A program made the position numbers and the translations under genes. From contig CAJTFH010000028.1 in NCBI GenBank assembly GCA_910575545.1, forward strand, positions 1-33,682: 33,682 nucleotides of DNA, written 5' to 3'. Of this stretch, positions 1 to 33,682 are shown one piece after another. Within the stretch, counting starts at the first letter, position 1. Each line of letters starts with the position of its first letter. The stretch comes from Bacteroidales bacterium. Its GTDB lineage: Bacteria > Bacteroidota > Bacteroidia > Bacteroidales > Muribaculaceae. The notes below the pieces were generated by a model. The model did not search any database and was not told the origin of the DNA. It saw only the letters and a program-made list of their open reading frames with translations.

Positions 1-87
1 GCTAAGGAAACAGGTGCAAAAGAGACTGAAAATTTACTTTTGCAATGGATGAAACAACAAAAAAATAATGCTAACAACGCAGGATAA
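1..87 (+). CDS. C-terminal end of an unidentified small protein (partial)
   Basis: The first reading frame is open from base 1 to a TAA at 85-87 and gives a polar, Lys/Gln/Asn-rich tail of 28 residues; the start is outside the window. I do not recognise the protein. Its stop codon lies inside the first hairpin repeat (70-115), so the gene end overlaps the repeat, as gene ends often overlap attC sites in integron cassettes. Codon use is AT-rich like the neighbouring small genes. It could also be chance reading into non-coding DNA, but the arrangement gene then hairpin is the same as for the next two genes, which favours a real gene end. Confidence 0.45.
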   Translation, partial: AKETGAKETENLLLQWMKQQKNNANNAG

Positions 88-115
88 CGGACAAGCCGTT
101 CCCTGCTAACCATTA
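70..115 (+). repeat. Intergenic two-stem hairpin repeat, copy 1
   Basis: This 46-bp unit matches 1376-1421 at 45 of 46 positions. It folds as outer stem GCAGG/CCTGC and inner stem AACGG/CCGTT around the loop ACAAG, with an asymmetric internal bulge. A direct GCTAAC lies on both sides. It separates successive small genes and contains the stop codon of the upstream one. See 730-774 for a diverged copy with the same fold. Confidence 0.85.
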
Positions 116-147
116 CCGATAAATGTTAAACCAATAAATTTAGAGAA

Positions 148-719
148 ATGGAAGATTTAGAAATAAAACAGGAAATAGAAAGAACAATCATCGCATTTTT
201 CACAGAAATGAATGGTTGGGAAATATATTGTGAAGATATAGACAACAATCCTGATTTGTCGGAAAAAGAAAAAACAGAATTGATGAAGTTGAAAATAAGT
301 TCTATTTTCAGCCAATTCTGTACCTTAAAGGACAGAAAAATGGGTTTACCGAATTGCCTTTCATGGGGACTTGAAGGCAGTTATAAATATGACCCCAGTA
401 AAGAAACTATCACAGACATAGAAAGAGTTACAAAAAACAAGTTCCATGTATACAATAGTTCGGTAAAATTTGCATATTCAATTGAATATCAATAAGATGC
501 AGCAACAATTCAATATCAATGCAAACTATTGTGTATCAGTGCGATACAGCTATGCCTGCTCAAAAATTACCGAACTGTTGTGTATATACATGTATCGAAA
601 AAGGATTGATGAAGGAACTTCATTGCTATGTCTGTGTATGTAAATCAAATCAGTGGCTTATTGATAGTAAAAAAAGAAAATGGGGCGATGATACAAAATG
701 GTCTAACATTTACTTATAG
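148..719 (+). pseudogene. NTF2-fold immunity-like protein, interrupted by a MITE
   Basis: The frame from 148 codes for about 101 native residues and then runs into a 128-bp inverted-repeat element (453-580), where it stops at 495. Removing the element and one copy of its 6-bp duplication (TGTATA) joins this frame exactly, without a stop, to the frame ending at 719, giving one protein of 145 residues. Its C-terminal part (YVCVCKSNQWLIDSKK, then KWGDDTKW) resembles the end of small NTF2-like fold immunity proteins linked to polymorphic toxins; that assignment is from memory of the family and is moderate. The native product is probably lost. The present frames 148-495 (115 residues, with a tail supplied by the MITE) and 519-719 (66 residues, with a MITE-derived start) would be hybrid peptides. 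It sits between hairpin repeats 70-115 and 730-774 like a cassette. Confidence 0.75.
453..580 (+). mobile_element. 128-bp MITE, copy 1, with 6-bp target duplication
   Basis: The element runs from CAATAGTTCGGTAA to TTACCGAACTGTTG, imperfect terminal inverted repeats of about 18 bp, with further internal complementarity. It is flanked by perfect TGTATA duplications at 447-452 and 581-586. It has no coding capacity for a transposase, so it must be mobilised in trans. The same 128 bp occurs in opposite orientation at 6587-6714 with only 3 mismatches. It interrupts the immunity-like gene 148-719. Confidence 0.9.
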
Positions 720-729
720 AATATATCGG

Positions 730-774
730 TAACGAAGCGTGATAACGCCTAATGGCGTTCCCCGCTATCCCATT
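730..774 (+). repeat. Intergenic two-stem hairpin repeat, copy 2 (diverged)
   Basis: Same architecture as 70-115 and 1376-1421, but with changed bases in both stems: outer AGCG/CGCT and inner AACGCC/GGCGTT around the loop TAAT. The base changes compensate each other, so pairing is kept. The right end CCATTA is shared by all three copies. It lies 10 bp after the stop of the gene ending at 719 and 17 bp before the next start codon. Confidence 0.75.
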
Positions 775-791
775 AGCTGTAATTATATGAC

Positions 792-1370
792 ATGAAAATC
801 TATGAGAATAAAATATTGAGAATACTTGGATTTATTTTTATTTGGATTTATGTATTCGGTATGGGCATTTGTTTTGCCAGAAGGTGGTATGCCATTGGAA
901 TACCGGGAGTGGTTTTATTACTTGTATGGTTAAATCACAATCTTATAGGTGCAGCTATTCGTAGATATAGAGCAAGGCAGGCAATCAAACAGATAAAAAA
1001 GCATGGAACACGATTATCGGTTGATTTAAGCCAATGTAAAGTCTGTGCGCAGAAATGGAGTAGCAAGAAATCAAGGATGCAAGAGCCAGTCTTTAAGGTA
1101 TTCAATTCATGGGAAACCCAGTTTTGGAATGGTGTTAGCGGCTCTTTGTTTCCTGACATTTATCATAGTGAACAAGTAGTGTCCACTGCAATATGCACCG
1201 TGACGTACACCACTCCATACAAAGGAAAGACAAAAACATTTCGCAGTGATGCAATTTTGAAGGAAAAAGTTTCATTGGAAATGCTATTGCAATATTATGG
1301 AGTGGCAACGATTTACATAAATCCGAAGAATGACAATCAATATTATTTTGATTTGGATTTTCTAAAATAG
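792..1370 (+). CDS. Membrane-anchored protein of unknown function, possible immunity protein
   Basis: This 192-residue protein has two hydrophobic segments near residues 8-28 and 33-52, then an Arg/Lys-rich stretch (RRYRARQAIKQIKKHG) that would stay in the cytoplasm. A soluble domain follows, with a likely beta-rich end (TVTYTTPYKGKTKTF, then ATIYINPKNDNQYYFD). I do not recognise a named family. The ATG at 792 follows hairpin repeat 2 and the gene ends 5 bp before repeat 3, so it occupies a complete cassette-like unit. AT-rich codon use sets it apart from the ICE core genes. Position and architecture (small, membrane-anchored, beside an NTF2-like gene) suggest a toxin immunity protein, but this is inference only. 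Confidence 0.75.
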   Translation: MKIYENKILRILGFIFIWIYVFGMGICFARRWYAIGIPGVVLLLVWLNHNLIGAAIRRYRARQAIKQIKKHGTRLSVDLSQCKVCAQKWSSKKSRMQEPVFKVFNSWETQFWNGVSGSLFPDIYHSEQVVSTAICTVTYTTPYKGKTKTFRSDAILKEKVSLEMLLQYYGVATIYINPKNDNQYYFDLDFLK

Positions 1371-1375
1371 ATATA

Positions 1376-1421
1376 GCTAACAACGCAGGATAGCGGACAA
1401 GCCGTTCCCTGCTAACCATTA
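1376..1421 (+). repeat. Intergenic two-stem hairpin repeat, copy 3
   Basis: Identical to 70-115 except for one base next to the inner stem (G for A). It folds with GCAGG/CCTGC and CGG/CCG stems and is bordered by GCTAAC on both sides. Its last base is the first base of the next start codon, so the repeat would also form the leader of the following gene. Confidence 0.85.
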
Positions 1422-1882
1422 TGAATAATAAAGGAATAAAAAATACAGATAACTATTTTGAACGAGTGAAGCAACGTGCAAACTGGACGAATTACAGATA
1501 CTATTTTTTTGACTACCTATATTTCAAAGGAGAGGTTTGGGGCAAGAAGATAGGACGGATGTCAGGTTTTATACTGCTGTTTTGGTATTGGTGGTGGATA
1601 GTAGTTCTGCCCGGCAACTTTCTCCTGATTAACAGTGTACCGCAATGGTCGTCCTTTCATCTTGGTTATTTAGGTACAATGTTTTTGCTTATTTGTGTAT
1701 TTATTCTTGCACGATACAGGAAAGCCCGTGTACAGGCATTGTTGAACCGCTACCGCCGCTCTAAGCATATCAGCGCAGTACAGGCATATTTTCTGTTCCT
1801 GCTGCCCTTTGTACTTTTCTTCTTAGAAACATGGCTGTTCGATGAATGGGGTTGGACGGATTGCGTGAGGTGGAACAAATGA
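1421..1882 (+). CDS. Multi-spanning membrane protein of unknown function
   Basis: This 153-residue protein has a charged, aromatic N-terminal segment and three hydrophobic stretches near residues 47-70, 78-97 and 117-135. The segment FWYWWWIVVLP is notably rich in Trp. A basic loop (RYRKARVQALLNRYRRSKH) lies between the second and third stretches. No family recognised. The start ATG overlaps the end of hairpin repeat 3, leaving no separate ribosome-binding sequence. An alternative start is the Met at 1559, which would remove the soluble N-terminus. It is the last gene of the AT-rich strip, and no hairpin repeat follows before the GC-richer AraC gene at 1911. It may be the first-inserted cassette or an old resident of the junction. 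Confidence 0.7.
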   Translation: MNNKGIKNTDNYFERVKQRANWTNYRYYFFDYLYFKGEVWGKKIGRMSGFILLFWYWWWIVVLPGNFLLINSVPQWSSFHLGYLGTMFLLICVFILARYRKARVQALLNRYRRSKHISAVQAYFLFLLPFVLFFLETWLFDEWGWTDCVRWNK

Positions 1883-1910
1883 TAAGTCATTCATATATAA
1901 AACATCAGAT

Positions 1911-2753
1911 ATGGAACAACGGATTACATCATTATTGCTTCCCGCTCCCGAAGCGGAGTTGGAAGCGTCCTGCAAGGAACTGGACGAAAAGGTAACATGG
2001 CTGCTGCACAACAGCCGGAAAATGGACAACTACTTGGAACTTGAACCGTTCAGCAAGGACGGGCGGCTGTGCGCCCACGTGTGCGACACGCTCAAAAGCC
2101 TGCCGGAAACGCCGACACTGGCGGCATACAAGGACTACAAGGCAATCATCATCCTGCTGGGTATATCCACCACACATTACGCCATACTGGACGAACTGGC
2201 GGAACAGCACCGCAAGCGGGACGACATACCCGAACTGACCGCCTACTGCGATGCGCTCCACTGGATGCGACCGGGGCGGCAGTACCTATGCAACGTGTAC
2301 AACACGGTATGCCACGCTTTCCACCTGCTGCGGAGAAACCCGGTAAGGGACAACCGACTGCTGGTGACGGAAAAGGAGCTGCGCCACGCCGAACGGATGC
2401 TGCCGGAACTGGGCAGGCAGACGTTCACCGAAATGGTACGTCTGAAAGGCTACATGGTCTATGATGCCGAGAAACTGGCGGACAAATGCGGCATGGAATA
2501 CGGCTCGTTCCGGCGCAAGGTAAAGAAAATGACCGGGTACACGGCTAAGGAATGGGTGATAAAGGAACGGGTAAAAGACGTGGAACACTACCTGACGAAC
2601 ACAAACCTCACGCTTACCGAAGTGGCGTTCACCACCGGGTTCGCATCGACATCGAACCTGAACGACTTCTGCAAGGCGTATCTTTTAGATACCCCCGGAG
2701 AAATACGCAGAAAAGCGCAGGAAACAAGAAAATGCACAGTTACAAGAACGTAA
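1911..2753 (+). CDS. AraC-family transcriptional regulator
   Basis: This 280-residue protein carries a C-terminal AraC/XylS double helix-turn-helix. The first helical pair is around residues 188-215 (KLADKCGMEYGSFRRKVKKM) and the second, more typical pair around 232-266 (LTEVAFTTGFASTSNLNDFC, then a region corresponding to the usual P-x-E-Y-R segment). The N-terminal 170 residues are helical and unlike a sugar-binding cupin, so the ligand, if any, is unknown. It sits 29 bp after the membrane gene and upstream of rteC, with a sharp change to GC-richer codon use at its start that marks the boundary between cargo and ICE core. It probably regulates ICE genes. The start at 1911 is the first ATG of the frame. 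Confidence 0.85.
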   Translation: MEQRITSLLLPAPEAELEASCKELDEKVTWLLHNSRKMDNYLELEPFSKDGRLCAHVCDTLKSLPETPTLAAYKDYKAIIILLGISTTHYAILDELAEQHRKRDDIPELTAYCDALHWMRPGRQYLCNVYNTVCHAFHLLRRNPVRDNRLLVTEKELRHAERMLPELGRQTFTEMVRLKGYMVYDAEKLADKCGMEYGSFRRKVKKMTGYTAKEWVIKERVKDVEHYLTNTNLTLTEVAFTTGFASTSNLNDFCKAYLLDTPGEIRRKAQETRKCTVTRT

Positions 2754-2791
2754 TGTGAAAAATCAAGAATAAAACAGAATTTTTATGCCCG

Positions 2792-2799
2792 TAACTTTG
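2792..2799 (+). promoter_or_regulatory. Bacteroidetes -7 box (TAACTTTG) upstream of rteC
   Basis: TAACTTTG fits the Bacteroidetes -7 consensus TAnnTTTG. Transcription would start near 2805, after the in-frame ATG at 2785 but before the ATG at 2827. This decides the rteC start in favour of 2827. Confidence 0.65.
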
Positions 2800-2826
2800 T
2801 GCTTCATAAAAGATAAGCACAAGGTT

Positions 2827-3687
2827 ATGGAACATAAGATACTGTTGGAAACATACTTCGCCGGACTGCTTCAAAAAGTGGAATGGCAGATACAGGAATA
2901 CGAGGACACCGCAACGGACACGCTGACGCTCTGCCGCCTGTGCGTGGACTACCTGCAAGAGATACTGGGCGAACTCAAAACCTTTATAATCTCCTACCCG
3001 TTCGCCAGCACGGAAGAGGAAATACACTTCTTCAAGGAACTGAAACCGCTTTTAGCGAGCAAAATCATCTATTACAATACCGTTTACAAGATAGAGGTGC
3101 GCTTCCCCAGCGGCAGCGAGGACGTGCAGCGGGACTACCTGCTGTCGGAAACCGACCGGATTTCAAGGTCGTTCCAGCGGAACTTGGCGTTCTACCAGTA
3201 CCACCGCACGAAAGCCACCTACTTGGACAGGCAGTATTTCATGCGTGGGAAGCCTGACATACAAATCATTGTGGACAGTTTCTATTACGAAACAGACCCA
3301 CAGTTCAGCACCAGTCACGACTTCAAGGTAGCCAAGATTTTAGCCAACGAACTGCTGGAAATATACCTCACCAACCGACTGCACGAGCTGGAACGCCGGG
3401 AACAGCGCAAGCGGGTGAAGAACGGCTTCACGGGAAAGGTGCTGCGCTGGACGGGGACGAAAAGGGCGTTGGTGGAGCTTGTCTACGCACTGCACGCCTG
3501 CGGCTGTCTGAACAAGGGAACGGTTGATATTAAGGAGATTGTAGCCTATTTTGAATACGTTTTCGACATCGACCTCGGCGACTTCTACCATACCTACATG
3601 GAACTCAAAGCCAAGACCAAAGACCGCACGGGCTTCCTCTCCACCCTGAAAGACAGGTTGCTGCTGCGCATGAGGGAGCAGGATTAG
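2827..3687 (+). CDS. rteC: RteC-like regulator of excision and mobilisation
   Basis: This 286-residue protein begins MEHKILLETYFAGLL and matches the RteC family known from Bacteroides conjugative transposons. In CTnDOT, RteC is made under RteA/RteB control and activates the excision promoter. Recognisable stretches are the region EEEIHFFKELKPLLASKIIY around residues 59-78, the middle segment YLDRQYFMRGKP around 131-142, and a basic patch ELERREQRKRVKNGF near 187-201. The frame is open from 2785, but a -7 promoter box lies inside that extension, so 2827 is chosen. A strong terminator follows at 3715-3750. No rteA or rteB is in the window; they would lie elsewhere in the element or be replaced by the AraC regulator. 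Confidence 0.9.
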   Translation: MEHKILLETYFAGLLQKVEWQIQEYEDTATDTLTLCRLCVDYLQEILGELKTFIISYPFASTEEEIHFFKELKPLLASKIIYYNTVYKIEVRFPSGSEDVQRDYLLSETDRISRSFQRNLAFYQYHRTKATYLDRQYFMRGKPDIQIIVDSFYYETDPQFSTSHDFKVAKILANELLEIYLTNRLHELERREQRKRVKNGFTGKVLRWTGTKRALVELVYALHACGCLNKGTVDIKEIVAYFEYVFDIDLGDFYHTYMELKAKTKDRTGFLSTLKDRLLLRMREQD

Positions 3688-3714
3688 GCAACCGTTCTTT
3701 AACAAAATTTATTT

Positions 3715-3750
3715 CGCCACAGGTGGGTTCGCCTGTGGCGTTTTATTTTT
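3715..3750 (+). terminator. Rho-independent terminator after rteC
   Basis: The stem CGCCACAGG/CCTGTGGCG with a short loop is followed by TTTTATTTTT. It closes the rteC transcript before the excision/primase unit. The inverted repeat lies just upstream of the next promoter, so it could also be read as a protein-binding site there. Confidence 0.9.
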
Positions 3751-3760
3751 CAGGACACCC

Positions 3761-3768
3761 GAACTTTG
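3761..3768 (+). promoter_or_regulatory. Likely -7 box (GAACTTTG) of the HTH-primase unit
   Basis: GAACTTTG differs from TAnnTTTG at the first base and lies 24 bp before the ATG at 3792. A weak -7 box would suit a promoter needing an activator such as RteC; that link is inference. Confidence 0.45.
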
Positions 3769-3791
3769 CGGCAAATCAATTAGTTACCATT

Positions 3792-4151
3792 ATGGAAATA
3801 ATAACATTCGAGTCCAAAGCCTACAAGGAGCTGGACAACAAGATTACCGCCATTGCCGACTACATCTTCAACCACGTGGAAACGGCAAGGCAAAGCGAGG
3901 AAGACATGTGGGTGGACAGCTACGAGGTCTGCACGTTCCTGAAAATAAGCGAAAAGACCCTGCAACGCCTGCGGGTGTCGGGGACTATCGCCTATTCCAA
4001 CATCAGGGGACGCTACTTCTACAAGGTCAGCGAGATACGCCGGATGCTGGAAGAACGCCTGATAAGGAGCAACAAGGAGAACATCGACAACCTGATAACC
4101 AACCACCAACTGTATGCTAAGGAAAGAGGAAATCTTAGAAAGGACAAGTAA
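3792..4151 (+). CDS. Small helix-turn-helix (excisionase/MerR-like) DNA-binding protein
   Basis: This 119-residue protein has a winged-helix/excisionase-type domain at about residues 40-90: WVDSYEVCTFLKISEKTLQR, then a short turn and the wing-like segment IRGRYFYKVSEIRRML. The frame extends upstream to 3723, but that part would begin inside the terminator and upstream of the promoter, so the ATG at 3792 is used. It overlaps the primase gene by 38 bp, suggesting coupled translation. Proteins of this size and fold in Bacteroides ICEs include the Xis2d-type excision factors of CTnDOT, which act with RteC-regulated excision. That functional identity is plausible from position but not proven by the sequence. 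Confidence 0.85.
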   Translation: MEIITFESKAYKELDNKITAIADYIFNHVETARQSEEDMWVDSYEVCTFLKISEKTLQRLRVSGTIAYSNIRGRYFYKVSEIRRMLEERLIRSNKENIDNLITNHQLYAKERGNLRKDK

Positions 4152-6186
4152 CGGGCTGGCGGTATTCAAACACTACCTGCCCGGCAACTGGCGCATAGGT
4201 CGCAACTTCCTTAACCCGCTGTACGAGGACAGCAAGGCTTCCTGCAACATCTATTTCGACCGCCGGGGCGGTATCTACAAGATGAAAGACTTCGGAAACG
4301 ACAGTTACAGCGGCGACTGCTTCTTCCTCGTGGGGCAGTTAAAGGGGCTGGACTGCAACCGGGCGGCTGACTTCGTGGAGATACTGGAAATCATCGACCG
4401 GGATTTGGGCTTGGGGCTGGCTTCCGGCACTCCGGTTTCCGTTTCTCCTGTAACCGTCCGCAGGGCAGTGCCGGACAAACCCGAAGAAACACCCGAAAAG
4501 CCCGTCAAGCCCTACCAGTTCCGGGAACAGAAGTTCCCGCTTGCCGAACTGGTGTACTGGCAACAGTACGGCATCACGCCCGAACTGCTGGAACATTACA
4601 AGGTCTGCTCACTCCGGGAATACAACAGCGAAACGGCAGAGGGCAAACCGTACACCTACACTTCATCGGTGGCAGAACCCATGTACGGCTACAAGGGCAA
4701 ACAACACATCAAGCTGTACCGCCCGTTCTCCACACCCCGCTTCCTCTATGGCGGCAGCTTCGGCGAAAACTACTGTTTCGGGCTGGAGCAGCTGCCCGCC
4801 AAAGGTGACACGCTCTTTATTACGGGTGGCGAGAAAGACGTACTTTCACTGGCGGCGCATGGTTTTCACGCTATCTGCTTCAACAGCGAAACGGTGACGA
4901 TACCGCCTACGCTGGTTTATCGGCTGACGTTTCGCTTCAAGCACATCGTCCTGCTCTTTGACATGGACAAGACGGGCAGGGAAAGCTCACGCAAGCAGGA
5001 AAAACTACTGGAAGAATTTGGCGTGAAACGCCTGCTACTGCCGCTTCCGGGAACGAAAGAGGAAAAGGACATATCCGACTACTTCAAAGCCGGGAACACC
5101 CGTGAAGATTTCCTGAAGCTGTTTATCGAATTTTTAGACAACCTGTATAGCGACACACTAATTATGCTTAAATCGTGCGAGATAGATTTCAACAACCCGC
5201 CCGCCAAAGCGCAAGAGATTATTTCGGCGGGTGACGTTCCGTTAGGAACACAAGGCAACCTGTTCGGCATTACCGGGGGTGAGGGAACGGGAAAGAGCAA
5301 TTATGTAGCCGCAATCGTGGCGGGCTGCATCTGTCCGGCTGGTGCGGAAGTAGATACGCTGGGCGTACAGATAACCGCCAACGGCAGGCACAAGGCGGTC
5401 TTACTTTATGATACCGAACAGTCGGAAGTACAACTGTTCAAGAATGTAAGCAACCTGCTGGCACGTGCCAAACAGCCGGACAAACCCGATGAACTGAAAG
5501 CATTTTGTCTTACAGGTATGTCACGCAAGGAACGCCTGAACGCCATTGTGCAGAGTATGGATAAGTTCTACTACCAGTACGGCGGCATCCAGTTGGTCGT
5601 CATTGACGGCATCGCAGACCTTGTGAAAAGTGCCAACGATGAAGCGGAAAGCGTGGCGGTGATAGATGAACTTTATCGGCTGGCGGGTATCTATAACACC
5701 TGTATTCTTTGTGTGCTGCACTTCGTCCCGAATGGCTTGAAGTTACGGGGACATTTGGGTAGTGAGTTGCAGCGTAAGGCGGCTACAATCCTTTCGATAG
5801 AGAAAGACGAAGAACCCGCCCAGTCGGTCGTGAAAGCCTTGAAAGTAAGGGACGGAAGCCCGTTGGACGTTCCTTTGATGCTCTTTGCATGGGACAAGGA
5901 AGCGGGGATGCACGTGTACAAGGGCGAGAAGCCCCGTGAGGAAAAGGAGAAGCGCAAGGAAAGGGAACTGGTGAATGTCGCACGTGACATCTTCGGTCGG
6001 CAGACACGCATCACCTATATAGACCTTTGCGAGCAGTTGCAGCAGGTCTTGGACATCAAGGAGCGCACCGCAAAGAGCTATATCCGCTTCATGCGGGAAA
6101 GGGACATCATCACCAAAGACACGGCGAACCAAAGCTGTTTTGTCATCGGTTCATATAATCTTCAAAGGAACGCAAGCTGCCCGTAG
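4114..6186 (+). CDS. TOPRIM primase-like protein with RepA/DnaB-type AAA ATPase
   Basis: This 690-residue two-part protein starts with a primase-type region (residues 20-70, including DRRGGIYKMKDFGNDSYSGD). A TOPRIM domain follows, with the conserved acid motif ITGGEKDVLSLAAHG near 236-250 and the metal-binding segment HIVLLFDMDKTG near 275-287. The second half is a RecA-like ATPase with Walker A GGEGTGKSN near 387-395 and Walker B LVVIDGIADL near 494-503. A short helical C-terminus may bind DNA. It would make primers and/or unwind DNA for ICE replication after excision or transfer. It begins inside the preceding HTH gene (38-bp overlap) and is followed by a terminator at 6226-6258. Similar proteins occur in many Bacteroides ICEs next to topB. 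Confidence 0.9.
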   Translation: MLRKEEILERTSNGLAVFKHYLPGNWRIGRNFLNPLYEDSKASCNIYFDRRGGIYKMKDFGNDSYSGDCFFLVGQLKGLDCNRAADFVEILEIIDRDLGLGLASGTPVSVSPVTVRRAVPDKPEETPEKPVKPYQFREQKFPLAELVYWQQYGITPELLEHYKVCSLREYNSETAEGKPYTYTSSVAEPMYGYKGKQHIKLYRPFSTPRFLYGGSFGENYCFGLEQLPAKGDTLFITGGEKDVLSLAAHGFHAICFNSETVTIPPTLVYRLTFRFKHIVLLFDMDKTGRESSRKQEKLLEEFGVKRLLLPLPGTKEEKDISDYFKAGNTREDFLKLFIEFLDNLYSDTLIMLKSCEIDFNNPPAKAQEIISAGDVPLGTQGNLFGITGGEGTGKSNYVAAIVAGCICPAGAEVDTLGVQITANGRHKAVLLYDTEQSEVQLFKNVSNLLARAKQPDKPDELKAFCLTGMSRKERLNAIVQSMDKFYYQYGGIQLVVIDGIADLVKSANDEAESVAVIDELYRLAGIYNTCILCVLHFVPNGLKLRGHLGSELQRKAATILSIEKDEEPAQSVVKALKVRDGSPLDVPLMLFAWDKEAGMHVYKGEKPREEKEKRKERELVNVARDIFGRQTRITYIDLCEQLQQVLDIKERTAKSYIRFMRERDIITKDTANQSCFVIGSYNLQRNASCP

Positions 6187-6225
6187 GCGTATGGGCTGAA
6201 CTTGTGTATTTTTAGGTGCTTGTGT

Positions 6226-6258
6226 CCTGCCCTGTTGTGAAACACGGCAGGATTTTTT
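6226..6258 (+). terminator. Terminator after the primase gene
   Basis: The stem CCTGCC-TGTT/AACA-GGCAGG (one C/C mismatch inside, loop GTGA) is followed by ATTTTTT. Confidence 0.85.
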
Positions 6259-6290
6259 CTGTTTGCACGTGAAAATTCAGGGTATTTGCT

Positions 6291-6298
6291 TAACTTTG
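6291..6298 (+). promoter_or_regulatory. Bacteroidetes -7 box (TAACTTTG) in the spacer
   Basis: TAACTTTG fits TAnnTTTG, and a TTTG 25 bp upstream could act as -33 box. No gene begins soon after it: transcription from here would run through the palindrome 6388-6504 and the MITE to the RibD-like gene at 6726. It may be the native promoter of that gene with a long leader, or of a small RNA. Confidence 0.5.
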
Positions 6299-6387
6299 CA
6301 GAAGTTACACGAAAAAAGTAACGGCAGTTGGACGGCGGTTGCCGGAATATTGCCTTTATATATAACATATACGTTCGCCGAACGTCC

Positions 6388-6504
6388 CGATGCGAAAACT
6401 GGCACTTTTCAAAATGTGGGGATATTCAGCGCAGGATATGCTATGCGTTTGTCATAGCGTGGCTGCACTGTTTCCACATTTGGGTATGCCAGTACCTCGC
6501 ATCG
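6388..6504. repeat. 117-bp imperfect palindrome
   Basis: The arms CGATGCGA (6388-6395) and TCGCATCG (6497-6504) begin a long inverted repeat whose further matching blocks include ACTGGCA/TGCCAGT and AAATGTGG/CCACATTT. A perfect central stem GCTATG/CATAGC lies at 6440-6458. No convincing reading frame crosses it. Just upstream (6371-6385) is a short perfect-arm palindrome, ACGTTCG/CGAACGT. It could be a structured RNA leader, an old MITE or a protein-binding site; nothing further in the spacer 6259-6586 is identifiable. Confidence 0.65.
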
Positions 6505-6586
6505 AAACAGCGTCATGCCACGCTTTCTTTTTGGGGTGGCGGCTAACGTGCCAAGACAGTAGGGATTTATATCACTTTAATACCTG

Positions 6587-6714
6587 CAACAGTTCGGTAA
6601 TTTTTGAGCAGGCATAGCTGTATCGCACTGATACACAATAGTTTGCATCGATATTGAATTGTTGTTGTATCTTATTGATATTCAATTGAATATGCAAATT
6701 TTACCGAACTATTG
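6587..6714 (-). mobile_element. 128-bp MITE, copy 2, inverted, with 6-bp target duplication
   Basis: The reverse complement matches the element at 453-580 at 125 of 128 positions. It is flanked by TACCTG at 6581-6586 and 6715-6720, a perfect 6-bp duplication different from that of copy 1. It is inserted 11 bp before the start codon of the RibD-like gene and so separates that gene from its native upstream region. Confidence 0.9.
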
Positions 6715-6725
6715 TACCTGACAAT

Positions 6726-7244
6726 ATGGAACAAATCAAAGCGCACATCGCCGTATCGCTGGACGGGCATACCGCCACGCCGGACTATGAACTGGACTGG
6801 ATGCCCCGTGAGGTCAAGGAACTGGCGGCAAGGGAACACGCCGCCGCAAGCTGCCTGCTTATGGGGGCGAACACCTACAACTACATCTTTGAACACTGGG
6901 GCGGGTGGCCGCACAAAAGCAAGCAGTCTTTTGTGGTGTCACACTACGACACCAACGTGACGCCGGACTGCGGCGTGGAGTTCCTGACCGAAGAACCGCT
7001 GCAAAGAATTTATGAATTGAAACAGGAAACCGCCATGCTGGTGGTGAGCGGCGGCAAGCTGCTTACTTCATTGATTAAAGCCGGGTTGCTGGACAGCCTG
7101 ACAATCTACACCGTCCCGGTCATGGCGGGCAACGGCATCGGCTTTATCGGGGAAACATTCGGCTCACATTGGAAACTCTCGGAAAGCAGGGTGCTGGATA
7201 ACGGGGTGGTCTGTTCGACCTACCTGTTTGGCGGGAGCGTATAA
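6726..7244 (+). CDS. RibD C-terminal / dihydrofolate reductase-like protein
   Basis: This 172-residue protein has the DHFR-like fold of the RibD C-terminal family: an N-terminal strand and turn IKAHIAVSLDGHTATPD (residues 4-20), CLLMGANTYNYI near 43-54, the nucleotide-binding glycines in MLVVSGGKLLTSL near 104-116, and YTVPVMAGNGIGF near 128-140. Such proteins are predicted NADPH-dependent reductases, and the substrate here is unknown. It is shorter than full riboflavin reductases and lacks the deaminase half, so a role in riboflavin synthesis is unlikely. It is a frequent passenger in Bacteroides ICEs beside topB. A MITE sits directly upstream, which probably alters its expression. The gene ends facing topB, with a terminator hairpin between. 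Confidence 0.85.
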   Translation: MEQIKAHIAVSLDGHTATPDYELDWMPREVKELAAREHAAASCLLMGANTYNYIFEHWGGWPHKSKQSFVVSHYDTNVTPDCGVEFLTEEPLQRIYELKQETAMLVVSGGKLLTSLIKAGLLDSLTIYTVPVMAGNGIGFIGETFGSHWKLSESRVLDNGVVCSTYLFGGSV

Positions 7245-7271
7245 AAAATGCGCCCGGTTCCCGCCGGGCGC
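7243..7271 (-). terminator. Terminator of the topB operon (minus strand)
   Basis: The perfect stem GCGCCCGG/CCGGGCGC is followed, on the minus strand, by ATTTTTT. The T-run is on the topB side only, so it primarily ends the minus-strand transcript. The opposite side leads into the recurrent leader motif at 7272-7293. Confidence 0.85.
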
Positions 7272-7293
7272 AACCACTAAAATTTCAATTATT
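7272..7293 (+). repeat. Recurrent leader motif ACCACTAAAATTTCAA, orphan copy
   Basis: The motif AACCACTAAAATTTCAATTA also stands before the DUF4099/DUF3945 gene (minus, 10760-10781), traE (21015-21036) and traN (28242-28262). Here it is followed by ATCACAATGA as at traE, but the frame that starts there has only seven codons before running into the end of topB. It looks like a leftover gene leader. Confidence 0.6.
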
Positions 7294-7340
7294 ATAAGTT
7301 ATAAAACCTATCACAATGAAATTTCAGCGGCAAAGATAGG

Positions 7341-9428
7341 CTATTTCTTCGGTTTCGCTTTCTTTTCGGGGAATGAAAAAACGACATTGAACTGTTCGTC
7401 CAGCACAAGCGAAGCATCGAAAGCCTTGCCGTTCTTGCCCTTGAACCCCTTGATTAGACCGGTCTTGCGTTTCGTCACCAGCTCGACAATCTGCTTGTCG
7501 GAAAGCTGCTTGTCGCACTTGTTGCGGAATATGGTTAGCGTGCAGTCCACGTTGGAACACTTCGCCACTTTCGGGTAGAACAGGATGCGCCCGCTACCGC
7601 ATTTCGGGCAGGGGCAGGTTTCACCGCCCACAACAGATAATTGTACCGAAAGCAGTTCCGCCGTGATTTGCGTTGCGTACACCTCGATACCCTTTCGGAA
7701 TGTGTCGGCATCCATACTGCCCGCTTCTATCTTGGAAAGGGCGGTTTCCCACATACCCGTCATTTCGACATCGGCAATCTTCTTGTCCTTGACTATCTTG
7801 TAAACGGCAAGCCCCTTGTCGGTAGGCACAAGGTTCTTCTTCTCACGCACGATGTACTGGCGGGTGAACAGCGTTTCGATAATCGCCGCACGGGTGGCGG
7901 GCGTGCCTATCCCGGCATCTTTCAGGCTGGCTTTCAGTTCGGCATCTTCCAGTTCCTTTCCGGCGTTCTCCATTGCGGCAAGCAGGCTGCTTTCCGTGTG
8001 CAGCGGTTTCGGCTTGGTCTGCTTCTCCAACAGTTCCACGTTGGAAATCGGCAGGCTTTCGCCCTCTTGAAGCGGCGGCAGGCTGGCGGCTTCTTCATCA
8101 CCGCCCGTTTCCTGCTCGCCGAACACGGCACGCCAGCCTGCTACTTTCATCACAGACCCTTTCACCGTGAAGTCGGTATCTCCAGCCGACAATATGGCGG
8201 TGGTAACGTCTTTCACGCACTTGCCCGAAAAGGCTTCCAGCATACGCCCGGCTACCAGCTCGTAAACCGCCCGCTCGTCTTTGGAAAGTTCGCCGGGCAG
8301 GTTCTCGGTAATGATTAAGGCGTGGTGGTCGGTCACTTTGCCGTCATTCACGCTGCGGCGGTTCAGGGGTGTGCCGTCCAGCCCGGCGGCATACCCGGCA
8401 AAGCGGGGGTATTGCCCTAACAGGGCGACACGCTCCGGCATTTCATCGAAAACGTCCTCTGATATATAGCGGCTTCCGGTTCTCGGATAGGACATCACTT
8501 TCTTTTCATACAGGCTTTGCGCTATGGAAAGCGTCTTGTCAGCCGAAAAGTTCAGCTTCGTGTTCGCTTCCTTTTGCAGCGTGGTAAGGTCGTACAGAAG
8601 CGGCGGTTCTTGGTTGGCTTCTTTCCTCTCAACGGATTTCACGGCAAGTTGTCCGGCATCCTTAACCCGTTGCAGGGCGGCTATGGCTTCGGGCTGCTGT
8701 TCCCACTTGGCAGTCGTTTGGGCGGTGAAACTTATTCCCCCGCTGGCGGTCGCCGCTTTGAGTTGCCAAAACTTGGCGGGTACGAAATTCCTGTTCTCCA
8801 AATAGCGGCTGCATATCATCACGAGCGTGGGTGTCTGCACCCTGCCCAGCGAGAACACGCCCTGCCCGGCGGCAACGCTCAACGCTTGGGTGGCGTTTAT
8901 CCCTATCAGCCAGTCCGCTTCGCTGCGGGACTTGGCAGAGAAATAGAGGTTATCGTAACGCTCTCCCGGCTGCAAGTTATCCAGCCCCTCACGGATTGCC
9001 TTGTCGGTAAGGCTACTTATCCACAGGCGCACAAATGGTTTCCGACAATTCAGGTAATGGAAGATGTAGCGGAAGATTAGCTCACCCTCACGCCCGGCAT
9101 CGGTGGCGACAATAATCCGGTCGCACTGGTCGAACACTTCCTTTATCACTTTCAACTGTTTCAGCACGCCGGGGTCTGCCTTATAACCTTTCTCCGCTTT
9201 CACCTGACGGGGGATTAATTGGAAATCGGGCGGCAGTATGGGCAGGCTCTCCCTGCGGAAGTTCGCCACGCCATAGGCTTCCGGCATGGCAAGCTGGATT
9301 AAGTGGCCGAACGCCCATGTCACCATATACCCGTTGCCGGAAAGATAACCGTCATTACGCTGGGTCGCACCGATGATGCGGGCGATGTCCTTTGCCACGC
9401 TGGGCTTTTCTGCTATCAATGCAATCAT
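7341..9428 (-). CDS. topB: DNA topoisomerase III (type IA), related to CTnDOT Exc
   Basis: This 695-residue type IA topoisomerase has an N-terminal TOPRIM domain with MIALIAEKPSVAKDIARIIG at residues 1-20 and the acidic motif VATDAGREGELIFRY near 107-121. The central gate domain carries the catalytic tyrosine in MSYPRTGSRY (Tyr near 314). GIGTPATRAAIIETLF follows in the second half, and a small C-terminal zinc-ribbon-like segment (CPCPKCGSG, CSNVDC). It relaxes and decatenates DNA by single-strand passage. In CTnDOT, the Exc protein of the excision operon is a topoisomerase of this family. It lies 25 bp after the DUF4099/DUF3945 gene in one minus-strand unit that ends at the 7243-7271 terminator. 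Confidence 0.95.
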   Translation of the reverse strand: MIALIAEKPSVAKDIARIIGATQRNDGYLSGNGYMVTWAFGHLIQLAMPEAYGVANFRRESLPILPPDFQLIPRQVKAEKGYKADPGVLKQLKVIKEVFDQCDRIIVATDAGREGELIFRYIFHYLNCRKPFVRLWISSLTDKAIREGLDNLQPGERYDNLYFSAKSRSEADWLIGINATQALSVAAGQGVFSLGRVQTPTLVMICSRYLENRNFVPAKFWQLKAATASGGISFTAQTTAKWEQQPEAIAALQRVKDAGQLAVKSVERKEANQEPPLLYDLTTLQKEANTKLNFSADKTLSIAQSLYEKKVMSYPRTGSRYISEDVFDEMPERVALLGQYPRFAGYAAGLDGTPLNRRSVNDGKVTDHHALIITENLPGELSKDERAVYELVAGRMLEAFSGKCVKDVTTAILSAGDTDFTVKGSVMKVAGWRAVFGEQETGGDEEAASLPPLQEGESLPISNVELLEKQTKPKPLHTESSLLAAMENAGKELEDAELKASLKDAGIGTPATRAAIIETLFTRQYIVREKKNLVPTDKGLAVYKIVKDKKIADVEMTGMWETALSKIEAGSMDADTFRKGIEVYATQITAELLSVQLSVVGGETCPCPKCGSGRILFYPKVAKCSNVDCTLTIFRNKCDKQLSDKQIVELVTKRKTGLIKGFKGKNGKAFDASLVLDEQFNVVFSFPEKKAKPKK

Positions 9429-9453
9429 AATTCTTTACTTTTTAAGGTGGGTA

Positions 9454-10758
9454 CTACATTTTCATTCCTCTGGACTTCTTGGGTTTGTCCGCTTTCAGGC
9501 TCTTGTCCTGCTTCTCTTTCTGCTTGGCGGTGGGCTTGTCCTGACCCTGTTTCAGCGGCTCTTTGCCCTGTTTGGTGGCTTCGTTGGTCTTGCCCTCCGA
9601 ATTGACCGCTACCTGCGTCCGGCTCTCGGCGGCGGGGGTAACGTCTTTCGGCTGCACCTTGTCGGGGGATTTGCCCTGTGCGCCGGGCTGCACATGACCG
9701 TTGAACTCAACGCCCTTGCCGTCCTTTATCCCGGCTACCTGCTGCTCTGCGGGCTGCTGCCCCTGCTGCAAGAACTGGACGGCAGACCTCGGCAGGAACT
9801 CCAAGCCACGCTCCACCGCACTGACCTGCAAATAGGCACTGCGCTTCGTGCCGTCCCTGAATTGCAGGTTTTCCATTTTCACCGCTTGCCCGGCTTCAAA
9901 GGCGGCTTTCTGCTCCGGGCTGACTTGCACGCCGCAAATGGTGTCGGGACATTTCCACTTGTCAGCCCGCATATACTCCAGTTCGTGCGTGTACCTGTCC
10001 CGGCTGACGAACACGGGGATTTGCTCGCCGTTTTTCGGGTCTTGGATTTCAGCGATGCCGCCCAAGTTGCCAGTGCCTTGCAAGTTGCTCTGTTCCTGCT
10101 TGGTAAACCCGTGTTCGTGGAACGGGCGTTGCAACAGTTTCTCGTCCTGCTGCACGCCGTGCAGCTTGGGTACTACCGTGCCGTCCTTAGCCTGATAGAA
10201 AGAGAGCTTGACATCGGTAGGTTTGAGGTAGAAGCCGCCCACCGTCCCCGAAACGGTGTAAGTGTTGCGGGACTTGTAGCCACGCATCACCCGGTCGAAG
10301 TCCTTCGTGTTTTTCAGGGTGTCGGCGGTGATGCCGACTTTCTTCAGGTTCTCCCAGTCGATTTTTGCCGGGTCGAAGCGGTAGCCCTGCTTGAACTCGT
10401 GGAAGTCGGGCTTCGGAACTCGAAGCATTTCAGCCCGCTTGTCACCCTCCGGCGTGGGGTTGCGGTGGTTGTCCTCGATTGCCTTTGCGTCCCGCTCCGC
10501 TTCGGAAGCCTTGACGCTGAACAGTTCCAGCCCGGAAGTGTCCTGAAACTTGCGGAAGAAATTGGAAATGAAGTTGCTGAACACATCGCTGTTCTTGTCC
10601 ACCTGCATGAACTCGCCGCCGTGTGTCGGCGGCACGGTCTGCAAATTGCCCTCCTTGTCGATACCCTTAACGGCACTCACCTTACCCTGCTGTTTATCCA
10701 AGACCAGCAGCACGTCTTTTTCCTGCCCCTCTATGGGCGGGGTCATTCTGTTTGCCAT
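9454..10758 (-). CDS. DUF4099/DUF3945 domain protein
   Basis: This 434-residue protein of Bacteroidetes mobile elements begins MANRMTPPIEGQEKDVLLVL. It has a DUF4099-like middle (PKPDFHEFKQGYRFDPAKID, near residues 108-127) and DUF3945-like repeated segments (LLQRPFHEHGFTKQEQSNL and the region around PVFVSRDRYTHELEY). The last 100 residues are a low-complexity tail rich in Gln, Lys, Glu and Pro. Function is unknown; its constant position beside topB in ICEs suggests work in DNA processing. A -7 box on the minus strand at 10799-10806 and the leader motif ACCACTAAAATTCCAA directly before its ATG mark it as the first gene of the topB unit. Confidence 0.85.
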   Translation of the reverse strand: MANRMTPPIEGQEKDVLLVLDKQQGKVSAVKGIDKEGNLQTVPPTHGGEFMQVDKNSDVFSNFISNFFRKFQDTSGLELFSVKASEAERDAKAIEDNHRNPTPEGDKRAEMLRVPKPDFHEFKQGYRFDPAKIDWENLKKVGITADTLKNTKDFDRVMRGYKSRNTYTVSGTVGGFYLKPTDVKLSFYQAKDGTVVPKLHGVQQDEKLLQRPFHEHGFTKQEQSNLQGTGNLGGIAEIQDPKNGEQIPVFVSRDRYTHELEYMRADKWKCPDTICGVQVSPEQKAAFEAGQAVKMENLQFRDGTKRSAYLQVSAVERGLEFLPRSAVQFLQQGQQPAEQQVAGIKDGKGVEFNGHVQPGAQGKSPDKVQPKDVTPAAESRTQVAVNSEGKTNEATKQGKEPLKQGQDKPTAKQKEKQDKSLKADKPKKSRGMKM

Positions 10759-10759
10759 A

Positions 10760-10781
10760 AATAATTGGAATTTTAGTGGTT
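10760..10781 (-). promoter_or_regulatory. Leader motif ACCACTAAAATTCCAA before the DUF4099/DUF3945 start
   Basis: On the minus strand the motif ends two bases before the ATG and is preceded by the small hairpin CGGGA-CTAT-TCCCG. The same hairpin-plus-motif order occurs before traE (CGGGACTATCCCCG at 21001-21014). The position suggests a translation-initiation or attenuation element. Confidence 0.6.
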
Positions 10782-10798
10782 ACGGGAATAGTCCCGTC

Positions 10799-10806
10799 CA
10801 AAGGTA
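10799..10806 (-). promoter_or_regulatory. Bacteroidetes -7 box (TACCTTTG) of the topB unit
   Basis: On the minus strand TACCTTTG fits TAnnTTTG and lies about 40 bp before the start codon, placing the hairpin and leader motif in the 5' untranslated region. Confidence 0.65.
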
Positions 10807-10844
10807 GCGACTAAATATACTATATTTGGATAGGCGACAAGGGA

Positions 10845-10879
10845 TGTCCGAATTTGTCCTGCGGTGTCTGAAATTGTCC
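10845..10879 (-). repeat. Paired 15-bp repeat, site A
   Basis: Read on the minus strand, GGACAATTTCAGACA and GGACAAATTCGGACA lie 20 bp apart, joined by CCGCA. The same pair structure occurs at 12712-12746, 18809-18843 and 20434-20468. A small hairpin, CTGCGAA/TTCGCAG, follows at 10894-10912. Confidence 0.7.
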
Positions 10880-11003
10880 GGGTACGGTAATTACTGCGAA
10901 CATTATTCGCAGAATTTAGAATATCACCAGCAAAATATTCATTATGTTTTTACATGGTAATTATATCACACTATCTTTGTAAATAAAATCAAGGAACATA
11001 AAT

Positions 11004-11108
11004 ATGGCTTCATTCAGAAAAGAGATACTTGGGCAGATTGAACGGATAGATACTGGGCGTATATTCAGGTTCCGGGATTTGTCGTTTGAAACGGAAAAGA
11101 CTGTCTGA
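11004..11108 (+). pseudogene. Truncated 5' copy of the AbiEi-like antitoxin gene
   Basis: The first 33 codons match the start of the antitoxin gene at 13064 almost exactly (MASFRKEILGQIERIDTGRI, then one Arg-for-Thr change), and the frame then stops after KTV. The matched region includes the upstream promoter box (TATCTTTG at 10972-10979). It is a duplicated stub left where the AT-rich Crp/lipoprotein segment begins. It may still be transcribed from its promoter and could produce a 34-residue peptide. Confidence 0.85.
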
Positions 11109-11125
11109 AATATCATTTTCTTTTG

Positions 11126-11133
11126 TACCTTTG
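11126..11133 (+). promoter_or_regulatory. Bacteroidetes -7 box (TACCTTTG) upstream of the Crp/Fnr gene
   Basis: TACCTTTG fits TAnnTTTG exactly and starts 18 bp after the truncated antitoxin stub ends. The transcript would carry a leader of about 95 bases before the ATG at 11233. Confidence 0.65.
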
Positions 11134-11232
11134 CATCCGCAGAAAACAAAAGAAAATCAACTATTTAGTGTAATTACCCGGTTGCGGTAACTAAATCGGG
11201 ATAAAACCTCTAAACATTTCTCTTATATACAA

Positions 11233-11817
11233 ATGATAGCCGAATTCAATTCATATATGAGTAACATAGACATAGATTTCTTCAAGGAGTTGTGTCTGAA
11301 ACATGGAGAGTTACGACATTATAAAAAGAATGAGTTTATTCTCCATGAAGGTGATGCCTGTTCTTTCTTCGGGTTTATCTTGTCAGGTGTAGTCAAATAC
11401 AGTTGCACCAACCGGACAGAAAACAAGCCGTATAATGTCGGTTTTTCCTTTTCAAATGAATTTATAGCCGATTATCCCACTTGCTTATATGGCATGAAAT
11501 CAGAATTGAATATACAGGCGATAATCCCGTGCGAGATTTACATCTGTTCTTCTGCATTCTTACAGCAAAAATTCGAGGAGAACAAAGAAAGCCAACAGAT
11601 AGCCCGTATCGCAGCCGAACAGATGTATTTCCAATCATATTCACGTTATTTGGATTTATTCAGATTCACACCGGAAGAGCGTTACCTCCAACTTTTAAAA
11701 AAATGCCCTGCAATCCTCCAAATGGTATCACTAAAAGAAATAGCATCCTACCTCAAAATTACACCCGTACACATGAGCCGAATAAGACGCAAGCAAAGCT
11801 TTGACAACAAAAAATAA
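11233..11817 (+). CDS. Crp/Fnr-family transcriptional regulator
   Basis: This 194-residue protein has a cyclic-nucleotide-binding-like beta barrel at residues 20-115, with the characteristic FILHEGDACSFFGFILSGVV near 36-55. A dimerisation helix (QQIARIAAEQMYFQSYSRYL) and a C-terminal winged HTH follow: FTPEERYLQLLKKCP, then LKEIASYLKITPVHMSRIRR as recognition helix near 166-185. The barrel lacks the Arg-Ser pair used by E. coli CRP for cAMP, and the ligand is unknown. It has no Fnr-type N-terminal cysteines. AT-rich codon use differs from the ICE core and fits cargo. It lies upstream of a lipoprotein gene that has its own promoter boxes, which it may regulate. Confidence 0.9.
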   Translation: MIAEFNSYMSNIDIDFFKELCLKHGELRHYKKNEFILHEGDACSFFGFILSGVVKYSCTNRTENKPYNVGFSFSNEFIADYPTCLYGMKSELNIQAIIPCEIYICSSAFLQQKFEENKESQQIARIAAEQMYFQSYSRYLDLFRFTPEERYLQLLKKCPAILQMVSLKEIASYLKITPVHMSRIRRKQSFDNKK

Positions 11818-11889
11818 ACATAGGTTTAGAAATTTGCATTCATAACAATATTCCAAGAGCGTCTTAATTTGCCAAAGGATTCTTCTTTT

Positions 11890-11908
11890 TATCTTTGTCT
11901 TATCTTTG
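11890..11908 (+). promoter_or_regulatory. Two tandem -7 boxes (TATCTTTG) upstream of the lipoprotein gene
   Basis: TATCTTTG occurs at 11890-11897 and again at 11901-11908, both fitting TAnnTTTG. Either would start transcription about 55-65 bp before the ATG at 11972. Confidence 0.55.
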
Positions 11909-11971
11909 GTTGGTTCAACGAAGAAACAAAATAAAGATTGAATGAGTTAAACAAGAGATAAAAAAGAGAAT

Positions 11972-12382
11972 ATGAAAACAAAAGAAATTCTTGGAATATT
12001 TATGCTATTCCTATGTACATTCAGTTTTATAAGCTGCGATGATGATAATGAACAGACAAATGAATTAACCCCCGAAGCACTTTATCAGACTTCATGGCGT
12101 GGAACAGGGCATTGTGAGGCTTGGACAGTACAAAATATGGGGGTCGGTATGCAATTTATAGATACTCGGAAAGGAAAAGTAAATTGGGAAGGTTACGATG
12201 AAATTGATATTACTTATACAATAGAAGGGAAATATATCACCTTTAATAGCAATGCTTTATATTTGGGTGGAGCCCCTTGGATTATCAAAAGCTATACCCA
12301 AAAACATATAACCATTATACAGAATGAAATTAGTCCGGATAAAGAGAAAGTAGCTACAATTGAATTAGAGAAAATAGATTAA
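11972..12382 (+). CDS. Small lipoprotein of unknown function
   Basis: This 136-residue protein has a lipoprotein signal peptide: basic start MKTKE, hydrophobic core, and lipobox FISC with Cys at about residue 22, followed by the acidic stretch DDDNEQTNE. Acidic residues after the cysteine are common in Bacteroidetes lipoproteins exported to the cell surface. The mature domain has a beta-rich pattern with several aromatic residues (TSWRGTGHCEAW, then EGKYITFNSNALYLGG), compatible with a small lipocalin-like barrel. No specific family recognised. It follows the Crp/Fnr gene by 154 bp with its own promoter boxes and is AT-rich like that gene. Confidence 0.8.
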   Translation: MKTKEILGIFMLFLCTFSFISCDDDNEQTNELTPEALYQTSWRGTGHCEAWTVQNMGVGMQFIDTRKGKVNWEGYDEIDITYTIEGKYITFNSNALYLGGAPWIIKSYTQKHITIIQNEISPDKEKVATIELEKID

Positions 12383-12410
12383 ACTGAACCATGGGAACAT
12401 TAAAAGTAAT

Positions 12411-12623
12411 ATGAAACTGAAATATATATTGAATGTTATACTATTTGTTTTGGCATTATCTTTTTTGTCTATGTGTATATTTAAGACTACAGAGTTAAGT
12501 TTAAAATGTATGCAATTTGCTGTATCTATCTCTTGTATAGGAGCAATGTTTTCTACAAAAAGATATAGATACATATTTGCATCTATTGCTTTAATCATTA
12601 TAGGAATATCTTTTTCACTTTAA
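12411..12623 (+). CDS. Small membrane protein of unknown function
   Basis: This 70-residue protein consists almost entirely of hydrophobic segments (residues 5-24, 33-48 and 52-69), separated by short polar pieces (KTTELSLK and TKRYRY). It begins 28 bp after the lipoprotein stop and is probably co-transcribed. No family recognised. Its AT-rich composition matches the two genes before it, and it is the last gene of the inserted segment. Confidence 0.6.
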   Translation: MKLKYILNVILFVLALSFLSMCIFKTTELSLKCMQFAVSISCIGAMFSTKRYRYIFASIALIIIGISFSL

Positions 12624-12711
12624 ATGTCCATAATAACGATAATGATTTGATTATTGAATGGTATAATAATAGTCCAGTCTACAGATAGCGACTAAAAACG
12701 GGGGCAAGGGA

Positions 12712-12746
12712 TGCCCGAATTTGTCCTGCGGAGCTTGAAATTATCC
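12712..12746 (-). repeat. Paired 15-bp repeat, site B (degenerate)
   Basis: This lies in a segment (about 12668-12757) that repeats 10791-10885. On the minus strand GGATAATTTCAAGCT and GGACAAATTCGGGCA are spaced 20 bp. The first unit has drifted most from GGACAAATCGGGACA. The matching promoter box of copy A is also decayed here, so this copy looks like the non-functional duplicate. Confidence 0.6.
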
Positions 12747-12755
12747 GGGTGCGGT

Positions 12756-12909
12756 AAATCTCCAACTGTTGGTTGGAGATTTAAAACGGGTACAGACCGA
12801 AGTTAATCGCTTGCTTTAAACGAGCCATTTGTGAGCCATTTGTATATATTGTTTTCGGCTTATAATCAACAGTTTTACAAAAATCGCATTATACTTGTGA
12901 GCCATTTGT
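12756..12909. repeat. Stem-loop and three GAGCCATTTGT repeats in the spacer before the antitoxin
   Basis: A perfect 11-bp stem AAATCTCCAAC/GTTGGAGATTT with loop TGTTG lies at 12756-12782. GAGCCATTTGT then occurs at 12822-12832 and 12833-12843 (perfect tandem) and at 12899-12909, 66 bp (six units of 11) after the second copy. The equally spaced copies could be binding sites on one DNA face. The spacer 12624-13063 contains no credible gene. Confidence 0.65.
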
Positions 12910-13031
12910 GAAGCGTTTGGCAAGCCTTTGATTGAGTTTCCGTTATTCTTCTATTATCAGGTGACACGACAAAAAGAAAACATCTTCGGCAAAATCTTTG
13001 TTATGTTTTTGCAGGTGATTACATAATATAC

Positions 13032-13039
13032 TATCTTTG
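13032..13039 (+). promoter_or_regulatory. Bacteroidetes -7 box (TATCTTTG) of the AbiE pair
   Basis: TATCTTTG fits TAnnTTTG and lies 24 bp before the ATG at 13064, ruling out the longer in-frame start at 13037. The same box is duplicated at 10972-10979 before the truncated antitoxin stub. Confidence 0.65.
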
Positions 13040-13063
13040 CATATAGAAACAAAGGACATAAAT

Positions 13064-13765
13064 ATGGCTTCATTCAGGAAAGAGATACTTGGGCAGATTG
13101 AACGGATAGATACCGGGCGTATATTCACGTTCCGGGATTTATCGTTTGAAACGGAAAAGACCGCCAATGTTGCGGTGCTGCTCTCCGAACAGAGCCGCAA
13201 AGGGGTACTGGTACGGGTTGAAAAGGGGGCGTACTACCGTCCCAAGAAATCAGTGCTGGGGCTGGGAAAGTTGCCTGTCTATCAGGATGAACAGTTCCGC
13301 TACCTGACTGAAAAACTGAACGGCTATATCACGGGGGCTTACATCTATAACAAAATGGGACTGACCGAACAGGTTGCCACAACCATAACGATAGCCACTC
13401 CTAACCCGGTTCGCCGTTTCCGTTTCAAGAACTTGGATATAGAGTGCGTGAAAGCCTACTGCATGGACTACCCGGATGAAAGCCTTGTCCCGTACTTGCG
13501 GCTGCTCGATGCGATAAAGGACATGAAGCGCATACCCGGAACAACCGGGCAGGACATCTACAACCGGGTCAAAAGCCAATATTTCAACGGGTACAGCCTG
13601 CCGGAACTGGAAAAAATCGTATCTTTGGCGAAAAGTTACCCGCCACGTGTCAGAAAGGTGGTGGCGGATATACTGGGCGACATCAGACAAACCGTGTTGC
13701 AAACAGAAATGGCAAAGACCATTCTTCCCACGACACGGTTCAACTTGGATTATAAAACGGCATAG
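13064..13765 (+). CDS. AbiEi-like antitoxin / DUF6088 regulator
   Basis: This 233-residue protein has an N-terminal winged-helix-like region (ASFRKEILGQIERIDTGRIF, then FRDLSFETEKTANVAVLLSE, residues 2-45) ending in VRVEKGAYYRPKK. The C-terminal half corresponds to the AbiEi/DUF6088 domain (YITGAYIYNKMGLTEQVATT near 96-115). In AbiE systems this partner binds DNA, represses the operon and counteracts the AbiEii toxin. The toxin gene begins 9 bp after it. The ATG at 13064 is chosen because the promoter box lies just upstream, and because the duplicated stub at 11004 preserves the same start and leader. Confidence 0.85.
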   Translation: MASFRKEILGQIERIDTGRIFTFRDLSFETEKTANVAVLLSEQSRKGVLVRVEKGAYYRPKKSVLGLGKLPVYQDEQFRYLTEKLNGYITGAYIYNKMGLTEQVATTITIATPNPVRRFRFKNLDIECVKAYCMDYPDESLVPYLRLLDAIKDMKRIPGTTGQDIYNRVKSQYFNGYSLPELEKIVSLAKSYPPRVRKVVADILGDIRQTVLQTEMAKTILPTTRFNLDYKTA

Positions 13766-13774
13766 GACAGAAAT

Positions 13775-14791
13775 ATGAATTTACATTCGGACAAGGAAGC
13801 GTTCAAGGAAATCATCGCACTGGCGGCTGAACATTTCGGCTACGAGCAGTCGCACGTGGAAAAGGATTACTGGGTATCGAAGATACTGCGGGATATTTCC
13901 ATGTCCGAATATGCGGATAAGACCTACTTCAAAGGCGGAACTTCACTTTCCAAAGCCTACGGGCTGATAGAACGTTTCTCGGAAGATTTGGACTTGTTCG
14001 TGTTCACGGGTGATAAAGGTGCGTCCAAGCAGGCAGAAAAGACATTGAACAAGAAACTTTCCAAATACATAGCCGAACTCAATAGTGACATATACAAGGA
14101 AGATTTGTCGGAAACGGGCGGTAATTACCGTAAACTGTATTTCTCGTATGACAATGTATTTCAAGGCGTGGGACTGAAAGAACATTTGGAAGTAGAGATA
14201 AAATCCTGTGACCTGCCGGACAAAAAACTGATGTTCTACCCGGCGGACAAGCGGGTTATCAAACCGATTGTAACCGCCTTTCTTGAAAGCATCGGGCAAG
14301 AGGAACTGATAAGCACCTACGGGCTGGAAAGTTTTGAAACGCAGTGTATCAACCCCCGAAAGACTATCTGCGACAAGGTTTCAAGGCTGGTAAAGCTGTC
14401 TTACAATGAGGATGCAGCCGCACTGTTGGCAAAGCATATCCGTGACGTTTACGACTTGTCGGCACTCTACCACAATCAGGAATATAACGATTACCTACAT
14501 TCGGAAGATTTCTTGGATGCCATGTACCGGGTGACGATAGAGGACGGACTAAATAAAAACTCCCGTTCGCACTTGTCGCTGGCTGATGCACCGATATTCA
14601 AGGATGCCGAAGCGGTCATGGCGTTACCCGAAGTGGCTACGGCGTACACTACCGATTTGAAGAAACTGACTTTTGACAAAAGCAAGATGCCGCCGATAGG
14701 CAAGGCTGTGGAAGCATTGAAGAACCTGCACGAAATATTAGTGCGTTTTGAAGCCTACCGCACCAAAAAGCAAAATGAAGAACAACCGTAA
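13775..14791 (+). CDS. AbiEii-type nucleotidyltransferase toxin
   Basis: This 338-residue protein of the AbiEii/AbiGii nucleotidyltransferase family shows the family core: EKDYWVSKILRDI near residues 29-41, the GGTSLSKAYGLIERFSEDLD segment with nucleotide-binding GG(T)S near 54-57 and the metal-binding Asp pair in DLDLF near 72-76. EIKSCDLPD near 143-151 may give the third acid. The family transfers nucleotides to host RNA targets and blocks growth until neutralised by AbiEi. The pair protects against phage by abortive infection and helps hold the element in the cell. It is tightly linked to the antitoxin and faces mobC convergently. All key motifs look intact. Confidence 0.9.
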   Translation: MNLHSDKEAFKEIIALAAEHFGYEQSHVEKDYWVSKILRDISMSEYADKTYFKGGTSLSKAYGLIERFSEDLDLFVFTGDKGASKQAEKTLNKKLSKYIAELNSDIYKEDLSETGGNYRKLYFSYDNVFQGVGLKEHLEVEIKSCDLPDKKLMFYPADKRVIKPIVTAFLESIGQEELISTYGLESFETQCINPRKTICDKVSRLVKLSYNEDAAALLAKHIRDVYDLSALYHNQEYNDYLHSEDFLDAMYRVTIEDGLNKNSRSHLSLADAPIFKDAEAVMALPEVATAYTTDLKKLTFDKSKMPPIGKAVEALKNLHEILVRFEAYRTKKQNEEQP

Positions 14792-14810
14792 AGCTACATC
14801 GGCTGTTCTT
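14779..14810. terminator. Possible terminator hairpin between abiEii and mobC
   Basis: AGAACAACCG and CGGCTGTTCT form a 10-bp stem with one mismatch, overlapping the end of the toxin gene between convergent genes. No clear T-run follows on either strand, so termination is uncertain. Confidence 0.4.
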
Positions 14811-14834
14811 CACTCCATACATTATTATATATAG

Positions 14835-16844
14835 CTATTCTTCCTCCTTAATCAAGTGGCATAACTCCGGGTCGTTCTTAATCCGGGTTATCTCGTTCTC
14901 GACTATCTGCCTGACTTCCTGACGGATGCGGTCATAGTTGGCTTGTATCTCCTCCTGCATCCGGTCGTTGCCGTCCTTGTCGGTGAAGTCGATAATCTGC
15001 GGCAACTTCACGTAACGGGCGGTTTCCCGCTTCACCTTTTCATTGTCCACCACGATTTCACAGTGGAAAATCTTCTGCTCTATCCGTTCATCGAAATTGT
15101 CCGCTACTGCCCCCACGAACATACCTTGCGTGAGGTTGGATATTTTGCTGGCGGGTATCAGGCTGTCCATTTGGGTGCTTATCGAGGTGGATTTTTCCCG
15201 TTGGTTGATTGTCATGCTCTGCCGTTTCTGCAACACCTTTCCGAAACGCTCCGACAGGATTTTCGCCGTTTCACCGACTACCTGACCGCTGAACACATTA
15301 CCCACAGTATTTTGGATTACACGGCTTTCCTTGTCCCCATAGTCACGGGTAAGTTGACTGTAATCCTGAAAGCCTAACAGAACCGCAACCTTGTTGCTTC
15401 GGGCGGTCGCAATCAGGTTGTCAAGCCCACGAAAATAAATCGTTGGCAGCTCGTCTATTATCACCGAACTTTTAAGCTGACCTTTCTTGTTTATCAGCTT
15501 CACGATACGGGAATTATATAATCCCAGTGCTGCCGAGTAGATATTTTGGCGGTCAGGATTGTTGCCGACAACCAGTATTTTAGGCTCTTTCGGGTTGTTG
15601 ATGTCAAGTGAAAAATCATCACCCGTCATTACCCAGTAAAGGGCGGGTGAAATCATTCTTGAAAGCGGGATTTTCGCACTGGCAATCTGCCCCTGCAACT
15701 GCTCTTGAGCGTCTGATTCCCAAGCATCTACGAATGGGGAAAGGTAGTTTTCCAGTTCGGGGTAGCTGCGCAAAATGGTGAATACATCGGCGTATTTCTT
15801 ATTTAGCAGTTCAATGGCATGGGGGAACGTGCAATACCTGCCGCCTTGATAGATACGGAGATACCAAATTATAGCCGCCAAAAGGATAATCGGACTTTCC
15901 ACGAAGAAATCGCCCTGCTTGCTTATCCAACTTCGATTGAGGTTAAGCATTATCGTGTAGCTTGCTTCGTAGGCATCCGCAATGTCCGACATGAAGCTGG
16001 CATTTATCGGGTTGCATCGGTGGCTCTTGCGTGGGTCGTCAAAATTGATAACGTAAAATTTCGGCTTAACCTTGTAGCCGTCCAAGTGGTTAAGTAAATG
16101 ATTGTAAGCGATTTCCGAAAGGTCAGGAAACTTATAATCATACAGGTAGAGCGCAAAACCTTTCTCGATTTGCTGTTTTATGTAATTATTTACTACTGCG
16201 TATGACTTCCCGCTGCCCGGCGTTCCTAACACGATGCTCGCACGAAAAACGTTTACAACGTTAATATAGCCATTGTTCCACTTCTTCTTATAGTAGAACC
16301 GGGTAGGCAGATTTACAGAATACTCGTTCTCGATAAGCCTTGTTTCCTGCTGGAAACTTTCGTTCTCGGTATTAAAGACATCATCCATGAGGTTGTTTTT
16401 CAACAACCGGGACATCCACGTACCCGCCATGAGCATACAGATATAGCCCACCGAAAGCGTGGCGATATAAAACACGGCATCCGCCGTATGTGGCAGCGGA
16501 AGTTCCAGCAGCCACCAGTTCAGGAAAAACAACACGACACCCGCCGCAAGGCTGCAATGTATCTTCGTCCACGTTATCTTTTCCTCTTTCACGCCCTTAG
16601 TGCCGATGCACGACAGGGCGAGGAACACCACCGCAAAAAGTTTTGTCCAAAGAACGGACGAGAACAGCCCGGTGGTGCGCTGGAAGTTCCACAGTATCTT
16701 GTCTATCACTTCAAAGGTCACTCCCCATTCTTTCAGGGTGGAGTAACAGAACCAGTACACGTTTATTCCCACGAATAGAATACTGACAGCCCGCATAAAG
16801 TCCATGACCCTTGCAAGCCCTCTCAAATCATCCTCTTGCTGCAT
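14835..16844 (-). CDS. mobC: MobC, type IV coupling protein (VirD4/TraG class)
   Basis: This 669-residue coupling protein has a membrane-bound N-terminus with about four hydrophobic segments (residues 15-160), including the GINVYWFCYSTL signature of the Bacteroidetes YWFCY domain near 27-38. The cytoplasmic ATPase has Walker A VLGTPGSGKSYAVV near 205-218 and Walker B SSVIIDELPTIYF near 455-468, with a VirD4-like end (VLLGFQDYSQLTRDYG). In CTnDOT, MobC is the coupling protein that brings the relaxosome to the mating channel. It follows mobB by 17 bp in the minus-strand mob operon. Confidence 0.95.
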   Translation of the reverse strand: MQQEDDLRGLARVMDFMRAVSILFVGINVYWFCYSTLKEWGVTFEVIDKILWNFQRTTGLFSSVLWTKLFAVVFLALSCIGTKGVKEEKITWTKIHCSLAAGVVLFFLNWWLLELPLPHTADAVFYIATLSVGYICMLMAGTWMSRLLKNNLMDDVFNTENESFQQETRLIENEYSVNLPTRFYYKKKWNNGYINVVNVFRASIVLGTPGSGKSYAVVNNYIKQQIEKGFALYLYDYKFPDLSEIAYNHLLNHLDGYKVKPKFYVINFDDPRKSHRCNPINASFMSDIADAYEASYTIMLNLNRSWISKQGDFFVESPIILLAAIIWYLRIYQGGRYCTFPHAIELLNKKYADVFTILRSYPELENYLSPFVDAWESDAQEQLQGQIASAKIPLSRMISPALYWVMTGDDFSLDINNPKEPKILVVGNNPDRQNIYSAALGLYNSRIVKLINKKGQLKSSVIIDELPTIYFRGLDNLIATARSNKVAVLLGFQDYSQLTRDYGDKESRVIQNTVGNVFSGQVVGETAKILSERFGKVLQKRQSMTINQREKSTSISTQMDSLIPASKISNLTQGMFVGAVADNFDERIEQKIFHCEIVVDNEKVKRETARYVKLPQIIDFTDKDGNDRMQEEIQANYDRIRQEVRQIVENEITRIKNDPELCHLIKEEE

Positions 16845-16861
16845 AATTGTATGTTTTTAAG

Positions 16862-18130
16862 TTAGTCGATGCGCCTTGTGCGCTTCTTTTTCTTCTTTCT
16901 CTTTTGGCGGGCGGTGTCCTGCGGCTCGTCACCGCCTGATGCACCGCCGCCCAGCAAACCGCCGAAAGCACCCAGCACGGAAGCCACGCCCGAAACGATG
17001 TCGGCTTTCGGCGTGAAGCCCTGCTGTTCCTGATGCGTGGGCTGGTCTTGCTGCGGTGCTGCCACTTCGGGCTGGTGTATCTTTCCGGTTTCGCCCGAAA
17101 AACGTTCGTTGAACACGTTCGCCGAATACTCCTTGCCCAAGCGTGAACCGTTCAGCACCACCCGGCTGTCATGGTCGATGAACGTAACGCCATAGATGCG
17201 CCCGCTGTCGTTCTGACGGAATACCACGTCAATGCCCCGCTTCCTTAGCTGCTGTTCCAGTTCCTTGCGGCTGTGGGCGGTCTGCATGGCATTGGCTACA
17301 ATCTTCCGGGTGCGTTCTTTCAATTTCCCGTTCTTGATTGCTTCGCCCGATTTCTCCATTCTGCGCTGCACCGCTTCATAACCTACCGACTTGCCGATGC
17401 GGGAAGCCTTTACCGGGTTGCCTGTCTTTTCGCCCTTGTCGTTCATGGCGGAATAGACAATGCCCTGATAGGGCTTGCCGTTTATCTCGCCTTTGACTTC
17501 CTCGGCGCACACGTTGTAAGCGGCAAGCAAAGCCTTATATTCCCCGAACGACTGGAAGCGGTAGCCGTAACAAGCCGCTTTCACGGTGTTGCCGATTTGG
17601 TGCTTCACGTCCCCGGCGGCATAGTCCACCTTTTTAAGTTCCGGACGTTCGGCACGTTCCTTTCGCTCTGCCGGGTGCAGCCCGTATTTCTTTTCCAGTT
17701 CACGGGTGATTTGCTTGCTGCGCCGATGCTCGAACCTGTCATTCAGCGGTCTGCCGTTCTCGTCCACCCGCAACCCCACGATGTGGATATGGTGGCGGTC
17801 GATGTCGGTATGCTTGTACACCAAATAAGGCTGGTCGCCATAGCCCAACTTCCGCATATACTCCCGTGCGATGTCGGAAAGCTGCTGGTCGGTCAGCACG
17901 TCTTCCGGGTGCGGGTTTATGGAAATATGAAGTATCGGCTTCTTGGTGGAAAGCTGGACGGGCATCTGCATTTCAAAGCTGCGCATACACTCGCCGATAG
18001 AGAAATTCCCGTCCTCGCCCAACAGCATCCGGTTGGAGAAAAGCACCTTTGCTTCCTCGCTGTCCACCTTGTTTTGGTTGTACGCCAGTGCGCCGAACAT
18101 ATTGCCGCCCGTGCTTATTTTGGCAACCAT
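16862..18130 (-). CDS. mobB: MobB, relaxase/mobilisation nuclease
   Basis: This 422-residue relaxase of the PF03432 type begins MVAKISTGGNMFGALAYNQN. It has HISINPHPEDVLTDQQL near residues 67-83 and the metal-binding histidine motif DIDRHHIHIVGLRVDENGR near 107-125. A long Lys/Arg-rich region follows, and the tail is low in complexity and strongly basic (KRKKKKKRTRR). It would cut oriT on one strand and stay bound to the 5' end during transfer. The frame allows a start 12 bp upstream at 18142, but the family usually starts at MVAKI, so 18130 is chosen. It overlaps the end of mobA by 16 bp, which indicates coupled translation. Confidence 0.92.
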   Translation of the reverse strand: MVAKISTGGNMFGALAYNQNKVDSEEAKVLFSNRMLLGEDGNFSIGECMRSFEMQMPVQLSTKKPILHISINPHPEDVLTDQQLSDIAREYMRKLGYGDQPYLVYKHTDIDRHHIHIVGLRVDENGRPLNDRFEHRRSKQITRELEKKYGLHPAERKERAERPELKKVDYAAGDVKHQIGNTVKAACYGYRFQSFGEYKALLAAYNVCAEEVKGEINGKPYQGIVYSAMNDKGEKTGNPVKASRIGKSVGYEAVQRRMEKSGEAIKNGKLKERTRKIVANAMQTAHSRKELEQQLRKRGIDVVFRQNDSGRIYGVTFIDHDSRVVLNGSRLGKEYSANVFNERFSGETGKIHQPEVAAPQQDQPTHQEQQGFTPKADIVSGVASVLGAFGGLLGGGASGGDEPQDTARQKRKKKKKRTRRID

Positions 18131-18537
18131 AGTTCCTTGCATTCATTGGTTAATGCAATAACTTGGCGGTTCAGTGCCGCCAGTTCGGTGGTCGCTTTCT
18201 CCAGTTTATAGAGAAAAGCCAGTGCCTTTTTCTCGGAAAAATTACTGTGCAACGCCTTTACCACTTGGTTGTAATTGACCGCCACGGCTCTGAATTGTGC
18301 ATAAAATTCGGTCAGCCGGGCGCAATACTCGACCGCCGATTTGTCCACTTTCACCACCCGGAACGGCTCGCCGAACAACCGGGCGGCGATGAAACGGGAC
18401 TTGCTCGTAACGCCCGACTGCTCCCATTGCGAGAGGAAGCGGGCATTCTCCCGGTCGTTCAGGTAAAGGACATGGCGATGCTTCGCCGGGTCTGCGAGGG
18501 CGGGGCGACCGCCCTTGTTAGGTTTTCTTGTTTCCAT
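18115..18537 (-). CDS. mobA: MobA, relaxosome accessory protein
   Basis: This 140-residue protein has a basic start (METRKPNKGGRP), a ribbon-helix-helix-like DNA-binding part (HRHVLYLNDRENARFLSQWE near residues 20-39), and a helical MobC-like domain with FYAQFRAVAVNYNQVVKALH near 78-97. Such proteins bind oriT and help the relaxase. It is the first gene of the mob operon and lies next to a stem-loop-rich non-coding region that is the best oriT candidate. The mobB start lies within its last codons. Confidence 0.88.
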   Translation of the reverse strand: METRKPNKGGRPALADPAKHRHVLYLNDRENARFLSQWEQSGVTSKSRFIAARLFGEPFRVVKVDKSAVEYCARLTEFYAQFRAVAVNYNQVVKALHSNFSEKKALAFLYKLEKATTELAALNRQVIALTNECKELWLPK

Positions 18538-18580
18538 GCTTCTTTGGATTAAAAAATTACGACTTCGGAGTGATTTTTAC

Positions 18581-18685
18581 CCCCGCAAGGGGCAAGGCGT
18601 TTTCAGGCACGGAAAACGGTTCTATGTGCCATAGAACACACCTTGCTATTTTCTGACGAAAATCGAAATCCGTCCGTGACGGATT
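18581..18685. other. Candidate origin of transfer (oriT) with four stem-loops
   Basis: Within about 105 bp just upstream of mobA are CCCC-GCAA-GGGG (18581-18592), GTTCTATG-TGC-CATAGAAC (18619-18637), ATTTTC-TGAC-GAAAAT (18648-18663) and AATCCGTC-CGT-GACGGATT (18667-18685), all perfectly paired. Dense inverted repeats next to the mob genes are typical of oriT. The nick site cannot be placed from sequence alone. Confidence 0.6.
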
Positions 18686-18808
18686 GGGGTTGGCGTGGAA
18701 CGGTAAGCCCTGCGTTCACCAGCCCGGTTTTACACCTCCGCCCCCGGCGGTTCGTTACTCCGCTGCAAAGTAACGGTGATTTATAATGCTGTAAAATAGG
18801 CAGTTGGT

Positions 18809-18843
18809 GGACAAATCGGGACAGCACAGGACAAATCGGGACA
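18809..18843 (+). repeat. Paired 15-bp repeat, site C (perfect pair)
   Basis: GGACAAATCGGGACA occurs at 18809-18823 and 18829-18843, identical copies 20 bp apart joined by GCACA. This is the cleanest of the four sites and lies between the oriT candidate and traA. Confidence 0.85.
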
Positions 18844-18884
18844 AGGTTTTCAGGGGACGTTTTTTCTCCCTTTTTTTGCATCGG

Positions 18885-19020
18885 ATTTCAAGATTGAAAG
18901 CATGATTTCAAGAAAGCATGATTGCAGGATTTCAATATTTCAAGAAAGAATGAAAGCTGGAAAACAAGATTGAAATAAAACAGTCTTTCAATATTTCAAG
19001 ATTGCAATATGGAAACAAAG
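18885..19020 (+). repeat. AT-rich region with TTCAATATTTCAAGA repeats upstream of traA
   Basis: TTCAATATTTCAAGA is present at 18931-18945 and 18987-19001. Shorter variants (ATTTCAAGAAAG, AAGCATGATT, GATTGAAAG) fill the stretch between. It has no reading frame of note. Lying directly before a ParA-like gene, it could hold ParA/TraA-linked operator or centromere-like sites. Confidence 0.6.
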
Positions 19021-19092
19021 AAAGCTATATGGCTGGATTGATTGAAAGCAATAAATAAATCTATCTATCAACCAATAATGAACGAAAGCAAT

Positions 19093-19860
19093 ATGGAAAA
19101 CGAGAAAACACCCCTTTATGTCGCCTTTTCCACACAAAAGGGCGGGGTCGGCAAAACAACCTTTACCGTGCTGGCGGCGAGTTACCTCTACTACCTAAAA
19201 GGCTACGATGTGACGGTGGTCGATTGCGACTACCCCCAGCACTCCATTGCCGGGATGCGAAAGCGGGATGCCGAACAGGTCGGGGCGGATGAAGATTACA
19301 AGCGAATGGCGTATGAACAGTTTACCCGGCTGGGGAAGAAAGCCTACCCGGTGCTGTGCAGTTCGCCCGAAAAGGCGATTGCAACGGCTGACGAATATGT
19401 AGCCGCCGGACACGTGCCGGATATCGTGTTTTTCGACCTGCCCGGCACGGTGAACAGCGAGGGCGTGATAAACTCCCTTGCGGGCATGGACTACATCTTC
19501 ACCCCCATTTCAGCCGACAAGGTGGTGCTGGAAAGCAGCCTGTCGTTCGCAATGGCTATCCAAAAGCTACTGGTGAGGAATGAAGCCTGCCGACTTGCCG
19601 GGCTGTACCTCTTTTGGAACATGGTGGACGGGCGGGAGAAAACAGACCTTTACGCCGCCTATGACAAGACGATTAAGGAACTGGAACTGCCACTGATGAA
19701 AACCTTTATCCCCGATACCAAACGCTACAAAAAGGAACTGGTGGCGGATAAAAAAGCGGTGTTCCGCTCCACGCTCTTTCCCGCCAGCCGCCCGCTGGTG
19801 AGGGGAAGCAACTTGGAAGAACTGATAACCGAAATAGTGTACTACATCAAATTACAATGA
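19093..19860 (+). CDS. traA: TraA, ParA-family ATPase
   Basis: This 255-residue MinD/ParA ATPase has the deviant Walker A FSTQKGGVGKTTFTV near residues 12-26 and the DCDYPQHS motif near 46-53. FFDLPGTVNSEGV near 116-128 serves as Walker B/switch. ParA proteins form ATP-dependent complexes on DNA; as the first gene of the Bacteroides tra operon its precise role in transfer is not settled. The frame is open from 19042, with ATG codons at 19078 and 19093. MENEKTPLYVAF best fits the family start, so 19093 is chosen. It ends 1 bp before the next ATG. Confidence 0.9.
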   Translation: MENEKTPLYVAFSTQKGGVGKTTFTVLAASYLYYLKGYDVTVVDCDYPQHSIAGMRKRDAEQVGADEDYKRMAYEQFTRLGKKAYPVLCSSPEKAIATADEYVAAGHVPDIVFFDLPGTVNSEGVINSLAGMDYIFTPISADKVVLESSLSFAMAIQKLLVRNEACRLAGLYLFWNMVDGREKTDLYAAYDKTIKELELPLMKTFIPDTKRYKKELVADKKAVFRSTLFPASRPLVRGSNLEELITEIVYYIKLQ

Positions 19861-19861
19861 T

Positions 19862-20263
19862 ATGGCAAAGCAAAGCGGCGGGATGCCGAAGATAGACGAG
19901 GATTTCATGAAAGAACTTATCTCGCAAGGTGTCCCCAGTAAACAAGATAATAATAAGACGAATGATGTACCGCAAGAAACACAAACAGAAACGGTGCAAG
20001 TAGAGAAACCGACACCCCGCAAGCGCAAGGGCGGTTCGGGCGACTACCGGGAAACCTATTTTCAGAAAGTGGAACTGGCAGACCGACAACCCTTGTATGT
20101 GAGCCGTACCACGCACGAGAAGCTGATGCGTATCGTGACGGTGATAGGCGGGCGCAAGGTGACGGTAAGCAGCTACGTGGAAAACATTCTGCTGCGCCAC
20201 TTCGAGCAGTACCAAGACGAGATAAACACCCTGTACGAAAGCCACTTCCAAAAGCCCTTTTAG
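19862..20263 (+). CDS. DUF3408 conjugal transfer protein (TraB-like)
   Basis: This 133-residue protein has a polar, Gln/Thr-rich N-terminal half, a basic stretch (PTPRKRKGGSG), and a conserved C-terminal part YVSRTTHEKLMRIVTVIGGR near residues 79-98, followed by VTVSSYVENILLRHFEQY. That part reads as a ribbon-helix-helix-like DUF3408 domain. In Bacteroides tra operons a DUF3408 protein follows TraA. With the ParA protein it may form a partition-like pair acting on DNA upstream of traA; that is inference. It starts one base after the traA stop and ends two bases before the next gene. Confidence 0.85.
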   Translation: MAKQSGGMPKIDEDFMKELISQGVPSKQDNNKTNDVPQETQTETVQVEKPTPRKRKGGSGDYRETYFQKVELADRQPLYVSRTTHEKLMRIVTVIGGRKVTVSSYVENILLRHFEQYQDEINTLYESHFQKPF

Positions 20264-20265
20264 CT

Positions 20266-20928
20266 ATGGTAGCCTATTGCATATTAACCGGGCTTTTGGT
20301 GTACTATATCGCCCTGTGGCTGTGGTATCGCTACACGGACAGCCGGACATCACCGGGCAGAACGGATGATGCGCCGCTTCCACGAAACGGGGTTTCAGGC
20401 TACACGCTGATAGGTGAAAGCCGATACAAGGGTGGACTAATCGGGACAGCGCAGGACAAATCGGGACACCTCCCGCAAGCGGTTGAAAATGATACTATTT
20501 TTGCGCCGCAGGCTGACGGACTGCCGGAAGAAAACATTTCGGAAGCAGCAGCCGAAGCGGAAGAAACGCCCGGTTACGAGAATGACGAACCCGACTACGA
20601 GGACGAGGAAATAGCCGGGTACATGGACGGTAACGATGATACCGGGCGGGCTACGGGCGTGAGCTTTGACGAACTGGGCGAAGCGGTACGCACGGCGAAC
20701 GCCGACACCTCCACCGAAGCGGAACAGCGGCAAGCCGCCGGAACGCTGGCAAGGATTGAGGGAACAAACCTCTACGATGCGGTGGTGGAGAACATCAACG
20801 GCGGGCTGGCAAAGGTTGCGGAATTGCTCAAACGGAACGAAGCCGGATTGGTTGCAACTGTTCCAACCGAAGCTGCCCCATCTGCAAGCAAGGAACACGA
20901 AGCGTTCGACATGAACGATTTCCTATAA
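20266..20928 (+). CDS. Conjugal transfer protein with one membrane anchor (TraC/TraD position)
   Basis: This 220-residue protein has a single N-terminal membrane segment (residues 2-22, VAYCILTGLLVYYIALWLWY) and a long acidic, probably flexible domain (NDEPDYEDEEIAGYMDGNDD near 106-125). The helical C-terminus is SFDELGEAVRTANAD to GLAKVAELLKRNE. It occupies the place of TraC/TraD in CTnDOT-like operons and I cannot decide between them. The codons for residues about 57-68 (IGTAQDKSGH) are made of the paired 15-bp repeat (20434-20468), suggesting the repeat was built into the gene. A 165-bp leader region with hairpins separates it from traE. Confidence 0.75.
   Translation: MVAYCILTGLLVYYIALWLWYRYTDSRTSPGRTDDAPLPRNGVSGYTLIGESRYKGGLIGTAQDKSGHLPQAVENDTIFAPQADGLPEENISEAAAEAEETPGYENDEPDYEDEEIAGYMDGNDDTGRATGVSFDELGEAVRTANADTSTEAEQRQAAGTLARIEGTNLYDAVVENINGGLAKVAELLKRNEAGLVATVPTEAAPSASKEHEAFDMNDFL
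20434..20468 (+). repeat. Paired 15-bp repeat, site D, inside a coding region
   Basis: GGACTAATCGGGACA (20434-20448) and GGACAAATCGGGACA (20454-20468) are joined by GCGCA. The 35 bp differ from site C (18809-18843) at only two positions, although this copy is translated as part of the membrane-anchored tra protein. Confidence 0.85.
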
Positions 20929-20966
20929 TATAATTAAGGTATAACAATATGAAGCAACGTGATTAC

Positions 20967-21076
20967 GGTTGATTGGCAACCTGAAAACCAAACAGACAAA
21001 CGGGACTATCCCCGACCACTAAAATTTCAAATTATTCACCAGCCGGGAAAGGCGGACTTCCCACCCGCCGCCCGGC
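20967..21076 (+). promoter_or_regulatory. Structured leader of the traE operon segment
   Basis: The stretch holds three small stem-loops: GGTTG/CAACC at 20967-20981, CGGG/CCCG at 21001-21014, and the large nested hairpin GCCGGG-GGCGG/CCGCC-CCCGGC at 21042-21076. Between the last two lies the recurrent motif ACCACTAAAATTTCAAATTATT (21015-21036). No T-run follows the large hairpin. It may be an attenuator or RNA-processing site controlling traE onwards. Confidence 0.6.
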
Positions 21077-21093
21077 ATTAAAAACAAATCACA

Positions 21094-21390
21094 ATGAGAA
21101 AGAAAATCTTTTTGTCGGCGGCTATCCTTGCCGCTGCGGTAAGTGCCTACGCACAGGGCAACGGGCAGGCGGGCATCACCGAAGCCACGAACCTAATCAC
21201 AGGGTATTTCGACCCCGGAACAAAATTAGTGTACGCAATTGGGGCGGTCTGCGGCTTGATTGGCGGGGTAAAAGTATATAACAAATTTTCAAGCGGTGAC
21301 CCCGACACCTCAAAGACTGCCGCCAGTTGGTTCGGGGCGTGCATCTTCCTGATTGTCGCCGCCACTATCCTGCGGTCGTTCTTCCTCTAA
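21094..21390 (+). CDS. traE: TraE, DUF4134 conjugal transfer protein
   Basis: This 98-residue protein has a cleavable signal peptide (MRKKIFLSAAILAAAVSAYA, likely cut after AYA), followed by two membrane segments near residues 46-62 and 79-97. The spacing GITEATNLITGYFDPGTKLV is typical of the DUF4134 family. It resembles small VirB2/VirB3-type inner-membrane subunits of the secretion channel. It ends 10 bp before traF. Confidence 0.92.
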   Translation: MRKKIFLSAAILAAAVSAYAQGNGQAGITEATNLITGYFDPGTKLVYAIGAVCGLIGGVKVYNKFSSGDPDTSKTAASWFGACIFLIVAATILRSFFL

Positions 21391-21400
21391 AACGGCGGCT

Positions 21401-21736
21401 ATGTCTGAATATCCGGTAAACAGGGGTATCGGAAAGCCGGTGGAGTTCAAGGGGCTGAAAAGCCAGTACCTCTTTATCTTTTGCGGCGGCTTGCTTGCCG
21501 TCTTCGTGATGTTCATCGTCCTGTTCATGGCAGGCGTGAACCAGTGGCTATGTATCGGTTTCATCGTGTCGGCTTCGCTGCTGCTCGTGTGGCAGACGTT
21601 CCGGCTCAACGCACGGTACGGCACGCACGGGCTGATGAAAGCAGCCGCACGCAAAAGACACCCACGCTTCATTATCAGCCGAAAGGCGATACCCCGGCTG
21701 TTCAACTACAAAAGAAGAAAGGAAGAAAGAACATGA
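21401..21736 (+). CDS. traF: TraF, DUF4133 conjugal transfer protein
   Basis: This 111-residue VirB3-like protein begins MSEYPVNRGIGKPVEFKGLK with a conserved soluble start, then two membrane segments near residues 25-43 and 49-66, and a basic end (KAAARKRHPRFIISRKAIPR). The frame extends upstream to 21353 inside traE, but the ATG at 21401 fits the family start. Its stop overlaps the traG start as ATGA, showing translational coupling. Confidence 0.92.
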   Translation: MSEYPVNRGIGKPVEFKGLKSQYLFIFCGGLLAVFVMFIVLFMAGVNQWLCIGFIVSASLLLVWQTFRLNARYGTHGLMKAAARKRHPRFIISRKAIPRLFNYKRRKEERT

Positions 21737-24246
21737 GGAATACATTAAAGGCTACCACGCTGGAGAGGAAATTTCCACTTTTGGCAGTGGAGAACGGCTG
21801 CATCATTTCAAAGGATGCGGACATAACGGTGGCTTTCAGGGTGGAACTGCCCGAACTGTTCACCGTTACCAGTGCCGAGTATGAAGCCATCCATTCGGCG
21901 TGGTACAAGGCAATCAAGGTGTTGCCCGACTACTCCATAGTACACAAGCAGGACTTCTTCATCAAGGAGAGCTACCAGCCCGACACCGAAAGGGACGAGC
22001 TTAGTTTCCTGTCCCGGAGTTTTGAACGGCATTTCAATGAACGCCCGTTCCTGAACCATTACTGCTACCTGTTCCTGACAAAGACGACAAGGGAGAGAAG
22101 CCGCCGACAGAGCGACTTCTCCACCCTCTGCCGGGGCAGGATTGTCCCGCAGGAGATATCCGACAAGGAAACGGCGGCAAAGTTCATCGAAGCGGTCGGG
22201 CAGTTTGAAAGGATAATGAACGACAGTGGGTTTGTCACCCTTACCCGACTGGCGGCATCGGAAATCACCGGGCAGGACGGAAAGGCGGGCATCATCGAGA
22301 AATACTTCTCGCTCTCGCAAACCGACACTACTTGCCTGAAAGACATCGGGCTGTACCCGGAAGAAATGCGTGTCGGGGACGATATACTGTGCCTGCACAC
22401 GCTTTCGGACGTGGAAGATTTGCCCGGAAAGGTCGGGACGGACTGCCGATTTGAGAAACTTTCCACCGACAGAAGCGATTGCAGGTTAAGTTTCGCCGCC
22501 CCGGTGGGCGTGCTGTTGTCGTGTAACCACGTCTATAACCAGTTCATCTTCATAGACGACCACGCCGAGAACCTGAAGAACTTCGAGCAGACCGCCCGGA
22601 ATATGCAATCGCTCTCCCGTTATTCCCGTGCCAACCAAGTGAACAAGGAGTGGATAGACGAGTACCTGAACGAAGCCCACAGCAAGGGGCTTGTCTCGGT
22701 GCGCTGCCACTGCAACGTCATGGCATGGAGTGACGACCGGGAAGAACTCAAACGCATACGCAACGATGTAGGAAGCCAGCTTGCATTAATGGAGTGCAAG
22801 CCACGCCACAACACGGTCGATACGCCCACGCTCTTTTGGGCGGGCATACCCGGCAACGAAGCCGACTTCCCCGCAGAGGAAAGTTTCTACACGTTCTTGG
22901 GGCAGGCTCTCTGCCTGTTCGTGGAAGAAACGAACTACAAGAGTTCGCTTTCCCCGTTCGGTATCAAAATGGTGGACAGGGTAAGCGGTCGCCCGCTGCA
23001 CATCGACATATCGGATTTGCCCATGAAGAAAGGCATCACCACCAACCGCAACAAGTTCATACTTGGGCCGAGCGGTAGCGGGAAGTCTTTCTTCACCAAC
23101 CACATGGTGCGCCAGTATTACGAGCAGGGTGCGCACGTGCTGCTGGTCGATACGGGTAACAGTTACTTGGGGCTGTCCCAGCTTATCCACAACCGCACGC
23201 ATGGCGAGGACGGGATTTATTTCACCTACACCAACGAGAACCCGATAGCGTTCAATCCGTTCTATGTCGAGGACGGGGTATTTGACATCGAGAAAAAGGA
23301 GAGTATAAAAACCCTTATACTCACCCTGTGGAAGCGGGACGATGAAGCCCCCAAGCGGTCGGAAGAAGTGGCGTTGTCCAATGCGGTAAGTGCCTATATC
23401 GAACGTATCACGGGCGACAGGTCGGTAACGCCTTGCTTCAACACGTTCTACGAGTTTGTCCGGGATGATTACCGCCGACAGCTTGAACAGAAGAACGTCA
23501 GGGAAAAGGATTTTGACATCGACAACTTCCTGAACGTGCTTGAACCATATTACAAGGGTGGCGAGTATGACTATTTACTGAACTCCGACAAGGAGCTGGA
23601 TTTACTGCATAAACGCTTCATAGTCTTTGAATTGGACAACATCAAAGACCACAAGATTTTATTCCCGATAACGACTATCATCATCATGGAAGCGTTCATC
23701 AATAAGATGCGCAAATTAAAGGGAATAAGGAAGTTAATACTAATCGAGGAAGCGTGGAAAGCGATTGCATCGGCGAACATGGCGGATTACATAAAATATT
23801 TATACAAAACCGTCCGAAAGTATTTCGGGGAAGCGATTGTGGTAACGCAGGAAGTAGAAGATATTATTTCTTCGCCCATAGTGAAAGAGAGTATCATCAA
23901 TAACTCGGACTGCAAGATTTTGTTAGACCAGCGAAAATATCTCAACAAGTTCGACAGCATACAGAACCTCTTGGGACTGACCGACAAGGAGCGTTCGCAG
24001 ATATTGTCTATCAACATGGCGAACCACCCCGGACGGAAGTACAAGGAAGTTTTCTTCTCGCTGGGCGGCACGCAGTCGGCGGTATATGCCACAGAAGTTT
24101 CGCTGGAAGAATATTACACGTTCACGACAGAGGAAAGCGAGAAAATGGAACTGTTCGCCCTCGCCGAGAAGCTGGGCGGCAACCTTGAACTGGCTATCAA
24201 GCGGCTTGCGGAAAGCAAACGCAATCCCCAATCATCAATAACTTAA
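21733..24246 (+). CDS. traG: TraG, VirB4-family ATPase of the mating channel
   Basis: This 837-residue conjugation ATPase begins MRNTLKATTLERKFPLLAVE. It has Walker A FILGPSGSGKSFFTNH near residues 440-455, followed by HVLLVDTGNSYLGLSQL, Walker B RKLILIEEAWKAIA near 664-677, and the motif AIVVTQEVEDI near 702-712. These are the features of VirB4/TrbE proteins that power pilus assembly and substrate passage at the inner membrane. The frame is open from 21481 within traF, but the ATG at 21733 overlaps the traF stop and matches the family length. The central part is rich in conserved residues and shows no break. Confidence 0.95.
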   Translation: MRNTLKATTLERKFPLLAVENGCIISKDADITVAFRVELPELFTVTSAEYEAIHSAWYKAIKVLPDYSIVHKQDFFIKESYQPDTERDELSFLSRSFERHFNERPFLNHYCYLFLTKTTRERSRRQSDFSTLCRGRIVPQEISDKETAAKFIEAVGQFERIMNDSGFVTLTRLAASEITGQDGKAGIIEKYFSLSQTDTTCLKDIGLYPEEMRVGDDILCLHTLSDVEDLPGKVGTDCRFEKLSTDRSDCRLSFAAPVGVLLSCNHVYNQFIFIDDHAENLKNFEQTARNMQSLSRYSRANQVNKEWIDEYLNEAHSKGLVSVRCHCNVMAWSDDREELKRIRNDVGSQLALMECKPRHNTVDTPTLFWAGIPGNEADFPAEESFYTFLGQALCLFVEETNYKSSLSPFGIKMVDRVSGRPLHIDISDLPMKKGITTNRNKFILGPSGSGKSFFTNHMVRQYYEQGAHVLLVDTGNSYLGLSQLIHNRTHGEDGIYFTYTNENPIAFNPFYVEDGVFDIEKKESIKTLILTLWKRDDEAPKRSEEVALSNAVSAYIERITGDRSVTPCFNTFYEFVRDDYRRQLEQKNVREKDFDIDNFLNVLEPYYKGGEYDYLLNSDKELDLLHKRFIVFELDNIKDHKILFPITTIIIMEAFINKMRKLKGIRKLILIEEAWKAIASANMADYIKYLYKTVRKYFGEAIVVTQEVEDIISSPIVKESIINNSDCKILLDQRKYLNKFDSIQNLLGLTDKERSQILSINMANHPGRKYKEVFFSLGGTQSAVYATEVSLEEYYTFTTEESEKMELFALAEKLGGNLELAIKRLAESKRNPQSSIT

Positions 24247-24257
24247 AAATCAGGAAC

Positions 24258-24884
24258 ATGAAGAAAACAATTCTCCTTATGGCGGTATGCCTTTGCTTCA
24301 TCGGCAAGGCATCCGCACAGTGGGTGGTGTCAGACCCCGGCAACTTGGCACAGGGTATCATCAACACCACCAAGCAGATAGTGCAGACTTCCACCACAGC
24401 CAAGAACACGCTGGACGGCTTCATGGAAGCGCAGAAGATTTTCCAGCAGGGTAAAAAATATTACGATGCGCTCAAAGCGGTGCATGACGTGGTAAAGGGC
24501 GGTGTCAAGGTGAAGAAGTCCATTGAACTGGTGGCGGAAATATCCGAAATCTACGTGCGCAACTTCCAAAACATGCTGGCAGACCCGAATTTCACGCCTG
24601 ACGAACTTTCCGCAATCTCGTTCGGCTATGCCAAACTGATGTCGGAAAGCTCGGACGTGTTGCAGGACTTGAAGAATGTAGTGAACATCACGGGCATGTC
24701 GCTGACGGATGCCGAACGGCTGGCAATCATCGACAACGCTTATCGAAGCCTGCTCAACTACCGCAACCTCGTGAACTACTACACCCGAAAGAACATATCC
24801 GTGTCCTACCTGCGGGCAAAGAAGAAGAACGACACAGACCGGGTGCTGGCTCTCTACGGCTCGGCGGATGAACGCTACTGGTAA
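24258..24884 (+). CDS. traI: TraI, DUF4141 periplasmic transfer protein
   Basis: This 208-residue protein has a signal peptide MKKTILLMAVCLCFIGKASA and the mature start QWVVSDPGNLAQGIIN, common in the DUF4141 (VirB5-like) family. The remainder is strongly helical (QKIFQQGKKYYDALKAVHDV and ISEIYVRNFQNMLADPNF). VirB5-type proteins assist the pilus tip or adhesion in the periplasm; that role is by family analogy. It lies between traG and traJ with short gaps of 11 and 13 bp. The CTnDOT gene letter H is not represented by a separate gene here. Confidence 0.92.
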   Translation: MKKTILLMAVCLCFIGKASAQWVVSDPGNLAQGIINTTKQIVQTSTTAKNTLDGFMEAQKIFQQGKKYYDALKAVHDVVKGGVKVKKSIELVAEISEIYVRNFQNMLADPNFTPDELSAISFGYAKLMSESSDVLQDLKNVVNITGMSLTDAERLAIIDNAYRSLLNYRNLVNYYTRKNISVSYLRAKKKNDTDRVLALYGSADERYW

Positions 24885-24897
24885 CATATAAATCGGT

Positions 24898-25899
24898 ATG
24901 CCTATGTTATTAGCAGCAGTGGATTTTGACAACCTGCACCAAGTGTTGCGGGTGCTGTACGATGAAATGATGCCCTTGTGCAGCAACATGACGGGGGTAG
25001 CAAAAGGTATTGCCGGGCTGGGTGCGCTGTTCTATGTAGCCGCCAAAGTGTGGCAGTCGCTCGCACGTGTCGAACCCATAGACGTGTACCCGCTCCTGCG
25101 CCCCTTTGCGCTGGGGCTGTGCATCATGTTTTTTCCAACATTCGTGTTGGGTACTATCAACACGGTGCTATCGCCAGTGGTGAAAGGGTGCAACCAGCTT
25201 ATGGAAACGCAGACTTTCGACATGAACGAGTACCGGGCGCAGAAAGACCGACTGGAATATGAAGCCCTGATGCGAAGCCCCGAAACGGCTTACCTCGCAT
25301 CGGACGAGGAATTTGACAGGCAACTGGAAGAACTGGGCTGGTCGCCCTCCGACATGGTGACTATGACGGGTATGTACATGGACAGGGCGGCGTACAATAT
25401 CAAGAAGTCCGTCCGGGACTGGTTCAGGGAGTTGCTGGAAATGCTCTTTCAGGCGGCGGGGCTGATTATAGACACGCTGCGCACGTTCTTCCTGATTGTG
25501 CTTTCGATACTGGGTCCGCTGGCGTTTGCGATTTCCGTCTATGACGGTTTCCAAAGCACGCTGACCCAGTGGATTTCACGTTATATCTCCATTTACCTGT
25601 GGTTGCCCGTGTCGGACTTGTTCAGCAGCGTGCTGGCACGCATACAAACGCTGATGCTCCAAAAGGACATTCAGGAACTTTCAGACCCGAATTTCATCCC
25701 GGACGGGAGCAGCACCGTGTATGTAATCTTTATGATTATAGGTATCGTGGGCTACTTCACCATTCCTACGGTGGCAAGCTGGATTGTGTCGGCTGGCGGC
25801 ACGTCCGCCTATAACCGCAACGTGGCACGGGCTGGGTCAATCGCCGGGGCTGCGGTCGGTGCGGCAAGCGGGAAAGTAACCGGGAAACTACTCAAATAA
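24898..25899 (+). CDS. traJ: TraJ, VirB6-like inner-membrane channel protein
   Basis: This 333-residue polytopic membrane protein begins MPMLLAAVDFDNLHQVLRVL. Membrane segments lie near residues 38-56, 70-90, 175-215 (LFQAAGLIIDTLRTFFLIVL and following) and 278-303 (VYVIFMIIGIVGYFTIPTVA). A small Gly/Ala-rich end follows (AGSIAGAAVGAASGKVTGK). It matches the TraJ family of Bacteroides conjugative transposons and would build the inner-membrane part of the channel. It is followed by a 104-bp gap holding two 20-bp direct repeats (25911-25953). Confidence 0.93.
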   Translation: MPMLLAAVDFDNLHQVLRVLYDEMMPLCSNMTGVAKGIAGLGALFYVAAKVWQSLARVEPIDVYPLLRPFALGLCIMFFPTFVLGTINTVLSPVVKGCNQLMETQTFDMNEYRAQKDRLEYEALMRSPETAYLASDEEFDRQLEELGWSPSDMVTMTGMYMDRAAYNIKKSVRDWFRELLEMLFQAAGLIIDTLRTFFLIVLSILGPLAFAISVYDGFQSTLTQWISRYISIYLWLPVSDLFSSVLARIQTLMLQKDIQELSDPNFIPDGSSTVYVIFMIIGIVGYFTIPTVASWIVSAGGTSAYNRNVARAGSIAGAAVGAASGKVTGKLLK

Positions 25900-25910
25900 G
25901 ACGGTTTCCA

Positions 25911-25953
25911 CTTGGTAGCTACTTTGACAACCTCTTGGTAGCTGCCTTGACAA
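25911..25953 (+). repeat. Two 20-bp direct repeats between traJ and traK
   Basis: CTTGGTAGCTACTTTGACAA (25911-25930) and CTTGGTAGCTGCCTTGACAA (25934-25953) differ at two positions and lie 23 bp apart. They fill much of the only sizeable gap in the traG-traO run. They may be a regulator or RNA-processing site, or an unstable tandem repeat. Confidence 0.75.
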
Positions 25954-26003
25954 AGGGGCTGCAATAGAAAGATTTTAGAAACATTATTAGAACATACAAG
26001 AAA

Positions 26004-26627
26004 ATGGAATTTAAATCATTAACGAACATCGAAACGAGTTTCCGGCAAATTCGGCTCTTTGCGCTGGTATTCATCTGCCTGTGCGCACTGGTGACGGGCT
26101 TTGCCGTGTGGAACTCGTACAGCTTCGCCGAAAAGCAGCGGCAGAAGATTTACGTCCTTGACAACGGGAAAAGCCTGATGCTGGCACTTTCGCAGGACAT
26201 GGCACAGAACAGACCCGTGGAAGCCAAATCGCACGTGCGGCGTTTCCACGAGCTTTTCTTCACGCTCTCGCCCGACAAGGGGGCTATCGAAAGCAACATC
26301 AAACGCTCGCTGTTCCTCGCCGACAAGACCGCTTTCAACTATTACAAAGACTTGGCGGAAAAGGGTTACTACAACCGGGTGATTTCCGGAAACGTCACGC
26401 AGACGGTGGAGATTGACAGCGTGAAGTGCGACTTCGACCAGTACCCCTACAAGGTGAACACGTATGCCCGCCAGTTGATTGTCCGGGAAAGTAGCCTGAC
26501 GGTGCGAAGCCTTGTGACCTCGTGCCGCCTGCTTAACGCCACACGGAGCGACAACAACCCGCACGGCTTCATCATCGAAGCGTTCACCATTACCGAGAAC
26601 AAGTATTTGCAAACCGTTAAGAGGTAG
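26004..26627 (+). CDS. traK: TraK, VirB8-like conjugal transfer protein
   Basis: This 207-residue protein has one N-terminal membrane segment (residues 17-36, IRLFALVFICLCALVTGFAV) and a periplasmic domain with the family stretches SHVRRFHELFFTLSPDKGAI near 81-100 and GFIIEAFTITENKYLQ near the end. TraK belongs to the Bacteroides TraK family, taken to play the VirB8 role of inner-membrane assembly factor. It ends 4 bp before traL. Confidence 0.93.
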   Translation: MEFKSLTNIETSFRQIRLFALVFICLCALVTGFAVWNSYSFAEKQRQKIYVLDNGKSLMLALSQDMAQNRPVEAKSHVRRFHELFFTLSPDKGAIESNIKRSLFLADKTAFNYYKDLAEKGYYNRVISGNVTQTVEIDSVKCDFDQYPYKVNTYARQLIVRESSLTVRSLVTSCRLLNATRSDNNPHGFIIEAFTITENKYLQTVKR

Positions 26628-26631
26628 CCTT

Positions 26632-26928
26632 ATGGAGAGAAAACGAAACTACATCGAAAAGGTGCAGGACTGGGCGGACGACCGCCTGCGCCGAATGTGC
26701 GGACGGATTACGCCGGGCAAAAGGCTGGCGGTTATCCTCGTAATGTTCCTCTTTTTCGGCGGCTTGTCTATCTACATCACCGTTTCATCAATCTACAATA
26801 TCGGGAAACGGGACGGCAGGCGGCTGCAAATAGAACATATCAAACAACTGCCATTGCAAGGCAATGACACAATCAACAGTATCAACCCCTTAAACAGACC
26901 GCAATATGGAAGAAGTACAGAAGAATGA
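26632..26928 (+). CDS. traL: TraL, DUF3989 small membrane transfer protein
   Basis: This 98-residue protein has a basic start (MERKRNYIEKVQDWADDRLR), a membrane segment near residues 37-57 (LAVILVMFLFFGGLSIYITV), and a short polar tail, as in DUF3989/TraL. The traM start codon lies inside its last codons (23-bp overlap), showing coupled translation. Confidence 0.9.
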   Translation: MERKRNYIEKVQDWADDRLRRMCGRITPGKRLAVILVMFLFFGGLSIYITVSSIYNIGKRDGRRLQIEHIKQLPLQGNDTINSINPLNRPQYGRSTEE

Positions 26929-28231
26929 GAACGGCACGACCGTACCACAGACGGACGGGAAGCCTGAAAAGGAAAAGAAGCCCAAACGGGAACTTACCCC
27001 GCAACAGGTGCAGCAGCGCAGGAAAATGATAGTCTTCCCGCTGATGTTCCTTGCCTTTGCCGGGTGCATGTACCTGATATTCGCCTCCTCCGGCAAAGAG
27101 GACGTGAACATGGAGAGCGTGGGCGGCTTCAACGCCGACATACCCCTGCCTGCAGAGGACGGGATTATAGCCGACAAGCAAAAGGCTTACGAGCAGGCAA
27201 TGCTGAACCGCAAACAGCAGGACAAAATACAATCCTTGCAGGACTTCGGTTTCACGGGGGACGATGAAACGGAAGAACCGCAAGCAGAAATCGACCTGAT
27301 GCCGGAAGAAGATCCGAAGCCACAAAGGGACGGCGGTGCTTCTTATTCGGCAAACGCTTACCGGGACATCAACCGCCAATTAAGCACGTTCTACGAAACG
27401 CCCCCTGTGGACGAGGAAAAAGAGGACTTGAAGCGGCAGGTGGCAGAACTGACCGACAGACTGCAACAACAGCAGCACGCCACGCCTACCGCTGACGACC
27501 AAATGGCACTCTTGGAAAAATCCTACGAACTGGCGGCAAAGTACATGAATGACGGCGGGCAGAACGGGCAAACGGCACAAGTGCCTGTTGCCGGGACTGT
27601 CACCCAAAAGCCGCAAGCCCAACCCGTGCAGGCAATCCGGGAAACGACCGTATCGGGATTGCAGCAGCCCATGAGCGATGCCGACTTCATCCGGGCTTAT
27701 AGTCAGCCACGAAACTACGGCTTCAACACGGCGGTAGGCACGAGCTACGCTATCGGCAGGAACACGATAGCCGCCTGCATCCACCAAGACCAAACCCTGA
27801 CGGACGGGCAGGCGGTGAAACTCCGGTTGCTTGAACCCATGCAAGCCGGGAACATAGTCGTGCCGAAGAATACCCTTGTGGCGGGGACGGCAAAGGTGCA
27901 GGGCGAACGGCTCGACATACTGGTGTCCTCGATTGAGTATGCGGGCAACATCATCCCGGTGGAACTCGCCGTATTCGATACGGACGGGCAAAAGGGATTA
28001 TCTGTGCCGTCCTCTATGGAGCAGGAAGCGTTCAACGAAGCTATGGCGAATATCGGAAGCGGGCTGGGTACAAGCATTTCCTTTGCACGGAGTGCCGGGC
28101 AGCAGGTGGCAATGGACGTGACAAGGGGCTTGCTGCAAGGAACGTCCGGCTACCTCGCCAAGAAGTTCCGAACCGTAAAAGTAAAGCTGAAAGCCGGGTA
28201 CAAGGTGATGCTTTACGCCAAACAACAATAA
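26906..28231 (+). CDS. traM: TraM, VirB10-like channel protein
   Basis: This 441-residue protein has a charged cytoplasmic start, one membrane segment near residues 34-52 (MIVFPLMFLAFAGCMYLIFA), and a long polar periplasmic linker with Gln-rich, Pro-containing and coiled-coil-like stretches (EEKEDLKRQVAELTDRLQQQ near 170-189). The C-terminal conserved domain is about residues 280-441 (AIGRNTIAACIHQDQTLTDG, then VVPKNTLVAGTAKVQGERLD). This plan matches VirB10-class proteins that join inner and outer membranes. It starts inside traL and is followed after 33 bp by traN. Confidence 0.93.
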   Translation: MEEVQKNENGTTVPQTDGKPEKEKKPKRELTPQQVQQRRKMIVFPLMFLAFAGCMYLIFASSGKEDVNMESVGGFNADIPLPAEDGIIADKQKAYEQAMLNRKQQDKIQSLQDFGFTGDDETEEPQAEIDLMPEEDPKPQRDGGASYSANAYRDINRQLSTFYETPPVDEEKEDLKRQVAELTDRLQQQQHATPTADDQMALLEKSYELAAKYMNDGGQNGQTAQVPVAGTVTQKPQAQPVQAIRETTVSGLQQPMSDADFIRAYSQPRNYGFNTAVGTSYAIGRNTIAACIHQDQTLTDGQAVKLRLLEPMQAGNIVVPKNTLVAGTAKVQGERLDILVSSIEYAGNIIPVELAVFDTDGQKGLSVPSSMEQEAFNEAMANIGSGLGTSISFARSAGQQVAMDVTRGLLQGTSGYLAKKFRTVKVKLKAGYKVMLYAKQQ

Positions 28232-28241
28232 CCATTTTATC

Positions 28242-28262
28242 AACCACTAAAATTTCAATTAA
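28242..28262 (+). promoter_or_regulatory. Leader motif ACCACTAAAATTTCAA before traN
   Basis: The 20-bp motif ends two bases before the traN ATG at 28265. The same placement is seen before the DUF4099/DUF3945 gene on the other strand, which favours a translation-initiation role. Confidence 0.6.
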
Positions 28263-28264
28263 CG

Positions 28265-29200
28265 ATGAAACAGATTTTTGTAATGTTCGCCCTCTTGCTG
28301 GGCGTGTGTGCGGCAAACGCACAAACCCCTGACACCGTGAAGTATGCGGCTGGCAACGACTTGTACCGGGGTATTACCCGGAAACTCCCGTACCGCCAAA
28401 TGGTAACGCCCTACGGCGTGGAAGTGACCTTTGCCAAGACGGTACACATCATCTTCCCCGCCGCCGTCCGCTACGTGGATTTGGGAAGCAACCACATCAT
28501 AGCGGGCAAGGCAGACGGTGCGGAGAACGTTATCCGGGTGAAAGCCACGAGAGAGGGCTTTCCGGGCGAAACGAACTTCTCCGTCATTTGCGAGGACGGC
28601 AGTTTCTTCTCGTTCAATGCCAAATATGCCCGTGAACCGGAAATGCTCAACATCGAAATGAAAGACTTCTTGGAGAACGGGGACACCAGCGACTTTTCGC
28701 ATACCCGCATGAACATCTATTTCCGGGAATTAGGTAATGAAAGCCCGCTGCTGGTGAAGCTGATAATGCAGAGCATCTACAAGAACAATGACCGGAAAGT
28801 GCGCCACTTGGGTAGCAAGCGTTTCGGCATCCAGTTCTTAATCAAAGGCATTTACACCTATAACGGGATGCTCTACATGCATACGCAGACGAAGAACAGT
28901 TCCAACGTGCCTTTCGATACTGACTTCATCAAGTTTAAGATAGTCGATAAGAAAGTACCTAAGCGCACGGCTATTCAGGAAACGGAACTGGATGCGGTAC
29001 GCAGCTACAACGAAGTGGTAGAGATTGCAGGAAAAAGTACCGTGCGCACGGTGTACGCCCTGCCGAAGTTCACCATTCCTGACGACAAGCTACTGGTCGT
29101 GGAACTTTACGAGAAGAACGGCGGGCGGCATCAGGTTATCCGGGTGGAAAATTCCGACATCGTGAACGCAGAAGTGATTAACGAACTAAAAATCAATTAG
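28265..29200 (+). CDS. traN: TraN, DUF4138 (VirB9-like) transfer protein
   Basis: This 311-residue protein has a signal peptide (MKQIFVMFALLLGVCAANAQ) and a beta-rich mature part that includes YGVEVTFAKTVHIIFPAAVR near residues 49-68 and SNHIIAGKADGAENVIRVKA. It belongs to the DUF4138/TraN family of Bacteroides conjugation systems and would take the VirB9 role in the outer-membrane core. traO starts 3 bp after its stop. Confidence 0.93.
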   Translation: MKQIFVMFALLLGVCAANAQTPDTVKYAAGNDLYRGITRKLPYRQMVTPYGVEVTFAKTVHIIFPAAVRYVDLGSNHIIAGKADGAENVIRVKATREGFPGETNFSVICEDGSFFSFNAKYAREPEMLNIEMKDFLENGDTSDFSHTRMNIYFRELGNESPLLVKLIMQSIYKNNDRKVRHLGSKRFGIQFLIKGIYTYNGMLYMHTQTKNSSNVPFDTDFIKFKIVDKKVPKRTAIQETELDAVRSYNEVVEIAGKSTVRTVYALPKFTIPDDKLLVVELYEKNGGRHQVIRVENSDIVNAEVINELKIN

Positions 29201-29203
29201 GGA

Positions 29204-29785
29204 ATGAAAAGACACATCTTTATAATGATGCTCTTTGCGCTGTGCCTGACCTCGTTTCAGGCACACGCACAAAGATACCTGCCGGGCATGAAAGGCTTGC
29301 AGGTCACGGCAGGTATGGCAGACGGGGTGCATTGGAACAACAACACGGATTTCGCCTACCATATCGGGGCGGCATACAGCGTTTACACCAAGAACGCCAA
29401 CCGCTGGGTGATTGGCGGGGAATACCTGCACAAGAAGTATGACTACAAGGATATGAGAATACCAGTCGAACAGTTCACCGCAGAGGGCGGCTATTACCTG
29501 AAATTCCTTTCGGACAGACGAAAGACCTTTTTCCTCTCACTGGGACTATCGGCACTCGCCGGGTATGAAACAAGCAACCGAAGCGAAAAGCTCTTGCCGG
29601 ACGGCTCTACGCTGCTGGATAAAGATTGCTTCATCTACGGCGGTGCGCTGACGCTGGAACTGGAAGCCTACCTGACTGACCGAGTGGCTCTGCTACTGAA
29701 CGCAAGGGAACGGGCGTTGTTCGGCTCGGACATCGGCAAGTTCCACACGCAGATATCTGTGGGTCTGAAATTCATTATCAATTAG
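29204..29785 (+). CDS. traO: TraO, outer-membrane-type conjugal transfer protein
   Basis: This 193-residue protein has a signal peptide ending at HAQ (residues 1-23). The rest alternates hydrophobic and polar residues with many aromatics, ending in HTQISVGLKFIIN, the terminal pattern of a small outer-membrane beta-barrel. It matches the TraO family of Bacteroides conjugative transposons. It is followed after 3 bp by a methyltransferase gene instead of the primase traP seen in CTnDOT. Confidence 0.9.
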   Translation: MKRHIFIMMLFALCLTSFQAHAQRYLPGMKGLQVTAGMADGVHWNNNTDFAYHIGAAYSVYTKNANRWVIGGEYLHKKYDYKDMRIPVEQFTAEGGYYLKFLSDRRKTFFLSLGLSALAGYETSNRSEKLLPDGSTLLDKDCFIYGGALTLELEAYLTDRVALLLNARERALFGSDIGKFHTQISVGLKFIIN

Positions 29786-29788
29786 CCT

Positions 29789-30679
29789 ATGGTACTGCTT
29801 GAATTATTTTCAGGTATCGGCGGTTTCAGCAAAGGGCTGGAAGCCGCCGGATATACTTTCGACAAGGTATATTTTTCAGAGATAGACAAACACGCAATCG
29901 CTAACTTCAAATACAATTTTCCTTATGCGGAACACATCGGAACGGTTACAAACATCGGGGAAGTCGGCATCGAACGTCCCCACATTGTCACTTTCGGAAG
30001 CCCTTGCCAAAATTTTAGCGCAATCGGGGACGGAAAGGGACTGCAAGGGGGAGAAAGCCACCTTGTCAGATATGCAGTCGAAGCCGTTAGGCGTTTCAGA
30101 CCTGACGTTTTTATCTGGGAGAATGTTAAAGGGATATTCTTCGCAAGACATCGCCCGGATTTTTGGAGCATTGTCAAAGCGTTTGCCGACATTGGCGGTT
30201 ATAGACTTGAATGGCAACTGTGTAATACGGCATGGTTTCTACCCCAAAACCGGGAGCGGATGTACCTTGTCGGACGTGTTGCAGACAGATGTACCGCAGA
30301 CCTATTTCCTCTCCCTACGCCGGGCGGAGTGCATGGTAAGGTCGGGGGTGATGAACCCGCTGCTCGTCCAAGTGGTACGATAACAAGGAACTACGGCAGG
30401 CAACCTAACATCGGGAACTATGTGCTGTGCCTGAAATCGGGTGAAGCATACAACGGAACGCCTACACCCGAACAACTGAAGCACGTGCGGATGCTGACCG
30501 AAGTAGAGTGCGAAAGGCTGCAAGGCTTTCCCGACAACTATACCCGATACGGGATATATGACGGAGAGAAAAAAGAGATAGCGAAGATACACCGTTATGC
30601 CTTGCTCGGAAATGCGGTAAGTGTTCCTGTTGTCAGGGAAGTTGCCGCCCGGATTAGGCAAACGACTACTTTATTTTGA
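29789..30679 (+). CDS. DNA (cytosine-5) methyltransferase inside the tra operon
   Basis: This 296-residue C5 methyltransferase has the family motifs in order: I LELFSGIGGFSKGLEAAGY (residues 4-22, cofactor binding), IV GSPCQNFSAIGDGKG with catalytic Cys73, VI FIWENVKGI (near 108-116), VIII WFLPQNRERMYLVGR (near 147-161), and IX/X RLQGFPDNYT and LLGNAVSVPVV near the end. The target-recognition region (about 170-230) is short. No restriction enzyme gene lies beside it, so it is an orphan. A likely role is to modify the element's DNA so that it escapes restriction, alongside ArdA. It is fitted tightly between traO and traQ. Recognition sequence unknown. Confidence 0.92.
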   Translation: MVLLELFSGIGGFSKGLEAAGYTFDKVYFSEIDKHAIANFKYNFPYAEHIGTVTNIGEVGIERPHIVTFGSPCQNFSAIGDGKGLQGGESHLVRYAVEAVRRFRPDVFIWENVKGIFFARHRPDFWSIVKAFADIGGYRLEWQLCNTAWFLPQNRERMYLVGRVADRCTADLFPLPTPGGVHGKVGGDEPAARPSGTITRNYGRQPNIGNYVLCLKSGEAYNGTPTPEQLKHVRMLTEVECERLQGFPDNYTRYGIYDGEKKEIAKIHRYALLGNAVSVPVVREVAARIRQTTTLF

Positions 30680-30701
30680 TAACCCTTATATGATAATGTA
30701 T

Positions 30702-31163
30702 ATGAAGAATGTAATGTATAAAATCATCATGGGCTGCTACATCGTGGCCGCCCTCGTGCTTGTCACCGCCTGTAATGACAACTTGGATATTCAGCAGGCG
30801 TACCCGTTCAGCATCGAAACGCTGCCAGTACCCAAAAGGCTGAAAGTCGGGGAAACCGCCGAAATACGCTGCCAACTGGTGCGTGGCGGCTATTACCAGC
30901 CGACTACCTATCAAATCAGGTACTTCCAGCCGGACGGCAAAGGGAAGCTGGAAATGGATAACGGCACGGTGTTCCTGCCCAATGACCTTTACCCGCTGGA
31001 GAAAGAAACGTTCAGGCTCTACTACACCTCGGCATCGACAGACCAGCAGACGATAGACATTTATGTGATTGATAGCTTTGGACAGGTGCAGCAACTTTCG
31101 CTATCGTTCAATAATGACAACGGCAAGGAAGAAACGGAAACAATAACGACCCCTAAACAATAA
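30702..31163 (+). CDS. traQ: TraQ, DUF3872 lipoprotein-like transfer protein
   Basis: This 153-residue protein of the TraQ/DUF3872 family has a signal segment (IIMGCYIVAALVLVTACNDN) with lipobox VTAC, so it is probably a lipoprotein. The Ig-like beta domain contains PYPFSIETLPV-like sequence (YPFSIETLPVPKRLKVGETA) and GGYYQPTTYQIRYFQPDGKG. The frame is open upstream into the methyltransferase end. ATG codons at 30690, 30696, 30702 and 30714 are possible; 30702 gives a normal signal peptide start (MKNVMYK). Downstream, the lysozyme-like gene expected in CTnDOT is not visible. Confidence 0.88.
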   Translation: MKNVMYKIIMGCYIVAALVLVTACNDNLDIQQAYPFSIETLPVPKRLKVGETAEIRCQLVRGGYYQPTTYQIRYFQPDGKGKLEMDNGTVFLPNDLYPLEKETFRLYYTSASTDQQTIDIYVIDSFGQVQQLSLSFNNDNGKEETETITTPKQ

Positions 31164-31169
31164 AATGAC

Positions 31170-31490
31170 ATGGTAAAAATAGAATTGGATATAAAAGGTA
31201 TCTCGTGGTACATAGAAACCACGTTGGAAACAGATACAGTTCCGGCAGTAGGTGACATTATCATTGTGGATAAGGACTGCATTTCCGCACGTGACAGGGC
31301 TGAATTGTGGAAAACGCCGTCCAATCAGGTTTTCAAATGGGCGGACGAAGAAGATGATGCGCCTGTAATGGAATGGTTCGACTGCGACACGGAAATGCTT
31401 GTCTATAAACGAACATGGAAATATGACATCGAGGAAGAAGAAACCGTGTGCATACTTGGTGTAAAATTCTTCCAACATGAAGATTTATAG
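31170..31490 (+). CDS. Small acidic protein of unknown function
   Basis: This 106-residue protein starts 6 bp after traQ and is probably the last gene of the tra transcript. It is acidic and beta-rich: MVKIELDIKGISWYIETTL, then AVGDIIIVDKDC near residues 26-37 and ADEEDDAPVMEWFDCDTE. No signal peptide or membrane segment. I do not recognise a family. A terminator hairpin at 31585-31620 closes the unit. Confidence 0.7.
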   Translation: MVKIELDIKGISWYIETTLETDTVPAVGDIIIVDKDCISARDRAELWKTPSNQVFKWADEEDDAPVMEWFDCDTEMLVYKRTWKYDIEEEETVCILGVKFFQHEDL

Positions 31491-31584
31491 GTTTTATTTC
31501 CTTATCGGTTGCATATATACGTGAAAAGCAACGATAGACAGGGAACACCAAATAGGGAATGATACGCAAGGCGTATGTTATGGC

Positions 31585-31620
31585 AGTCCACCCGCTGACA
31601 GTTCGGCGGGTGGACTTTTC
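31585..31620 (+). terminator. Terminator of the tra operon
   Basis: The perfect 10-bp stem GTCCACCCGC/GCGGGTGGAC with a 10-base loop is followed by TTTTC. It lies about 95 bp after the last plus-strand gene. Confidence 0.88.
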
Positions 31621-31684
31621 ATGTTAGGGAACAGGGCGGGTTTCTTTGCCACTTTATTTCCCGGCACTCACGAAAGAAAGTGGC

Positions 31685-31701
31685 GGCGGCAAACAGCCGC
31701 C
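31685..31701 (-). terminator. Hairpin ending the minus-strand ardA-side unit
   Basis: GGCGGC/GCCGCC around a 5-base loop lies just after the stop of the minus-strand gene 31710-32192. On the minus strand it is followed by a pyrimidine-rich GCCACTTTCTTTC rather than a pure T-run. Confidence 0.5.
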
Positions 31702-31709
31702 GTTCTCTA

Positions 31710-32192
31710 TCAACTGGTTTTAAGGCTCTTTATGGACGTGTATTTCTCTAACCACACCTTTACCTGTTCCATGTTGTATTCGCCCGTAATGATTGCCGTA
31801 TGGTCGTCTATGGCTACAAACCGGACACTTTCATAGCTGTTTACCCAGCCTTGCAGGGAACAGACACCCCACGTTTCCACATCTTCAAAAACACTGCGGT
31901 CTATACGGCTGATTGGCTCGCTGAAAACTACCGTCATTATTTGAAAGTCCGGTTTATCCACCAGCAGGTGCAAATGATGCAGCGTGCCGAACTCGTCAAT
32001 TTTGCGCCCCCACGCCCACACATCATTATACAAATCATCGCCCCACTGGTGCGGATGGTCGAAACGGACTTTTACCTCTATGGTGTGTTCGTTTTCTTCT
32101 GTGTCCTCAATAACGCCCGTTACCATTAAGCCCGTAAAAATACACTCGCAACGCTTGCCGATAAGCTCCTTGTTTACTTCTGTCGTTTTCAT
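31710..32192 (-). CDS. ICE-associated hypothetical protein
   Basis: This 160-residue soluble protein begins MKTTEVNKELIGKRCECIFT and continues LMVTGVIEDTEENEHTIEVK. The first 60 residues read like a small beta domain (charged strand followed by VRFDHPHQWGDDLYNDVWAW). The second half (FSEPISRIDRSVFEDVETWG, then AIITGEYNMEQVKVWLEKY) is mixed alpha/beta. I do not recognise a family. It lies 4 bp downstream of the DUF3873 gene on the minus strand and is probably in one operon with it and perhaps ardA. Confidence 0.75.
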   Translation of the reverse strand: MKTTEVNKELIGKRCECIFTGLMVTGVIEDTEENEHTIEVKVRFDHPHQWGDDLYNDVWAWGRKIDEFGTLHHLHLLVDKPDFQIMTVVFSEPISRIDRSVFEDVETWGVCSLQGWVNSYESVRFVAIDDHTAIITGEYNMEQVKVWLEKYTSIKSLKTS

Positions 32193-32196
32193 ATCC

Positions 32197-32424
32197 CTAA
32201 AATTTACTTATTACTCTGTTATTTTTTTTCGCTATCCACTTGTCACGCTTACGGCAGCACTCTGCCAGCGTTTTGGCTACCGTGCTGAAAAGTTCGCCGT
32301 CCGTGTGGCGGTAGTCATATTGAAAATAAATCTGTCCCCTGAAAGCCCCTAAACAGCATTTCACGAACTTTTCTTCTCCCGGTGTTTGGGTGATGCTTAC
32401 CCCGTTTTTGTTAAGTGACTGCAT
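32197..32424 (-). CDS. DUF3873 family protein
   Basis: This 75-residue small protein matches the DUF3873 family common on Bacteroides mobile elements: KNGVSITQTPGEEKFVKC at the start, then the conserved YFQYDYRHTDGELFS near residues 33-47 and TLAECCRKRDKWIAKKN near 52-68. Function unknown. It stands between ardA (81 bp upstream) and the 160-residue protein. Confidence 0.85.
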   Translation of the reverse strand: MQSLNKNGVSITQTPGEEKFVKCCLGAFRGQIYFQYDYRHTDGELFSTVAKTLAECCRKRDKWIAKKNNRVISKF

Positions 32425-32504
32425 GATGTCTTATTTTTTATGGTTATAAACTTGGTTGTTTTTAGCGGGCAGGGCTTTGACACCCCGCCCGGATTGGTAT
32501 TTGA

Positions 32505-33038
32505 TTATGCCGCACGGAACACAAAACCGTCATCAAACCAGTAATCGCACATAAACAGGTCACGGGCGAACTTTTCATAATCGAAATAGGTCTTTGCGAA
32601 CTCCGGCAGGTTGTAGCATTCCTCTATGATTTCATAGGCGAAATCTTCTTCATCATCATATTGTCCCTGATACTCGTCTTGAAAGTCCCTTATAAGGTCG
32701 TCCGCATCTTCCTCGCTCAAATCATGGCTTTTGTAGTTGCACCACACGAAAAAGGCTTCCTGCTCGGTGTCGTCCAAATCCTCCACCGCATCACGCAGGG
32801 CAAAGAAGTTTTCAGAAATCCAGCTTTCGCCGATTAAGCCCTCCGGCACGTTCTCCCAGTCCTGAAACATATATTCCGCATCTTCCTCGTCCTTGTGAAG
32901 TTCCCGGCAGGCTTCGTAAAATTCTTCCTTGTCCGAATAGTCCGAAAGGTCGAGCCATGCGCCGGACAATGAACCGTTGTTATACTTGGCGTAAGTGCCT
33001 ACATAAACTTTTGCTTCCGATAATACCTTTGCTTCCAT
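32505..33038 (-). CDS. ardA: ArdA antirestriction protein
   Basis: This 177-residue, strongly acidic protein has the ArdA layout: strand and loop KVYVGTYAKYNNGSLSGAWL near residues 10-29 (GSLSGAWLDLSDY is a family hallmark), EYMFQDWENVPEGLIGESWI near 56-75, and a C-terminal region rich in Asp, Glu and aromatics (AKTYFDYEKFARDLFMCDYW). ArdA mimics the shape and charge of bent DNA and blocks type I restriction enzymes, protecting the ICE on entry to a new host. It is the first gene of the minus-strand unit. Its upstream region (33039-33574) is non-coding. Confidence 0.95.
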   Translation of the reverse strand: MEAKVLSEAKVYVGTYAKYNNGSLSGAWLDLSDYSDKEEFYEACRELHKDEEDAEYMFQDWENVPEGLIGESWISENFFALRDAVEDLDDTEQEAFFVWCNYKSHDLSEEDADDLIRDFQDEYQGQYDDEEDFAYEIIEECYNLPEFAKTYFDYEKFARDLFMCDYWFDDGFVFRAA

Positions 33039-33574
33039 ATTGCTGTAATTTTTAAGTTTTTGATTTTATGCGGATTTGAGAGGTGAGGGAGTTGAAGTTT
33101 CACTGAACTTTTTTCCTGTTTCCCGTAAATCCGACTTTTTTTTTATGCGTCTTCCGGTCGGGTCGGTCGTTTTCGTTTCACATAGGCTGGTTGGTGAAGG
33201 GGTCTTGCTATGCAAATTTTTCCGACAAAAATTTTTTCCGACCAACGGGAAGCTGGAACAATTTTTTTCGATGAAACCCAATTTGCAGAGCCAAAAGCCC
33301 CCGTAGCTACCTTTGCCTATTGAAATGATTAAAACGGCTGTCCCGGCTGGGGGACTGCATAATGAGGAAGATTTACAGATAGGGAAACAGGGGAAAAGTG
33401 CTTGTTCCCTTTCATCCTTTAGGGAACACTCCATGCGGGCGGGAAAGGCAAGGGTATGGCAAGTTCATCTTGCGGTACGCTTGTGCGGGTTTCCAACGGC
33501 TCTTTTCACGAAATACAGTCAGCCATGCCACGCACGGCTGGCGTTTCGGGGAATGTGCCAGTTGGAAAAGGGAA
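33039..33574. other. Non-coding region upstream of ardA
   Basis: No convincing gene. A TACCTTTG box at 33308-33315 fits TAnnTTTG on the plus strand, with TTTG at 33282-33285 as possible -33 box, but the frame that could follow (from 33325) runs into intron sequence and has no recognisable product. TTTTTCCGAC occurs twice (33217-33242 area), and a stem-loop CAGCC(A/G)TGC lies at 33520-33540. This is where promoter and leader elements of ardA would be expected. Confidence 0.5.
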
Positions 33575-33682
33575 ATCGAGTAGGTCGGGAAACGAAAGTT
33601 TTCTGACCTACTTTCGTTTCCTTTCCTCTCACACCACCGTACGTGCCGTTCGGCATACGGCGGTTTAATTTGTTTTCAAAGA
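33575..33682 (-). mobile_element. 3' end of a group II intron (domains V and VI), cut by the window edge
   Basis: On the minus strand, bases 33664 to 33633 form a typical domain V: lower stem ACCGCCGTA/TACGGTGGT, upper stem TGCC/GGCA capped by GAAC, and a two-base CG bulge. The triad region reads CGC, as in bacterial class C introns. GTGAGAGG follows, then a domain VI-like hairpin and an end CTACTCGAT at about 33575. The reverse transcriptase gene and the 5' part would lie beyond base 33682. Confidence 0.75.

Follow-up and report, generated by a model that had tools for sequence, protein, structure and literature searches.

What built the run of small AT-rich genes at the start of this Muribaculaceae contig, in which genes alternate with hairpins beside an ICE? 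The stretch analysed here (the window) is an entire contig, C28, of 33,682 nucleotides. A sequence-only reading of it had described three hairpins, each following one small gene, and had taken them for the sites of a tyrosine recombinase encoded upstream, in the tail of an acquired array at the ICE cargo edge. The arrays it had in mind were the rAID (recombinase-associated acquired interbacterial defence) gene clusters of Bacteroidales, reportedly the subject of Ross et al. 2019.

Layout of the array and its recombinase

All three hairpins are present, as TAAC...CCATTA units with refined coordinates (Table 1). The 45/46 identity claimed for two of them is reproduced over 70-115 and 1376-1421; these units, 1 and 3, are a single base apart, the change in unit 3 turning an A-T pair into G.T. 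The stems of unit 2 differ from theirs with pairing kept (AGCG/CGCT and AACGCC/GGCGTT). As single-stranded DNA the + strands of units 1, 2 and 3 fold with energies of -9.2, -9.4 and -6.7 kcal/mol (z -4.4, -2.9 and -2.0); equally good folds arose in 0/200, 1/200 and 8/200 shuffles, so that the fold of unit 3 by itself is just moderately above chance. A covariance model built from 40 units, the window's own three included, found exactly three sites in the 3.27-Mb genome, all within the window, and no Rfam family matched 1-1882 at gathering scores. The units do follow genes; the picture of one small gene per hairpin needs refining at unit 2, where the preceding gene is broken into two ORFs (148-495 and 519-719) by an element of about 131 bp with 12 more genome sites at 97-100% identity.

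The final array gene sits after the last hairpin and has none of its own; it is either a final site-less cassette or the array's fixed distal boundary. GC content is 36.5% over 1-1882 and 50.1% in the remainder of the window. Positions 1880-6200 share 98.2% identity with 65083-69397 of P. distasonis NZ_OY725747, in which an array stops at this same point, and the AraC-type regulator and RteC are the first CTnDOT-like ICE genes beside the array.

Table 1. Features of the array and of the adjoining ICE genes, in window coordinates
Feature	Position	Strand	Evidence or remark
Cassette 1, 3' end	1-71	+	gene truncated at contig edge; stop codon within hairpin
Cassette 1 end tag AATGC	67-71	+	reverse complement of GCATT opening first C39 cassette
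attC-like hairpin of cassette 1 (unit 1)	72-115	+	covariance model R1, 53.1 bits; fold z -4.4
Cassette 2 body, interrupted NTF2-fold immunity gene	113-729	+	PF15655 Imm-NTF2, E 1.7e-12 on 148-492
Cassette 2 terminal inverted repeat	TTA-CCGAT 113-120 ... ATCGG-TAA 725-732		repeat search
MITE-like element of ~131 bp inside cassette 2 immunity gene	451-581		27-nt inverted ends 446-472 / 561-587
attC-like hairpin of cassette 2 (unit 2)	730-775	+	R1, 57.8 bits; -9.4 kcal/mol
Cassette 3 body, gene 792-1370	773-1377	+	gene: no Pfam family above cut-off
Cassette 3 ends	TTA-GCTGT 773-780 ... ATAGC-TAA 1373-1380		tags mismatched at one position
attC-like hairpin of cassette 3 (unit 3), final one in array	1378-1421	+	R1, 48.9 bits; -6.7 kcal/mol
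Small membrane-like gene after last hairpin	1421-1882	+	
AraC-type regulator	1911-2753	+	PF12833, E 5.2e-16
RteC	2818-3687 as scanned	+	PF09357, E 4.2e-79

Another contig of the same genome, C39, carries a recombinase that shares 89% identity with its rAID-type counterpart from a close ICE relative (next best 38%), together with an attI-like site and, at its end, the beginning of a cassette. One complete cassette opening with GCATT (L020:15028-15677) matches both contigs: its first 100 nt have 92% identity to the tail of C39, and its final 69 nt have 94% identity to window 1-71. From these two halves we infer that C39 ends inside cassette 1, whose last 71 bases open the window. The order in the genome would be recombinase (C39), attI, three cassettes, terminal gene and ICE. 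The upstream tyrosine recombinase that had been predicted is thus found on C39, at the head of the array if the two contigs adjoin as proposed, and the placing of the window start in the tail of a rAID-type acquired array at an ICE cargo edge gains support.

The catalytic residues of the recombinase (R223, K247, H312, R315, H338 and Y347) are invariant across 23 aligned relatives. Its best PDB match is IntI4 (2a3v, E 3.2e-36), the alignment being interrupted at the IntI insertion, and 92 residues separate its catalytic arginines compared with 94 in XerC-like 4a8e and 135 in IntI4. A predicted model (pLDDT 73.6, pTM 0.50) has no extra helix at the insertion site, and the catalytic domain lacks the IntI-specific insertion. 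That insertion is thought necessary for recombination of folded sites. Scores against the integron integrase family TIGR02249 (191.5 and 197.6 bits, cut-off 265) and against NF040815 (215.2 and 215.7 bits, cut-off 220) fall below the cut-offs. A second recombinase clade, at about 47% identity, has its own hairpin family. Among 393 order-level genomes the first clade occurs in 3 and the second in none at 1e-100, in a set that holds no positive control for it. Neither a confirmed recombinase relative nor the exact 35-nt unit pattern (0 matches) was found in viral_contigs, and the relatives in phage records (308 records) were all below 60% identity.

Cassette-specific tags and conserved pairing

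A covariance model had been proposed as a route to further units; once built, it found many more in related arrays. Of the 41 loci examined, 33 hold 220 hairpin units and 187 cassettes in all (near-identical arrays L041 and L042 both counted, L053 and L052 kept despite weak or partial recombinase matches). The units are conserved intergenic motifs of the kind seen in rAID clusters, and matches to a simple unit pattern number 208 for the + strand and 4 for the - strand.

Each cassette is bounded by its own 5-nt terminal inverted repeat, or tag, which differs between cassettes. A perfect tag is present in 141/187 cassettes (5000 shuffles gave a mean of 5.5 and a maximum of 16). Complementary runs of at least 5 link 129/169 consecutive pairs, compared with 5.5 when shuffled, and occur within single units in just 2/205. 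There are 58 distinct tags over 116 cassette clusters, with the loose consensus N-Y-R-R-Y, and in L024 and L029 a compensatory TTC/GAA replaces TTA/TAA. Tags are imperfect in 46/187 cassettes (37 match at fewer than 4/5), partly because missed units fuse two cassettes and partly through decay. The mismatched cassette 3 of the window is 98.7% identical to cassette L039:18568-19169, which bears the tag GCTGT at both ends; their downstream units are alike except for one base and their upstream units are different. A further set of 233 cassettes, 189 with perfect tags, is not used as tag evidence because tag matching picked its units; its longest ORF is reversed in 23 cassettes, and 21 have no ORF of 40 aa.

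A de novo chain detector, which needs two adjacent cassettes with perfect 8-mers, found 0 chains in the window because of the mismatch in cassette 3. It gave no signal in Chryseobacterium L065 or Persicobacter L066 and one chain in Hymenobacter L067 (shuffles 0.0); therefore the architecture is not shown by the more distant recombinases in this test.

The stems themselves were compared in an alignment of 40 units: the window's three and 37 picked by eye from 62 de-replicated units, which came from 120 eligible of 136 unique ones. Of its 400 cells 86.8% are paired, against 31-53% with the partner slid and 62% when shuffled. All 10 stem pairs show two-sided changes (105 such cells, with 2 one-side changes and 3 G.U cells); the number of further pair types, 20, was not above that in shuffles (20.5). 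With swapped arms the folding energy was -1.9 kcal/mol compared with -7.0 for own arms, and own arms were best in 6 of 7 classes, one class being a single, probably misread unit. The suggestion that fold is conserved over sequence, made from unit 2 in the window, extends across relatives.

Pairing of the tags is possible only once the two ends of one and the same cassette come together, like those of the integron attC, and such pairing would extend the site within its own cassette like the R'/R'' complementarity described in the available part of PMC2727003. In circle-form folds the bottom strand is more stable in 109/124 sites; the 8-bp outer stem of these folds arises by construction, because just perfect-tag cassettes were folded. 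Unpaired bases are more numerous on the 5' arm in 98/126 units. At the head of the arrays, the conserved 3' flank of the recombinase gene stops at (A/C)ATT, directly before the tag of the first cassette. This tag was matched at the first unit in 21/34 loci; in the other 13 there was no pattern (7), a pattern elsewhere (3) or no match (3). As in integrons, an attI-like junction lies beside the recombinase gene, and cassettes probably enter there.

Alternatively, recombination could take place at ordinary double-stranded core sites in the style of Xer/dif modules, the hairpin being a mere spacer and the tags half-sites read by protein. The Xer-like spacing of the catalytic arginines and the loose consensus of the tags would suit such sites. 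However, complementarity is kept in spite of the diversity of the tags, and the stems of different hairpin classes likewise stay complementary: it is base pairing rather than sequence that is conserved. Further, the tag halves lie about 45 bp apart in duplex DNA. Duplex sites are therefore an unlikely explanation, though one to be taken seriously.

Linkage of the hairpin to its upstream gene

Between homologous cassettes, downstream units are 94.6% identical and upstream units 75.7%, compared with 72.7% for random units. Among 123 such pairs, 53 combine a downstream unit of at least 90% with an upstream unit below 75%, and there is 1 reverse case; the arrays are mosaics. In boundary profiles that exclude L041/L042 and the L025/L071 pair, identity is 1.00 in the last 5 bases of the unit and drops to 0.23-0.47 in the next 5 (78 pairs), while at the upstream unit it is 0.35-0.86 until the invariant last 5 bases and 0.95-0.97 thereafter (80 pairs). 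The crossover thus appears confined to three bases, ATT, followed by A/C-N-Y-R-R-Y; the integron crossover consensus is G^TTRRRY, and ATT stands in its place here. If the hairpins are exchange points, related elements should differ by exactly one gene plus one hairpin, as the sequence-only reading had foreseen, and such a case was found: L032 (Bacteroides finegoldii) has cassettes A-B-C and L040 (Phocaeicola coprocola) A-C, with 100% identity between the two arrays in both A (421 nt) and C (462 nt). The two hairpins bordering the gained or lost cassette are of different sequence types.

Homologous (RecA-type) recombination between similar hairpins could reorder cassettes too, with the recombinase unrelated to the array. 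Some hairpin classes are indeed near-identical and repeated within one array, and a few hairpins look chimeric, for example the weakly folding final unit in L010 and L021. Homologous exchange should, however, have its breakpoints within the ~46-bp unit and often produce chimeric hairpins, whereas the unit is observed to track its upstream gene with the switch at its 3' edge. The L032 cassette, lying between unlike hairpins, also speaks against it, and the tags are not explained; we consider this route very improbable.

Slightly less credible still is the reading of the hairpins as transcription terminators or RNA-processing elements, with the shuffling a by-product of ordinary recombination. 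They do follow the stop codons of co-oriented genes and fold well single-stranded, but the T tract of an intrinsic terminator is absent (longest T run at most 2 in the 8 nt past the stem in 124/126 unique units), G.U pairs, which RNA stems usually tolerate, make up 3 of 347 paired cells, and an RNA function fails to explain an inverted 5-nt tag that is found at both gene ends but is absent inside the unit. Rolling transposition or MITE-type insertion, with the hairpin as a REP-like element, can practically be set aside: the genome does contain the dispersed 131-bp MITE-like repeat, one copy of it in cassette 2, but the three genome sites of the hairpin model are all in the window array, and units occur one per gene and travel with the upstream gene.

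A probable cassette system for immunity genes

The start of the window is very probably the distal end of a rAID array built and reshuffled as cassettes by integron-like site-specific recombination. Each cassette reads ^TT(A)-N5 - a single small gene - N5'-(T)AAC - hairpin - CCA^, in which N5 and N5' are reverse complements that vary from cassette to cassette; each therefore carries its site downstream of its gene, like integron cassettes. The recombinase would excise the cassette as a circle, in which the tags would pair and lengthen the hairpin by 8 bp to give an attC-like folded single-stranded site, its outer stem serving as R box and its inner stem as L box with an unpaired spacer between, and its extra bases mainly on the 5' arm. 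Strand exchange would occur inside the three bases ATT (compare G^TT in integrons), and insertion would be favoured beside the recombinase gene.

As cargo the arrays carry orphan immunity genes that act against the toxins of rival bacteria. The sequence-only reading had left toxin families to be compared; in related arrays the Pfam matches of 115 cassette proteins are to many immunity families (SUKH, Imm-NTF2, PoNi, Tdi1, Imm5 and others), and the cassette genes are therefore taken as immunity rather than toxin genes. The scan covered 115 of 142 clusters, those with the longest ORF reversed or below 60 codons being dropped, and also matched two transposase families with 1 member each. Of the window's array genes, that of cassette 2 is Imm-NTF2 and the remainder have no Pfam family. 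Such cargo would let gut Bacteroidales collect and reorder defences.

Like the rAID clusters in the available part of PMC12247911, these arrays combine a tyrosine recombinase, co-oriented short AT-rich orphan immunity genes, conserved intergenic motifs and mobile elements. That part, from the group that studies rAID arrays, calls the mechanism of rAID biogenesis an open area and has 0 mentions each of hairpins, integrons and cassettes. Beyond that description, a foldable site can here be told apart within the motif, along with the ends of the cassettes, their cassette-specific tags and a crossover point. Among the matches listed in the literature searched, none treated rAID units as integron-like; Ross et al. 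2019 may do so.

An integron cassette is a gene plus a downstream site (PMC9024848, PMC2727003 and PMC6393395, in the parts available), and in those same parts are found further likenesses: an outer stem that pairs across the two termini of its own cassette, a surplus of bases mainly on the 5' arm, AAC and TT at the crossover box, and an attI-like junction beside the recombinase gene. As in attC, the units have variable sequence and conserved structure and move with the upstream gene. Unlike integrons, the arrays have a recombinase under the integron-integrase cut-off, the box ATT rather than GTT, a tag 5 nt beyond TTA and a far shorter site. rAID arrays thus appear to work like integrons and yet not to be IntI integrons, because their recombinase is without the IntI insertion. 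On present evidence we lean towards regarding them as a second, non-IntI kind of integron, with an Xer-like recombinase that has its own N-terminal domain, tag-stemmed folded sites, a self-match check complete only in the cassette's own excised circle, and at least two clades sharing this logic and swapping cassettes.

In the CTX phage, Xer recombinases act on folded single-stranded phage DNA, a precedent for an Xer-like recombinase without the IntI insertion using a DNA hairpin, although there a phage genome integrates at dif rather than gene cassettes in an array. Xer-type recombination also moves small gene modules in Acinetobacter, but these dif modules have duplex XerC/XerD sites with fixed arms, and we know of no cassette-specific tags or covarying hairpins in them.

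The terminal tags, the linkage of hairpin to upstream gene and the crossover point are what has been added to the initial reading. The tags offer a precise tool for finding and parsing rAID-type arrays, and for rAID gene gain there is now a model open to direct testing, in which cassette, site and crossover are defined and a candidate enzyme is named. An integron survey records one complete integron in the phylum of Bacteroidales, in Salinibacter (available part of PMC9024848). If folded-site recombination is true of rAID arrays, the integron principle would have arisen or persisted without IntI in gut Bacteroidales, in a system devoted to defence against rival bacteria.

The array end and its probable head on a second contig

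The first 1882 bases of the window, at 36.5% GC against 50.1% in the remainder, hold three hairpin units and are the end of a recombinase-associated interbacterial-defence (rAID) array, whose characteristic features they show. The sequence-only reading had described hairpins conserved in fold rather than sequence, and its description was correct in every detail that could be checked. Folded alone and compared with shuffled sequence, two stand well above background, at z -4.4 and -2.9; the third, at z -2.0, does so to a smaller degree. Cassette 2 (a cassette being one small gene plus its unit) carries an Imm-NTF2 gene broken by a repeated element of about 131 bp with inverted ends; this copy splits the gene and provides its final codons, and the element occurs at 12 further genomic places at 97-100% identity. 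Neither cassette 3 nor the terminal gene matched a family above the cut-off.

Positions 1880-6200 match, at 98.2% identity, an element of Parabacteroides distasonis (NZ_OY725747) whose gene order is TetR, site-specific integrase, immunity-gene array, AraC, RteC and primase/helicase. The source genome comprises 73 contigs, the window being the whole of C28. The closest relative of that integrase in the source genome lies on C39, another contig (16,088 bases), at 89% identity and is the only close one, the next-best matching at 38% over part of the protein only. It is followed on C39 by one further gene, an attI-like sequence as in relatives, TTA-GCATT and, about 100 bases on, the contig end. 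In most relatives the attI-like site lies directly 3' of the recombinase. Window 1-71 terminates in AATGC, the complement of the GCATT tag on C39, and one complete related cassette spans both ends, its first 100 nt matching the C39 tail at 92% and its last 69 nt the window head at 94%. Since a covariance-model scan found just three units in the entire genome, the simplest reading is a single array, which would run from recombinase and attI through cassettes 1 to 3 and the terminal gene into the ICE, across a C39-C28 join that we infer.

Features of the array, its flank and related loci
Feature	Sequence	Position	Remark
Hairpin unit 1	window	72-115	
~131-bp element	window	451-581	in cassette 2
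Hairpin unit 2	window	730-775	
Hairpin unit 3	window	1378-1421	
Terminal gene	window	1421-1882	
AraC-type regulator, then RteC	window	from 1911	
~131-bp element	window	6587-6716 (-)	one of the 12 further copies
rteR sRNA (RF04181)	window	7246-7325 (-)	86.6 bits; by topoisomerase-like gene, CTnDOT-type elements alike
Group II intron domain (RF00029)	window	33575-33665 (-)	48.2 bits; at extreme contig end, so contig probably breaks at repeated intron
Recombinase	C39	13407-14510	
Unclassified gene, ~450 codons	L062 (source genome)	14510-15950	between recombinase and attI-like site
Cassette spanning C39 and window ends	L020 (relative)	15028-15677	
Weak hairpin	L010 (relative)	12835-12881	last before terminal gene
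First-family hairpin	L069 (P. gordonii)	168-215	last unit; array on reverse strand

Foldable units, cassette tags and the exchange point

A recombinase search gave 36 distinct loci on 36 contig stretches from named genomes, mostly Bacteroides, Phocaeicola, Parabacteroides and relatives. A simple pattern placed 208 units on the recombinase strand against 4 on the opposite strand, and a fold-filtered scan found 220, spread over 33 of 41 loci, giving 187 cassettes. The units form widely different sequence classes (136 unique units). In 40 chosen units, 86.8% of 400 stem cells were paired, against 31-53% with the partner slid and 62% when shuffled; all 10 stem pairs showed changes on both sides (105 cells, against 2 one-sided and 3 G.U), and further pair types showed no excess (20 vs 20.5 in shuffles). 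As this compensation is nearly free of G.U, a DNA fold is favoured over an RNA fold. Swapping arms among seven classes weakened pairing to a mean of -1.9 kcal/mol, against -7.0 for a class's own arms, which were best in 6/7. In two relatives, L010 and L021, the last unit before the terminal gene is weak and possibly chimeric, which gives the impression of a frozen array end.

CCATTA is followed by a 5-nt tag whose reverse complement directly precedes the next TAAC, at the opposite end of the same gene. Such tags matched over at least 5 bases in 129 of 169 consecutive pairs (5.5 when shuffled) and inside one hairpin unit in only 2/205. They were perfect in 141/187 cassettes and agreed at 4 or 5 of 5 bases in 150/187; 5000 shuffles gave a mean of 5.5 perfect tags and a maximum of 16. 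There were 58 different tags in 116 cassette clusters, with the loose form N-Y-R-R-Y. In loci L024 and L029 a cassette reads TTC...GAA instead of TTA...TAA, a compensatory substitution at the base just outside the tag. Beside a hairpin, the two tags can pair only once the cassette's own ends join, as in an excised circle. Among perfect-tag cassettes an 8-bp outer stem closes in the circle-form fold, whereas at actual junctions it is nearly unpaired (of the 8 pairs, 0.4 form on the top strand and 0.9 on the bottom strand). The R' and R'' boxes of integrons act likewise, and their pairing often reaches 9-11 nt (PMC2727003).

Each unit travels with the gene before it. In 123 homologous cassette pairs identity was 94.6% for the downstream unit and 75.7% for the upstream one, the latter close to the 72.7% of random pairs; only the downstream unit was conserved in 53, only the upstream in 1, both in 22 and neither in 5. 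Where the next cassette differed (78 pairs), identity was 1.00 in the unit's last five bases and 0.23-0.47 over the next five; where the previous one differed (80 pairs), it was 0.95-0.97 from the cassette's first base. ATT is preceded by C within arrays and by either A or C at attI, and in L024/L029 the C following ATT goes with the downstream cassette, which places the exchange point within ATT. The attI-like region 3' of the recombinase, for example in L024-L031, contains a short hairpin or a pair of them (ACACC...GGTGT) immediately ahead of the presumed entry point.

The recombinase and the kind of system

All 23 aligned relatives keep the six catalytic residues R223, K247, H312, R315, H338 and Y347. 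Among solved structures the best match is Vibrio cholerae IntI4 (2a3v, E 3.2e-36), with XerC-like and XerA proteins next. In structure-match alignments the two catalytic arginines lie 92 residues apart, against 94 in XerC-like 4a8e and 135 in IntI4, which means that the enzyme lacks the IntI insertion; in the predicted model (pLDDT 73.6, pTM 0.50) residues of about 12-71 form a small alpha/beta domain at the N terminus and the catalytic domain shows no additional helix, and the recombinase scores below the cut-off of integron-integrase profile models. With neither the IntI insertion nor a GTT crossover found, this is not an IntI integron. The missing insertion does not itself put the enzyme outside the integron-like subgroup, since the insertion is incompletely conserved there according to the classification in PMC8138268. 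In its cassettes, sites and tags, the array appears from its sequence to work like an integron, and we infer a recombination step on a folded single strand. A literature search, its coverage lying outside the original rAID paper, found no integron-like account of rAID arrays.

Cargo and probable cassette movement

The longest ORF was forward in 189 of 233 cassettes with units picked by tag matching, reverse in 23, and none reached 40 aa in 21. Among 115 proteins, one per cassette cluster having a forward ORF of at least 60 codons, immunity families (which overlap) included SMI1/KNR4 (8), SUKH_5 (6), SUKH_6 (5), Imm-NTF2 (5), PoNi_C (4), Tdi1_C (4), Imm5 (3), Imm43 (2), Imm11 (2) and others.

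Recombinases of 47-48% identity head tag-matched arrays in Phocaeicola massiliensis (L064) and Parabacteroides gordonii (L069), with a separate hairpin family ending ACATTA; a chain detector counted 6 chained cassettes in the former (shuffled mean 0.2) and 11 in the latter (shuffled mean 0.3). The last unit of L069 is a first-family hairpin in an otherwise second-family array, a sequence that suggests cassette exchange between the two recombinase clades.

Two arrays differ by a single cassette: the order is A-B-C in Bacteroides finegoldii (L032) and A-C in Phocaeicola coprocola (L040). Cassettes A (421 nt) and C (462 nt) are 100% identical between them; what sets the arrays apart is a gene segment of 785 nt together with a hairpin of 46 nt, and A's hairpin is retained at the A-C junction. 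A single cassette was found in 8 arrays with 7 distinct neighbourhoods. The window's cassette 3 has a counterpart in L039 at 98.7% identity; the units downstream of the two differ by a single base, whereas those upstream are not alike. L029 holds a tandem duplicate (99.7% identity over 1523 columns), and in L039 a cassette recurs at a second place (100% over 444); these duplicates bear on how an rAID array acquires two copies, a question raised in PMC12247911.
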